Source: Chitinophagaceae bacterium (GTDB lineage: Bacteria > Bacteroidota > Bacteroidia > Chitinophagales > Chitinophagaceae). Taken from it: a DNA stretch of 64,000 bases. The stretch is from contig CANJQU010000013.1 of assembly GCA_947476485.1 (NCBI GenBank), positions 1 through 64,000 of the forward strand, in the 5' to 3' direction. A program made the position numbers and the translations under genes. The notes below the pieces were generated by a model that had not been told where the DNA came from, searched no databases, and worked only from the letters and a program-made list of their open reading frames with translations. Of this stretch, positions 1-64,000 are shown piece after piece. Positions within the stretch are counted from its first letter, which is position 1, and each line of letters opens with the position of its first letter.

Positions 1-773
1 CAAAGGCGGGTCATAGCAGCGGAGAGGCGCTGGCGGCCCTTAAACAGATAGCGGAGACCACTTTGCCGCAGGGCTACGGCTATGAGTTCTCAGGTCTTAG
101 CTATGAGGAAGTTCAGGCAGGCAGTAAGACCGTTTATATCTTCCTTCTTTCCATAGTCTTTGTCTTCCTGTTTCTCGCTGCACTCTACGAAAGCTGGGCA
201 GTACCGTTTTCCGTGCTGCTGGCAGTGCCCATAGGTGCATTCGGCGCCATACTAACGCTTACATTGGTGCCTAGCCTCACCAACAACGTTTATGCACAGA
301 TTGGCCTTATCACCCTCATCGGCCTTGCCGCCAAGAACGCGATACTTATAGTTGAGTTTGCGAAAGAGCGCGTAGATGCAGGGGATGATATTATCCAGTC
401 TACCCTCGATGCCGTAAGGCTTCGGCTCCGTCCTATTATCATGACCTCGCTTGCATTCATTCTTGGCGTAATGCCGTTGGTGCTGGCTGAGGGCGCTGGC
501 GCCGTAGCCCGCCGTACCATAGGCTTCACGGTATTTGGTGGCATGCTTGCAGCAACATCACTTGCTATATTTATTGTGCCCGTGCTGTTTGTGCTCATCT
601 CAAAAGTCGCCTACAGCAAAAAGAAGCTCGCCTTCCTCAAAGCTCACCATGACGAACTCCACCAACGCCAGCAAATGCAAAGCGGAATAGATCCCGCCAT
701 GGAGCTCGAACTAAAGCTGAGAAGAGAAGAAGAGGAAGAAAGGAATAAGAAGGACGAAAAGAATAGTAAATAA
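1..773 (+). CDS. RND-family multidrug efflux permease, C-terminal part (partial)
   Basis: This is the C-terminal end of an inner-membrane proton-driven efflux pump of the AcrB/MexB (HAE1) type. The frame is open through the left edge, so the N-terminal bulk lies outside the window. The visible part has the last periplasmic stretch (GYGYEFSGLSYEE) and then the final membrane helices. These include the family block GLAAKNAILIVEFA, whose lysine belongs to the proton relay, and RLRPIIMTSLAFILGVMPL. The protein ends in a highly charged cytoplasmic tail rich in Glu and Lys. Such pumps work with a periplasmic adaptor and a TolC-like channel, normally encoded next door; nothing downstream here fits those roles. 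Family assignment is firm; the substrate is unknown. Confidence 0.93.
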   Translation, partial: KAGHSSGEALAALKQIAETTLPQGYGYEFSGLSYEEVQAGSKTVYIFLLSIVFVFLFLAALYESWAVPFSVLLAVPIGAFGAILTLTLVPSLTNNVYAQIGLITLIGLAAKNAILIVEFAKERVDAGDDIIQSTLDAVRLRLRPIIMTSLAFILGVMPLVLAEGAGAVARRTIGFTVFGGMLAATSLAIFIVPVLFVLISKVAYSKKKLAFLKAHHDELHQRQQMQSGIDPAMELELKLRREEEEERNKKDEKNSK

Positions 774-787
774 GGGTGCGTAACACC

Positions 788-854
788 TCCCCTCCTGTTT
801 TTAGGAGGGGACGCCTGAAAATACAGCGCAGCAGTGTTTTCAGGCTGGGGTGGT
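788..854. repeat. Compound REP-like palindrome after the efflux gene
   Basis: Two hairpins lie side by side: CCCCTCCT pairs with AGGAGGGG around a short T-rich loop (788-811), and GCCTGAAAA (813-821) pairs with TTTTCAGGC (837-845). The outer CACCTCCCC can also pair with GGGGTGG at 847-853, giving an alternative fold. It starts 15 bp after the RND stop codon, so it may also act as a terminator or mRNA 3' stabiliser. The architecture resembles dispersed REP-type elements of Bacteroidota. Confidence 0.6.
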
Positions 855-958
855 AAACTCATGCAGGACAGTAACGTCCACAATTATTCTCCGAAATAGT
901 AATGATCCCATTGGTATATATCTCGAACCAATTTAAACAGAATTTGAAATTACGTCCT

Positions 959-991
959 CGGCGAGTCTCCGCTCTTCCGCGGGACTCGCCG
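959..991. repeat. GC-rich hairpin
   Basis: CGGCGAGTC (959-967) pairs perfectly with GACTCGCCG (983-991). An inner CCGC (969-972) / GCGG (979-982) stem extends it past one bulged T. No T-tract follows, so it is not a typical terminator. It is an isolated palindrome in gene-free DNA, probably a REP-like element. Confidence 0.6.
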
Positions 992-1161
992 ATACTCGCA
1001 TAGGAGCTACTCAAGCCAAAGAAACCCACAATATCCCCATAGATAATTCGTGTTGGAGCGTATTCATTTTCTAAAGAACTTTGTAGCCGGATTAGTCATT
1101 TTCTCCTTTCAGAGGTGCCTCTGGAAATATAGGTAACCGTTAGTTGTGAAAACAGTAAATC

Positions 1162-1216
1162 GGTAAACCTGCCGGCCGGTAGGAGGGTCTTGGTTAACCT
1201 GCCTGCCGGTAAGGAG
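1162..1216. repeat. Two direct copies of a GGTNAACCTGCC-type repeat
   Basis: Copies begin at 1162 and 1192 (30-bp period). Each reads GGT(A/T)AACCTGCC(G/T)GCCGGTA and then an AGGAG-like end. The CTGCCGGC core resembles the CCTGCC...GGCAGG palindrome at 57231-57251, so these may belong to one dispersed family. Confidence 0.5.
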
Positions 1217-1523
1217 ATGTGAGGTCAGACAAATGAGATGCGATGGGGCATTTTGAGGTATGAGGTTTCCTCCGCACCTCAACAACCGCCCTCACACACC
1301 ACCGGTTGGCTGCCCCACATGGGGCGTAAACGGGACATGGGCTAATACATAATCCTTTAGAAATCAGCAGCTATAAATTTGTAAATGTCCCATTCACCCG
1401 TTTTTTTATTTTCAGAAAATGGGGTGTTGCAAAGAAATGAGCAAAAAATATCGGTAGCCTGTGATTTCAATTGTCGCACCCCTAAATAAGCTATTCCTGC
1501 CAACTGAAAACTGCGAACTGGGT

Positions 1524-1595
1524 GGGGCATAATGGGAAATGTAATGAAAGTTAATATCAGCCACAGTAAAGGCTTTCATCAATTTGCAATGCCCC
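1524..1595. repeat. 72-bp repeat unit with GGGGCAT/ATGCCCC inverted ends, copy 1
   Basis: The unit starts GGGGCATAATGGGAAATG and ends CAATGCCCC, so its ends are inverted repeats. The second copy at 1737-1809 (213 bp downstream) is nearly identical over the last 40 bases. No coding capacity is evident. The size and the inverted ends recall a miniature inverted-repeat element. Confidence 0.6.
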
Positions 1596-1651
1596 AATTA
1601 CCCATTTTTTATTTCCGGAAAATGGGACATCACAGAGCAATTGGGCATCCG

Positions 1652-1684
1652 AGGTGTGCCACACCTTCCCGGTGTGGCACACCT
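1652..1684. repeat. 33-bp perfect palindrome, REP-like family A, copy 1
   Basis: AGGTGTGCCACACC (1652-1665) is followed by a 5-base loop and its exact reverse complement (1671-1684), giving a 14-bp perfect stem. A same-length relative occurs at 6189-6221, between moaD and moaE, with 25 of 33 positions identical and most changes in the loop or compensated in the stem. Confidence 0.7.
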
Positions 1685-1736
1685 GCTGCGGAATATCAGG
1701 CTGTCGTTCGCAAACTGCACACCGGAAAACTGATAC

Positions 1737-1809
1737 GGGGCATAATGGGAAATGCCATAAATAATTAATATCAGCTACAGTAAAGGCTTTCATCAATTTG
1801 CAATGCCCC
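1737..1809. repeat. 72-bp repeat unit with GGGGCAT/ATGCCCC inverted ends, copy 2
   Basis: This is the second copy of the unit at 1524-1595, with the same GGGGCAT start and ATGCCCC end. It differs mainly in the segment after the first 18 bases. The DNA between the copies carries the 1652-1684 palindrome. Confidence 0.6.
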
Positions 1810-1985
1810 ATTTACCCGTTTTTTATTTTTCGGAATTGGGGTATTACTCCCGGGAAGAACCAAACGCAATCCTGAAAATCCTAAAATCCTGATCTGCTTT
1901 TATGACAACTTTATGAAATGCCCTGAGTGCTATTTGGGCTATTAGATATTACTTTTGGGACTACACAATTTAAAAAAGCTGACGG

Positions 1986-2576
1986 ATGAGAAAACATACT
2001 TTTATTATAGGGTGCCTGCTGGTAGGCGTGCTTGCAGTAAGTTGCAATACACAACACACAAAGGAAGTGGCTGCCGCTCCGGCGCACGTCACCGGTAAGT
2101 TTGCCTATGTGAACATAGACAGCTTTGAGGCGAAGTATGAAGTGCTGAAAGCCAGGCAGGAAGAGTTCAAAAAGCGCCAGGAGCAGATGGACAACCAACT
2201 GCAGCAGATGTATACCGAAATGCAGAGCGATGCCAACGAGGTGCAGAAGAAAGTACAGTCCGGCCAGTTGACGCAGAGTGAGTACTCGGTAGCAGAGAAG
2301 CGCCTGATGCAGATGCAGAAGACCCTGGAAACCCGCAGGCAGTCGCTCACAGAAGAAATGCTGAAAGCAAAGGATGATTTTAATAAAGACCTTAAGGCCC
2401 GCCTGGATGCATTCCTGGAAAAGTATAATAAGGATAAACATTTCGATTTTATTTTCACCTATTCCGGATCAGGCGGGTCGCCGCTGCTTTACGCCAATAA
2501 GTCACTTGACGTTACAAAAGATGTAGTCGACGGGATGAATGAGGACGCTAAGAACGACAAGAGCAATTCGAAATAG
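1986..2576 (+). CDS. OmpH/Skp-like periplasmic chaperone lipoprotein
   Basis: This 196-residue protein starts with a lipoprotein signal ending LAVSC, with Cys20 as the likely lipidated residue. A FAYVNIDSF strand follows, as in the OmpH/Skp family, then a long Gln/Glu/Lys-rich coiled coil (about residues 50-140) and a C-terminal DFIFTYSGSGGSPLLYANKSLDVT segment that resembles the end of the OmpH fold. Skp-type proteins escort unfolded outer-membrane proteins through the periplasm. A lipidated form would act while membrane anchored. It is monocistronic as far as can be seen, with 110 bp before the next gene. Confidence 0.85.
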   Translation: MRKHTFIIGCLLVGVLAVSCNTQHTKEVAAAPAHVTGKFAYVNIDSFEAKYEVLKARQEEFKKRQEQMDNQLQQMYTEMQSDANEVQKKVQSGQLTQSEYSVAEKRLMQMQKTLETRRQSLTEEMLKAKDDFNKDLKARLDAFLEKYNKDKHFDFIFTYSGSGGSPLLYANKSLDVTKDVVDGMNEDAKNDKSNSK

Positions 2577-2687
2577 TTAGCCCGATCTCGTTATTGTCCT
2601 TTATTGTGGCTTCTTTCAAATTCATGGTGGGCGAAGACGAACCATGATTGTAAGAAATAAATAGTATTTTTCTGAAAATCACTTCGT

Positions 2688-4127
2688 TTGGAAAACAATA
2701 CTGCGGAAAATTCTTCCTCGTTTAAACGCTCGCTGACACTACTGGATGGGGCCTTGCTGGTTATCGGCTCCATGATCGGCTCGGGTATATTTATTGTCAG
2801 CGCCGATATATCCCGGCAGTTGGGCAGCGCAGGATGGCTGATTGTTGTATGGCTGCTTTCCGGCTTTATTACATTGGCGGCAGCCCTGAGCTATGGTGAG
2901 CTGAGCGGCATGTATCCCAAAGCAGGAGGACAGTACGTATACCTCCGTGAGGCTTTTGGGAAACTATATGGCTTCCTCTACGGCTGGTCGTTTTTTGCAG
3001 TGATACAAACAGGTACCATAGCCGCTGTGGGCGTTGGCTTTGCAAAGTTCACCGGCTATCTTGTTCCCGCTCTCGGCGATGGCAATATACTGCTTGGTGA
3101 TCCCAAAGGGTTTAATATTTCTGCCGCACAGGTCTTTGGTATCGGAATGATCTTTCTGCTTACACTTATCAACACGATGGGTATTAAGAGCGGCAAGTGG
3201 ATACAGTTCGTTTTCACCTTCGCCAAGATAGCGGCCATGGGGGCGCTCATTATTTTTGGTTTCCTGTTTTTTAAGGACCATAGCATTTGGACGGCTAACT
3301 GGTCGGATGCGTGGATGGCAAAAACGGTGACCAAAAATGCCGGTGTTATCACGCACGAAAGTCTTATCGGCCTTGCGATCATCGGACCGCTTTGCGCTGC
3401 TATGGTCGGCGCCCTGTTCTCCAGCGATGCATGGAACAACGTAACCTTCATAGCCGGCGAGATAAAACGCCCCGAGCGGAATATAGGCTTGAGCTTGCTG
3501 ATAGGTACCGTTGTAGTAACTGTGATCTACATCTCCATGAACCTTATGTACCTGAATGTAATGGACATGAAAGAGATCGCAAATGCACCGTCTGATAGGG
3601 TAGCGCTGGCAGCGGCGTTGAAGATATTCGGTTCAGCCGGCACTACCATCATTGCATTGATGATCATGGTATCTACGTTCGGTTGCAACAACGGTCTCAT
3701 ACTATCCGGCTCGCGTGTTTATTATACGATGGCTAATGATGGCCTGTTCTTTCCCGCGGCTGCAAAGCTGAACAAGAACGGTGTACCGGGTGCGGCTCTG
3801 TGGATGCAGTTTGTGTGGGCTTCCCTGCTATGCCTGAGCGGCAAGTATGGAGACCTGCTTGACTTTATCATATTTACTGTGCTGCTGTTTTACATACTCA
3901 CCATCATTGGCATTTTTAAGCTGCGCAAAACACAGCCCGATATGCCAAGACCATACAAGGCTTTTGGATACCCGGTAATACCGTTTATTTATATCGTGCT
4001 TGCGGCCACAATATGTGTGGTATTGCTGAAGTTTAAACCAACATATACCTGGCCCGGATTGATCATCGTATTGATTGGTGTGCCAATATATTTTATGCTT
4101 GAAAAGAGAAATAAACTAAAGGCCTAA
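2688..4127 (+). CDS. APC-superfamily amino acid permease
   Basis: This 479-residue protein has about 12 membrane helices. Helix 1 carries GSMIGSGIF, the glycine-rich substrate-carboxylate-binding motif of the amino acid-polyamine-organocation superfamily. The APC signature continues with LSYGELSGMYPKAGGQYVYLREAFG. It most likely imports or exchanges amino acids. The start is a TTG at 2688: an in-frame stop lies at 2673-2675, and the first in-frame ATG falls inside helix 1, so TTG is the only start that keeps the whole domain. The substrate cannot be read from the sequence. Confidence 0.88.
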   Translation: MENNTAENSSSFKRSLTLLDGALLVIGSMIGSGIFIVSADISRQLGSAGWLIVVWLLSGFITLAAALSYGELSGMYPKAGGQYVYLREAFGKLYGFLYGWSFFAVIQTGTIAAVGVGFAKFTGYLVPALGDGNILLGDPKGFNISAAQVFGIGMIFLLTLINTMGIKSGKWIQFVFTFAKIAAMGALIIFGFLFFKDHSIWTANWSDAWMAKTVTKNAGVITHESLIGLAIIGPLCAAMVGALFSSDAWNNVTFIAGEIKRPERNIGLSLLIGTVVVTVIYISMNLMYLNVMDMKEIANAPSDRVALAAALKIFGSAGTTIIALMIMVSTFGCNNGLILSGSRVYYTMANDGLFFPAAAKLNKNGVPGAALWMQFVWASLLCLSGKYGDLLDFIIFTVLLFYILTIIGIFKLRKTQPDMPRPYKAFGYPVIPFIYIVLAATICVVLLKFKPTYTWPGLIIVLIGVPIYFMLEKRNKLKA

Positions 4128-4163
4128 GTCTCATCAGCTTGGACTTAATATTAAATCTGAAAA

Positions 4164-5162
4164 ATGAATAAAGCGGACCTTAAAAAAATATTTGACGATA
4201 TGAATGGCGTCCACGTGGTGGTGGTGGGCGATGTGATGCTGGATAACTACTGGTGGGGAAGTGTGGAACGGATATCACCCGAGGCGCCGGTGCCGGTAGT
4301 GGCGCTTAGCCGCAGGGAGAGCCGGTTGGGCGGAGCTGCCAATGTTGCGCTCAATTGCAAAGCGCTGGGTGCAAAGGTGACACTGGCCAGTGTAGTAGGC
4401 GATGACAGCGAGGGTACCAACCTGATAAAGCTGGCCAACGAAGCAGGTATAGACAGCAGCCTCATCATGCAGAGCTGGCGCAGGCCCACAACCACCAAGG
4501 TGCGCATACTAAGCCGAAATCAGCAGATGCTTCGCCTCGACGATGAGATAACCGATGAGCTGTATACCGAGGAAGAGCATCCCTTCATAGACAGTGTATT
4601 GAAGTATCTGCAACTGGTAAAGCCACAGGTGCTCATATTTGAAGACTACAATAAGGGTGTCCTCAAGGAGAACGTGATCAGGCTGATAACGGCGCATTGC
4701 AGGGAGATAGGTGTTATCACTGTTGTTGATCCTAAGAAAAGAAACTTCCTGGCGTACAAGAATGTGACCATCTTCAAACCGAATCTTAAGGAGGTGCGCG
4801 AAGGACTGCATATGGAACTGGCCGATGTCACTGAAAAGGAGCTGGACAAGGCCCACAGCAAGCTTAATGAAACGCTGCATCATGACATAACCTTTGTAAC
4901 GCTTTCCGAGAAAGGAGTGTTTTACAACAATGGTTTTTCATCCGCTATATTGCCTTCCCACATCCGCAACATTGCCGATGTATCCGGCGCGGGGGATACA
5001 GTAGTAGCCACGGCTGCACTTGTATATGCCATCACAAAGGATGTGGCGCTGATGGCAGAGATATCAAATCTTGCCGGTGGACTGGTGTGTGAAGAAGTTG
5101 GTGTAGTATCGATAAAGAAGGATAATCTGAGGAGGGAAGCCGAAGCCGTGCTCTGTAAATAG
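4164..5162 (+). CDS. hldA: D-glycero-beta-D-manno-heptose-7-phosphate kinase (RfaE domain I)
   Basis: This is a 332-residue PfkB-family sugar kinase. It has the N-terminal VVGDVMLDNYWWGSVERISPEAPVPVV block typical of RfaE/HldE kinase domains, RLGGAANVALN, and the C-terminal DVSGAGDT anion-hole motif with catalytic base Asp278. It would phosphorylate heptose-7-phosphate at C1 on the way to ADP-heptose for lipopolysaccharide. The cytidylyltransferase half of bifunctional HldE is absent, so it is a stand-alone kinase and the partner must lie elsewhere. It lies 36 bp after the permease and 22 bp before the TauE-like gene, so co-transcription is plausible. Confidence 0.87.
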   Translation: MNKADLKKIFDDMNGVHVVVVGDVMLDNYWWGSVERISPEAPVPVVALSRRESRLGGAANVALNCKALGAKVTLASVVGDDSEGTNLIKLANEAGIDSSLIMQSWRRPTTTKVRILSRNQQMLRLDDEITDELYTEEEHPFIDSVLKYLQLVKPQVLIFEDYNKGVLKENVIRLITAHCREIGVITVVDPKKRNFLAYKNVTIFKPNLKEVREGLHMELADVTEKELDKAHSKLNETLHHDITFVTLSEKGVFYNNGFSSAILPSHIRNIADVSGAGDTVVATAALVYAITKDVALMAEISNLAGGLVCEEVGVVSIKKDNLRREAEAVLCK

Positions 5163-5184
5163 ACTGTTTGCTTAATTATGCTAT

Positions 5185-5940
5185 ATGCAGTATTGGGAAG
5201 TATTGGTGTTCTTTTTAGTTATTGCATTTGTGTATTCATCCGTCGGTTTTGGCGGTGGGTCCAGCTATCTTGCCATACTCGCTTTCTATACCTTCCCATT
5301 CCAGGAAATGAAGCTGACAGCGCTTATCTGCAACATCATTGTTGTTACTGGCGGCACCATCATCTTTATTCGTAACAAGCAGCTAGAATGGAAGAAGGTA
5401 ATACCATTGGTTGTTGTTAGTGTGCCCATGGCCTTTGCAGGTGCGCGAATGAAACTCAGTCAGGATATGTTCTTTGTTATACTGGGATGCTCACTCATCG
5501 TTGCTGCGATCCTGTTGTGGGTAAAATATCGGTATGCTACCGAGGCGGAAGTTATCACCCATAAGAGTAACTATATTAAAGACGCTTTGCTGGGCGGTGC
5601 AATAGGCTTCCTGTCAGGTATGGTGGGCATTGGTGGCGGTATCTTCCTCTCTCCGGTACTCAATCTTATGAAGTGGGATACACCTAAGAAAATAGCTGCA
5701 ACTGCAAGCCTGTTCATCCTGGTAAATTCTATAGCAGGTATTGCGGGTCAGCTCTCTGTTTTGCCAGGAACTGTTGATTATACACGCATTGGTCTTTTAT
5801 GTGCTGCCGTGTTCATTGGCGGTCAATTGGGCTCCCGTACGGGAGCGCTGAAGTTCAACCAGCTCATAGTCCGCAGGGTCACAGCAGTCGTAGTATTTGC
5901 CGCAGGTGTTGAGGTTTTGGTAAAGCACTTACATTTGTAG
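5185..5940 (+). CDS. TauE/SafE-family sulfite/sulfoacetate-type exporter
   Basis: This 251-residue membrane protein with seven to eight helices is built of two related halves. Each half has the family's Gly-rich motif: GFGGGSSYLA near the N-terminus and GMVGIGGGIFLSPVLN in the middle. Members move sulfite, sulfoacetate or other small organic anions across the inner membrane; the substrate here is unknown. It ends five bases before moaD, so it may be transcribed with the molybdopterin genes. A link to sulfur transfer in cofactor synthesis is possible but only inferred from position. Confidence 0.86.
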   Translation: MQYWEVLVFFLVIAFVYSSVGFGGGSSYLAILAFYTFPFQEMKLTALICNIIVVTGGTIIFIRNKQLEWKKVIPLVVVSVPMAFAGARMKLSQDMFFVILGCSLIVAAILLWVKYRYATEAEVITHKSNYIKDALLGGAIGFLSGMVGIGGGIFLSPVLNLMKWDTPKKIAATASLFILVNSIAGIAGQLSVLPGTVDYTRIGLLCAAVFIGGQLGSRTGALKFNQLIVRRVTAVVVFAAGVEVLVKHLHL

Positions 5941-5945
5941 TCATT

Positions 5946-6182
5946 ATGAAGGTTCTGGCGTTTGGCATAGCAAGGGAGATTTTCGGGAGCGCGACAGTGG
6001 AAGTGGCGGCAGGCAGTGCCTCTACGGCTGCTGAGCTTCAGGATGTCCTTAAGCTGCAATATCCGCGCCTTGCACAGTTATCATCGTTTATGATAGCCGT
6101 GAATGGCGAATATGCCCAGCCCGGTACAACAATTAACGAAGGAGATGAAGTAGCGATAATACCGCCCGTAAGTGGTGGCTAA
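5946..6182 (+). CDS. moaD: Molybdopterin synthase sulfur carrier subunit MoaD
   Basis: This 78-residue ubiquitin-fold (ThiS/MoaD) protein ends in IPPVSGG. The terminal Gly-Gly is the site adenylated and then thiocarboxylated, so that MoaD can donate sulfur to precursor Z. Length and the GDEVAIIPPVSGG tail match the family exactly. It is followed by moaE, its partner subunit, across a spacer that contains a 33-bp palindrome. Confidence 0.93.
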   Translation: MKVLAFGIAREIFGSATVEVAAGSASTAAELQDVLKLQYPRLAQLSSFMIAVNGEYAQPGTTINEGDEVAIIPPVSGG

Positions 6183-6188
6183 CACATT

Positions 6189-6221
6189 AGGTGTCCCAGA
6201 CCTTTGAAGTGTGGGATACCT
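6189..6221. repeat. 33-bp imperfect palindrome, REP-like family A, copy 2, between moaD and moaE
   Basis: AGGTGTCCCAGACC starts the element. Positions 6188-6198 pair with 6212-6222 (one G-T wobble), leaving a 13-base loop. The length and 25 of 33 bases match the perfect palindrome at 1652-1684. In the moaDE mRNA the hairpin would end 14 bases upstream of the moaE ATG, where it could influence translation. This argues against reading the moaE gene from the GTG at 6191, which lies inside the hairpin. Confidence 0.65.
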
Positions 6222-6235
6222 ACGAAACACAAACA

Positions 6236-6652
6236 ATGATCGACATCAAAATATCATCTGAACCTTTGGATGTTTCATCCTGCATAGCCTGGGCTATGTC
6301 GCCGGAGGCTGGGGGTATTGATGTGTTCATCGGTACTGTGCGGAATATGACGAAGGGCAAGCAGGTGGTGCGGCTTGAATTTGACGCCTATGAAGGCATG
6401 GCGCTGAAGGAGATGAACAAGATAGCAGAAGATCTTTGTGCTAAATGGCCTGTTACTAAAGTACTGATTCATCATCGCGCCGGTGTTCTTTCCGTGGGTG
6501 ATATACCTGTTGTAATAGTTGTGTCGGCCGCACATAGGGCTGCAGCATTTGATGCCTGCCGCTATGCTATAGATACTTTGAAAGAGACAGTGCCTATCTG
6601 GAAGAAAGAGGTATTTGAAGACGGAGAACAATGGGTCGCGGCCCATCCTTGA
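6236..6652 (+). CDS. moaE: Molybdopterin synthase catalytic subunit MoaE
   Basis: This 138-residue protein holds the MoaE landmarks: GIDVFIGTVRNMTKGKQVVRLEFDAYEGMA, HHRAGVLSVGDIPVVIVVSAAHR and the C-terminal VPIWKKEVFEDGEQWV with the active-site lysines. With MoaD it converts cyclic pyranopterin monophosphate to molybdopterin. A GTG 45 bases upstream would add 15 residues, but that stretch is the REP-like hairpin, so I start at the ATG at 6236 (MIDIKISSEPLDV). Confidence 0.93.
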   Translation: MIDIKISSEPLDVSSCIAWAMSPEAGGIDVFIGTVRNMTKGKQVVRLEFDAYEGMALKEMNKIAEDLCAKWPVTKVLIHHRAGVLSVGDIPVVIVVSAAHRAAAFDACRYAIDTLKETVPIWKKEVFEDGEQWVAAHP

Positions 6653-6694
6653 CAATTTGAAAATGTGCGGATCTGAAAATTTGAAAATGCGCAG
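6653..6694. repeat. Dispersed AATTTGAAAATGYG motif, tandem copies
   Basis: The spacer between the convergent moaE and mobA genes contains CAATTTGAAAATGTGCGG and, shortly after, AAATTTGAAAATGCGC. The same motif recurs downstream of clpP (27713-27732, with an inverted copy near 27775) and at 58991-59016. All sites are intergenic. Confidence 0.5.
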
Positions 6695-6696
6695 TT

Positions 6697-7308
6697 TTAT
6701 CGTAGGAGTATCTCTTTCACTTTCTCTGCATCTTCAGGCGTATTCGCATTCATCAGCGCATCCGGGTTGGGTGCTTTAAGCATTCTCACTCGCTCGTTAT
6801 TTCTTATCAGTACTTTTCGTGGGCAGGTAAAGTTATCTGCAAGGAAGGAAAGCAGCACCTCATATCCAGCCGGCTCCCAGATGGTGATAAGCGGCTCTGG
6901 CAGTGAGTCGAACGGGCTTTCAAAAGTTGTGGCGATACCATTTGCATCCCTGTTTTTAATAAGGTATTTAAGTGTCGCAGCATCCAGCAAGGGCAGATCG
7001 CAGGCTGTTACAAGCCATGCCACATCGGGGTAGGCTTTGAATGCGGACAGTATACCCGTCATAGGCCCTGAACCTGTATAGCTATCGGGAATGACTTGAT
7101 ACTCAGGGTCTATCTCACTTTGCTGTTCCTGTCTGCATGATATGAAAACATTGGAGCATACACTTTTCAGGAGGTCCGCCATGTAGTAGCGTTGTTCAGA
7201 CCCATGCCATTTGATGATGCTCTTATCATGGCCCATGCGCACGCTCTTGCCGCCGGCAAGCACCAGGCCATAAAGTTGCGGCTGCTTATTGCTCTCTTCT
7301 GAAATCAC
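6697..7308 (-). CDS. mobA: Molybdenum cofactor guanylyltransferase MobA
   Basis: This 203-residue nucleotidyltransferase has the N-terminal LVLAGGKSVRMGHDKS signature that binds the GTP phosphates, and a central VTACDLPLLD motif with the metal-binding aspartate. MobA attaches GMP to molybdopterin-molybdenum to make the bis-MGD cofactor of DMSO-reductase-type enzymes. It is the last gene of the minus-strand moaA-moeA-moaC-mobA run, and its start overlaps the end of moaC by 23 bases, indicating translational coupling. No molybdoenzyme gene lies in the window. Confidence 0.92.
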   Translation of the reverse strand: MISEESNKQPQLYGLVLAGGKSVRMGHDKSIIKWHGSEQRYYMADLLKSVCSNVFISCRQEQQSEIDPEYQVIPDSYTGSGPMTGILSAFKAYPDVAWLVTACDLPLLDAATLKYLIKNRDANGIATTFESPFDSLPEPLITIWEPAGYEVLLSFLADNFTCPRKVLIRNNERVRMLKAPNPDALMNANTPEDAEKVKEILLR

Positions 7309-7765
7309 GTTTGCCTCCTGTTTTTTCCATCAACTTCGTTTCTTTTATAACTATATCATGACTCATAGCCTTGCACATATCATACACTGTAAGCGCAGCA
7401 ATACTGGCACCCACGAGGGCTTCCATCTCTACGCCGGTCTTGGCGGTGAGGCTGGCAGTGCAGTCGATCACCACTTCCTGTTTCTTGTTGATGTGTATGT
7501 CTATGGTGCAATTGTCAAGGCCCAGTGGATGACACAACGGTATCAGTTCCCCGGTTTTCTTCGCCGCCATTATACCTGCTATTATGGCGGTTTGAAACAC
7601 AGAGCCTTTCTTACTCTTTATATCATCACCGGCGAACTGCTCCATTACTTCGGCCGGCATGACCACAACACTCCGTGCAGTGGCTGTGCGTAGCGTTACT
7701 TTCTTCTCACCAACATCAACCATAGCAGGCTGGCCTTTCTTATTTATGTGGGTTAACTCCTTCAT
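7286..7765 (-). CDS. moaC: Cyclic pyranopterin monophosphate synthase MoaC
   Basis: This 159-residue protein carries the MoaC core: MVDVGEKKVTLRTATA near the start, IPLCHPLGLDNCTID and MEALVGASIAALTVYDMCKAM, including the conserved His/Asp/Lys active-site positions. MoaC rearranges the MoaA product 3',8-cyclo-GTP to cyclic pyranopterin monophosphate. The ATG directly abuts the moeA stop codon, and its 3' end overlaps mobA, so the three are clearly one operon. Confidence 0.95.
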   Translation of the reverse strand: MKELTHINKKGQPAMVDVGEKKVTLRTATARSVVVMPAEVMEQFAGDDIKSKKGSVFQTAIIAGIMAAKKTGELIPLCHPLGLDNCTIDIHINKKQEVVIDCTASLTAKTGVEMEALVGASIAALTVYDMCKAMSHDIVIKETKLMEKTGGKRDFRREQ

Positions 7766-8968
7766 TTACATCATTTGTTTGAACGGCCATACACGGTATA
7801 CTTCGCCTTTCTTAAAGATACTTTGTTCCATCGGAAGTTCCATAAATGCGTCTGTGTCCAGCAGGTTGGCAAAGTCGCCGGAGCCATGGCCCTCCATGGG
7901 GGTAGCATGTACATGGCCATGCTTGCATATCTTCAGTTTCACCTGTGCGAAGTATTGCAGTGCAGGTGTGAAGGTCACGTCCTCGTTCAGTTCCGCAAAC
8001 ACCGGTCGTGAAGTAATACCAAGTGATCGCTCCAGCCACGGTAAGAAGTACCGGTGCAGGCACATGAACGTAGAAACGGGATTGCCCGGAAAAGCAAATA
8101 CCAGCACGCCATTCCCATGCTTACCAAACCAAAAAGGCTTGCCCGGCCGCTGCTGTACTTTATGAAATAGTTTTTCAACCCTAAGCTCATCCAATACATG
8201 GGGGACATAATCAAACTTGCCCATTGATATGCCCCCGCTCAGTATGATAACGTCATACTTTGAAAGGCATGCTTCGATCTGTGTACGCGTAGCCTCCGGC
8301 TCATCAGGGATATGCATAGTATCGGCTTGTAGAGAGTATTGCTGCAACACGGCTTTTACAGCATAGCTGTTAGAGCGGCGCACCTGGTAGGGATTTGGTA
8401 CTTTGTCCACATCCACTAATTCATCCCCTGTAGAAATGATCACCACATTCGGCAGTTTCTTCACCAGCAGCATACTCTTGCCTACCGATGCTGCCATGCT
8501 TATGTGCGCCGGATTGATGTACTCATTAGCCACAGCTACCGTTTCATCCTGCTTTTTGTCCTTTCCTTTTATATGAATATTCTGCCCTTGCCTGATGTTG
8601 TCCGTAAGCAGAATAGCAATACCGCCCTCTATCTTTACATCCTCATACCGCACAATAGTGTCTGTAGTGCCGGGCAAAGCGGCCCCGGTCATTATCTCCA
8701 TGCACTCACCTTCCGATTCGATATCGATGGGCTTATCTCCTGCGGCTATTGTACCTTTTATGTGGAACGATCTTGTTCCGTTTTCAAATGCGCTATATCG
8801 TATCGCAATGCCATCCATCGTCACGCGATTACATGGCGGCAGGTCACGGTCTGCTTTGAGTTCTTCCGCTAATACTCTGCCCATCGCTTGTTCAAATGCA
8901 ACAAGCTCGGTACCGTAATCTCTGGCTTGAACAAGGATGATATTTTCTGCTTCGGAAACTGTTTTCAT
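7766..8968 (-). CDS. moeA: Molybdopterin molybdenumtransferase MoeA
   Basis: This 400-residue protein has the MoeA domain order. The N-terminal block includes LPPCNRVTMDGIAIR, followed by the GAALPGTTDTIVRYEDV region, then the MogA-like domain with VVIISTGDELV and LSGGISMGKFDYV, and the C-terminal domain. It inserts molybdate into adenylylated molybdopterin. Its start codon touches the left inverted repeat of the GxxExxY cassette at 8969, so whatever lies upstream of moeA for translation is now made of repeat DNA. A separate MogA/MoaB gene is not seen here. Confidence 0.93.
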   Translation of the reverse strand: MKTVSEAENIILVQARDYGTELVAFEQAMGRVLAEELKADRDLPPCNRVTMDGIAIRYSAFENGTRSFHIKGTIAAGDKPIDIESEGECMEIMTGAALPGTTDTIVRYEDVKIEGGIAILLTDNIRQGQNIHIKGKDKKQDETVAVANEYINPAHISMAASVGKSMLLVKKLPNVVIISTGDELVDVDKVPNPYQVRRSNSYAVKAVLQQYSLQADTMHIPDEPEATRTQIEACLSKYDVIILSGGISMGKFDYVPHVLDELRVEKLFHKVQQRPGKPFWFGKHGNGVLVFAFPGNPVSTFMCLHRYFLPWLERSLGITSRPVFAELNEDVTFTPALQYFAQVKLKICKHGHVHATPMEGHGSGDFANLLDTDAFMELPMEQSIFKKGEVYRVWPFKQMM

Positions 8969-9013
8969 TTGTCTGAACTATGATTTGCCTGATTTTTGTG
9001 ATTAACTTGATTT
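8969..9013. repeat. Left 45-bp inverted repeat of the GxxExxY cassette
   Basis: It begins TTGTCTGAACTATGATTT and ends TGTGATTAACTTGATTT. Its only differences from the reverse complement of the right arm are three adjacent bases in the middle (GCC here, ATT there). The outer end touches the first base of the moeA start codon. Confidence 0.85.
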
Positions 9014-9024
9014 CAATTGTGAAC

Positions 9025-9423
9025 TCAGTTTTTATACTTTTTGTTGGTGAGCCGTTTTGTTTGTAAGCTTGTGGCTCCAAAATTTATTAATAACCCGATC
9101 TCGAGGTTGTACGCTTCAAGATAGTTGATGGCTTGTGCAAAATGAACTGGCTCTATTTGAACTATGGCTTTGAGTTCAACGGATATTATTCCCTCGACAA
9201 GGAAATCATCTCGCCTTGTTCCAATCTGAACGTCCCGGTAATAGATGGGCATTTCGTGTTCTCTGCTAAAGCTGACACCCTGAATATTCATTTCTATCTC
9301 AAGAGCCCTTTGGTAAATAGTTTCCTTGAAACCATTGCCCAGCGTAGTATGGACAGTTATTGCACACTGAATAATTTTAGCGGTTATAGCAGAGTGTTTA
9401 TATTGATCATTTACAATGCTCAT
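9025..9423 (-). CDS. GxxExxY family protein (PD-(D/E)XK nuclease-like)
   Basis: This 132-residue protein has the defining motif at G31-F-K-E34-T-I-Y37 and a downstream D72-D73 ... E83-L-K85 pattern that matches a PD-(D/E)XK nuclease core. The family is common in Bacteroidota and other phyla; its biological function is not established. It lies in the same orientation as moaA and moeA and so is probably co-transcribed with them. Base composition is more AT-rich than the moa genes on either side, fitting acquisition. The flanking 45-bp inverted repeats are described separately. Confidence 0.88.
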   Translation of the reverse strand: MSIVNDQYKHSAITAKIIQCAITVHTTLGNGFKETIYQRALEIEMNIQGVSFSREHEMPIYYRDVQIGTRRDDFLVEGIISVELKAIVQIEPVHFAQAINYLEAYNLEIGLLINFGATSLQTKRLTNKKYKN

Positions 9424-9451
9424 AGATCTAGTGATTTTTATAGAGTCTCAA

Positions 9452-9496
9452 AAATCAAGTTAATCACAAAAATCAAATAAATCATAGTTCAGACAA
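9452..9496. repeat. Right 45-bp inverted repeat of the GxxExxY cassette
   Basis: Reverse complement of the left arm at 8969-9013 with 42 of 45 matches. It ends four bases before the moaA stop codon. In a transcript the two arms could form a 45-bp stem with the GxxExxY gene in the loop. Confidence 0.85.
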
Positions 9497-9500
9497 CTAA

Positions 9501-10487
9501 TTACCCCCCTATCGCGGCCATTGACTCGTGCACGCTGTTTTTCTCCGCTTCAAACCCATCTTTCGCTCTATTGCCAATGGCGTTTAATAATGCTGTTTGT
9601 ATGTTTTGATCGCCTTGCCCTTCTCTCACGAGATCCTTAATATTCAATACGCCATTATCATACAGGCACGTCTTCAGCATCCCTTGCGGCGTGATGCGGA
9701 TACGGTTGCAGGTACCGCAGAATGATCTCGTATAAGCCGCAATGATGCCAACATTCCCTTTATGGCCCGGTATGTGGTAATTGTATGAGGTTGAAAATTG
9801 CGGGTCCGGTATTTTCTGAATATTTGGATACTGTTGTCTGATCGTCTCCAATATTCTTACATGATCCCAATAGTCCCGATAGCTATCGGGAGATTGATAG
9901 GTGCCGGTACCGTTGAATGGCATTTCTTCAATAAAGCGAACACTCACCGGAAGCTCTTTGGTCATGCCCACCAGTGGGAGGATATCATCTGTGTTCTTTC
10001 CTTCCATCACCACAGCGTTCAGCTTCACATCTATGCCGTGTAGCAGCAGTTGGTCCATGGTTTCCAGCACTTGAGGTAATTCGTCGCGGCGCGTAATGGC
10101 AAAGAACCGGTTCCGGTCTATAGTATCGAGGCTCAGGTTCACGGAGCGTATCCCCAGCTTTTTAAGTTCGGGCACCAGCGGGGCAGTAAGCACGCCATTT
10201 GTGGTGAGGGTAAGTTCTTTTAGTCCATCTAGTTTTGAAAGTTCGGTGAGGAAGGGCATAATATCCTTCCTTACAAAGGGCTCACCACCGGTGATGCGTA
10301 TTTTTTCGATACCCATTTTTATGAGCACGGCACAGATGCGCAGCATCTCCTCATAGGTCATCAGCTCTTTACGGGCAAGCCAATCGATACCTTCCGCGGG
10401 CATGCAATAAAAGCAACGCAGGTTGCACCTGTCGGTAACAGCAAGGCGGAGGTAGTTTATTTTTCTTCCGTGATTATCTATCAGCAC
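9501..10487 (-). CDS. moaA: GTP 3',8-cyclase MoaA (radical SAM)
   Basis: This 328-residue radical SAM enzyme has the N-terminal cluster motif C21-NLR-C25-FY-C28, the TGGEPFVR SAM-binding block, the C-terminal second-cluster motif SFCGTCNRIRITPQGMLKTCLY, and the terminal Gly-Gly that MoaA needs for activity. It catalyses the first step of molybdenum cofactor synthesis. An 18-bp perfect palindrome (9874-9891) lies inside the gene and encodes the SPDSYRDY segment between the EEMPFNGTG and WDHVRIL blocks. It is the first gene of the minus-strand operon. Confidence 0.95.
   Translation of the reverse strand: MLIDNHGRKINYLRLAVTDRCNLRCFYCMPAEGIDWLARKELMTYEEMLRICAVLIKMGIEKIRITGGEPFVRKDIMPFLTELSKLDGLKELTLTTNGVLTAPLVPELKKLGIRSVNLSLDTIDRNRFFAITRRDELPQVLETMDQLLLHGIDVKLNAVVMEGKNTDDILPLVGMTKELPVSVRFIEEMPFNGTGTYQSPDSYRDYWDHVRILETIRQQYPNIQKIPDPQFSTSYNYHIPGHKGNVGIIAAYTRSFCGTCNRIRITPQGMLKTCLYDNGVLNIKDLVREGQGDQNIQTALLNAIGNRAKDGFEAEKNSVHESMAAIGG
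9874..9891. repeat. 18-bp perfect palindrome inside moaA
   Basis: TCCCGATAGCTATCGGGA occurs here within the moaA reading frame and again, identically, downstream of clpP at 27690-27707. It adds in-frame codons rather than breaking the gene. A half-site also appears inside mobA near 7080-7095. Confidence 0.8.
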
Positions 10488-10568
10488 TCTATAAAGGTCG
10501 GTCAGGTTGGCGAGGTTGCAAAATTATATAACTTTATACTAATGTTTCTAAATAACGAAAGGCATACT

Positions 10569-11342
10569 ATGAAGGGGACACTATCAATACTAATGATATC
10601 TGCGACGATTATTCTAAGTTCGTTCGGAGTAAAGAAGAATAATTCTTTGTCAGACTGGCACATTAAGGGAAGGGCGAAGACGGTTAGTGAATACTTAACT
10701 AGTCCGGCAGTAAAAGGAGGCTGGTCCCGCCGGTGGGTGGATAGTTTTGACGAAAACGGCAATATTTTGTATCAACATAGCTACCCTGATCTTGATAGCA
10801 TAAATATTCCAGATAGCAAATGGCGCTATAAGTATAATGGCTTCGGAAATAAAACCGAGGAGATCAGTTGTTCGGACAGCATTGACGGGTGGCAAACAAT
10901 GTACAGTTACGATAAGAGTGGTTACTTGCTGGAAGCAAACAAGTATTATCCTGATGGGCGACTCGTGGAAAAATATAAGTATAATAGAAATGATTTGCAA
11001 TTGCTCACAGGGAGGGTTAGCTATGGTTCATCGGGTGCTGTCAATTACAGGATCGAGTATAAATATGATGCAGTTGGCAAACTAGTCGAAGAGTTTCATG
11101 ACATGGAAAACCTTGATCTGCCGGAGCTTGCCAAAACAGTTTTCCGGTATGACGGTGCGGGGAATGTGGTAGAATATATTGAATACAGTAAGGCAGATGC
11201 TTTAATGAAGATCATAAAAAATAATTACACCAAATTAGATGACTCAGGTAACTGGACAAATAAAACTGTTTTTGAATCCCAAGGCGGTGCTAACAATCTC
11301 TGGGATACTTTAATTTACAGACGCGAGATCACCTACTATTGA
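10569..11342 (+). CDS. YD/RHS-repeat-like secreted protein, paralogue 1
   Basis: This 257-residue protein has an N-terminal hydrophobic signal (ILMISATIILSSFG). The rest is made of short repeats of the form Y-[DN]-x-x-G followed by a beta-strand, as in KYDAVGKLVEE, RYDGAGNVVEY and SYDKSGYLLEA, which resemble YD (RHS-type) repeats. The protein ends WDTLIYRREITYY. An upstream in-frame ATG at 10470 would bury the signal peptide, so I use 10569. The next gene is its paralogue. The role is unknown; a small surface or periplasmic repeat protein is likely, far shorter than RHS toxins. Confidence 0.7.
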   Translation: MKGTLSILMISATIILSSFGVKKNNSLSDWHIKGRAKTVSEYLTSPAVKGGWSRRWVDSFDENGNILYQHSYPDLDSINIPDSKWRYKYNGFGNKTEEISCSDSIDGWQTMYSYDKSGYLLEANKYYPDGRLVEKYKYNRNDLQLLTGRVSYGSSGAVNYRIEYKYDAVGKLVEEFHDMENLDLPELAKTVFRYDGAGNVVEYIEYSKADALMKIIKNNYTKLDDSGNWTNKTVFESQGGANNLWDTLIYRREITYY

Positions 11343-11364
11343 TACTGGACTGTAGCCGGTGACT

Positions 11365-11450
11365 AATATAGAGGTGATGGGCGGGGTTGCATAACTTGAA
11401 GAACATTGATGTAAGCATTCCCAAGAAGAAATTATTAGTTTTCCCTGCAT
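11365..11450 (+). pseudogene. Decayed 5' fragment of uvrA
   Basis: About 86 bp match the start of the intact uvrA (13487 onward). The first codons read NIEVMG; after a small deletion and a frame change the sequence reads LHNLKNIDVSIPKKKLLV, matching UvrA residues 23-39. In-frame stops and the loss of everything beyond make it non-functional. It lies directly after the first YD-repeat gene and before the second, which suggests that a unit of YD gene plus uvrA start was once tandemly duplicated. Confidence 0.8.
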
Positions 11451-11532
11451 CGGTTAGGTCGCCGTTCTTCTAAAGTTGATGACTAATTATGTAAATTTAT
11501 TTGACTAATGTATTTCATCTAAACGTACTCCT

Positions 11533-12309
11533 ATGAAGACATTTTCTTTTCTGCTCGCCGGTTTTCTTTTTTGCTCATTTACGGCAAAAGTCAATAATAC
11601 TCTGAACGATGAGCATATTACAGGGAAAGTCAAGTCAATAACCGAATATGAATTTTTTATTGTGAAAGGAAAAGAGGTGCTTTATGGCAAGCATGTTACG
11701 AGCTACGATAAAAATGGAAATGAAACGCTCCGAAGATCGTATAACGCTCATGATAGCATTAATTTCCCGGACCTTGTCTGGGATTACAAGTACAACGAAA
11801 AAGGAGATAAAGTTGAAGAGAACATATACAATGCTGATGGCAGCTTGTCGTGGAAAACAGTTTTTACTTACAACATAAGTGGTCTTTTGATCGAAACGAA
11901 CAGATATCCAGAATCAGGGATACTCATGCAAAGAGATATATTCAAGTACGATAGTGCAGGCAGGAGGATCGAATATCGCAGTTATGATGGAAATGGCGGC
12001 AAAAATGGTGAGTCATTCTTTAGATATGATGCGCAGAACCGGCTAATTGAGGAGCAGGAGGAGGACTATGCACCTTCTGGATATATTACAAAAGTGTCTC
12101 GGAAATATGATGGTCAGAATAATCTTGCAGAGCGCTTAGAAACTGAAATCAGAGTAGTCGATAATAAAGAGGTGCAATTTCCGCGTAGTAATTATTTTAG
12201 ATACTCGCAATATGATGATCACAGTAATTGGATAAACATGAGTGAGGCAATATCAAGCCGGGGAATTACTGACACCTTTGTTTACAGGAGGGAAATCAGT
12301 TATTATTAA
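11533..12309 (+). CDS. YD/RHS-repeat-like secreted protein, paralogue 2
   Basis: This 258-residue protein begins with the signal peptide MKTFSFLLAGFLFCSFTAK and consists of YD-type repeats (TYNISGLLIETNRY, KYDSAGRRIEYRSYD, RYDAQNRLIEEQ). It shares with the upstream gene the early HI-x-G-[KR]-x-K block, the DSI-N-x-P-D-x-x-W-x-YKYN segment and the end YRREISYY. They are tandem paralogues separated by 190 bp that hold a uvrA fossil. No toxin domain is visible. Function unknown. Confidence 0.7.
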   Translation: MKTFSFLLAGFLFCSFTAKVNNTLNDEHITGKVKSITEYEFFIVKGKEVLYGKHVTSYDKNGNETLRRSYNAHDSINFPDLVWDYKYNEKGDKVEENIYNADGSLSWKTVFTYNISGLLIETNRYPESGILMQRDIFKYDSAGRRIEYRSYDGNGGKNGESFFRYDAQNRLIEEQEEDYAPSGYITKVSRKYDGQNNLAERLETEIRVVDNKEVQFPRSNYFRYSQYDDHSNWINMSEAISSRGITDTFVYRREISYY

Positions 12310-12511
12310 TAAGATCACAAAATAGAAACAATCAATCCCCCCATAAAAAGGATACCGGAATTCATCTGTAAATTGCATATTATGAGTATGATGTTTTAAT
12401 CAACGCCAACACTTTTCATTAAACGCAGTTGCTCAGCTAAGCCCAATTTTTTATTTCCTGATCCATGTGCTTTAAGCCACAGCACGCTGTTAAACCGAGC
12501 CGGACCATTTT

Positions 12512-12543
12512 TTTGTTAAAGTTGTGCAGGTGCAGTTATTTTG
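12512..12543 (+). promoter_or_regulatory. Candidate Bacteroidota-type promoter for the DUF2490 gene
   Basis: TTTG (12512-12515), a 21-base spacer and TATTTTG (12537-12543) fit the -33 TTTG / -7 TAnnTTTG pattern of Bacteroidota sigma-ABfr promoters, about 30 bp before the gene start. Pattern match only. Confidence 0.4.
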
Positions 12544-12572
12544 CGGTTGGTTACGTTGCAAAAAGATATTTT

Positions 12573-13349
12573 ATGAATATAAAAAGTACTGTTCTTGCTG
12601 TCTATTGTCTTGCCAGCGCTGTCACTGCAGGCGCTCAAAGATTGCAGGATCCTAATATCATTAGTTGGACTTCAAGCTTTAATACTATTTACATTTCGCG
12701 CCACGTATCTCTTTGGCTGGAATACCAATGGCGCAGGGAAGATTTTTTACGCAATTGGCAGCAATCACTTGCCCGTGGGGGTGTTCAGTATCACTTTAAA
12801 AACGGTGTGAGCGCAATGGCTGGCTATGGATATATCATTACATTTCCTTACGGGGATTTTGCCGCCGGACCCCACCGTATCCCTGAGCACAGGATATTTG
12901 AACAAATGGTATGGACCGAGAGTATCGGCAGGGTGAGCCTGAACCATCGCATCCGGCTGGAGCAGCGTATGCTCGCGAAAATTGATCAGAAAGCGGATGA
13001 ATTTGACGTTAAAGACTGGACGTACCTGAACAGGGTGCGCTACCAGTTGCGAGCTTCTGTGCCGCTCAATCATGCTAAGATGCAGGATAAGACCTGGTAT
13101 ATTACTGCCTTTGATGAACTGTTCATAGGTTTCGGCTCCAATGTAAATCAAAATATTTTTGACCAGAACCGGATAGGAGTGCTGGGAGGATACCAGTTTA
13201 ACAAAGCATTCCGCTTAGAAGGCGGCTTTTTCAATCAGACCGTGCAGCAAGGAGCCCTTGTTACGGGTAGGGAAGTGATCCAGTATAACAATGGGCTAAT
13301 GCTCAATTTTTATTTTACAAAGCCTTATACCGAACGTAAGCAGCCTTAG
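12573..13349 (+). CDS. DUF2490 family outer-membrane beta-barrel-like protein
   Basis: This 258-residue protein starts with a Sec signal (ending TAGAQ) and continues with DUF2490 features: NIISWTSSFNTIYISRHVSLWLEYQWRRED, alternating aromatic strands and PEHRIFEQMVWTESIGRVSLNHRIRLEQR. These proteins are predicted outer-membrane barrels of unknown role. An ATG at 12465 would add 36 residues ahead of the signal peptide, so 12573 is preferred. It separates the YD-repeat paralogues from uvrA. Confidence 0.8.
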   Translation: MNIKSTVLAVYCLASAVTAGAQRLQDPNIISWTSSFNTIYISRHVSLWLEYQWRREDFLRNWQQSLARGGVQYHFKNGVSAMAGYGYIITFPYGDFAAGPHRIPEHRIFEQMVWTESIGRVSLNHRIRLEQRMLAKIDQKADEFDVKDWTYLNRVRYQLRASVPLNHAKMQDKTWYITAFDELFIGFGSNVNQNIFDQNRIGVLGGYQFNKAFRLEGGFFNQTVQQGALVTGREVIQYNNGLMLNFYFTKPYTERKQP

Positions 13350-13447
13350 GATATTGCACAGGCACCTCAGCTATGTATACTGCCCGTAAAAATCATTGAT
13401 ATGGCTATAGTCATTCCCAAAGCCAGATTGCATAAATTGCACCTAAG

Positions 13448-16318
13448 ATGAGTAAGGATATTTTAGCGCCTGTGGCAGAAGCAGGCAATATAGAGGTGAT
13501 GGGAGCGAGGGTGCACAACCTGAAGAATATAGATGTAAGCATTCCCAAAAATAAATTGGTGGTCATTACAGGTATCAGCGGAAGCGGCAAATCGTCGCTG
13601 GCGTTCGATACAATATTTGCAGAAGGGCAACGGCGCTATATGGAGAGCTTTGCGGCCTATGCCCGCCAATTTATGGGCGACCTGCACCGGCCTGATGTGG
13701 ACAAGATCACCGGGCTGTCACCAGTTATCAGTATTGAGCAAAAAACAACGAATCGCAACCCAAGGTCTACCGTAGGCACGGTGACTGAAGTATACGATTT
13801 TATGCGCTTGTTGTTCGCGCGCGTTGCTGAGGCTTTTTCTTACAATACAGGTAAGAAGATGCAGAAGTTCAGCGAAGAAGAAATTGTAGCGCATATAGAG
13901 CAGAATTTTAACGGTAGAAAGATCATGTTGCTGGCGCCAGTGGTGCGTGGCCGTAAGGGTCATTACCGCGAACTGTTTGAACAACTTCGCAAGCAGGGCT
14001 ATTTAAAGGTGCGCATAGACGGCGAGGTAACCGATCTGAAGGAGCGCATGCAACTGGACCGCTACAAGATACATGATATAGAGCTGGTGGTGGACCGGGT
14101 GATCGTGCAGAAAGAAGGGGAGAGCCGGCTGGGCCAGAGTGTACAGAAAGCGCTGCAGGTGGGCAAAGAGCTGATGTTTGTGGCAGATGTAGATAAGAAT
14201 ACCATCAGTCAGTATAGCAAGACGCTGATGTGCCTGGATACCGGTATCTCCTACGAAGAGCCGTCACCCAATACGTTTTCATTCAACTCACCATATGGCG
14301 CCTGCCCGAAATGCAAGGGGCTGGGCAATGTGTACCAGGTGAACATGGCTGAAGTGCTGCCGGATATGGAGAAGAGCATTACTGATGGCGGCATAGCGCC
14401 GCTGGGTGGTGAGCGTGACTCCTGGTCGTTTCAACAGGCAACTATACTGGCCAAGAAGAATAAGATACCGCTGAATGTGCCGCTGAAAAATATTCCGCAA
14501 AAGCAGTTGAACATACTGCTCTACGGCAATGAAGAGGGTGTGGTTACCTATACCAATGATGAGCCGGAGACCTACCACGAAGTAGTGGTGCAGCACAACT
14601 ATGAAGGTATTATCAACATGGTGCTGCGCTGGTTCAACGAGACGACATCGGAAGGTGTAAGGCAGTGGGCAGAGAATTTCATGCAGCTCAATACCTGCCC
14701 TGTTTGCGAAGGAGCACGCCTGAAGAAAGAGAGCCTGTTCTTTAAGCTCGATGGTAAGAATATATCGGAGCTGTCGGCAAAATCGCTGCAGGAAATGATG
14801 GAGTGGTTTGTGAACATTGAATCGCGGCTCAACAATAAGCAAAACCAGATAGCCAAAGACATACTGAAGGAGATTCGTGACCGGTTGCATTTTCTGCTGG
14901 ATGTGGGGCTGCACTACCTGACCGTCGATCGTCCAACCCGCACATTGAGCGGTGGTGAGAGCCAGCGTATAAGACTGGCAACGCAAATCGGGTCGCAGCT
15001 AACGGGTATTACTTACATACTGGATGAGCCCAGCATAGGGCTGCATCAGCGCGACAATCTGAGGCTTATTAAAGCCCTGAGAAGTCTGCGCGATGGCGGT
15101 AACTCCGTGCTGGTGGTGGAGCATGATAAAGACATCATGCTGGCGAGCGATCATCTTATAGATATAGGTCCTGCTGCCGGCATGCATGGCGGCAGGATAG
15201 TGAGCGCAGGTACACCAGCAGAGGTGCTGGCGATGGTTACGACCACATCGAAATACCTGAACCACACCTGGCAAATAGAGGTGCCGAAGGAAAGGAGAAA
15301 GGGCATAGGTAAGAAGCTGCAACTGGATGGGGCCACCGGGAACAATCTTAAGAATGTTTCAGTGAAATTGCCACTGGGTACTTTCATTTGTGTGAGTGGT
15401 GTTTCGGGTAGTGGCAAGAGCACGCTGATCAACGAAACGCTGTATCCGCTGCTGGCAAAGCACTGCTATCCGAACTTCAAGCAAGCGCCCATGCCATTCA
15501 AGAAGATGCAGGGGCTGGAGTTTATAGACAAAGTAATTGAGATAGACCAAAGCCCCATAGGGCGCACACCGCGCAGTAATCCAGCTACGTATTGTGGGTT
15601 CTTCAATGAGGTGCGTCAGTTATTCTCACAGGTGCCTGAGGCGAAGATAAGAGGGTATACTCCGGGACGGTTCTCGTTCAATGTAAAGGGCGGCCGCTGT
15701 GAAGAATGCCAGGGCGGAGGAATGCGAACGATAGAAATGAATTTCTTGCCGGATGTATATGTACTCTGTGAAAAATGCAACGGCAAAAGGTATAATCGCG
15801 AAACGCTGGAGATACGCTACAAAGGCAAGTCGATATCTGATGTGCTGAACATGAATGTAGATGAAGCTGTGGAGTTCTTCGTGAATGTGCCTTATCTGCA
15901 TCGCAAGATAAAAACACTTCAGGATGTGGGTCTTGGTTATGTAACGCTCGGGCAAAGCGCGGTGACACTAAGCGGTGGTGAAGCACAGCGAGTGAAGCTG
16001 GCAACTGAATTGTCTAAGCGGGATACCGGGCAAACGATATACATCCTCGACGAGCCGACAACAGGTTTGCACTTTGAAGACATAAAGCATCTGTTGGCGG
16101 TGCTTAACAGGTTGGTAGACCGTGGCAATACAGTACTGGTTATAGAGCATAACCTTGACGTGATAAAAGTAGCCGACTACGTAATAGACATGGGCCCCGA
16201 AGGTGGTGGCGGCGGTGGAACTGTAATAGGTGCCGGTAGTCCTGAGGATATTGCGGCGATCAAGGAGAGCTATACGGGTGTGTTTTTGAAGGAGGAGCTG
16301 GCGTTGGGAAGAAATTGA
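13448..16318 (+). CDS. uvrA: Excinuclease ABC subunit A
   Basis: This 956-residue DNA damage sensor of nucleotide excision repair has two ABC ATPase modules. The Walker A motifs are GISGSGKSS (residues 42-50) and GVSGSGKST. The signature motifs are LSGGESQRIRLATQIG and LSGGEAQRVKLATEL. The zinc-binding cysteine sets are CPKCKGLG, CPVCEGARL and CEECQGGG...CEKCNGKRYN. UvrA2 loads UvrB on lesions. Length fits the family. A decayed copy of its first codons lies 2.1 kb upstream at 11365. No uvrB or uvrC is in the window. Confidence 0.97.
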   Translation: MSKDILAPVAEAGNIEVMGARVHNLKNIDVSIPKNKLVVITGISGSGKSSLAFDTIFAEGQRRYMESFAAYARQFMGDLHRPDVDKITGLSPVISIEQKTTNRNPRSTVGTVTEVYDFMRLLFARVAEAFSYNTGKKMQKFSEEEIVAHIEQNFNGRKIMLLAPVVRGRKGHYRELFEQLRKQGYLKVRIDGEVTDLKERMQLDRYKIHDIELVVDRVIVQKEGESRLGQSVQKALQVGKELMFVADVDKNTISQYSKTLMCLDTGISYEEPSPNTFSFNSPYGACPKCKGLGNVYQVNMAEVLPDMEKSITDGGIAPLGGERDSWSFQQATILAKKNKIPLNVPLKNIPQKQLNILLYGNEEGVVTYTNDEPETYHEVVVQHNYEGIINMVLRWFNETTSEGVRQWAENFMQLNTCPVCEGARLKKESLFFKLDGKNISELSAKSLQEMMEWFVNIESRLNNKQNQIAKDILKEIRDRLHFLLDVGLHYLTVDRPTRTLSGGESQRIRLATQIGSQLTGITYILDEPSIGLHQRDNLRLIKALRSLRDGGNSVLVVEHDKDIMLASDHLIDIGPAAGMHGGRIVSAGTPAEVLAMVTTTSKYLNHTWQIEVPKERRKGIGKKLQLDGATGNNLKNVSVKLPLGTFICVSGVSGSGKSTLINETLYPLLAKHCYPNFKQAPMPFKKMQGLEFIDKVIEIDQSPIGRTPRSNPATYCGFFNEVRQLFSQVPEAKIRGYTPGRFSFNVKGGRCEECQGGGMRTIEMNFLPDVYVLCEKCNGKRYNRETLEIRYKGKSISDVLNMNVDEAVEFFVNVPYLHRKIKTLQDVGLGYVTLGQSAVTLSGGEAQRVKLATELSKRDTGQTIYILDEPTTGLHFEDIKHLLAVLNRLVDRGNTVLVIEHNLDVIKVADYVIDMGPEGGGGGGTVIGAGSPEDIAAIKESYTGVFLKEELALGRN

Positions 16319-16347
16319 GTAGTACTTTTACAAGTAAATATTATTTT

Positions 16348-16602
16348 ATGACAGTAGTAAATTATTCCGATTTCAGGAAAAATCTAAAGCTGAATTTAGA
16401 TAGTGCCTGTGATAATAAAGAGACCGTTATAGTTTCGAGAAGTAACAACAAAAATGTTGCCATTATTTCTCTTGATGAATACAACTCATGGCAAGAGACA
16501 CGATATTTATTAAGCACTGCTAATAACCGGAAGAGATTAGAAGAAGCCGTAAAGCAGGTGGAACAGGGAATATTTGAAAGACATAATTTAATAGAAGAGT
16601 AG
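16348..16602 (+). CDS. Phd/YefM-family antitoxin, apparently without its toxin
   Basis: This 84-residue protein has the family layout: an N-terminal DNA-binding fold (TVVNYSDFRKNLKLNLDSACDNKETVIVSRSNNKNVAIISLDEYNSWQET) followed by a helical toxin-binding tail. YefM-type antitoxins repress their own operon and neutralise a YoeB/RelE RNase normally encoded just downstream. Here the next gene (26 bp on) is a VWA protein, and no RelE-like frame is seen on either side. I start at ATG 16348; 11 further residues are possible upstream, overlapping the uvrA stop, but lack family similarity. Confidence 0.85.
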   Translation: MTVVNYSDFRKNLKLNLDSACDNKETVIVSRSNNKNVAIISLDEYNSWQETRYLLSTANNRKRLEEAVKQVEQGIFERHNLIEE

Positions 16603-16628
16603 GATTTCGTTTTAATTTTTTTAGCGTT

Positions 16629-17726
16629 ATGAATGGTTTTGTGTTTTCGAAGTTTGAACCCAATGCAGATGGTAAGGCGCCATTTGATAAGTTGCTCGAT
16701 GTATTTACCGAGCTACTACAATATACGAATGGCGATGCCGGCGAGGCGCTGAATTGGATGACCCAACTGGATAAGGAGTACAAGCTCACGGGTAAAGACT
16801 ACGGAATAGGTGATTTTATAGAAGACCTGAAGGAGAACGGCTACATAAAGGAAAACGACCAGGATGGAACGTTTAAGATAACACCGAAGACGGAACAAAG
16901 CATACGCAAGCGCTCGCTGGAAGAGATCTTCGGGAAGATGAAGAAAGCGAAGCAGGGTAGTCACCGCACCTTCAAAACAGGGCAGGGCGATGAACCAAAT
17001 CCGGAGATACGGCCATATGCGTTTGGCGATGCACCTGAAACCATTGACTATACCGGTAGCCTGAAGAATGCATTCATCAATCATGGTATCGATAGCTTAT
17101 CGATGCATGAAGATGACCTGGAGATACATGAGACGGACTTTAAGTCGCAGACCTCTACGGTGCTGATGATAGACATCTCGCACTCCATGATACTCTATGG
17201 GGAGGACAGGATAACACCGGCCAAGAAAGTGGCTATGGCGCTGAGCGAGTTGATAACTACCCGCTACCCAAAGGATACGCTGGATATTGTGGTGTTTGGC
17301 AATGATGCATGGCAGATACAAATGAAGGACCTGCCTTATCTACAGGTGGGGCCGTATCATACTAATACTGTTGCCGGACTGGAACTGGCGATGGAGTTGC
17401 TGCGCCGCAGGAAGAACCCGAACAAGCAGATATTCATGATAACGGATGGCAAGCCTACGTGCCTCAAGATCGGTAACAAATACTATAAGAACAGCTTTGG
17501 AATAGATAGTAAGATATTGAACCGTACGCTGAACCTTGCCGGCCAGCTAAGGCGCATGAAAATACCGGTGATCACCTTCATGATCGCCCAGGACCCTTAT
17601 CTGCAGCAGTTTGTAAGAGACTTTACGGAAGTGAACAATGGCAAAGCATTTTACTCCTCGCTTGATGGGCTTGGCAATTACATTTTTGAGGATTACGAAA
17701 GGAATAAGAAGAAGACGGTGAGGTAA
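16629..17726 (+). CDS. VWA (von Willebrand factor A) domain protein
   Basis: This 365-residue protein has an N-terminal helical region of about 170 residues and then a VWA domain. The metal-ion-dependent adhesion site starts D182-I-S184-H-S186, and later blocks NTVAGLELAMELLRRRKNPNKQIFMITDGKPTC and VITFMIAQDP complete it. No signal peptide is visible, so it is probably cytoplasmic. Intracellular VWA proteins often work with a MoxR-type AAA ATPase, but none is adjacent. Function not known. Confidence 0.85.
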   Translation: MNGFVFSKFEPNADGKAPFDKLLDVFTELLQYTNGDAGEALNWMTQLDKEYKLTGKDYGIGDFIEDLKENGYIKENDQDGTFKITPKTEQSIRKRSLEEIFGKMKKAKQGSHRTFKTGQGDEPNPEIRPYAFGDAPETIDYTGSLKNAFINHGIDSLSMHEDDLEIHETDFKSQTSTVLMIDISHSMILYGEDRITPAKKVAMALSELITTRYPKDTLDIVVFGNDAWQIQMKDLPYLQVGPYHTNTVAGLELAMELLRRRKNPNKQIFMITDGKPTCLKIGNKYYKNSFGIDSKILNRTLNLAGQLRRMKIPVITFMIAQDPYLQQFVRDFTEVNNGKAFYSSLDGLGNYIFEDYERNKKKTVR

Positions 17727-17727
17727 A

Positions 17728-17766
17728 GACCTCTCCTCGGCCCTCTCCGAAGGAGAGGGTGAGGTC
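17728..17766. repeat. REP-like palindrome family B, copy 1 (CCCTCTCC-GAA-GGAGAGGG)
   Basis: An 8-bp stem CCCTCTCC / GGAGAGGG with a GAA loop (17741-17759) is nested in GACCTC (17728-17733) / GAGGTC (17761-17766). It lies right after the VWA stop codon. Nearly the same 35-39 bp element sits inside the NHL-repeat protein gene at 63484-63518. Confidence 0.75.
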
Positions 17767-17943
17767 GAATGAGCGGCGACAATACCCCAGTTCTTACGAG
17801 GGAACCATCTATTAGGCTGGATCAAAAAACGATAGGCAAAAAAATACTATTAGGCTATAATTTGCTTTTGAGGAGAGATTCTAAAGATGAAATAATATTC
17901 TCCGATACTCCCATTTAGGGGCCGGGGTTAGCGGTTTGGGGGA

Positions 17944-18654
17944 TTAATTTACCAACGTACCCACCTGCTTACCTGTCACAACTGCCAGTAAATTTCCCGA
18001 GCGGTTCATGTCGAATACGATGATGGGAAGATTGTTTTCCTGGCAGAGCGTGAAGGCTGTCATATCCATCACTTTCAGGTTTTTGCTGATGACCTCTGTG
18101 AAGGATAGTGACTCAAACCGAACAGCGGTTTTGTCTTTTTCCGGGTCGGCATTGTAGATACCATCTACGCGAGTGCCCTTTAGTATCACATCTGCATCTA
18201 TTTCAATTGCTCTGAGCGAGCCCGCTGTATCGGTAGTAAAATATGGATTTCCTGTACCTGCGCCAAAGATCACCACGCGGCCTTTTTCGAGGTGACGAAT
18301 TGCCCTGCGGCGTATATATGGCTCGGCGATCTGCTCCATTTTTATGGCACTCTGCATACGTGTGCTTACACCTTCTTTTTCAAGAGCTGCCTGCAGCGCC
18401 ATACCATTGATCACAGTGGCCAGCATGCCCATATAATCGCCCTGTGCACGCTCAATCCCGGTTTCCGCTTCATTCATGCCACGATAGATGTTGCCGCCGC
18501 CTATGACTATAGCTACCTGTACGCCTATGTTGGTGATCATTTTTATTTCTTTGGCATAAGCTTCCAGCATTTTTGGGTCAATGCCGAAATTGCGCTCACC
18601 CATCAGGGATTCGCCGGAAAGTTTCAAAAGGACACGACTGTACTTAGGCAGCAT
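17944..18654 (-). CDS. pyrH: Uridylate kinase PyrH
   Basis: This 236-residue amino-acid-kinase-fold enzyme phosphorylates UMP to UDP. Family blocks are [36 protein letters not shown]-like [49 protein letters not shown] and [10 protein letters not shown]. Length matches bacterial PyrH. The frr gene often found beside it is not here. It is divergent from the membrane protein gene at 18756. Confidence 0.96.
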
Positions 18655-18755
18655 ATTTTACGTTATTGAGTGTGATACTGCAAAGAAAAAGAAAAAGTAG
18701 CGGTTTCATGAGTATCTGCTAAAAGATATTTTACTTTATGCCGGAGAAAATAACT

Positions 18756-20135
18756 ATGTATAAGCGGCTGTATAATTTGGGTATCCTGGCATATATCTGC
18801 ATGCTTGTATTTTCTATATTCTTTTACAAGGAGCGTATTATATTTCTCGACACAGCGTTCTCGCTTTTCCATATCATAAAGAATGGTTTTTTCAACATTG
18901 AGGTATATCGTTTTGGAGATGTGTTCAACCAGTTGTTTGCCGTGTTGGCAGTCCGGATGGGCTTGTCCATTAATGCTGTGATGATCTGCTATTCGGTTGG
19001 TTATGCCAGTTACTTTTTTGGTTGTTACCTCATATGTGGCAGCGTTTTAAAGCAATATCACCTGGCATTGATCGTCCTTTTGCTCAATATCCTTTTTGTT
19101 TCTGATACCTTTTACTGGATCACTTCTCAACTGCCGCAGGCAACGGCCCTGATGCTGGTTGTTTTGTCGCTGGTCGCGGGCAAGGAGCATGCAGCAATTA
19201 ACCGAGGTACTTATGTTGTCCTGGTTTGCGGAGTCGTGACATTAGCTTTTTTTCATCCGCTGGTTGTTTTTCCTTTACTATTTGGTTCATATTTCCTCTT
19301 TACGAACACAACGATGGTCAGGGACAGAAGGATATTGTACATAATACTATCGGTCTTTTTTATTGGCGTTTTGGTAAAAGGGACATTGTTCCGTACACCC
19401 TATGAGCGACACTCGCTGAGCGGAATGAAAAACTTTATCGTGCTTTTCCCTGATTATTTCAGGATATGGTCAAACAAGCAATTTCTGCTGGATTGCCTTT
19501 CGAAGTACTATTGGATGCCAATTTTGTTTTTCAGTGTGTCCGCTTTTTACATTGCCAGGCGCGACTGGAAGCAACTTGGCTTTTTTCTTTGCGCCATTTC
19601 AGGTTATTTGTTTTTGATAAACGTTTCCTATCCAGGTAATACTACGCCTCGTTTTTACATAGAAAGTCTCTACTTACCGCTGGCTATATTTCTGGCATTC
19701 CCTTTTGTTTTTGAGCTACTGCCGTTACTGCAACAGAAGAGCCTGGCAATGCCTGCAATGGCATTAATAATACTTACCGGGTGCGGAAGGATATATGTAA
19801 CCCATGGTACATACACCTCGCGGATTAACTACGAACGGGCGATACTGGATAAATACACAACAACCAAAGTAATAGCCAAAGCTCAGAGCAGAGATACGGT
19901 GGTGCTGCAAATGCTATGGGGAACACCTTATGAATTGCTACTATTGTCTGAAAGTGAGCACAGCAAAGCCGCATCGATAATTATTGACGATGATCCGCCG
20001 CACCGGGATTGGGCAAAGGACCAGAGAAGTGCACTGATCGTGAACTGGAATATTTTCCCGTACAAAGACATGCCCTCCCGGTATTTTCATTTTTCAGATA
20101 CTACATCCGGATATCTCGTTGAGCAACCGCGCTAG
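18756..20135 (+). CDS. Polytopic membrane protein of unknown function, paralogue 1
   Basis: This protein of about 459 residues has some ten membrane helices and a short soluble C-terminal part with the block MLWGTPYELLLLSESEHSKAASIIIDDDP, then ALIVNWNIFPY and YFHFSDTTSGY. The following gene is a clear paralogue sharing all of these. The start at 18756 aligns with the paralogue; another ATG at 18738 would add six residues. The helical layout recalls membrane glycosyltransferases or O-antigen-type proteins, but I see no diagnostic motif, so no function is assigned. Confidence 0.75.
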   Translation: MYKRLYNLGILAYICMLVFSIFFYKERIIFLDTAFSLFHIIKNGFFNIEVYRFGDVFNQLFAVLAVRMGLSINAVMICYSVGYASYFFGCYLICGSVLKQYHLALIVLLLNILFVSDTFYWITSQLPQATALMLVVLSLVAGKEHAAINRGTYVVLVCGVVTLAFFHPLVVFPLLFGSYFLFTNTTMVRDRRILYIILSVFFIGVLVKGTLFRTPYERHSLSGMKNFIVLFPDYFRIWSNKQFLLDCLSKYYWMPILFFSVSAFYIARRDWKQLGFFLCAISGYLFLINVSYPGNTTPRFYIESLYLPLAIFLAFPFVFELLPLLQQKSLAMPAMALIILTGCGRIYVTHGTYTSRINYERAILDKYTTTKVIAKAQSRDTVVLQMLWGTPYELLLLSESEHSKAASIIIDDDPPHRDWAKDQRSALIVNWNIFPYKDMPSRYFHFSDTTSGYLVEQPR

Positions 20136-20206
20136 TTTCGCGATATCAGGTAAACTCTTTTTCGTGGTTTCGTTGTTTAAGCCGGTAATATTCTATATTT
20201 AACCTT

Positions 20207-21577
20207 ATGGAAAAACGGCTCTATTATATTGGCTTTGGAGCGTATGCGGTGATGCTTTTGCTTTCTGTTTTATTCTATAAGGAACGAATGACATTCCTTG
20301 ATGGATCGTATGTTTTGTTTCATATCATCAGGAAGGGCACTTTTTGCATTGAACATTTCCGTTATGGTGCGGCACTGGCCCAGATTTATCCTTTGCTGGC
20401 GCTAAAGCTGGGGCTGTCCATGAATGCCATCATGGTGAGCTATTCTGCAGGGTATATCCTGAACTATTTCTTCTGTTATGTGATATGTGGCAGCCTGTTA
20501 AAGCAGTACCGTATTGCGTTGGTAGTCCTGTTGATAAACCTTCTTTTTGTTACTTATACTTTTTACTGGCCTGTATCTGAATTGCCGCAAGGTCTACTGA
20601 TCTGTATGGTCGTGTTTGCACTTATATGGGGCAGATCAAAGCCGGCGACATGGGGATTGGTAGTGGTTGCTCTGGTGGCGTTGACTTTTTTTCATCCCAT
20701 GATGTTCTTTGCGATGGCATATACCCTGGTGTTCTTTATGCTGAGAAAAGATATTAACCTGGACCGGCGCGTTGTTTATGTTGTCGCAGCTATTTTTTTT
20801 GCTGCTGCTGTTGCGAAACAATTGCTTGTTAAATCGCAATATGAAGCAGATGCTATGGGCGCAACCAATAATTTCGTCAGGTTATTCCCCAATTATTTTA
20901 CGAATCATTCAAACAGGCAGTTCTTATATAATTGTCTGACCCGGTATTGCTGGATCCCACTTGTCAGCTTAAGCATCCTTTCTGTATACAGGGCGAACAA
21001 AGAGCCGAAGAAACTTGTGTTTTTTATTGTTTCCGTTGTCGGGTACCTGATCCTGGTAAATGTATCATATCCCACAAAGTATACAGGCAATTTTTATCTT
21101 GAAAATCTTTACCTGCCTATCGGGCTTTTTTTGGGATTGCCGTTCATTTTTGATGTGTTACCCGTGCTGGAGCTGAAAAAATTGGCATTGCCGGTTTTTT
21201 TATTGATAGTGGTCTCCGGATGCGCCAGGATATTTCTGGCGCATGATGTATATACCAAACGTCTTGATCTCGAACGATCAGTTATTGCAAGGTTTGAGAA
21301 TAAAAAAGTGATATTGAATGCCGGAAATTTTGACAGAAATATCTTGCAAATGTTGTGGGGCACACCATATGAGCTACTGCTGCTGTCGGTGGCGGAGCAT
21401 CATAAGCCTGCCTCTATCATTATTGATGATGACCCGAAGTGGCGACCATGGGTAGTAGATCAGAAGAAAGCGCTGCTGGTGAACTGGAACATCTATGAAT
21501 ACGCGCAACTGAACCAACAGTACTTTCACTTTACAGATACTACTTCCGGTTACATTATCGATCCGGTGGGGCAATAG
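20207..21577 (+). CDS. Polytopic membrane protein of unknown function, paralogue 2
   Basis: This 456-residue multi-helix protein matches the preceding gene along its length: SVLFYKERMTFLDGSYVLFHIIRKG near the start, LPIGLFLGLPFIFDVLPVL, and the C-terminal MLWGTPYELLLLSVAEHHKPASIIIDDDP with FHFTDTTSGYIID. The pair comes from tandem duplication. The conserved DDDP soluble tail may be the functional site. The transcript likely ends at the hairpin at 21594-21626. Function unknown. Confidence 0.75.
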   Translation: MEKRLYYIGFGAYAVMLLLSVLFYKERMTFLDGSYVLFHIIRKGTFCIEHFRYGAALAQIYPLLALKLGLSMNAIMVSYSAGYILNYFFCYVICGSLLKQYRIALVVLLINLLFVTYTFYWPVSELPQGLLICMVVFALIWGRSKPATWGLVVVALVALTFFHPMMFFAMAYTLVFFMLRKDINLDRRVVYVVAAIFFAAAVAKQLLVKSQYEADAMGATNNFVRLFPNYFTNHSNRQFLYNCLTRYCWIPLVSLSILSVYRANKEPKKLVFFIVSVVGYLILVNVSYPTKYTGNFYLENLYLPIGLFLGLPFIFDVLPVLELKKLALPVFLLIVVSGCARIFLAHDVYTKRLDLERSVIARFENKKVILNAGNFDRNILQMLWGTPYELLLLSVAEHHKPASIIIDDDPKWRPWVVDQKKALLVNWNIYEYAQLNQQYFHFTDTTSGYIIDPVGQ

Positions 21578-21593
21578 CTGGTGTTGCCCGAAA

Positions 21594-21626
21594 TAAGAAA
21601 AACGCAGACATGCTGCGTTTTTCTTA
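21594..21626. terminator. Bidirectional intrinsic terminator between the membrane paralogue and gcvT
   Basis: TAAGAAAAACGCAG (21594-21607) and CTGCGTTTTTCTTA (21613-21626) form a perfect 14-bp stem with a 5-base loop. A-rich and T-rich ends serve both directions. It lies between two convergent genes. Confidence 0.85.
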
Positions 21627-21645
21627 CGTTCTTTCACAATTTTAT

Positions 21646-22731
21646 TTAAGCAAATGGCATTTTCACCACCTGCGCTTTTATTGCTTTGTCCCGTACCATC
21701 ACAAATACATCCGTTCCCATTGATGCATGATCCGATGCGATATAGGCCATGCCTATTGCTTTGCCCAGGCTAGGGGACTGGGTGCCTGATGTAATAATGC
21801 CTATATCATTACCTGCAGCATCCTGTATCGGGTAGCCGTGACGTGGTATCCCTTTGTCTATCATCTCCAGGCCAACCAGTTTGCGGGCGGTACCGTTATT
21901 TTTCTGCTGTTCGAATGTGGCTCTTGATGTAAAGTCTTTTGTGAACTTGGTGATCCATCCCAGGCCGGCTTCTATCGGGCTGGTGGTATCGTCTATGTCA
22001 TTGCCATAGAGGCAGAAACCCATTTCGAGGCGGAGGGTATCGCGGGCGGCAAGGCCTATGGGCTTCATGCCATGGGCCAGGCCTATGCGGAATATCTCAT
22101 CCCATATTTTATCTGCATTGTCGTCTTTATCTTCAAAATAGATCTCTACGCCGCCGGCGCCGGTATAGCCGGTAAAGCTAACAAGTACATTTTCAACGCC
22201 AGCAAACTTACCTTTCACGAAGGTGTAGTATTTAAGACCCTTGAGGTCCATATCGGTCAGTTGCTGCATGTATTGTGTGGCGTGTGGACCCTGTACTGCC
22301 AGCAGTCCTGTTTTGTCAGATACGTTGTGCATCTCTACGCCTTTGGTGTTGTACTTGCTGATCCATTCCCAGTCCTTGTCGATGTTTGAAGCATTGACTA
22401 CAAGCATATAGGTTTTGTTTTGCTCAATGCAATATACCAGCAGGTCATCTACGATGCCACCATTCTCGTTGGGCAGGCATGAGTACTGTGCCTGCCCGTC
22501 CTTAAGCTTGGCAGCGTCGTTACTGGTAACGCGCTGGATCAGGTCAAGCGCATCCGGACCTTTCAGTATGAACTCTCCCATATGGCTTACATCAAAGACC
22601 CCGGCGTTGGTGCGCACGCAGTGATGCTCTTCGTTAATGCCGGTATAAGATATAGGCATATTGTATCCGGCAAATCCTGCCATTTTAGCGCCAAGAGCTA
22701 AATGTCTCTGTGTAAACGGTGTGTTTTTCAT
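21646..22731 (-). CDS. gcvT: Glycine cleavage system T protein (aminomethyltransferase)
   Basis: This 361-residue protein begins [29 protein letters not shown] and carries the GcvT blocks [28 protein letters not shown], the folate-site region [16 protein letters not shown] and [14 protein letters not shown]. It transfers the methylene group from the aminomethyl-lipoyl H protein to tetrahydrofolate. A 16-residue upstream extension (start 22779) lacks similarity to the family, so I use 22731. GcvH and GcvP are not in the window. Confidence 0.95.
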
Positions 22732-22906
22732 CAGCGTATTTTTTGATTTTAAATTGTCAGGTGTAACTTCCATGATCATCAGAATTGGGTCAGCAACGGA
22801 ATATCATTCCTCTGCGTACTTGTCCATTACTTCAGGATGGTCGTTTCATATTATCTTTATGAGGTGGGTGCAAAAATAAGCGGTAATCACAGATTTTCAG
22901 ATTTTG

Positions 22907-22940
22907 TTTGAATAATGGCAATTATTTTTCGCATCTTTCG
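22907..22940 (+). promoter_or_regulatory. Candidate promoter of the O-acetylation operon
   Basis: TTTG (22907-22910), a 21-base spacer and a -7-like CATCTTTCG (22932-22940) lie 24 bp before the MBOAT start. The -7 match is imperfect, so this is only a candidate. Confidence 0.3.
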
Positions 22941-22963
22941 TTCAGATATACATTTTAAATCTT

Positions 22964-24388
22964 ATGGTCTTCAGTAGTATTATTTTTATTTTTTACTTTC
23001 TCCCCCTATTTTTTCTTCTTTATTACATCGCTGCGAAACGGTTTAAAAATCCGATCATTTTATTGGGCAGTGTATTTTTCTATGCTTGGGGTGCACCCGT
23101 TTTTATTTTTGTTCTTTTAGGCGTGACTGTAGTCGATTTTTATGTGGTTCGTTTTATGGCATCAATGGAACGAAAGCGACAACGAACGGCGTTGATGTGT
23201 ATTTCGCTAGGCATTAACCTGGGCCTGCTCTTCTATTTTAAATACAGTAATTTCTTCGTTGAGAACATTAATTATGTTCTGTCCCGTTTTGGAGTGAAGG
23301 AAATTGCCTGGGTGAAACTGGTGCTGCCCATAGGCATATCGTTTTACACGTTTGAAACCATCACCTATGTAGTAGATGTATACCGGGGTGTGCACAAGCC
23401 GTTGAAGAATTTCTGGGACTACCAGTTGTACATTATTTTATTCCCGAAGCTGATCGCAGGCCCCATTATCCGATTCCATGACTTCGCGGACCAGATATAT
23501 GACCACACAGAGTTTGAAACACCGGATAACAGGCTGAAAGGTATATACAGGTTCTTTATAGGACTTGGCAAAAAGGTGCTGATAGCAAATGTGCTGGGAG
23601 CCGCAGCCGATGAAATATTTAAGATACCTCATGCGCAGCTTGGAACATCGACCGCATGGTTGGGAGCCGTTAGTTACACTTTTCAGATATATTTCGATTT
23701 CTCAGGCTACTCTGATATGGCCATAGGGCTTGGTCTGATGATGGGTTTCCGGTTCCCGGAGAATTTCAATAACCCCTATACCTCGGTATCGATCACAGAT
23801 TTCTGGCGCAGATGGCATATGACACTTGGTAGCTGGATGAGAAACTACCTGTATATACCATTGGGCGGCAACAGGGTGAACAACAAGCTGCGCCTGTATT
23901 TCAACCTGTGGCTGGTATTCCTCGCTTCGGGTTTATGGCATGGCGCAGCCTGGGGATTTGTGATATGGGGGGCTTATCATGGTTTCTTCCTGGTCATTGA
24001 GCGGGTATTTGTGGGTAAGTGGCTTGAGAAGATCGGTAAGGCGGCTGTGATCTATACCTTCCCGGTTGTTATTGTAGGGTGGGTGTTTTTTAAAACAGAG
24101 CGCCTGGACGTGGCGCTCGGGTATCTCCACAGGATGCTGACCTGGCATGCCGGCACGGATGCATGGCGGCCTGATGTTGAGTATATCACGTTCTTCATCA
24201 TCGCCTCTTTCTTTTCCTTCTTCACCCTTCCTGAGCTTGGCAAAAAGATACAGGACAAAGTCTTTTATAAAGACCACTCATTGAAGATGCACTTCGCCAT
24301 GGCGGCCATAGCTATTGTATTGTGTATTGTATCGGCCGGAAGGATCACGGTTTCGTCGTTTAACCCCTTTATTTATTTCAGATTCTAG
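22964..24388 (+). CDS. MBOAT-family O-acyltransferase (AlgI-like)
   Basis: This 474-residue membrane-bound O-acyltransferase has about eleven helices. Family marks are VLPIGISFYTFETITYVVDVYRG, FPKLIAGPI and FDFSGYSDMAIGLGLMMGF. The histidine motif is ASGLWHGAAWGFVIWG, with the likely catalytic His326 and a second His339. AlgI-type proteins pass acetyl groups across the inner membrane to AlgJ/AlgX-type transferases that modify polysaccharides. Two such transferases follow directly (3-bp and 24-bp gaps), so the three genes form an O-acetylation operon for an exported glycan. Confidence 0.92.
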   Translation: MVFSSIIFIFYFLPLFFLLYYIAAKRFKNPIILLGSVFFYAWGAPVFIFVLLGVTVVDFYVVRFMASMERKRQRTALMCISLGINLGLLFYFKYSNFFVENINYVLSRFGVKEIAWVKLVLPIGISFYTFETITYVVDVYRGVHKPLKNFWDYQLYIILFPKLIAGPIIRFHDFADQIYDHTEFETPDNRLKGIYRFFIGLGKKVLIANVLGAAADEIFKIPHAQLGTSTAWLGAVSYTFQIYFDFSGYSDMAIGLGLMMGFRFPENFNNPYTSVSITDFWRRWHMTLGSWMRNYLYIPLGGNRVNNKLRLYFNLWLVFLASGLWHGAAWGFVIWGAYHGFFLVIERVFVGKWLEKIGKAAVIYTFPVVIVGWVFFKTERLDVALGYLHRMLTWHAGTDAWRPDVEYITFFIIASFFSFFTLPELGKKIQDKVFYKDHSLKMHFAMAAIAIVLCIVSAGRITVSSFNPFIYFRF

Positions 24389-24391
24389 ATA

Positions 24392-25528
24392 ATGGCTCAG
24401 AAGGTAAAAAAGGGGATTCTGTTATTTGTGTTTGTGATCCTGGTGCTCCCGTTTGTGCAGCAATGCTTTCCTTTTATTACCAGTGGTGAGCTGTTTGGGG
24501 ACTACACTAACGCTGCAGACACAGTTTTTACGGTTGAGAAATGGCTAGACGGAAGCTACCAGAAAAAGAAAGGTGACTTTTGCAATGATCATGTAGGTTT
24601 CCGGCCTGATCTTCTGAGGTTAAATAACCAGATCGATTTTTCCTTCTTTAGTAAGTGTCACGCAGGCTGGACGGTTCGCGGCACTCAGAATAATCTCTTT
24701 CAAAATCCTTATATCGCGGCATACTTTGGTGACGATTTTGTTGGTTACGCCACTATCCGAGACCGGGCGGTGAAACTAAAGGCAATACAGGATACGCTGA
24801 GCCGGTTGGGGAAATCGCTGGTCCTGGTATATGCGCCGAATAAAGCAGCTTTCTTCCCGGAGCATCTCCCGGAAGACAGGAAGTACGCGCAGCGTAAGAT
24901 AACCAACTTGCAGGTATACAAGCGGCTGGGAGATTCTCTGGGCATAAACCAGGTGGATATGAATGCATGGTTTATTTCGATGAAAAATAAAAGCAAGGAA
25001 ATGCTCTATGCCAAACAAGGTATTCACTGGACTGTATATGGCGAGGTGCTGGCAGGCGATAGCCTTATGAGATATATAGAAAAGCTCCGGGGGATCCATG
25101 TGTCACACCCTGATTGGTCGCAGATGGAGCGGACGACAGAACCGCGGTGCGGGGATGATGACGTACAGAAAGGGCTCAATCTTATTTTTCCGGTTGCTAC
25201 AGAAACGTTTGCATACCCCGTTATCAAGGATGTGCCGGATAGCGGCGGCAAGCCTAACGTGATCTATCTTGGCGATAGTTATGCCTTCAAAATGCTGATC
25301 TTTGGAATCATCCATAAAATGAATGCCAATTGCGAGTATTGGGGTTATTTTAATGACGTTCATGGTATTAACGATAATAAGTTCACGTACATAAAAGATT
25401 ACGACTGGAAAGGAGCCATTGGTGTGAATGATTGTATGGTACTCATCTATACAGAATTCAATCTCAAGGACCTTGGTAATGGCTTTATTGATCAGGCGTA
25501 CGACCATTATTTCCCGGTTAAAAAGTGA
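24392..25528 (+). CDS. AlgJ/AlgX-like SGNH O-acetyltransferase, paralogue 1
   Basis: This 378-residue protein has one N-terminal membrane helix and a periplasmic SGNH-hydrolase-like domain. It shows the family block DHVGFRPDLLRLNNQI near residue 70, the nucleophile motif IYLGDSYAFKM in the C-terminal third, and a histidine motif QGIHWTVYGEVLAGD. In alginate acetyltransferases the corresponding motif is DxHW; here the aspartate position is glycine, as in the next gene. It presumably takes acetyl from the MBOAT partner and places it on a polysaccharide. Acceptor unknown. Confidence 0.82.
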   Translation: MAQKVKKGILLFVFVILVLPFVQQCFPFITSGELFGDYTNAADTVFTVEKWLDGSYQKKKGDFCNDHVGFRPDLLRLNNQIDFSFFSKCHAGWTVRGTQNNLFQNPYIAAYFGDDFVGYATIRDRAVKLKAIQDTLSRLGKSLVLVYAPNKAAFFPEHLPEDRKYAQRKITNLQVYKRLGDSLGINQVDMNAWFISMKNKSKEMLYAKQGIHWTVYGEVLAGDSLMRYIEKLRGIHVSHPDWSQMERTTEPRCGDDDVQKGLNLIFPVATETFAYPVIKDVPDSGGKPNVIYLGDSYAFKMLIFGIIHKMNANCEYWGYFNDVHGINDNKFTYIKDYDWKGAIGVNDCMVLIYTEFNLKDLGNGFIDQAYDHYFPVKK

Positions 25529-25552
25529 TTTTCCAGGCTGATTATTTTAAAG

Positions 25553-26698
25553 ATGGAGCAGGTAGTTAAGAAAGGTTTGTTTATCCTGGTTTTCACCGTT
25601 TTGCTGCTGCCGTGGCTACAGCAAAACGTATTCTTTATAGATTGCGGGAGCATGCGGGGTTATTTCACGGAGGCTCCGGAGGCAACCCTTTCCGTGAAGA
25701 ACTGGTTTAAAGATTCTTTACAGATACAGGAGACCAATTATGTAAATGACCACTTCGGCTTACGACAATACTCGCTGAGGCTGAACGGGCAGATAGACTA
25801 TACTTTATTTCAGAAGATGGACTATAGCGGCGCTGTGCTGGGGAGTGATAATTACCTTTATTATGCAAACTATATAGAGGCATATTATGGTCTTGATTAT
25901 GTTGGTTATGACCCGTTGTATGACCAGGCAAGGAAATTAAAAGCGCTGCAGGATACATTTGCCAAAATGGGGAAGCTGATCGTTGCAGTGTATGCCCCGT
26001 GCAAGGCATGGTTTTACCCGGAGCATATACCCATGCAATGGAGATCATCCAAGGTGCGCCCCAATAATTATAAGACATGCGTGCGGATTGGGGATTCATT
26101 GGGCGTGAAGCAAATTGACCTTAACCGGTGGTATCTATCCCTAAAGGACACCAGCAAAGAAGTGCTGTACCCCAAGTGGGGCATACACTGGAGCAACTAT
26201 GGCTCGATCCTGGCGATGGATACGATCGTCAGGTATATAGAACAGGCGCAGCATATACATATGCCGCATCCCACATGGACAAAGGTTGTGCACACTACCG
26301 AAGGCCGCGACCCGGACAACGACATTGGCAATACGCTGAACCTTCTGCTACCACCCAAGACGGACATATTCTGTTATCCCGAAGTGCATTTTAACACCGA
26401 TCAGCCGGTTACTAAACCAAACCTCATTTTTATAGGTGATAGCTATAGCATAAATTTTATCAGAACGGGTGTTATGCAGGGCGTGAGCGGTAAATGGCAG
26501 ATGTGGTTCGTTTTTAAGAAGGTTGTAGACAGCAGTAATTACATAAGCACTGCGTACACAATAATGGAAGGCTATGACTGGAAAAGCGAAATGAAAAAGG
26601 CAGATTGCATAGTGTTGCTGAATACCGCCAAGAATGCCAACATCCTGGCCAATGGGTTTATACAGGAAGCATACGCGTATTATTTTCCAGGGAGGTAA
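25553..26698 (+). CDS. AlgJ/AlgX-like SGNH O-acetyltransferase, paralogue 2
   Basis: This 381-residue paralogue of the preceding gene has the same plan: N-terminal membrane helix, DHFGLRQYSLRLNGQIDYTLF, VYAPCKAWFYPEHIP, the GIHWSNYGSILAMD motif and the nucleophile block IFIGDSYSINF. It also has Gly in place of the usual Asp before I-HW. Two non-identical transferases behind one MBOAT suggests two acceptor sites or a division of labour. The reaction is inferred from the family. Confidence 0.82.
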   Translation: MEQVVKKGLFILVFTVLLLPWLQQNVFFIDCGSMRGYFTEAPEATLSVKNWFKDSLQIQETNYVNDHFGLRQYSLRLNGQIDYTLFQKMDYSGAVLGSDNYLYYANYIEAYYGLDYVGYDPLYDQARKLKALQDTFAKMGKLIVAVYAPCKAWFYPEHIPMQWRSSKVRPNNYKTCVRIGDSLGVKQIDLNRWYLSLKDTSKEVLYPKWGIHWSNYGSILAMDTIVRYIEQAQHIHMPHPTWTKVVHTTEGRDPDNDIGNTLNLLLPPKTDIFCYPEVHFNTDQPVTKPNLIFIGDSYSINFIRTGVMQGVSGKWQMWFVFKKVVDSSNYISTAYTIMEGYDWKSEMKKADCIVLLNTAKNANILANGFIQEAYAYYFPGR

Positions 26699-26967
26699 GC
26701 AGCTACCTATTGCGATCCACGTTGTCCATTGCCGTCTGTGCTTCCGGTTACAAACTGATTAACTCATCCTGACATTACTGTGCTTAGCGGCAGGGGCGCC
26801 AGGCTAATGCTTTGCCGCAACCCTGGCTTGTCTGAAACACTGTTTATACCATTTCTCTATTGCCGAATTGTCAAATTGAATATTTTCTGTACGAAAAATG
26901 TGACGTAATGGCACTACATTTAACATGGTTTAGATTTTGCTACCCTTAAAATAAAGAAAAACAATTT

Positions 26968-27681
26968 ATGGATCAGAACGAATTTCGCAAGTACGCCATA
27001 AAACATCATGGCATCAGTAGTTTAACTGTTGACAGTTATACTTCATCACTGAATAAAAAAATGCCCGTCGGCCTAACGCCCTACATCATAGAGGAGCGCC
27101 CGATGAATGTGGCTTCCATGGACGTGTTCTCGCGTTTGATGATGGACCGTATTATCTTCCTTGGCGAGGGTATCAATGATTATGTGGCCAATATTGTTAC
27201 GGCCCAGTTACTCTTCCTTGAGAGCACAGACCGCACCCGTGATATACAGATGTACCTGAACAGCCCGGGTGGCAGTGTATATGCAGGTCTTGGTATCTAT
27301 GACACCATGCAGATCATTAACCCTGATGTATCTACGATATGCACAGGCATTGCAGCCTCAATGGCGGCGGTACTTATGTGCGCCGGCAGTAAGGGCAAAA
27401 GGACCGCACTGAAACATAGCCGTGTGATGATACACCAGCCGCTGGGTGGAGCTGAAGGACAGGCGAGCGACATAGAGATCACTGCCCGTGAGATCGGGAA
27501 GCTGAAAAAGGAACTGTATGAGATCATAGCGCTCCACAGTGGCCAGAAACTGAGCAAAGTAGAAAAAGACAGTGACCGCGATTACTGGATGACTGCTGCT
27601 GAAGCTAAGGAATATGGTATGGTAGACGAGGTGCTGGAACGCAACCCTCGTAAGGCAGGACCAGCTCCGGACGCTAAATAA
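26968..27681 (+). CDS. clpP: ATP-dependent Clp protease proteolytic subunit
   Basis: This 237-residue serine protease subunit has nucleophile Ser131 in GIAASMAAVLM, His156 in SRVMIHQPLGG and the likely Asp201 in KVEKDSDRDYWM. MYLNSPGGSVYAGLGIYDTM is also typical. The N-terminus is longer than in E. coli, with about 45 extra residues (MDQNEFRKYAIKHHGIS...), as is usual for this phylum. It degrades proteins fed by ClpX or ClpA/C, neither of which is in the window. A strong terminator follows at 27727-27766. Confidence 0.95.
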   Translation: MDQNEFRKYAIKHHGISSLTVDSYTSSLNKKMPVGLTPYIIEERPMNVASMDVFSRLMMDRIIFLGEGINDYVANIVTAQLLFLESTDRTRDIQMYLNSPGGSVYAGLGIYDTMQIINPDVSTICTGIAASMAAVLMCAGSKGKRTALKHSRVMIHQPLGGAEGQASDIEITAREIGKLKKELYEIIALHSGQKLSKVEKDSDRDYWMTAAEAKEYGMVDEVLERNPRKAGPAPDAK

Positions 27682-27689
27682 TTAATTTG

Positions 27690-27707
27690 TCCCGATAGCT
27701 ATCGGGA
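27690..27707. repeat. 18-bp perfect palindrome downstream of clpP
   Basis: TCCCGATAGCTATCGGGA, identical to the copy inside moaA at 9874-9891. Here it lies in the clpP 3' region, just before an AATTTGAAAATGC motif and the terminator. Confidence 0.8.
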
Positions 27708-27726
27708 TGAAGATGTGCTAATTTGA

Positions 27727-27766
27727 AAATGCCCCCATTTTGCAGAAAAATGAGGGCATTTTTTTA
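27727..27766. terminator. Terminator between clpP and pdxA
   Basis: AAAATGCCCCCATTTT pairs with AAAATGAGGGCATTTT (one C-A mismatch) around a GCAGA-type loop and is followed by a run of seven T. It serves clpP; the A-rich left arm could also serve the convergent pdxA. Confidence 0.85.
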
Positions 27767-27801
27767 TGAACGTATTTTCAAATTCGCATATTTTCAAATT
27801 A

Positions 27802-28878
27802 TTACGCAGTTTCTTCTTCTTTCTCTTTTTCTATACGGCCCCTTCTGAGCGGATTGGCAGTATTGTCGGCATATTCCTGCCTCTGGCGGAGGAGATCGAG
27901 GCACTGGAATACAGCTTCGTGGAATGAAGTTGCATCTGCGATGTTCTTTCCTGCTATGTCGAATGCAGTTCCATGGTCCGGTGAGGTTCGGATGATGGGC
28001 AGGCCAGCGGTGTAATTAACGCCATCGCCCTGGGCGAGTGTTTTAAAGCCTACGAGGCCCTGGTCGTGATACATAGCCAATACTGCATCGAACTGCGTAT
28101 AGCTGCCGTGACCAAAGAACGCATCTGCGCTATAAGGGCCAAAGACCAGTTGGCCACCTTGGCGTAACTGATCTACCAATGGCTTTATTATAGTTTGCTC
28201 TTCGTTGCCTATCTGGCCTTCATCTCCAGCGTGGGGGTTAAGGCCCAGCACAGCGATCTTCGGTTTGTCAATACCAAAATCCTTTATCAGGGTTTCACGC
28301 AGTATCGCCAGCTTTGATTGCAGCAATTCTTTGGTTATGGAAGCCGCAACCTTTGAAATAGGCATGTGCTCTGTAGCCAGCGCCACACGGATGTTCTTGC
28401 TGTATAGTATCATCAGCACATCCTTCGCGCCAAATTTTTCTTTGAAATAGGGCGTATGTCCGGTGAACGGAAAATCGGGGATATTAGTGTTGCTTTTGTG
28501 AATAGGCGCGGTCACAATGGCATCCAACTGTCCGTCTTTGAGGCACTGGGTTGCTACCATCAGTGAGCGCAGGCCATACTTGCCACCGGCATCAGTGAGT
28601 ATGCCGGGCTGTATCGGAACCTCCTCGTCCCAGCAGTTGAAGATATTCACCTGCTTTGGATTGAGCTTGGTTAAGTCTTTCGTACTGGAAAAATTAAAAG
28701 TGTGTTCCGTTACAATGCGTCTGTAGTAATTGATCACCTTGTTAGATGCGAAAATCACCGGCGTACAGAGTTCCAGCATCCGGTTGTCAGAAAATGTCTT
28801 GATGATCACTTCCGTGCCTATGCCGTTGATGTCTCCCGTGGTGATACCGATAACCGGTTTGTCGTGATTTGGTTGCAT
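27802..28878 (-). CDS. pdxA: 4-hydroxythreonine-4-phosphate dehydrogenase
   Basis: This 358-residue enzyme of pyridoxal phosphate synthesis oxidises 4-phosphohydroxy-threonine using NAD. Visible family blocks are GITTGDINGIGTEVIIKTF, the metal/substrate segment FPFTGHTPYFKEKFG, LNPHAGDEGQIGNEE, GPYSADAFFGHGSYTQFDAVLAMYHDQGL and the C-terminal TSPDHGTAFDIAGKNIAD. The last 20 residues are a charged tail. It is separated by 56 bp from the aminopeptidase gene upstream, in the same direction. Confidence 0.94.
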   Translation of the reverse strand: MQPNHDKPVIGITTGDINGIGTEVIIKTFSDNRMLELCTPVIFASNKVINYYRRIVTEHTFNFSSTKDLTKLNPKQVNIFNCWDEEVPIQPGILTDAGGKYGLRSLMVATQCLKDGQLDAIVTAPIHKSNTNIPDFPFTGHTPYFKEKFGAKDVLMILYSKNIRVALATEHMPISKVAASITKELLQSKLAILRETLIKDFGIDKPKIAVLGLNPHAGDEGQIGNEEQTIIKPLVDQLRQGGQLVFGPYSADAFFGHGSYTQFDAVLAMYHDQGLVGFKTLAQGDGVNYTAGLPIIRTSPDHGTAFDIAGKNIADATSFHEAVFQCLDLLRQRQEYADNTANPLRRGRIEKEKEEETA

Positions 28879-28934
28879 ATTTAAGTCAAAAGTTAAAAGT
28901 CAGAACCTAAAAGTACACAAAGTTAGAGCGCTTT

Positions 28935-30374
28935 CTAAGCTTTGCCATAATGGGTTAAAAAGTCCAGGAGCATGCGCATGCCGTATGCGGTGCCGCCTAT
29001 TGTCTGGTATCCTTTTTTAGATGTCGCGAAGGAAACACCTGCAATATCGAAATGCATCCATGGATAGTCGGTGAAATGTTCGAGGAATTTCCCCGCGGTC
29101 ATTGCGCCGCCCGAAGGGCCACCAACGTTCTTGATATCTGCGATGTCTGACTTTATCTGGTCACCATATTCGTCCCATAAAGGAAATTCTACAAGCCGTT
29201 CGTATTGACGGTTACCGCTGTCGCGGAATGCCTTCTTTGTTTCATCGGATGCGGTACCCATGCAAACGATACCATGCTCGCCCACCGCTGCAGACGCCGC
29301 GCCCGTGAGCGTAGCGAAATCCACCACCAGCTCGGGCTTGTAGCGTTTTGCCCATTCCAGTGCATCGCCAAGGATCATGCGGCCTTCGGCATCGGTGTTC
29401 AACACTTCTACCGTTTTGCCGCTCATCATGGTTATTACATCACCGGGAACATAGGCTTCCTGGCCCGGGCGGTTATCTGTGGCCGGTACAAGCGCTATGA
29501 CATGGAGCGGCAACTGTAATTTTGCTATGGCATACATGGTTCCGCCTACTAAAGCGGCGCCGCTCATGTCGCTTTTCATGCGGTCCATAGAGTTGAGCGT
29601 AGGTTTCAGAGACAGGCCACCAGTGTCATACACCACGCCCTTGCCTACGAGTACGATCGGTTTTTTGTTCAGCGCTTTTTTGGGCACATACTCCATTATG
29701 GTGAATGTAGGCGGCTGTATGCTGCCACGGTTCACAGACAGCAGGCCGCCCATTTTTTCCTTTTCTATCCTGGCTTTATTGAAAATTGTCACTTTGAACC
29801 CGCCTTCCTTGCCCATTGCGGCGATCTCTTTAGAAAGCTGCTCGGCCGACAAAAAGCTAAGTGGCTCATTTACCAGGGTGCGCACTTTATATATGGCGTC
29901 AACGGTTGTGGCGAGCTGTGCTACCTCTTTTACAGTGGCTGAAGTCTTGGTGAAATAGATGCGGGACAGGGTATTGGTTATTTTTTTTGCATCGGTAGTG
30001 CGGTATTTCAGAAACTGGTAATTGGCCAGCGCCATACCTTCTGCTAACAGGATTGCAGCACCGGGAGTAGCAGACAAATTGCCTATCGTCAGTTCGTCCA
30101 GCTTGTGCTTGTTGCAAATGGCACATAATTCTGCGCCGGCCTTACGGCAGGCATCAAAAGTTTGTGTTTCTGTCTTCTTGCTTTTGAGCATGTATATAAA
30201 GACAAAACCGCCCGCACGTGGTAAAGTGATCGTCGTATGTTCGGCCCCGAGCGACGTATTTATAAAAGTGAGCTCATCCTTGGTAAGACCAGAAATGCTG
30301 CCCAGTTTCTTTTCATCGTCAATTATCCAGGCTTCATTTTTGCCTGCTTGTTTTTGCTGTATTTTAAATTCCAT
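28935..30374 (-). CDS. Leucyl aminopeptidase (M17 family)
   Basis: This 479-residue di-zinc aminopeptidase has the family signature NTDAEGRMILGDALEW and the preceding active-site lysine block VLVGKGVVYDTGGLSLKPTLNSMDRMKSDMSGAALV. Other landmarks are VPATDNRPGQEAYVPGDV and FDIAGVSF. It removes N-terminal residues from peptides in the cytoplasm. The C-terminal catalytic domain is complete and the N-terminal domain is divergent, as usual for the family. Confidence 0.93.
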   Translation of the reverse strand: MEFKIQQKQAGKNEAWIIDDEKKLGSISGLTKDELTFINTSLGAEHTTITLPRAGGFVFIYMLKSKKTETQTFDACRKAGAELCAICNKHKLDELTIGNLSATPGAAILLAEGMALANYQFLKYRTTDAKKITNTLSRIYFTKTSATVKEVAQLATTVDAIYKVRTLVNEPLSFLSAEQLSKEIAAMGKEGGFKVTIFNKARIEKEKMGGLLSVNRGSIQPPTFTIMEYVPKKALNKKPIVLVGKGVVYDTGGLSLKPTLNSMDRMKSDMSGAALVGGTMYAIAKLQLPLHVIALVPATDNRPGQEAYVPGDVITMMSGKTVEVLNTDAEGRMILGDALEWAKRYKPELVVDFATLTGAASAAVGEHGIVCMGTASDETKKAFRDSGNRQYERLVEFPLWDEYGDQIKSDIADIKNVGGPSGGAMTAGKFLEHFTDYPWMHFDIAGVSFATSKKGYQTIGGTAYGMRMLLDFLTHYGKA

Positions 30375-30558
30375 GCTGTTATAATTTCAATGGGCGAAGG
30401 TAACTATTATCTAATTCTGGAATTGGGAATTTGTTGTTTGGAATTTGGATTGGTCCATTGACGTCCGTGATGTGAATTTTGAATCAGATATAGCAAAGTG
30501 AAGATTTTTTGATTTGTTTTAACTGCATAGGATTCTAATTAGAATTAACTTTGCTGCA

Positions 30559-31383
30559 ATGGCTCACAGATCAGCGCCCAAATCCCGTCCTTCGCCGCGA
30601 GAGGATTCATATGGACAACTTAAGAAAAGTCTCGGCCAGCATTTTCTGCATGACGAGAATGTATGCCGCAAGATAGTGGAGCATGTGACGCATACTCCCG
30701 GCATGCGGCTGCTTGAAGTGGGACCGGGTGGGGGAGCCCTGACCAAGTACCTGTTGCAATGGGGTGATGCGGAGTATAAAGCAATAGAGATCGACCATGA
30801 AAAGGTCGCGTACCTGAAGAAAACTTATCCGCAGCTGCAGGATAAGATCATTATGCAGGATATTCTCCAGGCAGATGCTCCATTTGATCAGGATTTTACT
30901 GTAGTGGGCAATTTTCCTTACAATATTTCTTCTCCTATCCTGTTCAAGGTGCTGGATTGGGAGCCGGAGGTAAATGAAGTGATCGGAATGTTTCAGAAAG
31001 AGGTGGCGCTGCGGGTGGCCTCCGGACCGGGCTCAAAGGTATATGGCATACTAAGTGTGCTGATGCAGGCGTTCTACAAGGTAACTTACCTGTTCGATGT
31101 GAATGAAAACTGTTTTACCCCTCCTCCTAAGGTGATGAGCGGGGTCTTGCGGTTCACCAACATGCACAATCCCCACTGTATCGAAGACAAAAGAAGGTTT
31201 ATCAATATAGTCAAAGCCGCATTTAACCAAAGACGCAAGACACTAAGGAATGCTTTGAAAAGCACGCTGCCGGCAGAAGCCCTCTCTGATCCGCTCATGG
31301 ATAAAAGGGCGGAGCAGTTGTCTGTAGCAGAATTTGCAGGATTGTATAAAAAGTACGGTATTCAAAACACCAATGATGCCTGA
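30559..31383 (+). CDS. rsmA: 16S rRNA (adenine1518-N6/adenine1519-N6)-dimethyltransferase
   Basis: This 274-residue SAM-dependent methyltransferase (KsgA) has KKSLGQHFLHDENVCRKIV at the start, the SAM-binding motif LLEVGPGGGALTKYLL and the catalytic NFPYNISSPILFK. It dimethylates two adjacent adenines in the 3' hairpin of 16S rRNA during 30S assembly. The last codons overlap the start of the dehydrogenase gene, pointing to coupled translation. Confidence 0.95.
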   Translation: MAHRSAPKSRPSPREDSYGQLKKSLGQHFLHDENVCRKIVEHVTHTPGMRLLEVGPGGGALTKYLLQWGDAEYKAIEIDHEKVAYLKKTYPQLQDKIIMQDILQADAPFDQDFTVVGNFPYNISSPILFKVLDWEPEVNEVIGMFQKEVALRVASGPGSKVYGILSVLMQAFYKVTYLFDVNENCFTPPPKVMSGVLRFTNMHNPHCIEDKRRFINIVKAAFNQRRKTLRNALKSTLPAEALSDPLMDKRAEQLSVAEFAGLYKKYGIQNTNDA

Positions 31384-32314
31384 CCGGGGAAAAGTATTGA
31401 TTGCAGCGCCCACCCATCCTGTGCTTATCGATGGGCTCAGTTCCATTGGTTATCAGTGCGTTTTGCATGAAGATATCTCGCAGGATATGGCTTATATGCT
31501 CATTGGAGATTGCACCGGTGTGATCACATCTACGCGGTTGCAACTGGATAAGGCACTGCTGGATTCCGCGAAGCAGTTACGGTGGGTCGGTCGTATGGGC
31601 TCGGGGATGGAGGTGGTTGACGTTGAATATGCTGCAATTAAGGGAGTTACGTGCTTCAGTAGCCCGGAAGGAAACTGCAACGCGGTTGGCGAGCACGCCC
31701 TTGGTATGCTGCTTGCGCTGATCAGGCGGATAACATGGAGCCAGAACGAAATAAATAAGGGCATTTGGCGCAGGGAAGAGAACCGTGGGATAGAAATTGA
31801 GGGCAAAACCATCGGGATCGTCGGATATGGGCATGCAGGGAGCTCTTTTGCCAAAAAACTACTGGGTTTTGATGCTCGAATTCTTGCATATGACAAGTAT
31901 AAACCAGAGGGGATACCTTCAAATATTATTAATACCAATCTGGACCAGATTTTTTCTGAAGCAGACATTGTAAGTTTCCATGTGCCGTTTGGCCCCGACA
32001 CATTGCACTATTTCAATGCCGATTTTATTGAGCGCATGCGGAAACCTTTCATACTCATCAATACGTCCCGCGGCACTGTAGTTGATACTGCGGCGCTGTA
32101 CCGGGGATTGCAGCAAAAAAAGGTGCTGGGCGCCTGCTTGGATGTATTTGAACAAGAGCCGCTTGCAGCCATGGATGCGGATTTACGGGATATTGTGGCA
32201 GATTTATCTGCATCACCAAACGTAGTGATTACGCCACATATAGCAGGCTACACCCATGAGGCATTGTATAAAATGAGCAAGGTACTTTTTGAAAAAATAA
32301 GCACTCAACTTTAA
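31373..32314 (+). CDS. D-2-hydroxyacid dehydrogenase (phosphoglycerate dehydrogenase-like)
   Basis: This is a 313-residue NAD-dependent dehydrogenase. It has a Rossmann motif GIVGYGHAGSSFAKKL, the substrate/NAD block LINTSRGTVVDTAALYRGL and LGACLDVFEQEP. The catalytic histidine lies in ITPHIAGYT. Overall it looks most like SerA-type enzymes lacking the regulatory ACT domain, so 3-phosphoglycerate is a likely but unproven substrate. The tandem ATGs at 31373 and 31376 sit inside the last rsmA codons, so translation is coupled. A start further upstream (31334, TTG) is less likely. Confidence 0.87.
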   Translation: MMPDRGKVLIAAPTHPVLIDGLSSIGYQCVLHEDISQDMAYMLIGDCTGVITSTRLQLDKALLDSAKQLRWVGRMGSGMEVVDVEYAAIKGVTCFSSPEGNCNAVGEHALGMLLALIRRITWSQNEINKGIWRREENRGIEIEGKTIGIVGYGHAGSSFAKKLLGFDARILAYDKYKPEGIPSNIINTNLDQIFSEADIVSFHVPFGPDTLHYFNADFIERMRKPFILINTSRGTVVDTAALYRGLQQKKVLGACLDVFEQEPLAAMDADLRDIVADLSASPNVVITPHIAGYTHEALYKMSKVLFEKISTQL

Positions 32315-32562
32315 GCCTGGGTTTCTTCGCGCAGCATCTGGTTTCCCTCCCACTTTTTACCTCCGATCATATACTATTGTTTTCTGCTAATATATAGGAT
32401 GTTAAATTTTTTTTTGAAAGTACCCAAGATTGTTTGCCCGTATTTCGTCTATATAAGCAGGGTCTCTTATTTTGATGGCTTTTGACATCTATCAACTTGA
32501 AATTAATATAAGAGTATTGAGGAAAATAAATTTGTTACGTGGTGTTTTTTAACAGATTTTTT

Positions 32563-32570
32563 TATCTTTA
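32563..32570 (+). promoter_or_regulatory. Candidate -7 element for the TonB receptor operon
   Basis: TATCTTTA matches the Bacteroidota -7 consensus TAnnTTTG at seven of eight positions, 34 bp before the receptor start. A TTTG lies upstream at 32531 but the spacing (28) is longer than usual, so the -33 element is uncertain. The rest of 32315-32604 is AT-rich with no gene. Confidence 0.35.
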
Positions 32571-32604
32571 CGCCTCATTTGCTAATAATTTATTAACACA
32601 GTAT

Positions 32605-35600
32605 ATGATACGTACATTACGTTACCTGCTTTTATTTGTATTTACAGGGCTGTCGGCCACCTCATTCGCACAGGGAATCTCGGGACGTGTATTGGATGAT
32701 AAGAAGGAGCCGATGATTAACGCCGTTGTCCAGGTTTTTTCATCAGGTAATATCCTTGTTGGCGGTAATGTTACCGATTACGATGGTAATTACCTCGTTA
32801 AGCCGCTTGATCCGGGCTATTATAAGGTGCTGGTAGTTTACCAGGGCTATGACTCTGTGATGATTACTGGCGTGCAGGTAATTCCCGGAACAGTTACTTC
32901 TGGTCAGAACTTTACCATGAAGAAGCCGAGTGGGAAGGAACTGAAGGGTGTAACGGTGGTGGAATACCGCAAGAAGCTTGTAAATATCGATAATCCGGGT
33001 GCGCGTGTAATGGATGCGACTGATATTGCAAAGGTGCCTACCAATTCGGTAGCTGACCTTGTTAGTGTGGGTAGTGGAGCTTATCAGAGCAGGCGTGGTA
33101 GTGATGTGAACATGGGTGGTGCGCGTACATCAGGTACCCAATACATAATTGACGGTGTGATGGTGCAGGGTACTGTTGGTATCAACATGTCTCAGTCATC
33201 GGTTGAGCAATTGGAAGTTATTACTTCAGGTATACCAGCCAACTATGGAGATGTATCCGGTGGTGTCGTAAATATAACAACCCGTGGCGCAGCTCCTAAA
33301 CTTACCGGAAATGTGCACCTGCAGCATTCCATTGACGGCTATAACAACAATCTCGTTAACTTCTCTATCGCCGGTCCTATATTCAAGAAGAAGATAGCCG
33401 GTGACAGCACGCATGCTGCTACAAAGAAAAATATTCTTGGTTTCTCGCTCAGCGGCGACTATTACTTAGACCACGACAGGTATCCTACCTATGACAAGCA
33501 ATATGTTGTAAAGGGCGATGTGTTGAAAAAACTTCTTGCTAATCCACTGCATGTTTCTACGGACAACGGAGGCAATCCAATATTTAACTATTCATCGGCA
33601 TATATATCGATGGACGATCTCGAAAAAGTGAAAATTCGTCCGCATAATGTAACAGAAGAAGTTCGTGTGAATGGTAAGCTTGATTTCGCAGTTGCTGAAA
33701 ATATGCACATTGCCGCGGGCGGAACATTTGATTATGAGAAGCAAGACCGTTACAGCCGTTACACGAATATGTTCGCATCTGCCGGAACTCCGGTAAATAA
33801 TACGACAACCGGCCGCGGATTTTTAAGGTTTACCCAGAAATTCGGTAAGATCGGAGACACCAGTCACAGCATTATCTCAAATGCGTATTACTCCGTTCAG
33901 GCTGATTACCAGCTCATCAATCAGGAAACTGAAGATAAGGAGTTCAAGAAGAACATCTTTAATTATGCCTACAATGGAACGTTTACTCAAACCAGGGCGC
34001 CTATTTATTTTGCAAACCAGACGGACTCGCTGAGTAAAAAAACCGGAACAGTATTGTTTGGTACACGGTCTACAGGTATTAACTATACACCATCAAACCT
34101 GAACCCGAATCTGTCGGCATATACCAGCCAGTTATATCGTTCGTTCGGGAGCACATTGCCAACAACGATGCAGCAGATACAATTCTACTCAGGCCTTGCT
34201 AATGGTGATGAGCCAGGAGCTACTTACAGTGCAGGTGGTGTTGGTCTTTTTGCAAGCCCGGGCACTACCCAGAACTATTACTTTAACTTCACCTCAAACC
34301 AGTATGCACTTACGGTTGATGCATCATTCGACCTGCTCGTTGGTAAAACAAAGCACGCCATCGGATTTGGCCTATACTACCAGCAGCGTATACAAAGACA
34401 ATTCTATGTTTACGGCAATGCAGGCGGACCTAACTCATTGTGGTCATTGATGAGGGGCTTGGTTAGCAGTGTAGATAATGGTAACCTGAAACTTGACAAA
34501 ACTCACCCGATATTCCGTGTGAATGGTGTTGACTACACGTATTCGAAAGATGCGAAAGGTAATCCGGTATACACCGACCCATCCGGTAATGTTAAGAATA
34601 TCATCCCGGGCACGAACGATACAATTTTATACAATTACCAGAACATCGGCAATTCTACGTTTGACAAGAACCTGAGAGCTAAATTGGGACTTAACAGCAC
34701 AACAGATATCAATATCGATGCGCTCGCTCCTTCTACTTTCTCGCTGAATATGTTCTCAGCAGACGAACTGCTCGCAGGTGGTAATCCATATGTCGGATAT
34801 TTTGGCTATACCTACACTGGCGGTGTACAAACCGGCACAGTTAACTTTAATGACTACTGGACGAAAAAGGATGCAAACGGTAATTTTACACGCCCTATCG
34901 GCGCTTTCAGCCCTAACTATATAGCCGGTTACCTGATGGATAACTTTATATACAAGGACATACACTTTAACATAGGTATGCGTATTGAAAGGTATTCTGC
35001 TAATACTAAAGTGCTTATCGATCCTTATTCCTTATACCCTGAAACTTCTATTGGCCAGGTTGCCGGTACGAATAATCTTGAAAATCACGGGGCACACCCA
35101 GGTAACCTGAGTTCTGGTACTATTGTGTATGTTGACAATAATAACTCCACATCGCCAACTATCATCGGCTACCGTAACGGAAATAACTGGTATGATCCAA
35201 CCGGCAGGTATATCGAGGATCCATCGATACTGAAAGGATACTCCGGCGGCCGCGACCCTGAGCCATTGATACAGGCATCGCAGAGGAATGCTGATATCCA
35301 CGACTCTACGTTTAACCCGAATTTGTCTTTTACAGACTACAATCCCGCGGTTACAATCATGCCACGTTTATCATTCTCTTTCCCGATATCAGATGTTGCA
35401 GATTTTTATGCGCACTATGATATATATTCCCAAAGGCCTTACCCTACTTCATTGGGTATAGCTACACCATATGATTATTTTTATCTGCAGGAGCACGCGA
35501 TCCAGGGTGCAGTTATCGGCAATCCTAACCTGAGGCCGCAGCAAACTTACGATTACGAAGTTGGTTTCCAGCAGAAGGTGAGCAAGTCATCTGCACTTAC

Positions 35601-36426
35601 AATTACTGGTTTTTACAAGGAGCGTAAGAACATGGTTGCAATTCAGTCTTATTTTGATGCATACCCTACGTCTTACTTCACTTACGGAAACCGCGATTTT
35701 TCTACTTCAAAGGGCTCTACTATATTGTATGATCTCCGCGCAACAAACCACCTTTCAATGACCCTGTCTTATACCCTGATGTTTGCAGAAGGTACCGGTT
35801 CCAGCCCAACCGCTGGTAAAGGTCTTCTCGGAAGCCTGATCAATGCCGGTTTGCCTAACCTCCGTTACATCACAGCACTGGATTATGACTCTCGTCACAA
35901 CATCGTTGCTAATATCGACTACCGTTTCAAGCATGGCGAAGGTCCAACGATCGCTGGTAAGAATGTATTCCAGAATGCCGGTATTGACCTGATCTTAAGG
36001 GCGAGAAGCGGAGAGCCGTATACTGCTTATAGTGATGCGTTGGGTAATACGATCGTTGGTGGTGTGAACGGTTCCCGCCTGCCATGGCACTTTGGATCAG
36101 ACCTTCGCGTAGACAAAAACTTCGCACTGAACTTTGGTAAGGGCAAGAAGGACGCTCCCGCAGGTGTTAAAGTAAAAAGGCCACTTTACCTGAAAGCACA
36201 GCTTTCTATAAACAACCTGCTGAACACACGCGACATACTTGGTGTATATGGTTATACCGGCAAGCCTGATGACGACGGTTACCTGGCGTCCAGTTTCGGT
36301 AAGCAATATGTGCCTCAGCAGATCAACCCGGCTACATTCTCGGGTTTATATACAATATCTGCTAATAATCCCAACAATTTGAATTATGCGCGTTCGATAA
36401 ATTTTGCTCTTCAGTTTAATTTTTAA
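32605..36426 (+). CDS. TonB-dependent outer-membrane receptor with N-terminal carboxypeptidase-like domain
   Basis: This 1273-residue protein starts with a signal peptide (MIRTLRYLLLFVFTGLSATSFAQ). A carboxypeptidase-regulatory-like beta-sandwich follows (ISGRVLDDKKEPMINAVVQVF..., about residues 24-115), then a plug domain with GGARTSGTQYIIDGVMVQG and SVEQLEVITSGIPANYGDVSGGVVNI, and a large barrel ending in the terminal aromatic INFALQFNF. Receptors of this build import or handle large ligands using TonB energy. The GTG-initiated extension from 32539 is rejected because it precedes the signal peptide. It heads a three-gene unit with the next two genes; no SusD follows, so it is not a classical glycan-uptake pair. 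Confidence 0.9.
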   Translation: MIRTLRYLLLFVFTGLSATSFAQGISGRVLDDKKEPMINAVVQVFSSGNILVGGNVTDYDGNYLVKPLDPGYYKVLVVYQGYDSVMITGVQVIPGTVTSGQNFTMKKPSGKELKGVTVVEYRKKLVNIDNPGARVMDATDIAKVPTNSVADLVSVGSGAYQSRRGSDVNMGGARTSGTQYIIDGVMVQGTVGINMSQSSVEQLEVITSGIPANYGDVSGGVVNITTRGAAPKLTGNVHLQHSIDGYNNNLVNFSIAGPIFKKKIAGDSTHAATKKNILGFSLSGDYYLDHDRYPTYDKQYVVKGDVLKKLLANPLHVSTDNGGNPIFNYSSAYISMDDLEKVKIRPHNVTEEVRVNGKLDFAVAENMHIAAGGTFDYEKQDRYSRYTNMFASAGTPVNNTTTGRGFLRFTQKFGKIGDTSHSIISNAYYSVQADYQLINQETEDKEFKKNIFNYAYNGTFTQTRAPIYFANQTDSLSKKTGTVLFGTRSTGINYTPSNLNPNLSAYTSQLYRSFGSTLPTTMQQIQFYSGLANGDEPGATYSAGGVGLFASPGTTQNYYFNFTSNQYALTVDASFDLLVGKTKHAIGFGLYYQQRIQRQFYVYGNAGGPNSLWSLMRGLVSSVDNGNLKLDKTHPIFRVNGVDYTYSKDAKGNPVYTDPSGNVKNIIPGTNDTILYNYQNIGNSTFDKNLRAKLGLNSTTDINIDALAPSTFSLNMFSADELLAGGNPYVGYFGYTYTGGVQTGTVNFNDYWTKKDANGNFTRPIGAFSPNYIAGYLMDNFIYKDIHFNIGMRIERYSANTKVLIDPYSLYPETSIGQVAGTNNLENHGAHPGNLSSGTIVYVDNNNSTSPTIIGYRNGNNWYDPTGRYIEDPSILKGYSGGRDPEPLIQASQRNADIHDSTFNPNLSFTDYNPAVTIMPRLSFSFPISDVADFYAHYDIYSQRPYPTSLGIATPYDYFYLQEHAIQGAVIGNPNLRPQQTYDYEVGFQQKVSKSSALTITGFYKERKNMVAIQSYFDAYPTSYFTYGNRDFSTSKGSTILYDLRATNHLSMTLSYTLMFAEGTGSSPTAGKGLLGSLINAGLPNLRYITALDYDSRHNIVANIDYRFKHGEGPTIAGKNVFQNAGIDLILRARSGEPYTAYSDALGNTIVGGVNGSRLPWHFGSDLRVDKNFALNFGKGKKDAPAGVKVKRPLYLKAQLSINNLLNTRDILGVYGYTGKPDDDGYLASSFGKQYVPQQINPATFSGLYTISANNPNNLNYARSINFALQFNF

Positions 36427-36456
36427 TAATATTTAATAATATAACTTTAATAAGTT

Positions 36457-39400
36457 ATGATGTCCAGAATAAATATACGAATTGCTACGGCTATTACTTT
36501 AATAGGAATGTTAGGTACAGTTGAGCAATCAGGTGCACGTGAAGATTTAGTAACCTCACACCACAGGCAGCATTTGAAGACAACTGCTGCCGGCTGTCAG
36601 CCCGCTACGGCTGCTATCGACCTAGATATCAACAACGTACGCGCCCGCCTGATGACAGGTGGCGATATGTGGTGGAATCTTACTACGCAGGTTGCTGCCT
36701 ATGAGATACCGAAAGCATCCGGTAAAAGTTCCCAGTTTGCAGCGTCTTGCTGGATAGGTGGTTATGATCAGCAGGGACAACTGAAGGTTGCCGGGCAGAC
36801 CTACCGCCAGAACGGTAATGATTACTGGCCAGGTGCGTTGAATTCCAATGGCAAGATCACCTCCGATACCTGTAATCTTTGGGACAGGTTCTGGAAAGTG
36901 GATAAGGCAACAGTGAACAAATTCATTCAAAACTATAAGACCGGTGGCGATAACAGTGGTTCACAATTCGATGCCATCAATCAATGGCCTGCTGCGGGTA
37001 ATACCAGCACCAATCCGCATAAAGGCGCGATAGGTGCAGATGGTACTACCAAGCTTTATATGAACCCGAATTTTACTTATGCACCGTTTGTGGATATTAA
37101 CGGTAACGGTAGGTATGAGCCGGATCTGGGTGAGTATCCTGCTATCACCGGTGATGAGTATATCTGGTGGGTGTTCAACGATGCGGGCAGCGTAAAGCAG
37201 ATGTCCCTCACTGCAGCGATGGGTATTGAGGTTCAGACCAGCGCGTTTGCCTATGCAACCCAGGATTTCTTAAATAACTCTTCTTTTTGCAACTACCGCG
37301 TTATCAACCGGGGTGCCCTTACTATTGACAGTACATATATTGCTGTTTGGGATGATGCCGACTTAGGATGGTACCTGGATGATTACATTGGTTGTGATAC
37401 ATCAAGGGGCTTAGGTATATTGTATAACGGTACCAATGACGATGGCGGAAGTGCAAATCACCCGGTGAACAGCTATGGTCTCAATCCGCCACAGGTAGCT
37501 CTTGACTTCTTCCAGGGTCCTAAGAGGAGTGTTACCGTCCATCGTACAGGTTTACCTGATACTGTTGAAATACAGACGCTGGGTATGACCAATTTTACGT
37601 ACTTCAATAATGACGCGAGTATTATCGGTAACCCGAACAATGGTATACAGATGTATAACTACATGACCGGTTCGATAATCAATGGTCAGCGTTTCGCGTA
37701 CGATTTCCAGGGGTCTGGTATACCTTCAGTAGGTTATGGTTCCGGTCCTGCCTCAAATTTCGTTTTCTGGGGAGATCCGGGCGATCAGTCGCAATGGTCT
37801 GAGTGTGCGTGTAACAATGCAACAGGTGACAGGCGTTTCATATTCTCATCTGGTCCGTTCCAATTGTTGCCAGGCGCTATTAACGATATCACATTTGGTT
37901 GTGTATGGGCGCCTCAGCCGGCCGGCGGTTGCGGGAATACTACTTTTGGCCTGATCCGGAATATTGATGACGGAGCCCAGGCTTTGTTTGATAATCACTT
38001 TAAAACCGTTGAAGGTCCTGAAGCTCCAAGACTTGTGATCAGGGCGTTGGACAGAAGACTCGTTTGTTATCTCGTTAATGACTACGGCAGCAATAACTTC
38101 GGTGAGAACTATGGCCGTGTTGACGGTAAGTATAATGACTCACTGCAGTATCACCAGCCGGTAGTTAAGGCTCACGGTCGTCCGGACTCTTTGTATAAAT
38201 TCCAGGGTTACCGCGTTTTCCAGTTGGCTAACAGCCAGGTAAGTTCGGGTGATATCTTTAACCAGACAACTGGTGAGGTTGACCGTACAAAAGCAGCAGA
38301 AGTTTTCCAGTGCGACGTTCATGATGGTGTTACGCAGATCGTAAACTATGTTCAGGACATCGCTGTAAGTGATACAACAAGTGTACCGCAGATCAAGGTT
38401 ATTGGTAAGGACAGCGGTATCGTTCACAGCTTCCAGATCACGCAGGATCAGTTCTCTAACAGTTCTGATAAGAGCCTGATCAACTACCACACCTACTACT
38501 ATGTAGCCATAGCGTATGGTTTCAACAATTTCTCAAGTTTTGATCCCCGGAACATTACATTCACCCAGGACGCGCCTTATATTGGTAGTTCTCACGGGGC
38601 AGCAGGAATTAATATACCTGTAGTTCCGGCATTGCCAAATCCTGCCGATGTTATCAGTGGTTTATCTGGTGGTGGTATGGGTACTGTCCTCAATTCTGAT
38701 TATGGCTTCGGTGTAACTGTGACAAGAATGGAAGGTCAGGGTAACGGCGGTAACGTTGTTCAGTTAGATCCGGCATCAGAAGACGCTATAGTTGCTAACG
38801 GCAGCATAGGCTCCGCTACATATAACAGAGGGGAAGGACCGATAGGTGTAAAGGTAGTTGACCCGGTTCTGGTTCCTAAATTCAACTGGGTATTACAGGT
38901 AAATGGTGCCAATACCGCTAAACTTGGTATTGTTACTGAAGGAACCTGGACGCTGACCGGCTTTGGCCCTGACGGTAATGTGGATACTATATACTCCGAG
39001 CAGACAATAGCAACTATCAACGAACAAATATCTGAAAAATACGGTATATCCATATCGCTGGCACAGGTAAAACTCCCAGGTTACGACCAGCGAAATGGTA
39101 ACGGGTATATTACTTCCGACATCACATTTTCTGATCCCGCTCAGCCATGGTTGTGGGGCGTAACAGATGAGTCAGATAGTAGTTTTGCTAACTGGCTCAG
39201 AGCCGGGAATACGCAGGGATATACTTCCCCTTCCCCTTGCCAGTTCAATGACTATAAGCTCGATACCCTGGCTGCATACCAGAATATGTTGGCAAACTTC
39301 ACACCAACCAAGAGCACATGGGGCCCTTACGCCCTTGCTGCCGGGTTCTACTATGGTGGTCACACCGGTACCGGAACAGTATGTGGATTTGAAGTTGGCG

Positions 39401-40515
39401 CGGCAATTTATGGTTCAAACAGCATTGAAGAAGCAAGAGGTATCATGAACAGGATGCCTGATGTTAACCTGGTGTTTACCGCCGACAGGTCGAAATGGAC
39501 CAGGTGTGCCGTAGTTGAGGAGCAGGAAGATACCGCTCTTGCCGAGAACAGGGCGCATAAATTCTTCCTCAGAAAACATGCCGGCTGGGATGGCGTAGTC
39601 GCTGGCGATGGCAGGTCACCAATATATGAAGAAGACGCTGCTAATGAAGGAATGTCATGGTTCCCAGGTTATGCCATTGATGAGGGTACCGGACAACGTC
39701 TGAATATCGTTTTCGGTGAAGACTCCTATCTGGCCAGCGATAACGGCAATGATATGATCTGGAATCCATCGTCATCGGAATTCAATCCGTTTAATAATTC
39801 GATACTTTTTGGAGGCAAGCACATTGTTTATGTGCTCGCTACAAAATACGACAGTGATAAGGTGTTTAAGGCGAATATACAGACGGCGGTTACTTCCGGT
39901 AGTTTGGTTACTATAAAGACTGCGTATGCTATGGCCGCATGGGTTGGCGTCCCGCTTTTGAATCCAAATATTAGTCTGAAAACGATTGGTCAGGGTATCA
40001 TACCGAATACCACAACATTGAGGTTCCGCGTTACCCGTCCTTATGCTCCTTATCAGGCGCAGGATGTGCCAAACGGCCCATCTGCCAACTGGCCGGTGAC
40101 GCCATCGGCAGCTACGCCTTATAATCCTTATTATACATTCAATACGTCGGAACTTGCGCCAAGAGCTGTTTCTGATACAACGAACAGGAATGCACTGCTG
40201 GACAGGATATTTGCTGTTCCTAACCCGTACTATGGTTACTCTGGTTACGAGCAAAACCGTTTTGACACAAAGGTCAGGATCATCAATCTCCCTGCAAAGG
40301 CAGACATTAATATCTACAGCCTTGATGGTTCCCTGATACGTACGCTAACCAAGAATGACCCGTATACTTCGTATATTGATTGGGATATCCGCAACCTGGC
40401 TGGGTTGCCGATATCAAGCGGTATGTACCTGATGGATGTGAAAGCAGAAGGCTTAGGCGAAACGGTTATCCGCTGGTTTGGAGCAAGCCGTCCGATTGAT
40501 GTTACTACTTACTAA
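36457..40515 (+). CDS. Very large exported protein with T9SS-type C-terminal domain
   Basis: This 1352-residue protein has an N-terminal signal (IRIATAITLIGMLGTVEQSGA). A long beta-rich ectodomain contains dockerin-like calcium patterns such as FVDINGNGRYEPDLGEYPAI. The C-terminal module FAVPNPYYGYSGYEQ...KVRIINLPAKADINIYSLDGSLIRTL...ISSGMYLMDVKAEG resembles T9SS sorting or FlgD-like Ig domains. It starts 30 bp after the TonB receptor and is followed by a PorV/PorQ-type protein. T9SS export and surface display are inferred from this context. The function of the main body is not recognised. Confidence 0.82.
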   Translation: MMSRINIRIATAITLIGMLGTVEQSGAREDLVTSHHRQHLKTTAAGCQPATAAIDLDINNVRARLMTGGDMWWNLTTQVAAYEIPKASGKSSQFAASCWIGGYDQQGQLKVAGQTYRQNGNDYWPGALNSNGKITSDTCNLWDRFWKVDKATVNKFIQNYKTGGDNSGSQFDAINQWPAAGNTSTNPHKGAIGADGTTKLYMNPNFTYAPFVDINGNGRYEPDLGEYPAITGDEYIWWVFNDAGSVKQMSLTAAMGIEVQTSAFAYATQDFLNNSSFCNYRVINRGALTIDSTYIAVWDDADLGWYLDDYIGCDTSRGLGILYNGTNDDGGSANHPVNSYGLNPPQVALDFFQGPKRSVTVHRTGLPDTVEIQTLGMTNFTYFNNDASIIGNPNNGIQMYNYMTGSIINGQRFAYDFQGSGIPSVGYGSGPASNFVFWGDPGDQSQWSECACNNATGDRRFIFSSGPFQLLPGAINDITFGCVWAPQPAGGCGNTTFGLIRNIDDGAQALFDNHFKTVEGPEAPRLVIRALDRRLVCYLVNDYGSNNFGENYGRVDGKYNDSLQYHQPVVKAHGRPDSLYKFQGYRVFQLANSQVSSGDIFNQTTGEVDRTKAAEVFQCDVHDGVTQIVNYVQDIAVSDTTSVPQIKVIGKDSGIVHSFQITQDQFSNSSDKSLINYHTYYYVAIAYGFNNFSSFDPRNITFTQDAPYIGSSHGAAGINIPVVPALPNPADVISGLSGGGMGTVLNSDYGFGVTVTRMEGQGNGGNVVQLDPASEDAIVANGSIGSATYNRGEGPIGVKVVDPVLVPKFNWVLQVNGANTAKLGIVTEGTWTLTGFGPDGNVDTIYSEQTIATINEQISEKYGISISLAQVKLPGYDQRNGNGYITSDITFSDPAQPWLWGVTDESDSSFANWLRAGNTQGYTSPSPCQFNDYKLDTLAAYQNMLANFTPTKSTWGPYALAAGFYYGGHTGTGTVCGFEVGAAIYGSNSIEEARGIMNRMPDVNLVFTADRSKWTRCAVVEEQEDTALAENRAHKFFLRKHAGWDGVVAGDGRSPIYEEDAANEGMSWFPGYAIDEGTGQRLNIVFGEDSYLASDNGNDMIWNPSSSEFNPFNNSILFGGKHIVYVLATKYDSDKVFKANIQTAVTSGSLVTIKTAYAMAAWVGVPLLNPNISLKTIGQGIIPNTTTLRFRVTRPYAPYQAQDVPNGPSANWPVTPSAATPYNPYYTFNTSELAPRAVSDTTNRNALLDRIFAVPNPYYGYSGYEQNRFDTKVRIINLPAKADINIYSLDGSLIRTLTKNDPYTSYIDWDIRNLAGLPISSGMYLMDVKAEGLGETVIRWFGASRPIDVTTY

Positions 40516-40525
40516 AATTAATTTA

Positions 40526-40553
40526 ATCTCTGCCTGCTGCTGCAGGCAGAGAT
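40526..40553 (+). other. Strong intercistronic hairpin before the PorV/PorQ gene
   Basis: ATCTCTGCCTGC (40526-40537) and GCAGGCAGAGAT (40542-40553) form a perfect 12-bp stem with a TGCT loop. No T-run follows, so it is more likely an mRNA-processing, stabilising or translation-tuning element than a terminator. Confidence 0.6.
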
Positions 40554-40579
40554 AATAAATGCTTTATTCGTTTATGTGT

Positions 40580-41659
40580 ATGAAAATTTTTTCCACCAAG
40601 GCTATAGTTGCAGTTTGCGCTATTGGAATGTCTTTTAACAGTTTCGCGGGTAATAAAGACCGCACCGGTCAATCGGGCGCGCCCGAATTGCTGATCAACC
40701 CATGGGCGAGGTCAACAGGGCTTTTTGCCCTGAATACCGCTGCAGTGGGCGGTATTGAAGCAATGAAGATGAACATTGCAGGTCTTGCACAGGATTCTTC
40801 AACGGAAGTTGGATTATCGCACAGCATATACCTCAGCGGTACGAACATCAGCATCAATAATCTTGCTGTCGCGCAAAAGGTAGGTGAGGCTGGTGTGATC
40901 GGCGTAAATATCATGTCGATGAGCTTCGGCGATATCCCATCGAGCACCTATTTTAATCCTGAAGGTCAGGGTACGTATCACCCCCAGTTTCTTAATGTGT
41001 CTATTGGCTTTGCAAAGCAGTTTTCTACGCACATTAATGCCGGTGTTGGTTTTACTTATGTTTCTGAACAGATCAGCAATATCAGTGCACTTGGCCTGGC
41101 CTTTGAAGGTGGTATACAGTATGTGACCGGCAAAAGGGATAATTTCCACTTCGGCATCACATTGCGGAACATCGGTACAAATATGCGTTTTTCCGGAACT
41201 GGTTTTTCTGTGAACGGAGAGCAACCACAGAGTAACCCTACTTTTGCTGTAAGCGAAAGATACCCTTCTGATAAGTTTGAAATGCCGACTTACCTGAATA
41301 TAGGCTTGTCTTATGATATCTTCCTCGATGAAAATCATTTGAGCAGCAAAGATGCGTTGCCTATGCACAGGCTTTCGGTAATTGGGAATTTTACATCTAA
41401 TTCATTCAATAACGATTACATGGGATTAGGTATGGAGTACGGGTTCAGAAACCTCTTTATGCTGCGTGCTGCTTACAGGTATGAGAATGGGATAGGTAAC
41501 CCTACAACAAGCACAACCATGTATATGGGTCTTGCAATGGGCGCTACCGTTCAGACCAGGCTGGGCAATGGCCCGGTGCTGGCGCTCGACTATTCTTTCA
41601 GGCCTACTGTGCGCCCCGCCAACGGAGTGCATGCATTATCTTTGCGCCTGACACGATAA
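40580..41659 (+). CDS. PorV/PorQ-family outer-membrane protein
   Basis: This 359-residue protein has a signal peptide (MKIFSTKAIVAVCAIGMSFNSFAG). The family start motif follows: APELLINPWARSTGLFALNTAAVGGIEAMKMNIAGLA, and then a FadL-like barrel. PorV and PorQ serve in the type IX secretion system, where PorV shuttles cargo from the translocon to the attachment complex. This one is the third member of a receptor / giant protein / PorV unit and is probably a dedicated partner of the 1352-residue protein. ATGs at 40559 and 40574 would lengthen the signal; 40580 gives the most normal signal peptide. Confidence 0.82.
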   Translation: MKIFSTKAIVAVCAIGMSFNSFAGNKDRTGQSGAPELLINPWARSTGLFALNTAAVGGIEAMKMNIAGLAQDSSTEVGLSHSIYLSGTNISINNLAVAQKVGEAGVIGVNIMSMSFGDIPSSTYFNPEGQGTYHPQFLNVSIGFAKQFSTHINAGVGFTYVSEQISNISALGLAFEGGIQYVTGKRDNFHFGITLRNIGTNMRFSGTGFSVNGEQPQSNPTFAVSERYPSDKFEMPTYLNIGLSYDIFLDENHLSSKDALPMHRLSVIGNFTSNSFNNDYMGLGMEYGFRNLFMLRAAYRYENGIGNPTTSTTMYMGLAMGATVQTRLGNGPVLALDYSFRPTVRPANGVHALSLRLTR

Positions 41660-41672
41660 TTTATTTTTTTTG

Positions 41673-41680
41673 TACTTTTG
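41673..41680 (+). promoter_or_regulatory. Candidate -7 promoter element of greA
   Basis: TACTTTTG is an exact match to the TAnnTTTG consensus, 66 bp before the greA ATG. A transcript starting about seven bases later would begin at the hairpin at 41685. A convincing -33 element at normal spacing is not evident. Confidence 0.45.
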
Positions 41681-41684
41681 TATC

Positions 41685-41721
41685 ACAACGCTTCTGCTAA
41701 ACAGAGGCGTTGTATTTTTTT
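41685..41721 (+). terminator. Intrinsic terminator in the greA leader
   Basis: ACAACGCTTCTG (41685-41696) pairs with CAGAGGCGTTGT (41702-41713) with a CTAAA loop (one G-T pair) and is followed at once by ATTTTTTT. It would end the TonB-receptor operon. It also lies between the best greA promoter match and greA, so it may work as an attenuator. Confidence 0.8.
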
Positions 41722-41745
41722 CTGTAATGACTAAACAAAATAACA

Positions 41746-42219
41746 ATGTCTGATTTAAATTATCTTACGAAGGAGACATTAGCACAAATGAAGGAGGAAC
41801 TGAACTTCCTCAAGACGACCGGACGTGCGGAGATCGCAAGGCAGATAGCCGAAGCAAGGGAAAAAGGTGATCTGAAGGAAAATGCAGAGTATGATGCGGC
41901 TAAAGAGGCACAAGGGCATCATGAAGCAAAAGTCGCGCAACTACAAACAGCGTTAATGAATGCACGCGTGATAGACGCGAAGGACATAGATATTAGTAAG
42001 GTATCAATACTGAGCAAAGTTACGGTAACACACCTGGGCAACAAGAAGACTTTTATATATCAGATAGTATCTGAAAAAGAAGCAGACCTGAAACTTGGCA
42101 AAATTTCCGTAACCTCTCCGATCGGCAAAGGGTTGCTGGGCAAGCAGGTGGGAGAGACCGCAGAAATTACTGCACCGGTAGGCTCGTTTAAGCTTAAGAT
42201 AGAAAACATAAGCATTTAG
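41746..42219 (+). CDS. greA: Transcription elongation factor GreA
   Basis: This 157-residue protein has an N-terminal coiled coil with the tip motif EAREKGDLKENAEYDAAKEAQ, whose acidic residues enter the RNA polymerase secondary channel to stimulate cleavage of backtracked RNA. The C-terminal FKBP-like domain ends SPIGKGLLGKQVGETAEITAPVG. Length is typical. The HIT gene begins one base after its stop codon. Confidence 0.95.
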   Translation: MSDLNYLTKETLAQMKEELNFLKTTGRAEIARQIAEAREKGDLKENAEYDAAKEAQGHHEAKVAQLQTALMNARVIDAKDIDISKVSILSKVTVTHLGNKKTFIYQIVSEKEADLKLGKISVTSPIGKGLLGKQVGETAEITAPVGSFKLKIENISI

Positions 42220-42220
42220 T

Positions 42221-42619
42221 ATGGCCAGCATATTTTCGAAAATAATAGCCGGAGAGATACCCTGCTATAAAATTGCTGAGAACGAATATTTTTTCGCATT
42301 CCTTGATATTTTTCCAATGCGGGAAGGGCATGTGTTGATTGTACCCAGAAAAGAAACAGACAAAATTTTTGATCTGGATGACCAGTTGCTCAGTGAGTGG
42401 CTGGTGTTTGCCAGGCCAATTGCAAAAGCAATTGAGCGTTCTTTTCCCTGCGACAGGTGTGGCATAAGCGTGATAGGTCTGGAAGTGCCTCATGCGCACA
42501 TGCACCTCGTACCCATAAATTCAGCAGACGACCTGAATTTTACCAGGCCCAAAATAAAGCTTACTGCCAATCAGCTAAAAGAAGTCCAGGAGAAGATACT
42601 AACTGCGTTAAAAGGTTGA
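42221..42619 (+). CDS. HIT-family nucleotide-binding hydrolase
   Basis: This 132-residue protein has the histidine triad H91-A-H93-M-H95 in EVPHAHMHLVP, preceded by SIFSKIIAGEIPCYKIAENEYFFAFLDIFPMREGHVLI, which is typical of the HinT/Hit branch. Members hydrolyse nucleoside phosphoramidates or adenylated molecules; the physiological substrate here is unknown. The one-base gap after greA indicates an operon. Confidence 0.92.
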   Translation: MASIFSKIIAGEIPCYKIAENEYFFAFLDIFPMREGHVLIVPRKETDKIFDLDDQLLSEWLVFARPIAKAIERSFPCDRCGISVIGLEVPHAHMHLVPINSADDLNFTRPKIKLTANQLKEVQEKILTALKG

Positions 42620-42687
42620 TAAGGGATAAGTTGATAAAATGATATACTGATCAGGTTCGCTGGTTTAGACGGCCAACTTATCGTTTA

Positions 42688-42981
42688 TTAACTTACAGAC
42701 CTGACCACCACACTCCAAGCCTGCGGGGCAGCTTCGAATAATACTCTTGTTTTGCCCCAGGTATCCTTGAAAAATGCGGAGAAGCGATAGTGATCAAGGT
42801 CTGCCTCAGTCTCCCAATGGCTGTGGGTGAAGAACACATTTGGTTGTTTGCTGTCCTGCCAGAGCTCAAGGTGGGTACATCCCGTGAAGCTTCTGATTGT
42901 TTGCTTACGTTCCTCGAACAGGGCAACAAAATCGTTTACTGCGCCTTCCCTGAAGGTCATTTGTACTATACGGACTATCAT
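42688..42981 (-). CDS. Antibiotic biosynthesis monooxygenase (ABM) domain protein
   Basis: This 97-residue single-domain ferredoxin-like protein opens MIVRIVQMTFREGAVNDFVALFEERK. It continues with CTHLELWQDSKQPNVFFTHSHWETEADLDHYRFSAFF, the usual ABM fold with its conserved W-E and H positions. Such proteins may be quinol or haem monooxygenases or have other roles. Its ATG overlaps the stop codon of the SAM-hydrolase gene by four bases, so the two are translationally coupled. Confidence 0.85.
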   Translation of the reverse strand: MIVRIVQMTFREGAVNDFVALFEERKQTIRSFTGCTHLELWQDSKQPNVFFTHSHWETEADLDHYRFSAFFKDTWGKTRVLFEAAPQAWSVVVRSVS

Positions 42982-43760
42982 TCAAAGATTATTTTTATGT
43001 CATTGAGTCTTCCGCCAAGTCGCAGCCCGAAGAGGCTTGCGGCATTGCCGCGGTTGATACAAATTTCAAGATAATCATTGCTGTTGAAACGGCAAAGCTT
43101 GAAACCCTCGCGCACATCGTGGTAGTTGGCGCTTATGGTCTCTATCTCTTCCATGCCCACAAACGAGAGGCGGAATGATCGTTTTCCACCCCATGTTTCG
43201 AATTGATCGCGCGTAAGGTTAATGATCACGTTCTCATATCGGTCTATGTGTATCACCTCGCATGTGATCACTGTTCCGTCAAATTTTGGCATACTCTTAT
43301 CTGCCATCACTTTAAGGTCCAGCCCAGGAAGATCGGGGTTGACGACCTTTTTTGACTGCAAAGAACTGATCATAGCGCCTGTGGCGCTCAGCCAGTCTGA
43401 GAAGGTATGTTCCTTCTTCATCTCAAAACAAAGCCATGAGTCATTGATATTTGCTGCTAATGCAAGCGGGAGAATACCATTGTCGGGTGCCAGGAAATAA
43501 TGGCCGTTACAGGTGCACAGCGCCAGACGAGGTACAGGTTCAGAAAACAGGTCGAATAATACAGCGTGAAAGGAACCCTCCGGAAATTTTTTGTAAGCAG
43601 ACGCCAGTAGGTAGGCTGCCTGGCCGGTGTGGAACGGAGTAATTTCATGGCTGATATCAACAATGGGGATGGCCGGCGCATGCTGCATTAATATGCCCTT
43701 TGCAATGGCGACAGATGCGTCTTGCAGGCCAAAATCAGAGAGCAGCGTGATACAAGCCAT
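42978..43760 (-). CDS. SAM hydroxide adenosyltransferase (DUF62 family)
   Basis: This 260-residue protein starts MACITLLSDFGLQDASVAIAKGILMQHAPAIPIVDISHEITPF. The family core continues with AAYLLASAYKKFPEGSFHAVLFD and YFLAPDNGILPL. Related enzymes (once called SAM-dependent chlorinases/fluorinases) hydrolyse S-adenosylmethionine to adenosine and methionine. I start at 43760, where family similarity begins; 11 more residues are possible upstream. It is transcribed ahead of the ABM gene. Confidence 0.87.
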   Translation of the reverse strand: MACITLLSDFGLQDASVAIAKGILMQHAPAIPIVDISHEITPFHTGQAAYLLASAYKKFPEGSFHAVLFDLFSEPVPRLALCTCNGHYFLAPDNGILPLALAANINDSWLCFEMKKEHTFSDWLSATGAMISSLQSKKVVNPDLPGLDLKVMADKSMPKFDGTVITCEVIHIDRYENVIINLTRDQFETWGGKRSFRLSFVGMEEIETISANYHDVREGFKLCRFNSNDYLEICINRGNAASLFGLRLGGRLNDIKIIFE

Positions 43761-43845
43761 GGTAGAATGCAAAAGTACACTGCATTCAAGCAATGCAAGC
43801 GAAACAAGGGCTTTAATTTTAGTTCAGGCTACAATTAATTAGTTG

Positions 43846-43878
43846 TTGGAACGTTATCCGTACAGTTTGCTATTTTTA
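43846..43878 (+). promoter_or_regulatory. Weak candidate promoter of the beta-helix lipoprotein gene
   Basis: TTG (43846), a 22-base spacer and TATTTTTA (43871-43878) lie just before the gene start at 43897. The match to -33/-7 consensus is partial. Confidence 0.25.
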
Positions 43879-43896
43879 CAAACCTAAGTATAAAAA

Positions 43897-45369
43897 ATGC
43901 GCATTAAACCATCGTACATAGTCATTGTTGCCATAACGGTAGTGAGCCTGCTGATGGGCGTTTCCTGCAAGAAAACGAGAGTGCAGACAGTGGGTGGTAT
44001 ATTGAAATTTTCTGTCGACACTTTAAAGTTTGATACGGTATTTACCGCAGCAGGAAGCTTTACAACCGGCTTACTGATCTATAACCCGCAGAATGATGAA
44101 GTGGTGGTTAGCTCTGTACGCCTGGCAGGTGGTGCTGCATCCTACTTTCGTTTGAACGTTGACGGGTTTCCCGGCAACAGTGTTACGAATTTGAAGATAC
44201 CGGCACATGACAGCATTTATGTGTTTGCCACGGTGACAATAGATCCAAATAATGTGCTGACTCCGTTTGTGATCACAGACTCCCTGGTTGCAACGCTGAA
44301 CGGAAAGGATTTTTATGTTGGCTTCACTGCCTACGGGCAAAATGCGCACTATATTAAAGACAGCGCTTTGACTGCAAACGCAACCTGGACCGATACGCTG
44401 CCCTATGTTATCATTTGGTCGGGTGATACTTTAAAACCACATGGACTGCAGATAAACCCCGGTGTCAGGCTTACGTTAACGCACGGATGTAAGATATATA
44501 TGCACCAGAATGCTGCAGTGGCCGTATTCGGCACACTGATCGCAAATGGCACCAAAGCAGACAGCGTTATCTTCCAGGGAGACCGGCTGGACAGGGCGTA
44601 CTTTGGTTACATGGGTTATCCCGGTGAATGGGGCGGTATTTATTTCGACTCAAAGAGCAGTGGCAGCAGGCTTACACATACCATCATTCAAAACTGCGGT
44701 AATGGCGCGCTAACGGGCATTCCCGCTGCGATACAGATAGCTCCTGACTCTTCTGCCGTCGCAGGCTCATTGCAGTTATTTTTCGATCACTCTGTAATTC
44801 AAAATTCATACGGCTATGGTATTTACAGTTTTCATGGCACCGTCAAAGCTACAAACAGCCTCATAAGCACCACGGGACAAGAGGCGCTGGCAATAGTGCT
44901 GGGTGGCAAGGATACGTTCACCAATTGCACGTTTGCTAACTATGGTACATCGGCGTTAAGCCATGCTAATTACGGCACAGTAACCATCCTGGATTATTAT
45001 TGGAACGGTGTGATAGGCGACCCTACTTACTATGCAGATCTTGGGGCCGTAATGCGCAACTGTATTGTCTATGGCTCGCTGGACAGTGAGATAGTATGCG
45101 ATGCCACCAATACGCCATCTGGTGTAACGGCAAACCTGGTGCTGGACCATTGCCTGCTGAAAATGGGCACAGTGAGGGAAAGCTTTGTAACCTTCAATAA
45201 TTGCATCTTTAACCAGGATCCGATGTTTAAGAATAAGAACACCGGCGATTTTCATTTGACCGAAGGCTCACCGGCGATTGGTGCCGCTGATTCTACATCG
45301 ACTATGAATACAAAAGACCTGGATGACAATTTGTGGAACGGAGGGGATTTGGGGTGTTACCGGCATTAA
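43897..45369 (+). CDS. Lipoprotein with right-handed parallel beta-helix
   Basis: This 490-residue protein has a lipobox (MGVSC, Cys24). An immunoglobulin-like N-terminal part (about residues 35-150) is followed by stacked short strands typical of a pectate-lyase-type beta-helix: LTHTIIQNCGNGALTG, FDHSVIQNSYGYGIYSF, TNSLISTTGQEALAI, FTNCTFANYGTSA, MRNCIVYGS. The end, FHLTEGSPAIGAADSTSTMNTKDLDDN, is common in surface beta-helix proteins of this phylum. It is likely periplasmic or surface-attached; no catalytic motif is visible. A decayed antitoxin gene lies between it and the convergent decarboxylase. Confidence 0.83.
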   Translation: MRIKPSYIVIVAITVVSLLMGVSCKKTRVQTVGGILKFSVDTLKFDTVFTAAGSFTTGLLIYNPQNDEVVVSSVRLAGGAASYFRLNVDGFPGNSVTNLKIPAHDSIYVFATVTIDPNNVLTPFVITDSLVATLNGKDFYVGFTAYGQNAHYIKDSALTANATWTDTLPYVIIWSGDTLKPHGLQINPGVRLTLTHGCKIYMHQNAAVAVFGTLIANGTKADSVIFQGDRLDRAYFGYMGYPGEWGGIYFDSKSSGSRLTHTIIQNCGNGALTGIPAAIQIAPDSSAVAGSLQLFFDHSVIQNSYGYGIYSFHGTVKATNSLISTTGQEALAIVLGGKDTFTNCTFANYGTSALSHANYGTVTILDYYWNGVIGDPTYYADLGAVMRNCIVYGSLDSEIVCDATNTPSGVTANLVLDHCLLKMGTVRESFVTFNNCIFNQDPMFKNKNTGDFHLTEGSPAIGAADSTSTMNTKDLDDNLWNGGDLGCYRH

Positions 45370-45383
45370 TTGCAGGAAGTTAT

Positions 45384-45583
45384 ATGCTCATAAAATCGTT
45401 CAATCGATAAACAGGAACGAAATAAAAACTAGAGACGACTACAATAAAGCGGTTACATGCTGCATACAAGTATTCCAGGTGGAAGACCAAACTCCTGAGA
45501 GTGAAGAGCTAGACTTGTTGCGGGTATTGATGAAGGATAACGAAGCCAAGCATATTATTCTGCCGAATGTAGATCCGATATAG
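45384..45583 (+). pseudogene. Decayed HigA-type antitoxin, N-terminal fragment
   Basis: The fragment begins with MLIKS and, after a frame change near 45400, reads NEIKTRDDYNKAV. It goes on through TPESEELDLLRVLMKDNEAKH to NVDPI and a stop. This mirrors the N-terminal region of HigA-family antitoxins, where the DYxxAL, TPEADELxxL, YExKH and PDPIE positions are conserved. The helix-turn-helix half is missing and no HigB toxin is adjacent, so it is a remnant. Confidence 0.65.
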
Positions 45584-45592
45584 ACCGGTAAA

Positions 45593-46582
45593 TTACAATC
45601 CCAGCCATTCCATAGCATTCCCATTCAACAACCTGTCTTTAACATCAGCCGTATACCCCATACTCTCGATTAGCTTGCCGGGATGATGCTCTCCAAGAGG
45701 GAACGGATAATCACTGCCCATGCATATTTTATCATGACCCATTATGTCGATAATAAAATCGAGCGCTTTGGGATCATGAACTAAGGCATCTATCCAGAAC
45801 TTACCGATATAATCACGGGGATTTTTTTTGTTGTCGATGGCGCATAGATCAGGGCGCACATTGAAGCCATGCTCTATGCGGCCAATGGTGAGCGGAAAGC
45901 TGCCACCGCCATGGGCAAAAGCGACCTTGAGCTTAGGATACTTTTCAAACACACCACCAAAGATCATGGAGCAAATAGCCCGGCTGGTCTCCGCCGGCAT
46001 ACCTACCAGCCAGGGCAGCCAATAACGTTGCATATCATTTTCGCCCATCATTTCCCACGGATGCACGAATAGGCTGCACCCCAGTTGCTCCGCCGCCTCC
46101 CAAAAGGGCGCAAAGGATGGATCACTGAGGTTTTTAGTATTGATGTTCGAGCCTATTTCAATGCCAGGCATTTTCAGTTCCGTAATGCAGCGCTCCATTT
46201 CTTTAATGGCTGTATCTACGTCCTGCATGGGCACAGTACCTATCCCGATGAAGCGGTTGGGTTGGTGCACGACACACTGTGCGATGTGGTCGTTGAAGAA
46301 ACGTGATGTTTCGAGTGCGTGCTCAGGCTTTGCAAAATAATTGAACAATACCGGGATGGTAGAGAGCACTTGCTTATCTACAGTTGTATCATCCATTTCT
46401 TTAGTGCGCACATTCGGGTCCCAGCAATTCTGTTCTATCTCGCGAAACACCTTGTCACCCTTTATCATCTGCGCACAGCAGGGCTTGTGATGCTCAAGTC
46501 TTATGAACTCGCCATACCCGAACTTTTGAAACCAGTTGGGTATATGCTCTGGCATTATATGGGTGTGAATGTCTATTTTCAT
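45593..46582 (-). CDS. ACMSD-like amidohydrolase (aminocarboxymuconate-semialdehyde decarboxylase)
   Basis: This 329-residue metal-dependent decarboxylase starts MKIDIHTHIMPEHIPNW, with metal ligands H6 and H8. It contains LFVHPWEMMG, VAFAHGGGSFPLTIGRIEHG and the catalytic-aspartate block ICMGSDYPFPLGEHHPGKLI. The pattern is very close to 2-amino-3-carboxymuconate-6-semialdehyde decarboxylase of the kynurenine pathway of tryptophan degradation. No other kynurenine-pathway gene is nearby, so the specific reaction rests on family resemblance. Confidence 0.88.
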   Translation of the reverse strand: MKIDIHTHIMPEHIPNWFQKFGYGEFIRLEHHKPCCAQMIKGDKVFREIEQNCWDPNVRTKEMDDTTVDKQVLSTIPVLFNYFAKPEHALETSRFFNDHIAQCVVHQPNRFIGIGTVPMQDVDTAIKEMERCITELKMPGIEIGSNINTKNLSDPSFAPFWEAAEQLGCSLFVHPWEMMGENDMQRYWLPWLVGMPAETSRAICSMIFGGVFEKYPKLKVAFAHGGGSFPLTIGRIEHGFNVRPDLCAIDNKKNPRDYIGKFWIDALVHDPKALDFIIDIMGHDKICMGSDYPFPLGEHHPGKLIESMGYTADVKDRLLNGNAMEWLGL

Positions 46583-46724
46583 GCTTTGGCCTGGTGCGTA
46601 AATTATCCGGTTGAGTCAATTGGTATTATACCAATGAACGAAATTAGCAAAGAAATAGTTCCGGCGCTACCCAAGAATTTATATAAATTGCTCGTCTAAT
46701 ATATACAACCATTCATAATCGGTC

Positions 46725-48704
46725 ATGAGAATAGCTATATTCATTTATTTATGTACATTTTATATCAGCTCTATTGCACAGGCCCGGCAAAATGCATTTG
46801 TTACACATGACCCTGCTCATCAAAACGGTCGGAGCACTTATCGGTCCACTGTAGCAGATCTTGCGGAAGACGACTATGATGTAAAGCACCTGAAGTTCAA
46901 TCTGAACGTGACCAATACTTCTACTGCTTTGAGCGGCGATGTAACAACCACGGCAAGGGTAACCGCCGGCAGCATGCCGTCATATGTGTTTGAGTTAGAT
47001 ACTGCTTATACCATTGACTCGGCGAAAGTGAATGGAGTGCTTTACACCGTAGGAGGCACAGATAGTATCCGGCGCATATCATTAACTACTCCATTGACTT
47101 CCGGGGACATATTCACGGCACAGATCTTTTATCATGGCACAATTGCATCTGCCACCATATATTCAGGCGGTGGAATGTATAATCTTCTTGATCCTGACTG
47201 GGGAGCAAATACATTGTTTACTGTTAGCGAACCATACCAGGCCAGCAGATGGTGGCCATGCAAGCAATCATTGCGGGATAAAATAGATTCAGTGGATATG
47301 TGGATCACTGTTCCGGACTCATTAAAGGCAGGTAGCAATGGTTTGCTCCAGGCGGTTACTCCCGTGGATGCCACACATTCCCGGTATGAATGGAAAGAGC
47401 GTTACCCGATCAACTACTACCTTATCTCAATGGCTGTAGCTGCGTATACCGACTACTCCTATTACATGCATTTTTCGGGCGGCACAGATTCCATGCTGGT
47501 GCAGAACTATATATACCGCGATCCCGCTTTTCTTCCTATGTATAAGAACATATTAGACACAGCAGGTCTGATGATCGATTATTTTTCCGGTTTATATGGT
47601 ATGTATCCTTTCGCGAAAGAGAAATTTGGCCATAGCGTTGTGTACTGGGGCGGCGCCCAGGAGCACCAGACAATGACAACTATCGGAGCGCCGGCCCTGG
47701 GTGTCGGAACAATTGCCCATGAACTAGGCCACCAGTGGTTTGGCAATAATGTAACATGCGGTACCTGGCGCGACATTATGATGAGTGAAGGATTTGCCAC
47801 GTACACCAGTTACCTGTATTTCGATCATTTTTATGCATCCCCTGCATATTCCCGTTCATACATAGTGTACTCCCAGAATGATGTGAAAACATACGATACA
47901 GGGTCGATATACGTAGATGATACAGTGAATGAAGATCGCATACTTGATAGCAGGCTCACTTACCGAAAAGGATCTGTCGTTTTGCACACATTACGGTCTG
48001 TAGTCAATAATGACAGCGACTATTTTCACATTTTTCGCAACTACCAGCAGCTAAATGCCGGGGGTAATGGTACTATTGATGATTTCAAAAACTCAGCCAA
48101 AGCACTGCTCGGCACTGTAGTAAATGGTATAAACCTGGATACTTTTTTCAAGCAATGGATATACCTGGAGGGATTTCCAAAGTACGTTTTGCACTGGAAC
48201 CAGGTGGGCAGCGATGTATATATAGAGCTTACCCAAACCACCTCAGCTCCTGCTTCTGTGCCGTTATTTAAGGTGCCGATAGAGTTTCGCCTGCATGCGG
48301 TCTCCGGCGATACCGTGGTGCGTATTCTCAACGATCAGGTGGTACAAACGTTTCATTTTACATACGGTAATACCCTTACAGGCATGTTCATGGATCCCAA
48401 TTGCTGGCTTACCTACAAGCTGCTAAGCTATGTACATGACCTTACACTGGGTGTGCCGGAAGATAATGGGAAAAATGTGACCATATTATCCAATCCCGCA
48501 AATGCCGGCTGGGAGGTGATGCATTTGCCGGCAAACAGCAGTCTTTCGCTAACCGATATGAGTGGCCGTGTACAATGGCAAAGTAATAGCGGGAATAGTG
48601 AACGCGTTGCAATACCGGCCGGCGATCTGCCCGGGGGATCATATATGCTGAACGTCATAGCTCCGGGCAACATCCGGTCTTCACATAAACTGGTAAAAGA
48701 GTAA
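46725..48704 (+). CDS. Secreted M1-family metallopeptidase with T9SS sorting domain
   Basis: This 659-residue protein has a signal peptide (ending SSIAQA) and the zinc site H332-E-L-G-H336 plus Glu355 in MSEGFATY. The usual GAMEN exopeptidase motif is replaced by GGAQEHQT (309-316), keeping its Glu. The C-terminal 75 residues (ILSNPANAGWEVMHLP...LSLTDMSGRVQW...GGSYMLNVIAPGNIRSSHKLVKE) are a T9SS type A sorting domain, so it is exported and surface-attached or released. It likely trims peptides outside the cell. Confidence 0.9.
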   Translation: MRIAIFIYLCTFYISSIAQARQNAFVTHDPAHQNGRSTYRSTVADLAEDDYDVKHLKFNLNVTNTSTALSGDVTTTARVTAGSMPSYVFELDTAYTIDSAKVNGVLYTVGGTDSIRRISLTTPLTSGDIFTAQIFYHGTIASATIYSGGGMYNLLDPDWGANTLFTVSEPYQASRWWPCKQSLRDKIDSVDMWITVPDSLKAGSNGLLQAVTPVDATHSRYEWKERYPINYYLISMAVAAYTDYSYYMHFSGGTDSMLVQNYIYRDPAFLPMYKNILDTAGLMIDYFSGLYGMYPFAKEKFGHSVVYWGGAQEHQTMTTIGAPALGVGTIAHELGHQWFGNNVTCGTWRDIMMSEGFATYTSYLYFDHFYASPAYSRSYIVYSQNDVKTYDTGSIYVDDTVNEDRILDSRLTYRKGSVVLHTLRSVVNNDSDYFHIFRNYQQLNAGGNGTIDDFKNSAKALLGTVVNGINLDTFFKQWIYLEGFPKYVLHWNQVGSDVYIELTQTTSAPASVPLFKVPIEFRLHAVSGDTVVRILNDQVVQTFHFTYGNTLTGMFMDPNCWLTYKLLSYVHDLTLGVPEDNGKNVTILSNPANAGWEVMHLPANSSLSLTDMSGRVQWQSNSGNSERVAIPAGDLPGGSYMLNVIAPGNIRSSHKLVKE

Positions 48705-48715
48705 CGGGTATGCGG

Positions 48716-49951
48716 CTATTGGCCGGGTGCGGTTATGGCTTGTTCCAGGTCCTGCAAAATATCTTCGATATTTTCTATCCCTACACTCATTCTTATCAGT
48801 CCGTCAGTGATACCGAATTCAAGTCTCTTTTCTCTTGGTACCCCAAGATGAGTGGTTGAGGCAGCGTGACATACCAGCGTATCGCAGGTGCCGAGAGATA
48901 CGGCATTGGTGCACATCTTCAACCTGTTTATGAACGCTACCCCAGCGTCAAATCCTCCTTTTAGCTCAAAACTGAGCATAGCGCCTCCGTTTCTCATCTG
49001 CTTTTTGCATATGGCATGGTCGGGGTGGCTGGCAAGGCCCAGGTAGTTTACTTTTTCTATGCCCGTATGGCGTTCAAGGAACTCAGCTACTTTCTGGGCA
49101 TTGGCGCAGTGTCGCTCCATCCGTAGCCCGAAAGTACGCAGCCCATTCGTGAGTAGGAATGCTTCAAATGCATTGCTGTTGCCGCCCAGCATGCGGTGCA
49201 TTTTAGTAACGCTGCTTTTCATTTTTTCCAGGTCCCGGCCTACCATTACTCCGCCTATCAATGTCCCATGGCCATTCAGGAATTTGGTAGTGGAGTGCAT
49301 CACATAATCAACATCATACTTAAAAGGTTGCTGGAGGTATGGCGTAGCAAAAGTGTTGTCAACGCACACCGTTAGTCCATACTTTTTACCAAGTGCAGAG
49401 AGCGCTTCAATATCCACGCATTGCAATGTAGGGTTTGCCGGTGTTTCTATATGCATGAGCCGGATGTTCGCATCTGCTTTCAGTGCGTCCTCTACTTTGC
49501 TCATATCATGGAAGTCAACGATGACCGCATCTATATCCAGACCAGGTAGTATTTTTTCCACCAGTTCATGTGTACCGCCATATAAAGAGAAATGGGTAAT
49601 GATCTTCTGGCCGGCTTTTATATTGCTGAGCAGCATAGTGCATATCGCAGACATGCCCGAGGAGTGGAGTAGCGCTTTAAGTTTCAGTGGGCTGCCGTCC
49701 TTATGCTTTAAGCCATATGCCTCCAGGAGTGCGATCTTTTCCTCGGCCTCGGCAATGGTAGGATTGCCCCAGCGGCCATAGATATAGCCTTCTTCCTCTC
49801 CTTTAAATACAGCAATGGCTTGTTCAGCACTATCGAAGGTGTACGTACTCGAAGCATATATAGGAGTGAGGTGTGCACGGTTGCTCTCGGAGGTATGTCC
49901 GCCGCGAATGCAAACAGTGTCGAACCCCGAAAAATTATTTTTACCAGCCAT
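48716..49951 (-). CDS. Trans-sulfuration-type PLP enzyme (Cys/Met metabolism family)
   Basis: This 411-residue enzyme has the PLP lysine K223 in MHSTTKFLNGHG, the YGRWGNPT and SSGMSAICTMLLSNIKAG blocks, and the C-terminal SLGTCDTLVCHAASTTH motif. It belongs with cystathionine gamma-synthase/lyase and methionine gamma-lyase. The YGGTHEL site has Gly where classical methionine gamma-lyase has Cys, so a lyase or synthase role is equally possible. The frame extends to 50260 on this strand, but only from 49951 (MAGKNNFSGFDTVCIRGG) does it match the family, and the extension overlaps dinB. Confidence 0.88.
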   Translation of the reverse strand: MAGKNNFSGFDTVCIRGGHTSESNRAHLTPIYASSTYTFDSAEQAIAVFKGEEEGYIYGRWGNPTIAEAEEKIALLEAYGLKHKDGSPLKLKALLHSSGMSAICTMLLSNIKAGQKIITHFSLYGGTHELVEKILPGLDIDAVIVDFHDMSKVEDALKADANIRLMHIETPANPTLQCVDIEALSALGKKYGLTVCVDNTFATPYLQQPFKYDVDYVMHSTTKFLNGHGTLIGGVMVGRDLEKMKSSVTKMHRMLGGNSNAFEAFLLTNGLRTFGLRMERHCANAQKVAEFLERHTGIEKVNYLGLASHPDHAICKKQMRNGGAMLSFELKGGFDAGVAFINRLKMCTNAVSLGTCDTLVCHAASTTHLGVPREKRLEFGITDGLIRMSVGIENIEDILQDLEQAITAPGQ

Positions 49952-49985
49952 TTTATCGTTTAATTTAGCATAAAGATAAGTTACC

Positions 49986-50483
49986 ATGAAGGAATTACTG
50001 CTGCAATACGCCCAATATAACAAATGGGCCAATAAACTGATCATCGATGCCATGCTGGGCCTTGGCGATGGTGATGTTGATAAAGAGGTAAACAGCAGCT
50101 TTCCTACATTGCGGCGCACCGTTTTGCATACCTGGGGTGCAGAGTCGATATGGCTGCAACGCCTGCAGCTGGCCGAACATCCGGTATGGCACGGGGAGGA
50201 TGTTGCTTTGCTTTTTGACGATGTCTGCAATAGGTGGCAGTCAGATTCTGAGGCGATCATACGGTTTGTAGCACAGCAATATGATGATCGTGCACTCGCA
50301 CATATAGTCGAGTTTTATGACCGCCAGAAAACGACGCATAAAATGCCGGTATACCAGGTGCTTCATCACGTCTTTAACCATGCTACTTACCATCGTGGGC
50401 AGATGGTGACAATGCTGCGGCAGGCCGGTGCCACCAAAATACCAGGAACTGATTTTGTAGGATTTGTGAGACTAGCATCATAA
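49986..50483 (+). CDS. DinB-family protein
   Basis: This 165-residue four-helix-bundle protein has the conserved metal-binding histidines in TVLHTWGAESIWLQRL and in HHVFNHATYHRGQ. The start MKELLLQYAQYNKWANKLI is typical. DinB-like proteins include bacillithiol or mycothiol transferases and damage-inducible proteins; the true activity here is unknown. It is divergent from the PLP enzyme with only 34 bp between starts. Confidence 0.88.
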   Translation: MKELLLQYAQYNKWANKLIIDAMLGLGDGDVDKEVNSSFPTLRRTVLHTWGAESIWLQRLQLAEHPVWHGEDVALLFDDVCNRWQSDSEAIIRFVAQQYDDRALAHIVEFYDRQKTTHKMPVYQVLHHVFNHATYHRGQMVTMLRQAGATKIPGTDFVGFVRLAS

Positions 50484-50526
50484 ACTCTGTTTGAAATTTC
50501 ACTTCATAGTAAAGCAAAAGAACAAG

Positions 50527-51045
50527 ATGAAAACAGCACAATACAGGGCGTTGCTCGCAATTATTACAATTACATTGGTATCGTGTGGCGGAGCTACAGA
50601 TAACAAGGCTAGTCAAAGCGAAACTACGATTCCCCCCGCAGGCAAAATTGAAAGTGCCGGCTGGCTTATCGGTTCCTGGAAAAGCAATACACCAGATGGC
50701 GTAGCGTATGAAGTATGGGTTAAAGAGAGCGGGTCTGCTTATGCTGGTAAAAGCTTCTTTGTAAAGGGCAGCGATACCATTCCACAGGAAACCGTCAAAT
50801 TGGAACAAAAGGGCAATGATCTGCTTTACATTCCTACGGTTAACGGTCAAAATGATGGTAAGCCGGTAATTTTTACGTCAACCAATGTCACAGACAGTGA
50901 AATGGTCTTCGAAAACCAGGCGCATGATTTTCCTCAAAAGATCAGCTATAAGCGTATTGGAGCCGATTCTCTGCTTGCCGTTGTTTCCGGGAATGTCAGT
51001 GGCAAAATGCATTCTGAAAGCTTTCCGATGGGACGGGTGCGGTAA
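50527..51045 (+). CDS. DUF6265-type lipoprotein
   Basis: This 172-residue protein has a lipobox LVSC (Cys20). The family block AGWLIGSWKSNTPDGVAYEVWVKESGSAYAGKSFFVKG is followed by FENQAHDFPQKISYKR. Members are small calycin-like domains of unknown function, often annotated DUF6265. An ATG at 50491 would add 12 residues ahead of the signal; 50527 is used. Confidence 0.78.
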   Translation: MKTAQYRALLAIITITLVSCGGATDNKASQSETTIPPAGKIESAGWLIGSWKSNTPDGVAYEVWVKESGSAYAGKSFFVKGSDTIPQETVKLEQKGNDLLYIPTVNGQNDGKPVIFTSTNVTDSEMVFENQAHDFPQKISYKRIGADSLLAVVSGNVSGKMHSESFPMGRVR

Positions 51046-51175
51046 ACCTGAACCGGTTCTTCACATCATGATTATGCTTAGCGCTGATATTTGTCATTGA
51101 GTACAACAACATGGATTTGTTTCTTTGCGGCATGCTTTTTTTAACCGGTTAACTGGTTTTAAATAAAGAATTTTT

Positions 51176-51952
51176 ATGCGCGCTATCTGGACAGGTTCTA
51201 TTGGTTTCGGGTTGGTGAATATACCGATCAGGCTTTTCAGCGCTACGCAGGAGAGTTCCCTGAGTCTTGATATGCTGGATAAGCACGGTCATGCCAACAT
51301 TCACTATGCCCGCATCAATGCCAATACCGGCAAAGAAGTGCCATGGGCAAACATTGTAAAGGGTTATAAATACCATGATGATTATGTGGTGCTTACCGAC
51401 GAGGACTTTGAGAAAGTGAGTCCGAAGAAAAGCAAGATGATAGATATCAATGAGTTTGTAAAAACGGAGCAGATCGACAGCACGTTTTATGATACTCCTT
51501 ATTACCTGGCGCCGACAAAGGGTGGCGAGAAGGCATATGTGTTATTGAGGGAGGCATTGAAGCAAAGTGGTAAGGTAGCATTGGGGGTGTTTGTCTTGAG
51601 AAATAAAGAAAATCTGTGTATCCTGAAGCCACAGGATGAGGTGATCTTGTTGCAGAAACTGAGGTTTGCCGAGGAGATAAGGGCATACGAAGAGCTGGAA
51701 TTGCCGAAGCAGATAACCATAAAGCCGGCAGAGCTGAAAATGGCACAGGCGCTGATCAACCAGCTCACACCTAAGAAATTTTCGATGGACAAGTATAAGG
51801 ATACATATGACGAGGACCTGATGAAAATAATAGAAGCCAAGGCCAAGGGTAAGAAGGTGACAACGCCTAAATTCAAGATCATACATAATAAGAGCAAGGA
51901 CCTGATGGAACAACTGAAAGCAAGCCTTGAACCAAAGAAAAAAGCATCATAA
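51176..51952 (+). CDS. Ku protein of bacterial non-homologous end joining
   Basis: This 258-residue protein starts MRAIWTGSIGFGLVNIPIRLFSAT, a hallmark of prokaryotic Ku. It continues with NIHYARINANTGKEVPWANIVKGYKY and ends in a Lys-rich tail. The Ku homodimer threads onto double-strand break ends and recruits LigD. Its stop codon overlaps the start of the LigD nuclease frame (ATGA-type overlap at 51952), so the two are translationally coupled. Confidence 0.95.
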   Translation: MRAIWTGSIGFGLVNIPIRLFSATQESSLSLDMLDKHGHANIHYARINANTGKEVPWANIVKGYKYHDDYVVLTDEDFEKVSPKKSKMIDINEFVKTEQIDSTFYDTPYYLAPTKGGEKAYVLLREALKQSGKVALGVFVLRNKENLCILKPQDEVILLQKLRFAEEIRAYEELELPKQITIKPAELKMAQALINQLTPKKFSMDKYKDTYDEDLMKIIEAKAKGKKVTTPKFKIIHNKSKDLMEQLKASLEPKKKAS

Positions 51953-52545
51953 TGAGCCTGGCGAAATACAATAGCAAGCGGAATTTTAGCGAGACTCCCG
52001 AGCCTTCCGGCAAAGCGGCTAAGGATGCAGGGAAGCTGATATTTGTGGTGCAGCGGCACCACGCCAGCCACCTGCATTATGACTTCAGGCTGGAGCTGAA
52101 CGGCACCCTTAAGAGCTGGGCGGTACCCAAGGGTCCATCGCTGAACCCGAAGGACAAGCGCCTGGCAATGATGGTGGAAGACCACCCAAAAGACTACGCC
52201 ACTTTTGAGGGTGATATACCCGCGGGCAACTATGGTGCAGGACATGTAGATGTCTGGGACCACGGCACTTATGAACCGATTGATGAAGATGCCAATGTGA
52301 TCGGTGCAAAGGAATTCTCCAAACATCTGCATGCTGGTAGCATAAAATTCCGGATGCACGGCAAGCATCTGAAAGGCGACTTCGCACTCGTGAACATGAA
52401 GAAGGACGAGAAGACATGGCTGCTTATAAAACATAAGGACAAGTATGCTACTGATGAGGACTATAACAGTGAAGACTATGCAAAGAAGAGCTCGCTGGCA
52501 TACACCGCCGAACGCAATAAAGGCAAAGTGGTAAAAAAAAAGTAA
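51952..52545 (+). CDS. ligD: LigD 3'-phosphoesterase (PE) domain, separate frame
   Basis: This 197-residue product is the complete PE module of LigD: FVVQRHHASHLHYDFRLELNGTLKSWAVPKGPS, MVEDHPKDYATFEGDIPAGNYGAGHVDVWDHGTYEP and FRMHGKHLKGDFALV, including the active-site His and Asp residues. PE trims 3' ends before ligation. It ends VVKKK-stop at a run of nine A. In the -1 frame the sequence runs straight on (KKKVKPVLLKKEPPEEPQ) into the ligase-polymerase frame that starts at 52554, so it may be the first half of one LigD polypeptide. Confidence 0.9.
   Translation: MSLAKYNSKRNFSETPEPSGKAAKDAGKLIFVVQRHHASHLHYDFRLELNGTLKSWAVPKGPSLNPKDKRLAMMVEDHPKDYATFEGDIPAGNYGAGHVDVWDHGTYEPIDEDANVIGAKEFSKHLHAGSIKFRMHGKHLKGDFALVNMKKDEKTWLLIKHKDKYATDEDYNSEDYAKKSSLAYTAERNKGKVVKKK
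52533..52545 (+). promoter_or_regulatory. Putative -1 frameshift site joining the two ligD frames
   Basis: Nine A followed by G contain the heptamer A-AAA-AAG in the zero frame, immediately followed by TAA. This is the same slippery heptamer as in E. coli dnaX. Slipping back one base puts ribosomes in the frame of the ligase-polymerase part, with no stop in between. Transcriptional slippage, a real split gene or an assembly error in the A-run are the alternatives. Confidence 0.55.
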
Positions 52546-52553
52546 AGCCGGTA

Positions 52554-54506
52554 TTGCTTAAAAAAGAGCCACCAGAAGAGCCGCAGCCGAAGTCTTATGC
52601 TCAATCCCATCATGGCAGCCGCAATCACAAGTTTACGCATTATATAAAGCCCATGCTGGCTAAGCTGCATGACGCACCCTTTGACGACCCCAATTGGATA
52701 TACGAGATAAAGTGGGACGGCTACCGTGCCGTAGCAGAGATCAGTAAGAAGGAGGCGCGGTTGTATTCGAGGAACGGGCTGTCGTTCAAAGCCGATTATC
52801 CTGCCGTATATGAGGAGCTCTCTAAGATCAAGAAAGATGTGGTGCTTGATGGTGAGATCGTGGCGCTGGATAGCGAGGGCAAGCCTTCCTTTCAACTCAT
52901 ACAACAGTATGAACAGGGTGGGGAAGTACCCATCTGCTATTATGTGTTTGACTGCCTTGCCGTAGGTGGCAAATCTATAGAAGACAGGCCGCTGCTGGAA
53001 CGAAAGGACATACTCAGGAAGCTGCTGCCGGAGAGCGATCTTGTAAAGTACTGCGATCACATCGAAGAACGTGGTAAGGACTTTTTTGCACTGGTAAAGA
53101 AGCAGGGATTGGAAGGCATGATCGCCAAGCGTGCCGATGGTATCTACAGAGAAGCTACACGCTCTGCCGACTGGCTGAAGGTGAAGAATGTGATCATGGA
53201 GGAAGCAGTGATAGCCGGCTATACCGAACCGGGTGGTAGCAGGAAGTACTTCGGGGCGCTGGTGCTGGGCTTGTACAAAAAGGGTAAGTTCATTTATATA
53301 GGGCATACCGGTACCGGGTTCACGGAAAAGACGCTCAAGGATGTGTACGATCAACTGCAGCCATTGAAGACCGACAAGTCGCCATTCGGAGTGAAGGTGC
53401 CGTTGAATGGCGCGGTAACCTGGGTGAAGCCCGCACTTGTCTGCAACCTGAAGTATACGGAAGTGACGCAGGGTGGTACGCGACGGCACCCCGTCTTTAT
53501 GGGGCTGCGAATAGACAAGGCTGCTAAAGAAGTGCATGAAGAGGTGAGGGATGATAGTGTTGACGATGACCATACTGATAATACTAAACCTGGGAAAATG
53601 GAAGCAACAAAAACTATAGGCGGCAAGAAGCTTGCATTCACGCATCTTGACAAGGTATTCTGGCCGGATGAAGGCTATACCAAGGGTGATGTGATCGACT
53701 ACTACAACACCGTATACCCGCACATCATAAAGTATATGAAGGACAGGCCGGAGTCGCTGCTGCGCATGCCAAACGGACTTGCAGACAAGGGCTTTTTCCA
53801 TAAGGATGCGGGGCTGAAGGCACCGGAATGGGTAAAGCACATAGCCCTATACTCAGAGAGCGCCAACAAGGACATCAATTACATAATCTGCAATGACAAG
53901 CCTACGCTGCTATACCTCGCCAACCTGGGATGCATAGAGATGAACCCCTGGAACTCGCGCCTGAAGAAGCTGGATAACCCCGACTACCTGGTGATGGATA
54001 TAGATCCATCGGAAAACAACACCTTTGAGCAGGTGATAGAAACGGCCATTGTTATAAAATCCATACTGGACAAGGCCGGCGCAGCTTCATTTCCCAAGAC
54101 ATCCGGCGCTACAGGTATTCATGTCTATGTGCCGCTGGGTGCTAAGTATACCTATGACCAGGCCAAAGAATTTGCGCATGCCGTAGCGGTGCTTACCCAA
54201 CACGAGTTACCGGAGTTCACCAGCCTGGAGCGATCACTGAGCAAGCGCGGCAAGGACAACATCTACATAGACTATCTGCAGAACCGGAAGGGACAAACGC
54301 TATCGTGCGCATATAGCCTGCGGCCTAAGCCGGGAGCCACCGTAAGCACCCCGCTGGAATGGAGCGAGGTGAAGAAAGGTCTTCATCCTTCCAACTTTAC
54401 GATGAAAAACATCATGAAGCGTATAGAAAAGAAAGGCGATCTGTTTGGCGGTGTGCTGCTAAAGGGGATAGATATGCTGAAGTGTATTAAGCGTCTAGGT
54501 GCGTAA
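52554..54506 (+). CDS. ligD: LigD ATP-dependent ligase and primase-polymerase domains
   Basis: This frame encodes about 650 residues. First comes an ATP-dependent DNA ligase with nucleotidylation lysine K53 in YEIKWDGYRA, then EGMIAKR, DWLKVK and the OB-fold part. A linker rich in Asp and Lys follows, and then the archaeo-eukaryotic primase-type POL domain (from about residue 358): AFTHLDKVFWPDEGYTKGDVIDYY, catalytic D482-I-D484, TSGATGIHVYVP and YIDYLQN. The only usable separate start is TTG 52554, with no good leader, which favours translation as a fusion with the upstream PE domain. Domain order PE-LIG-POL matches Pseudomonas-type LigD. Confidence 0.92.
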   Translation: MLKKEPPEEPQPKSYAQSHHGSRNHKFTHYIKPMLAKLHDAPFDDPNWIYEIKWDGYRAVAEISKKEARLYSRNGLSFKADYPAVYEELSKIKKDVVLDGEIVALDSEGKPSFQLIQQYEQGGEVPICYYVFDCLAVGGKSIEDRPLLERKDILRKLLPESDLVKYCDHIEERGKDFFALVKKQGLEGMIAKRADGIYREATRSADWLKVKNVIMEEAVIAGYTEPGGSRKYFGALVLGLYKKGKFIYIGHTGTGFTEKTLKDVYDQLQPLKTDKSPFGVKVPLNGAVTWVKPALVCNLKYTEVTQGGTRRHPVFMGLRIDKAAKEVHEEVRDDSVDDDHTDNTKPGKMEATKTIGGKKLAFTHLDKVFWPDEGYTKGDVIDYYNTVYPHIIKYMKDRPESLLRMPNGLADKGFFHKDAGLKAPEWVKHIALYSESANKDINYIICNDKPTLLYLANLGCIEMNPWNSRLKKLDNPDYLVMDIDPSENNTFEQVIETAIVIKSILDKAGAASFPKTSGATGIHVYVPLGAKYTYDQAKEFAHAVAVLTQHELPEFTSLERSLSKRGKDNIYIDYLQNRKGQTLSCAYSLRPKPGATVSTPLEWSEVKKGLHPSNFTMKNIMKRIEKKGDLFGGVLLKGIDMLKCIKRLGA

Positions 54507-54561
54507 ATGTATTTTCGTGGACACCATCGTTTTTGTTTCAATCAGTTGAACTGACACTTCA

Positions 54562-55143
54562 TTACAAGTTTGTATACAGTACGCCAACATCTAATGAAAA
54601 ACCTGGTAATATTGAACTCGTAATCTTATTTTCAGGGTACAAATACGTTGACGAAACTTCAGCCTGATTTGAAAACACATAGATCTGAACGGCTTTTTCC
54701 CTAACGTCGACAATCCAATATTCCTTTACGCCCGATTCTTGGTATATTTCCTTCTTGTATTTAAGTTCTTTTTTATTGTTGGCAGGTGATAAGATTTCTA
54801 CTACAATATCGGGCGCACCAAGACATCCACGTTCTTCTATTTTTGATGGGTCGCAAATAATGCAAATGTCTGGTTGTAAGACGGTGAAAATGTCTTTATC
54901 GTCTTTTGATTTACGAGGCAATCTTACATCAAAAGGAGCGGAAAAAATTTCACATGGTTTACCTTCAAGAAATTTACCAATTGCGATATGTAAACGAGAA
55001 GAAAGCCGCTGATGATTTGAACTAGGGGCAGGACTCATCTCGAATATCTTGCCTTTTATTAACTCTACTCGTTCTTTAAACGTCCATTTTAAATAGTCTG
55101 CGTATGTATACGTACTGTTTAAATCAAGGTCCGCCAGTTCCAT
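54562..55143 (-). CDS. Uma2-family restriction-endonuclease-fold protein
   Basis: This 193-residue protein has the Uma2 pattern. It begins YTYADYLKWTFKERVELIKGKIFEMSPAPSSNHQRLSSRLH, then FSAPFDVRLP, LQPDICIICDP and GAPDIVVEILSPANNKKELKYKKEIYQESGVKEYWIVD, which holds the PD...ExK nuclease core. The physiological role of the family is unclear. It is preceded by the dnaK terminator, so it has its own promoter. Confidence 0.9.
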   Translation of the reverse strand: MELADLDLNSTYTYADYLKWTFKERVELIKGKIFEMSPAPSSNHQRLSSRLHIAIGKFLEGKPCEIFSAPFDVRLPRKSKDDKDIFTVLQPDICIICDPSKIEERGCLGAPDIVVEILSPANNKKELKYKKEIYQESGVKEYWIVDVREKAVQIYVFSNQAEVSSTYLYPENKITSSILPGFSLDVGVLYTNL

Positions 55144-55198
55144 TGTTGCTCGTTTTTACAAAATTAGCAATGAAAAATGAAATATATCACGCTTCTGA

Positions 55199-55236
55199 AA
55201 AAGATGAGGCCGATCCTTCGATCAGCCTCATCTTTT
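55199..55236. terminator. dnaK terminator
   Basis: AAAAGATGAGGC (55199-55210) pairs with GCCTCATCTTTT (55225-55236); the stem is extended inside by GATC/GATC with a 4-base loop after one mismatch. On the minus strand it gives a stem followed by a U-run, 37 bp after the dnaK stop. The symmetric A and T ends make it bidirectional in form. Confidence 0.85.
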
Positions 55237-55272
55237 ATCCTCCAGCAAAGCCCCTTTAGGGGTTTGGGGTTT

Positions 55273-57180
55273 TTATTTTACTTCTTCGTACTCAGCATCT
55301 GCTACGTTGCCATCATGGCCGCCGGCATGTTCGTGCTGGGCATTGCCTTGTGGTGCGCCATCTGCGCCGGGCGCTGCCTGGCCTGCTTTGTACATTTCTT
55401 CGCTGGCAGCCATCCATGCTTTGTTCAGCTCTTCTTCTGCGGCGTCTATACCATCAAGGTCTTCGGCCTTCTGTGCTGTTTTCAGTTTTTCAACTGCAGT
55501 ATCTATCGGGCCGCGTTTTTCGGCTGGTATCTTATCACCGTATTCTTTCAGTTGTTTTTCTGTGTTGAATATAAGGCCGTCGGCTTTGTTCAGCTTTTCT
55601 ACGCGCTCACGCACTTTCTTGTCTTCAGCTTCGTTAGCCTTAGCCTCGTTCTTCATGCGCTCTACTTCTTCCTTGTTCAGACCGCTGCCTGCCTCTATGC
55701 GTATGTTCTGCTGCTTGCCGGTGCCCTTGTCTTTAGCGGTAACGTGCAACATACCATTCGCATCGATATCAAAGATCACTTCGATCTGCGGTGTGCCGCG
55801 TGGCGCCGGTGGAATGCCATCGAGTATGAAGCGGCCCAGGTTCTTGTTGTCCTTAGCCATCGGGCGCTCGCCCTGCAATACATTTATTTCTACGCTAGGC
55901 TGGCTGTCGCTGGCCGTAGAGAAGGTTTCGCTTTTCTTGGTAGGGATCGTAGTGTTCGACTCGATCAGGCGTGTCATCACACCGCCCATGGTCTCGATAC
56001 CGAGGGACAGCGGGGTGACGTCGAGCAGCAGTACATCCTTAACATCGCCGGTGAGTACACCGCCCTGTATAGCTGCACCTATTGCTACCACCTCATCAGG
56101 GTTCACACCCTTGTGTGGCTTCTTGCCGAAGAACTTTTCTACCACTTCCTGTACTTTAGGTATACGTGTAGAACCACCCACCAGTATCACTTCGTCTATT
56201 TCAGCAGCAGTGATGCCGGCATCTTTCAATGCTTTGCGGCATGGCTCCAGCGTACGCTCAACGAGCTTATCAGAGAGTTGCTCGAACTTAGCGCGGGTCA
56301 TCTTGCGAACCAGGTGTTTTGGTGCGCCATCAACTGCGGTAATATATGGCAGGTTAATTTCAGTTTCCTGTGAAGAAGACAGCTCGATCTTTGCTTTTTC
56401 AGCAGCTTCCTTCAGGCGCTGCCATGCCATAGGGTCCTTGCGAAGGTCTATCGCTTCGTCTTTCTTGAACTCTTCAGCGAGCCAGTCCATCACTACTTTA
56501 TCAAAGTCGTCACCACCCAGGTGCGTATCACCATTGGTAGATTTTACTTCAAACACGCCATCGCCCAGTTCCAGTACTGATACGTCGAACGTACCACCAC
56601 CAAGGTCGAATACTGCGATCTTGCTGTCCTTGTGCTGCTTGTCCAGGCCATAAGCCAGGGCTGCTGCAGTAGGTTCGTTAATGATACGGCGCACATTGAG
56701 GCCGGCGATCTCGCCTGCTTCCTTGGTAGCCTGGCGCTGAGCGTCATTAAAGTATGCCGGAACGGTGATCACCGCTTCCTTTACTTCATAACCCAGGAAG
56801 TCTTCTGCGGTCTTCTTCATCTTCTGAAGGATCATTGCAGATATTTCCTGTGGTGTGTAAGGACGGCCATCTATGTCTACACGTGGCGTATTGTTATCGC
56901 CCTTTACGAGTTTGTAGGTGAAATGCGACATTTCATCTGTAACCTCATCAAAACGGCGGCCCATAAAACGCTTTATAGACTGGATCGTGTTGATCGGGTT
57001 AGTAATTGCCTGGCGCTTTGCAGGATCGCCCACCTTACGCTCTCCGTTCTTCAAAAATGCGACAACCGAGGGCGTAGTGCGGCGGCCTTCGTCGTTCGCG
57101 ATAACCACGGGCTCGTTGCCTTCCATCACGGATACACAAGAGTTGGTTGTTCCTAAATCAATTCCGATAATCTTTGCCAT
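55273..57180 (-). CDS. dnaK: Molecular chaperone DnaK (Hsp70)
   Basis: This 635-residue chaperone starts [21 protein letters not shown] and has the ATPase phosphate-binding blocks [20 protein letters not shown] and [22 protein letters not shown]. The linker [19 protein letters not shown] leads into the substrate-binding domain, and the protein ends EYEEVK. It folds and protects proteins together with DnaJ and GrpE, which are not adjacent. A 600-bp gene-free region with a phased TATCAC array lies upstream. Long open frames on the opposite strand are shadows of this gene. Confidence 0.97.
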
Positions 57181-57230
57181 AGTAATTCTGTTATAATTAT
57201 ATTTTGTTTTTCGTTTCCTGAGTCTTTCGA

Positions 57231-57251
57231 CCCTGCCTGCCGGCTGGCAGG
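57231..57251. repeat. CCTGCC...GGCAGG palindrome upstream of dnaK
   Basis: CCTGCC and GGCAGG flank a TGCCGGCT centre, giving a GC-rich hairpin about 50 bp before the dnaK start. Similar CTGCCGGC cores occur at 1162-1216, so it is probably a dispersed element. Confidence 0.55.
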
Positions 57252-57592
57252 ATTGCTTTTACCTAATCAATGAATATGCCATTCTCTTTTTTCTGTAATT
57301 ATGGCAGACAATGTGACAGTTAACGCGATAAGTTGATAAGTGATAAGTTGATACGTCATGACTTGTACGGTTAGTGGCATATATGGCGGCTGCGTTTCTC
57401 GCTCATAGTGTATATTATTTACTATAAAAATGGTACCCGCAGCAAGAAGTGTACCCGGAAATGTGCATCCCGCATGAGCCGGCGATACGTTATGTATTGG
57501 GATTATGCTGCTATTTGTGGCATATCACATTTTGCCGCAGAAAAAAAATTGCGCATGTTTTTATTGATATTCAACTGATTAGGCACGTAAAA

Positions 57593-57636
57593 TATCACAT
57601 TTATATCACAATAGTATCACACGAATATCACGATCA
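57593..57636. repeat. Four-unit 11-bp phased TATCAC array
   Basis: TATCAC begins at 57593, 57604, 57615 and 57626, exactly 11 bp apart, so all copies face nearly the same side of the helix. A fifth copy lies at 57523. The last five bases of each unit vary. The array lies between dnaK (start 57180) and the end of the DUF4249-like gene and looks like a cooperative protein-binding site. Confidence 0.7.
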
Positions 57637-57780
57637 GGAGCGCGCAATAAATGAATTTCGTTTGTCATTATTTGTAATGAGTTCCCAACGCAAATAGGTC
57701 GAAATTATCAATCTTAAAGGCTCAAAAAATGTGCCGGAGGTGTGCAACTGCCAGGAAAGAAATCCACAAATTGCAATATA

Positions 57781-58887
57781 CTAATACTTAGTTCCCCTGA
57801 TCTTCATTTCTGAGAGTATCGGGCTCACGATCAGTGAGTCTACAGTCTCCCTGCTAATAGATATGTTGCCCACACGAGTACCCTTTGAGGTAAACAGTCC
57901 CAGCACATTGGCGCCCTTTATGTTTGTGTAGATGGGGCCTATTTCGCTGCCTGTAAGACCGGTGCCCTGTGCCTGCTGTATCTGCTGATAGGTATTGTAG
58001 TCGGGCGTGCCCAGGTATGCGAGAATGGTGCACCTGTTGAGTAACCGCACCGTATTGGCCGGGGCAACACCCAGCGCAGTGCGGATGGCATAGTACACAT
58101 CAATATTCTTCATAGTGAAATCGAAGCTGCCATTTTCGAGGCCCACAAGGCCGAGGTCGTGGTCGGAGGAGTGATAGGTGATCTGCTGTGTGGCAAAATT
58201 TGAGTCGGCCCAGTTAAAGCGGAGGATCATTTGTGCTACCGTTGCAGGAGTGGTCTGGCCATAGAAATTGTAGGTGCCGAAAGAAGACGGCAGGGTATAA
58301 GTGCAGCCCAGGCTAAGCTCATCGGCCTTGGTGACCGGTGTGCGGTAAAAAGTAAGGCCGGCGCGGTTTACATTTGAATCATCGAGGAACGGGACGTTGA
58401 AAGCAAAGGGGTCGGTATCAATAATTACGGGCGCCTCGGCAGAGTCTACCTCGCCTGTGGCGCTATTGGAAACAACAATGCGGTATGAATAATGCGGATC
58501 GAGGAAGCCGGTAAATTTGTAGGCGTAATTAGGTGAATTGAAAAACACGCCGGCCTGTTTCGGATAGCCCTCTGCTGTGAGGTCTACACGGTTGAGGTGA
58601 ATGGTGTCGTGGATGCCGCCGTTAGTATATAAATTGATCCGTTCGATCTTCACGTTCAGGCTCGCATAATAATTGGAATCGGCGCTTTGTGCCATGGTGA
58701 GGGCGCTCTTGTTGTTGTCCAGGAAAGCTTTCTGGATGCGGATATAATGGGCGGTATCGGCCTGGTCCAGGAAGCCGTATATGACAGTGATATTTTTGTA
58801 AGGTGCAGCTACATCGAACTTGGTAGAGCAGCTATCCATTAAAAAAAGCAATACAGTTGCTACCGACAGGAAGGCGATTCTTTTCAT
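57781..58887 (-). CDS. DUF4249-like lipoprotein
   Basis: This 368-residue protein has a lipobox MDSC (Cys20), and then beta-rich sequence of the DUF4249 type: YKNITVIYGFLDQADTAHYIRIQKAFLD, NLYTNGGIHDTIHLNRV, YRIVVSNSATGEVDSAEAPVI. Such lipoproteins usually accompany a TonB-dependent receptor; none is adjacent here, unless it lies outside the usual order. The family call is by overall pattern. Role unknown, probably outer-membrane associated. Confidence 0.72.
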   Translation of the reverse strand: MKRIAFLSVATVLLFLMDSCSTKFDVAAPYKNITVIYGFLDQADTAHYIRIQKAFLDNNKSALTMAQSADSNYYASLNVKIERINLYTNGGIHDTIHLNRVDLTAEGYPKQAGVFFNSPNYAYKFTGFLDPHYSYRIVVSNSATGEVDSAEAPVIIDTDPFAFNVPFLDDSNVNRAGLTFYRTPVTKADELSLGCTYTLPSSFGTYNFYGQTTPATVAQMILRFNWADSNFATQQITYHSSDHDLGLVGLENGSFDFTMKNIDVYYAIRTALGVAPANTVRLLNRCTILAYLGTPDYNTYQQIQQAQGTGLTGSEIGPIYTNIKGANVLGLFTSKGTRVGNISISRETVDSLIVSPILSEMKIRGTKY

Positions 58888-59180
58888 GAATTAAATCCTT
58901 ATATTTAAGGGGTGGACAAAGATAAGGGTTTTGTGGTTTTACTACGTTTGCGAATAAAAATATAACGTTAAAAGGGGAAGGGAGTTGATGTGCGAATTTG
59001 AAAATTTGAAAATGTGTGACAATATGCTTGTTTTAACCATGTTAGTGTCATTAACAATTCTATAAGCATGTTTTTTTTGAAATACGTTTAATTATCAGAA
59101 AAACATTTCATAAATTCGGTAAATACAAAAATGGAAACCCTTATCGTAATAATTTTTTCAACCTTTTAAAATTATTTTTT
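58888..59180. other. AT-rich divergent spacer with an AATTTGAAAATGTG motif
   Basis: The 293 bp between the DUF4249-like gene and the repeat-protein gene hold a tandem GAATTTGAAAATTTGAAAA motif at 58991-59016, related to the copies at 6653 and 27713. No gene or clear promoter is seen; the final 100 bp before the repeat protein are very AT-rich, with several short T-runs. Confidence 0.6.
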
Positions 59181-61841
59181 ATGCCAGGCACATTCGTTTT
59201 TTGCGACCCATCAGGTGGTGCAAGTTGTCAAGCGGTTTATTATGATCAGACAGTTCCCGCAAACACCGTGGGGATAATAACCGGCGTTTGTGCGCAGATT
59301 CTTGGAGGGATCCCGGCTGCAGCACCGACAAACAATAATAACGGCGATCTCAGCACGATATTGATGGGAGATATTAATACCATCAATACTTTTGCTGCAA
59401 CTGGTGGTACCTTCAATACAATAATTAACGGACAGTGTAACACAATAGGAGGAACCCCGATAGCAGGCACCGCCGTAGCTGCTGTTTTTAGTTCTATTTT
59501 CGGAGGCTCCGAAAATTGTATAAATACAGACCTGGTAACAGTTACTCAATATGCATCGATCTTTGGCGGCCAGGGGAGTTGTATAGCTGCGGGAAGCGAC
59601 TTTGCAGTGATCGCAGGAGGTTGCGGCCAGTTTGGCGGCGGGCAAAATTCTTTTATAGGAGGCGGCGCGTTAAATATTGCTGGTGACAGATGTACCGCTG
59701 TTGGTGGCGGTGGGGGTAACAGGGCAGGGGCCGACTATGCAGCGATCCTGGGTGGCTCAAATAACTGTGCACAAGGTTGTGCATCGTTCATCGGCGGCGG
59801 CGCTACTAATACACTAGTAGGAAATCCCAGCCATCCGAATTGCTCGTCTATAGTTGGTGGTGAGTTAAACAATATTGGTTTTATCGGTGGCATCCCGGCC
59901 AATATATCAGACTATTCCTTTGTTGGCGGTGGTTTTACAAATAATATTTTTAGCAGCACATCTTCTATACTTGGTGGTAGTACGAACACGATAAACGTCT
60001 TTTCAGATTGCAGTTTTATCAGTGGTGGCCAGGGGCACAACGTTGGCGCGGCTGGCGGTGCCGGCCTCGGCGTTACTTTCAGCGGCATTGGCGGCGGGCA
60101 AAGCAACACCATTGACGATACAGCATTTGCATCCACTTTCTCCGGCATCTTTGGTGGCTGTAATCATACTATTAACGGCAATAATCTATTTGTTGGTGGC
60201 GGTGATACAAACATTATCAATAGTGCATTTGGTCCGGTACTATGTTCTGCGATCGTTGGCGGCAGCAACAACATAATAAACGATGACGGTATTGGTGTAA
60301 CTTCTGACGTCTCCTTTATCGGCGGTGGCGAACTTCACCAGATGGGCGGACAATGTTCTTTTATTGGTGGCGGTAGCGGCAATATAATTTTCAGTGCTGG
60401 TGGGTTAGGTCCGGTAAATCTTTCCACGATAGCGGGAGGAACCGCAAATTTAATCAGTGATGATGGCGTAAAGGTTGCAGCAGAAGCTTTCATAGGAGGC
60501 GGCACCGGTAATCATGTGCACGGTAGAGCTTCTTCTGTGGTCGGTGGCGATGGCAACTACGTATGGGGGCAGCATGCAGTTATAGCCGGTGGGCAAAGCA
60601 ATTACTTAGATACCGGAACACACCATAGTTTTATTGGGGGAGGTACATTAAATGGTCTTTTCGGTGGCTCTGCGTGTAGCTTTGTAGGTGGTGGAGAGCA
60701 AAACCGTATTGGTGCTTTTGCTGGCGGCGGTATTGGTACTATATGGAGTTCCATCGGCGGTGGTTGCAATAACTGTATTGACGATACTTTGTTTGCTTCG
60801 TCTTTCTCCGGTATTTTTAGCGGCGCTAATCATTTTGTTAATGGCAATAATTTATTTGTTGGCGGTGGTGACATAAATTTTATTTGTAGCACTAACGGAA
60901 TCGGCCCAGTTGCCTGTTCTTCAATTGCTGGTGGTTGGGACAATATGATCACTGACAGCGGTGTTGGCGGTGTTACCGCCAACATGTCTTTTATAGGCGG
61001 AGGGTGTAAAAATCATGTTTTCAGCATTGGGTCTTCGATTGCGGGCGGTATGTTAAACTGTATTGACATTAACTCTCCGCTTGGGCCCGGCGGCCCTGCA
61101 ATAGGTGTGTCTTTTATTGGTGGCGGGCGCAATAATAATATCTCGGCGCAATCTTCGTTTATTGGTTCGGGACTAAACAATACCGTTGCATGCACGCCGG
61201 GATCATTTTTTATGGTCAGCTCGGCTATTGCAGGCGGTAGAAATAATTTAGTAAACGGGCAAGGTGTAAACTCCTTTATTGGCGCTGGAAACCAAAATTG
61301 CATTAGCGGGAGTGATTCGGCAATAGGAGGAGGGATAACAAATAACATTGAAAGCCAGGCATCCTTTGTTGGCGGTGGCCAGGCGAACTTTATTAATAGC
61401 GGTTCCTCGAACAGCTTTATAGGCGGCGGCTTTACAAATGGTATTGGGATTTCTGTGGGTGGTAACAGCGCTTTGTATAGCAGCATTGGCGGTGGGCAAA
61501 ATAACTGTATTGATGATACTGCTGCTGCTGTTAACCACTCCGGCATCTTCAGCGGTTTTGGAAACACCGTCTCCGGCTCTTGCTCTGTAGTACTCGGTGG
61601 CCTTAATAACGGAGATGGCGGCTTCCCTAATACGGCTGTTTTTGGAAATACTTTAGTGGCTTCTGTAGATCCTGCCACTATGGGCGTACCAAGCGCTTTT
61701 TGGGTAGACGAGTTAATAGTGCCTAATATCCCGGTTGATGTCACAGGTTTTGGCATATTCCCTTTTTTGCCGGCAGGTGCATTGTATACTAATGTTCCAC
61801 TTGGTAGTGGGTATATGGCAAGTCAAGTGTTTGTAAAATAA
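59181..61841 (+). CDS. Giant glycine-rich S-[FSI]-I-G-G-G-x-x-N-x-I repeat protein
   Basis: This 886-residue protein is made of about 40 degenerate units centred on SFIGGGxxNxI or SSIxGGxxNxI, spaced roughly 15-25 residues apart. The pattern resembles YadA-head-like or beta-roll repeats. Three super-repeats are visible: the blocks NTIDDTAFASTFSGIF, NCIDDTLFASSFSGIF and NCIDDTAAAVNHSGIF start near residues 311, 533 and 777. It is rich in Cys, Gly and Asn. The start MPGTFVFCDPSGG is not a signal peptide, and the end (FWVDELIVPNIPVDVTG...GSGYMASQVFVK) is not a T9SS domain. It may be a fibrous surface or tail-fibre-like protein; function unknown. Confidence 0.8.
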   Translation: MPGTFVFCDPSGGASCQAVYYDQTVPANTVGIITGVCAQILGGIPAAAPTNNNNGDLSTILMGDINTINTFAATGGTFNTIINGQCNTIGGTPIAGTAVAAVFSSIFGGSENCINTDLVTVTQYASIFGGQGSCIAAGSDFAVIAGGCGQFGGGQNSFIGGGALNIAGDRCTAVGGGGGNRAGADYAAILGGSNNCAQGCASFIGGGATNTLVGNPSHPNCSSIVGGELNNIGFIGGIPANISDYSFVGGGFTNNIFSSTSSILGGSTNTINVFSDCSFISGGQGHNVGAAGGAGLGVTFSGIGGGQSNTIDDTAFASTFSGIFGGCNHTINGNNLFVGGGDTNIINSAFGPVLCSAIVGGSNNIINDDGIGVTSDVSFIGGGELHQMGGQCSFIGGGSGNIIFSAGGLGPVNLSTIAGGTANLISDDGVKVAAEAFIGGGTGNHVHGRASSVVGGDGNYVWGQHAVIAGGQSNYLDTGTHHSFIGGGTLNGLFGGSACSFVGGGEQNRIGAFAGGGIGTIWSSIGGGCNNCIDDTLFASSFSGIFSGANHFVNGNNLFVGGGDINFICSTNGIGPVACSSIAGGWDNMITDSGVGGVTANMSFIGGGCKNHVFSIGSSIAGGMLNCIDINSPLGPGGPAIGVSFIGGGRNNNISAQSSFIGSGLNNTVACTPGSFFMVSSAIAGGRNNLVNGQGVNSFIGAGNQNCISGSDSAIGGGITNNIESQASFVGGGQANFINSGSSNSFIGGGFTNGIGISVGGNSALYSSIGGGQNNCIDDTAAAVNHSGIFSGFGNTVSGSCSVVLGGLNNGDGGFPNTAVFGNTLVASVDPATMGVPSAFWVDELIVPNIPVDVTGFGIFPFLPAGALYTNVPLGSGYMASQVFVK

Positions 61842-61857
61842 AATCACAAATTTAAGT

Positions 61858-63747
61858 ATGCGGAGATTGTTGTTTAATAGTCTTTTTTTATTTTGCTTCA
61901 TAAATATTCATACTAATATTTATGGTCAAATAATTAATACCGTAGCAGGGGGGGCTACGGGGCATGGTGGGTATTGGGGCGAAGGAGGTTCAGCAACTGC
62001 TGCCCAATTAAATATTTTTGGTGGGCTTGCAGTAGATAAATTTGGCAATATATATATTGCCAATAGCCAAAGAATACTTAAGGTGGATTTTGCATCTGGC
62101 ATCATTTCGACTGTAGCAGGGACAGGAGTCGCTGGTTACAACGGAGATGGTATTCCCGCTACAACAGCACAACTTAACAACGCTGGCTTAGTTAGTGTTG
62201 ACAGCAATGGCAATTTTTATATTGGCGATGGTAATAACTATAGAATAAGGAAAGTGGATGTTTCTACGGGTATCATAACCACTTTTGCCGGCAATGGTAC
62301 ATTCGGTTTTGGCGGAGATGGAGGCCTAGCTACGATGGCAGACTGCGATTTTCAGGCATTTACTTTTGATATATTCGGTAACATGATCATTGAGGCCAGC
62401 CGGGGTCACAGGATACGAAAAATTGATCCATCCGGCATCATAACAACAATTGCCGGCACAGGAGTGCCTGGAAATTCTGGCGATGGAGGACCTGCAACAT
62501 CGGCAAATATGTCGCCAAACGCTCTTGGGATTTGCACAGATAAATACGGGAACATTTATTTTGCAGACAGCTTTATGTCAGTCAGAAAAATCAGTGTTAG
62601 CACCGGTATTATAACCAGGGTGGTTGGTACAGGAGATCATATTGGTTATCCTTATTCAGGAGATGGGAGTTTGGCAACGACAGCGCATACAACCCCTCTA
62701 GCCGTAGCAGTAGATGATATTGGGAATTTGTATATTGTAGACGGACCAAATCAAAGGATCGAAAAAATTGACACTTTCGGTATTATCCGAACGATAGCTG
62801 GTACAGGTGTTAACGGATATAGTGGGGACGGCGGACCAGCGACTGCGGCTAAAATTAGTTATCCCGAGAATGTAACATTGGATGATTGTGGTAATGTTTA
62901 CATCGCCGACTTCAACAATGCAAGAGTGCGTAAGGTAACCTATCCTTCCGCACCCATCAGCCTCACTAATGCCATCTCTACGCTTATAGCCACCACCTGT
63001 GCAGGCACACCGGCTACCTATACCGCCGCTGCCACCGCAAGCAGTGGCAGCATCACTTACCAATGGTATGTAAATGGTAGCCCGGTAGCAGGCGCTACAG
63101 CCAGCACCTATACCTATGCACCCACAGATGCAGACAGCGTGCGCTGCATAGCCACTGCCACTAATCCCTGCACCAGCGCTATTACCAGCAGCAATAGCAT
63201 CATTATGTCTGTGCTGCCGGTTACTACACCTACTATTACTGTCACGGCCCCGGCAGCAGCATCCGTGGGCAGCATAGTCACGGTCAATGCCACAGTAACA
63301 GGCGCGGGCACCGGCTATACGCTAAACTGGTATAACAATGCAGTGCTTTTCAACACCACCTCTGTGCCCACAACCACCTACACCAAGCCACCCGGCACAG
63401 ATCATATCACCGCCACGGTGCTGCCCGGCGAGGGTTGCTATGATAGTACTATGTCGGCGGTGAGTACGGTAACTGCATCAACGACCTCTCCCCAGCCCTC
63501 TCCGAAGGAGAGGGAGGTGCTGCGTACCTACCCCAATCCGGTGAAAGATTTTCTCTTTGTGGATGGTGTAAGTACAGAGATCTCCTATAAAATATCAAGT
63601 GTTGTTGGCACTGTTATCAAGCAAGGAGTGCTACAGCAAAGTTTTAATAGTATTGACGTAACAGAATTGCCTGCCGGAGTGTATATGCTGGAAGTGGTTG
63701 ATCCTTCGACAGGGCTCAGGATAACAAATAAAATCATTAAACAATAA
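61858..63747 (+). CDS. NHL-repeat secreted protein with Ig-like and T9SS sorting domains
   Basis: This 629-residue protein has a signal peptide (LLFNSLFLFCFINIHTNIYG). Six NHL propeller blades follow (about residues 25-360), each with a TVAGTGVxGYNGDGxPATxAxL / GNxYIxDxxNxRIRKVD pattern. A PKD/Ig-like segment contains ITYQWYVNGSPVAGATASTYTY. A REP-encoded linker SPQPSPKERE leads into a T9SS type A domain starting RTYPNPVKDFLFVDG. It is probably a surface adhesin or binding protein. The DNA becomes markedly more GC-rich after about 62940, where the propeller ends. Confidence 0.88.
   Translation: MRRLLFNSLFLFCFINIHTNIYGQIINTVAGGATGHGGYWGEGGSATAAQLNIFGGLAVDKFGNIYIANSQRILKVDFASGIISTVAGTGVAGYNGDGIPATTAQLNNAGLVSVDSNGNFYIGDGNNYRIRKVDVSTGIITTFAGNGTFGFGGDGGLATMADCDFQAFTFDIFGNMIIEASRGHRIRKIDPSGIITTIAGTGVPGNSGDGGPATSANMSPNALGICTDKYGNIYFADSFMSVRKISVSTGIITRVVGTGDHIGYPYSGDGSLATTAHTTPLAVAVDDIGNLYIVDGPNQRIEKIDTFGIIRTIAGTGVNGYSGDGGPATAAKISYPENVTLDDCGNVYIADFNNARVRKVTYPSAPISLTNAISTLIATTCAGTPATYTAAATASSGSITYQWYVNGSPVAGATASTYTYAPTDADSVRCIATATNPCTSAITSSNSIIMSVLPVTTPTITVTAPAAASVGSIVTVNATVTGAGTGYTLNWYNNAVLFNTTSVPTTTYTKPPGTDHITATVLPGEGCYDSTMSAVSTVTASTTSPQPSPKEREVLRTYPNPVKDFLFVDGVSTEISYKISSVVGTVIKQGVLQQSFNSIDVTELPAGVYMLEVVDPSTGLRITNKIIKQ
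63484..63518. repeat. REP-like palindrome family B, copy 2, inside the NHL protein gene
   Basis: CCCTCTCC (63496-63503), loop GAA, GGAGAGGG (63507-63514), flanked by ACCTC and GAGGT. It matches the intergenic copy at 17728-17766 almost base for base and is translated as SPQPSPKEREV, a linker ahead of the sorting domain. Confidence 0.8.
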
Positions 63748-63857
63748 AAACAACCCTTTGCCTTTTTCGTGAATCTTTGCGTTACCCCTAAATCTTTAAA
63801 TCACTAACCCCAAACCCTTTGCGCCACCGCGCCTCTGCGGTTAAATAATCCCAAAAT

Positions 63858-64000
63858 ATGAAAATAATCCTCAAGGTCGATGGCGGTATAGGCAAGAGCG
63901 TAGCCGCAACTGCGGTATGCAAAGCCATAAAGACCCAATACCCCGATAGCAAACTCATCGTGATAACCAACTATCCCGAGGTATTCGACGGCAACAAACG
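63858..64000 (+). CDS. Unassigned protein with N-terminal GGIGKS loop (partial)
   Basis: The frame opens at ATG 63858 and is cut by the right edge after 47 codons. The N-terminus MKIILKVDGGIGKSVAATA is a strand followed by a Gly-rich loop and helix, and LIVITNYPEVFDGNKR follows. The GGIGKS loop may be a P-loop variant, or the start of a GT-B glycosyltransferase in which the loop follows the first strand. I cannot decide from this length. Confidence 0.6.
   Translation, partial: MKIILKVDGGIGKSVAATAVCKAIKTQYPDSKLIVITNYPEVFDGNK

Follow-up and report, generated by a model that had tools for sequence, protein, structure and literature searches.

The element between moaA and moeA

In the window (the whole 64,000-nucleotide stretch of Chitinophagaceae DNA analysed here), moaA and moeA are separated by a GxxExxY gene and by the two inverted arms that enclose it (Table 1). 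moaA scores above the TIGR02666 cut-off, and MoeA is identified by three Pfam domains. The sequence-only reading had described 45-bp inverted arms with 42 of 45 matches, one enclosed GxxExxY gene and an essentially seamless fit into the operon, and this description is confirmed: one arm begins at the base adjacent to the moeA ATG (positions 8966 to 8968, minus strand), and the other is separated from the moaA stop codon (9501 to 9503) by a spacer of 4 nt (9497 to 9500). No ORF of ≥60 aa other than the GxxExxY gene lies wholly inside positions 9014 to 9451.

Table 1. Features at the moaA-moeA junction of the window
Feature	Position	Strand	Remarks
Whole element: arm, GxxExxY gene and inverted arm	8969..9496	.	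528 bp, between moaA and moeA
moeA-side arm	8969..9013	+	head TGTCTGAAC, then TGATT words at 9-nt spacing; abuts moeA ATG
moaA-side arm	9452..9496	-	inverted copy, identity 42/45; moaA stop 4 nt away
GxxExxY gene	9025..9423	-	132 aa; PD-(D/E)XK residues E34, D73, E83 and K85 plus Q97/Y101
moeA	7766..8968	-	downstream neighbour; start codon adjoins arm
moaA	9501..10487	-	upstream neighbour, co-oriented

Each 45-nt arm opens with a fixed head, TTGTCTGAAC, and continues with TGATT words every 9 nt. The three mismatches between the arms are adjacent (GCC/ATT) and fill the first linker between words. They had been read as the trace of an edit of one arm as a block, an assumption that is superfluous, since they lie within a variable linker that also differs between the arms of the orthologue in genome G004 (L110), where the next linker differs as well. 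With ≤3 mismatches, the 18-nt arm head has two matches in the window versus 0.04 expected and 20 in the genome to which the window belongs (the own genome) versus seven for the reversed pattern; TGATT-N4-TGATT-N4-TGATT, with ≤1 mismatch, has 30 partly overlapping matches in 17 places of the own genome versus one for the reversed pattern. A unique local palindrome is ruled out by arms elsewhere in this genome and in its relatives. The predicted transcript fold contains a 45-bp stem (z −6.6 versus 100 shuffles), and an Rfam search of eight loci, including the one that holds the window element (L115), returned two SAM riboswitches, both in L225, as its sole matches.

The GxxExxY protein

The window ORF scores 131.2 bits against TIGR04256 (GxxExxY; cut-off 35) and 123.6 bits against PF13366 (PDDEXK_3; cut-off 22). 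These are its sole profile matches in NCBIfam and Pfam, and neither is a tyrosine (Y1/HUH) transposase. Across 44 sequences, E34, D73 and K85 are invariant and E83, Q97 and Y101 are present in ≥90%; the invariant or nearly invariant residues also include G29, G31, Y37, N114 and F115. The predicted structure (pLDDT 92) has as its top match 4ic1 (SSO0001), which we take to be a Cas4 protein (Foldseek E 3.2e-4, TM 0.57; by VIA, Z 9.6 and rmsd 4.5 across 103 residues); the remaining VIA rows, with Z ≤7.7, fall in the range of the tool's background warning. By residues and modelled fold, the window protein is a predicted PD-(D/E)XK nuclease of the RecB/Cas4/lambda-exonuclease type. Sequence profiles gave it no Cas4 score in NCBIfam, Pfam (E 0.001) or PADLOC (E 0.1), and no other match in PADLOC or PHROGs at E 0.1; solved structures searched by sequence gave none at E up to 1. 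A relative, L025, has weak PADLOC matches to Cas4b (E 0.01), Cas4 (E 0.019) and AbiEii and a PHROGs match to phrog_1706 (E 0.034).

The moaA-moeA and thiC sites across the genus

Among 35 genomes of the genus, moeA was found in 30 and lay next to moaA in 16. Four of these 16 junctions hold the gene with arms (G000, G004, G031 and, in reversed direction, G027), three a single arm (G001, G020 and G016); the other nine have neither, and their gaps range from 4 nt (G013) to 137 nt. Lone arms and empty sites, here and at thiC (below), were called by visual inspection, and one junction counted as empty (L119) may hold a degenerate trace. The comparison of this junction among relatives proposed by the sequence-only reading turned up both empty and one-armed sites. 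No target-site duplication was seen by eye between full and empty junctions. Placing the G000/G004 and G031/G027 proteins in one clade was rejected (AU p 0.0008) on a protein tree of 41 rows hand-picked from the class A side (arm word classes are defined below), which would imply two or more separate entries into the junction, barring gene replacement within pre-existing arms. The G031 and G027 proteins are sisters (100/91) despite their opposite gene directions, a pattern consistent with inversion between the arms or with another insertion event. In G008, the moaA-moeA gap holds a different periodic repeat, TTCAAAAGYCAAAA (L121).

A second site lies at thiC-thiD, where NCBIfam confirms ThiC; for ThiD, the tested piece does not reach the cut-off. 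Of the 35 genomes, 30 have a detected thiC: seven carry the gene with arms, five carry a lone or degenerate arm, and 18 show none in the 110 nt inspected. The seven GxxExxY proteins at this site form one group (support 90/90, not starred), consistent with a single ancient insertion followed by losses elsewhere. At four of the seven gene-bearing loci the arm head itself provides the thiC stop codon, as the TGA in ...GTC TGA ACC, and in G000 the other arm can, as read from the sequence, supply the GTG start and first codons of the next gene. In G005, thiC still ends with the arm-type GTC TGA even though the gene has disappeared together with most of that arm (L309).

Inverted arms at GxxExxY genes in other genomes

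The GxxExxY family is present in 68 of 99 genomes, the own genome included, and scores above the curated cut-off in 67. The 350-nt flanks of each gene were compared as inverted copies, with a threshold score of 30; flanks were obtained for 94 loci among the matches listed, corresponding to 97 genes, of which 92 were usable (≥150 nt on both sides). In the own and related genomes, inverted arms occur at 63 of these 92 genes versus 4.2% of 1,088 swapped left/right pairs, and no shuffled flank pair of this set reached score 30. In named genomes they occur at 60 of 78 loci versus 7.2% of 923 swapped pairs; this set comprises the best 80 of 575 relatives, with two dropped for a short flank (L199 and L220), includes many MAGs and leans to class B because L025 served as the confirming sequence. 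The remaining genes (29 of 92 and 18 of 78, respectively) fall below the arm score. Armed named loci come, among others, from Bacteroidota, Verrucomicrobia, Chloroflexota, Spirochaetota, Acidobacteria, cyanobacteria (Nostoc sp. 106C), Proteobacteria (Ramlibacter sp. Leaf400 and Thioalkalivibrio sp. ALJ16) and an archaeal MAG. The arms are neither confined to this locus nor missing from GxxExxY genes elsewhere, and relatives are not uniform; none of the outcomes that the sequence-only reading had regarded as unfavourable to a mobile cassette was obtained.

In the 123 pooled elements, median values are 36 nt for arm length (25 to 67 nt, 5th to 95th percentile), 0.88 for arm identity and 511 nt for the outer span. 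Chance or an assembly artefact, for which the draft state of the genome and nothing more could be cited, is extremely improbable as an explanation given the controls (the head count in the window, the swapped pairs and the ordinary ORFs described next), and the armed loci include strain genomes not labelled MAG, such as those of Nostoc sp. 106C and Ramlibacter sp. Leaf400.

Among ordinary ORFs of the same loci, GxxExxY genes removed, 1 of 202 reaches score 30, and this single ORF belongs to the four-helix-bundle family (TIGR02436, 87.3 bits, cut-off 24). TIGR02436, which we take to be the S23p family of 23S intervening sequences (IVS), is the only other family found with such arms. Inverted arms with a score of ≥30 flank 17 of 28 TIGR02436 genes in relatives versus 12.5% of 321 swapped pairs (L245 to L274; 30 loci, two dropped for a short flank), and their words, including TAGTAGATAGTCG, TAAGTATTAAGT and AGTCAAAAGTAG (TAGTA and TAAGT types), differ from those of GxxExxY arms. 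TIGR02436 proteins also give sub-cut-off matches to the Avd model of diversity-generating retroelements.

Arm words and protein lineages

Autocorrelation of the arms of the 123 elements peaks at lags of 8 to 9 and 16. The words fall into class A (TGTCTGAAC...GATT), class B (CACAGAG and CGCAAAG types) and class C (CACAGAT types), with minor words that include ACCACATAG and GGAATT; one universal arm motif is ruled out because the word classes differ. Since arms vary from one element to the next in line with the protein clade, the search with TTGTCTGAACTATGATTT suggested by the sequence-only reading retrieves one sub-type only.

Mapped onto the tree of the proteins, classes A and B require seven changes versus a minimum of 17 and a mean of 23.5 in 200 shuffles (75 rows labelled A or B; classes were assigned by word counts, which left 10 of 91 unassigned). 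Protein and arm distances are correlated, also within classes (Mantel r of 0.50, 0.31 and 0.34 for n of 32, 25 and 60; p 0.001 each). Linked inheritance alone could give such congruence. In a trans test of five genomes, 22 of 45 gene-distant arm heads match the arm heads of the genome's own GxxExxY gene, versus a mean of 6.4 across 120 assignments, of which only the true one reaches 22 (arms among the matches listed, with the G029 arrays within ∼4 kb of the gene left out). In G029, none of seven distant arm heads matches the arms of its own gene. Small as it is, this sequence comparison speaks for more than linked inheritance.

Arms without the gene

Solo arms, gene-less pairs and arrays, a tally of which the sequence-only reading had also called for, were all found. 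Of the 99 genomes, 48 contain the class A head and 42 the class B array (≤2 mismatches), whereas the reversed patterns have mostly zero and at most five matches per genome. Gene-less arm-loop-arm units of ∼50 to 195 bp are present in G038, G039 and G050. In G054 (46-bp period) and G029 (∼97-bp period), arms or entire hairpins are repeated in tandem, each array adjoining a GxxExxY gene. In the own genome, some lone arms start at or contain the stop codon of a gene (L009, L016 and L019).

At least five surplus arms (beyond two per gene) are found in 27 of 68 genomes with the gene versus 4 of 31 without (one-sided Mann-Whitney p 0.027, on the surplus). The link between gene and arm number is weak within the genus (one-sided p 0.073 and 0.075), and more than two arms occur in 7 of the 31 genomes despite the lack of a detected gene (G007, G014, G016, G037, G039, G050 and G065). 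TGATT-type matches, overlaps included, number 30 in G000, 27 in G004, 33 in G013 and 79 in G007; the genus-wide count of TGATT arms fails to single out the genomes with a window-type gene. G007 has no GxxExxY match, yet many of its 79 matches with a 9-nt period lie in tandem units of ∼193 to 205 bp (C30, C43, C76, C83 and others).

Other repeats accompany the arms. In the own genome, a further dispersed unit (ending in ...cccattataccccac) directly precedes several arms (L005, L007, L011, L012, L015 and L019), some of which, bearing this unit before them, are followed by a TATCACA array with a 10-nt period; TTGCTCATTT arrays with a period of ∼10 nt lie near arms at L009 and L017. At L225 (1160 to 2200), arm units beside a GxxExxY gene carry a different palindromic repeat (GTACTGAGCGCAGTCGAAGTA) at their centre.

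Selection, carriers and placement

At the thiC site, the left arms of G000, G001, G004 and G019 are 90 to 100% identical and the right arms 80 to 97%, compared with identities of 28 to 50% at four-fold sites within the enclosed gene and 23 to 82% in the spacers inside the element (G004 has four tandem left arms, of which the last was used, and four-fold counts involving G004, being out of frame, were left out). These arms are partly coding or stop; the conservation nevertheless spans the entire arm. Ten protein pairs have dN of 0.02 to 0.13, with dN/dS of 0.011 to 0.029 in the three for which dS was computable and saturated dS in the other seven. No recent gene copies were seen among the fetched genes: the closest of 78 within-genome pairs is 73% identical in protein. 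By these sequence comparisons, the unit is kept in place and resembles neither a decaying nor an active transposon.

A rival reading is that of a resident operon gene: the nuclease would bind operator- or addiction-like arms and so regulate itself and the operon, and the site polymorphism would reflect loss and horizontal replacement instead of movement of the element. Purifying selection (dN/dS as above in 3 of 10 pairs), arms conserved in place, the grouping of the seven thiC-site proteins and the lack of recent copies all agree with it. We judge it unlikely, as two non-sister lineages and a reversed copy share one junction, gene-less hairpins and arrays occur elsewhere and the host operons are widely different. 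The last include annotated neighbours such as radA, ade and fabD-fabG and the NCBIfam-named trpE-trpG (Ramlibacter) and hemW (Flavobacterium).

Phages and plasmids as main carriers are ruled out: the class B protein L025 as a query had matches in 8 of the 72,556 plasmid records and in none of the 50,697 phage records, and alignment A1 as a query matched one locus in IMG/VR. All four copies inspected from the plasmid collection have arms. On a Gemmatirosa megaplasmid, a complete hairpin stands on either side of the gene (L279, score 107). The proposal of a repeat-bounded unit holds, the unit being present, absent or one-armed at the same junction among relatives, but "mobile" is too strong for the present, because no within-genome protein pair is more than 73% identical, the unit is under purifying selection, and it is rare on plasmids and without a match in phage records.

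In 101 of 123 elements, a co-oriented upstream ORF ends between −60 and +300 nt from the left arm, and the gap from its stop codon to the outer edge of the arm is ≤12 nt in 69 of these 101 (median, 3 nt). This count has no matched control, and tight operon gaps alone would put insertions near stop codons, so a true target preference is unproved. Both neighbours are in the sense of the gene in 102 of 152 cases and both opposite in 10 of 152 (neighbours in the orientation and stop-codon counts are mechanical ORFs).

This strong sense bias speaks for the main rival, an RNA-level explanation resembling 23S IVS: the arms would pair in the operon transcript, RNase III would cut the stem, the loop with the gene would be removed and the neighbours would stay expressed, the arms being kept for RNA processing and not for DNA movement. 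The predicted 45-bp transcript stem and the finding that the sole other armed family is TIGR02436, here equated with S23p, point the same way. The Coxiella IVS, which is excised by RNase III, offers a likeness in its 28-bp terminal stem, S23p ORF and heptamer repeats before the ORF, as described in parts of PMC4990558. On the other side, sense-strand mismatches compatible with G-U pairing are not in excess (159 versus 136, p 0.20), the left and right arms at the thiC site share some mismatches that are retained between species, the gene is reversed in G027, and arm words track the protein clade, a match that would be superfluous for a stem acting purely as RNA. We consider this explanation somewhat unlikely.

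Relation to known systems and proposed mechanism

Several known systems share part of this arrangement. RAYT genes are flanked by REPs, and here too the repeats occur as dispersed hairpin doublets and singlets and bracket the gene. Further parallels with REPIN/RAYT, as portrayed in portions of PMC8049555, are lone remnants, vertical inheritance and near-absence from plasmids, where RAYTs are reported to be absent; more repeats in the presence of the gene, also described there, are a less certain parallel here. In contrast to REPIN/RAYT, the protein is a predicted Cas4-like PD-(D/E)XK nuclease and not a tyrosine transposase, the arms are arrays of 8- to 9-nt words, and the elements lie near stop codons in operons. 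The 23S IVS with S23p are similar in size (∼0.4 to 0.5 kb), terminal inverted repeats, long stem and single small loop ORF (PMC4990558, in part), but TIGR04256, the sole NCBIfam match here, is not S23p, the arm words are different and the host is the moaA-moeA protein operon and not a 23S rRNA helix. The gene-less arm-loop-arm units resemble MITEs; as differences from MITEs and insertion sequences, no transposase is seen among ORFs of ≥60 aa within the element and no target-site duplication is visible by eye. The predicted fold and active site are shared with Cas4, lambda exonuclease and MGME1, from which the 132-aa protein differs in being single-domain, encoded between moaA and moeA and without a Cas4 match in Pfam or NCBIfam. 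TAACTGA repeats of Beggiatoaceae and cyanobacteria are likewise short-period and intergenic, some overlapping upstream stop codons, but they are direct 7-nt repeats, and the available portion of PMC4679880 notes no bracketed nuclease gene. GxxExxY receives a passing mention in a section of PMC8934634. The bracketed arrangement was not found described in the open-access literature as judged by titles and abstract openings of the papers listed, which is no proof of absence.

We give an even chance to the reading that the GxxExxY gene and its arms form one REPIN/RAYT-like element, in which a Cas4-like PD-(D/E)XK nuclease and its cognate arms are inherited mostly vertically. This reading is drawn from arms at most GxxExxY genes across phyla, the co-variation of arms and protein, lone arms, gene-less hairpins and arrays, a moaA-moeA junction that holds two non-sister lineages and is also found empty or one-armed, stop-codon proximity and operon sense, and purifying selection on the protein and on arms at a fixed site. 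We infer that the arms are cleaved and that the unit moves. The nuclease would recognize the arm words, either folded (as a hairpin or cruciform) or single-stranded, and nick at them; rarely, the element or an arm pair would be copied or moved behind a stop codon, with vertical inheritance between such events. An in-place role, such as autoregulation or the processing of operon DNA or RNA, may maintain the interaction of nuclease and arms. Counting against the element reading, the two moaA-moeA lineages could reflect the replacement of one gene by another, and the lack of recent copies, the lack of a visible target-site duplication, the arm-rich genomes without the gene, the weak link within the genus, the unmatched distant arm heads of G029 and the genes below the arm score all weigh against it.

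Many genomes carry GxxExxY annotations to which no function is attached. If the arms are the substrate, each protein carries its own predicted site, proteins of different arm classes could serve as mutual controls and a stock of dispersed short-period repeats would be explained. Such a substrate would also provide a transposase-free route for keeping and spreading hairpin repeats and a connection with the unexplained origin of 23S rRNA intervening sequences.

More tentatively, and with confidence that falls short of even, we propose an undescribed class of chromosomal elements in multiple phyla, each a small gene between inverted arrays of 8- to 9-nt words that are clade-specific, lie at stop codons and are able to supply stop or start codons to the host. 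GxxExxY and, separately, the four-helix-bundle proteins of 23S IVS would be two branches of it, and CACAGAG-, CGCAAAG- and GGATT-type repeats scattered through environmental genomes would be their arms and footprints.

As a separate observation, hemW is flanked by a four-helix-bundle gene and a GxxExxY gene in two Flavobacterium genomes (L221, 236 to 604 and 1986 to 2360; L175, 430 to 756).
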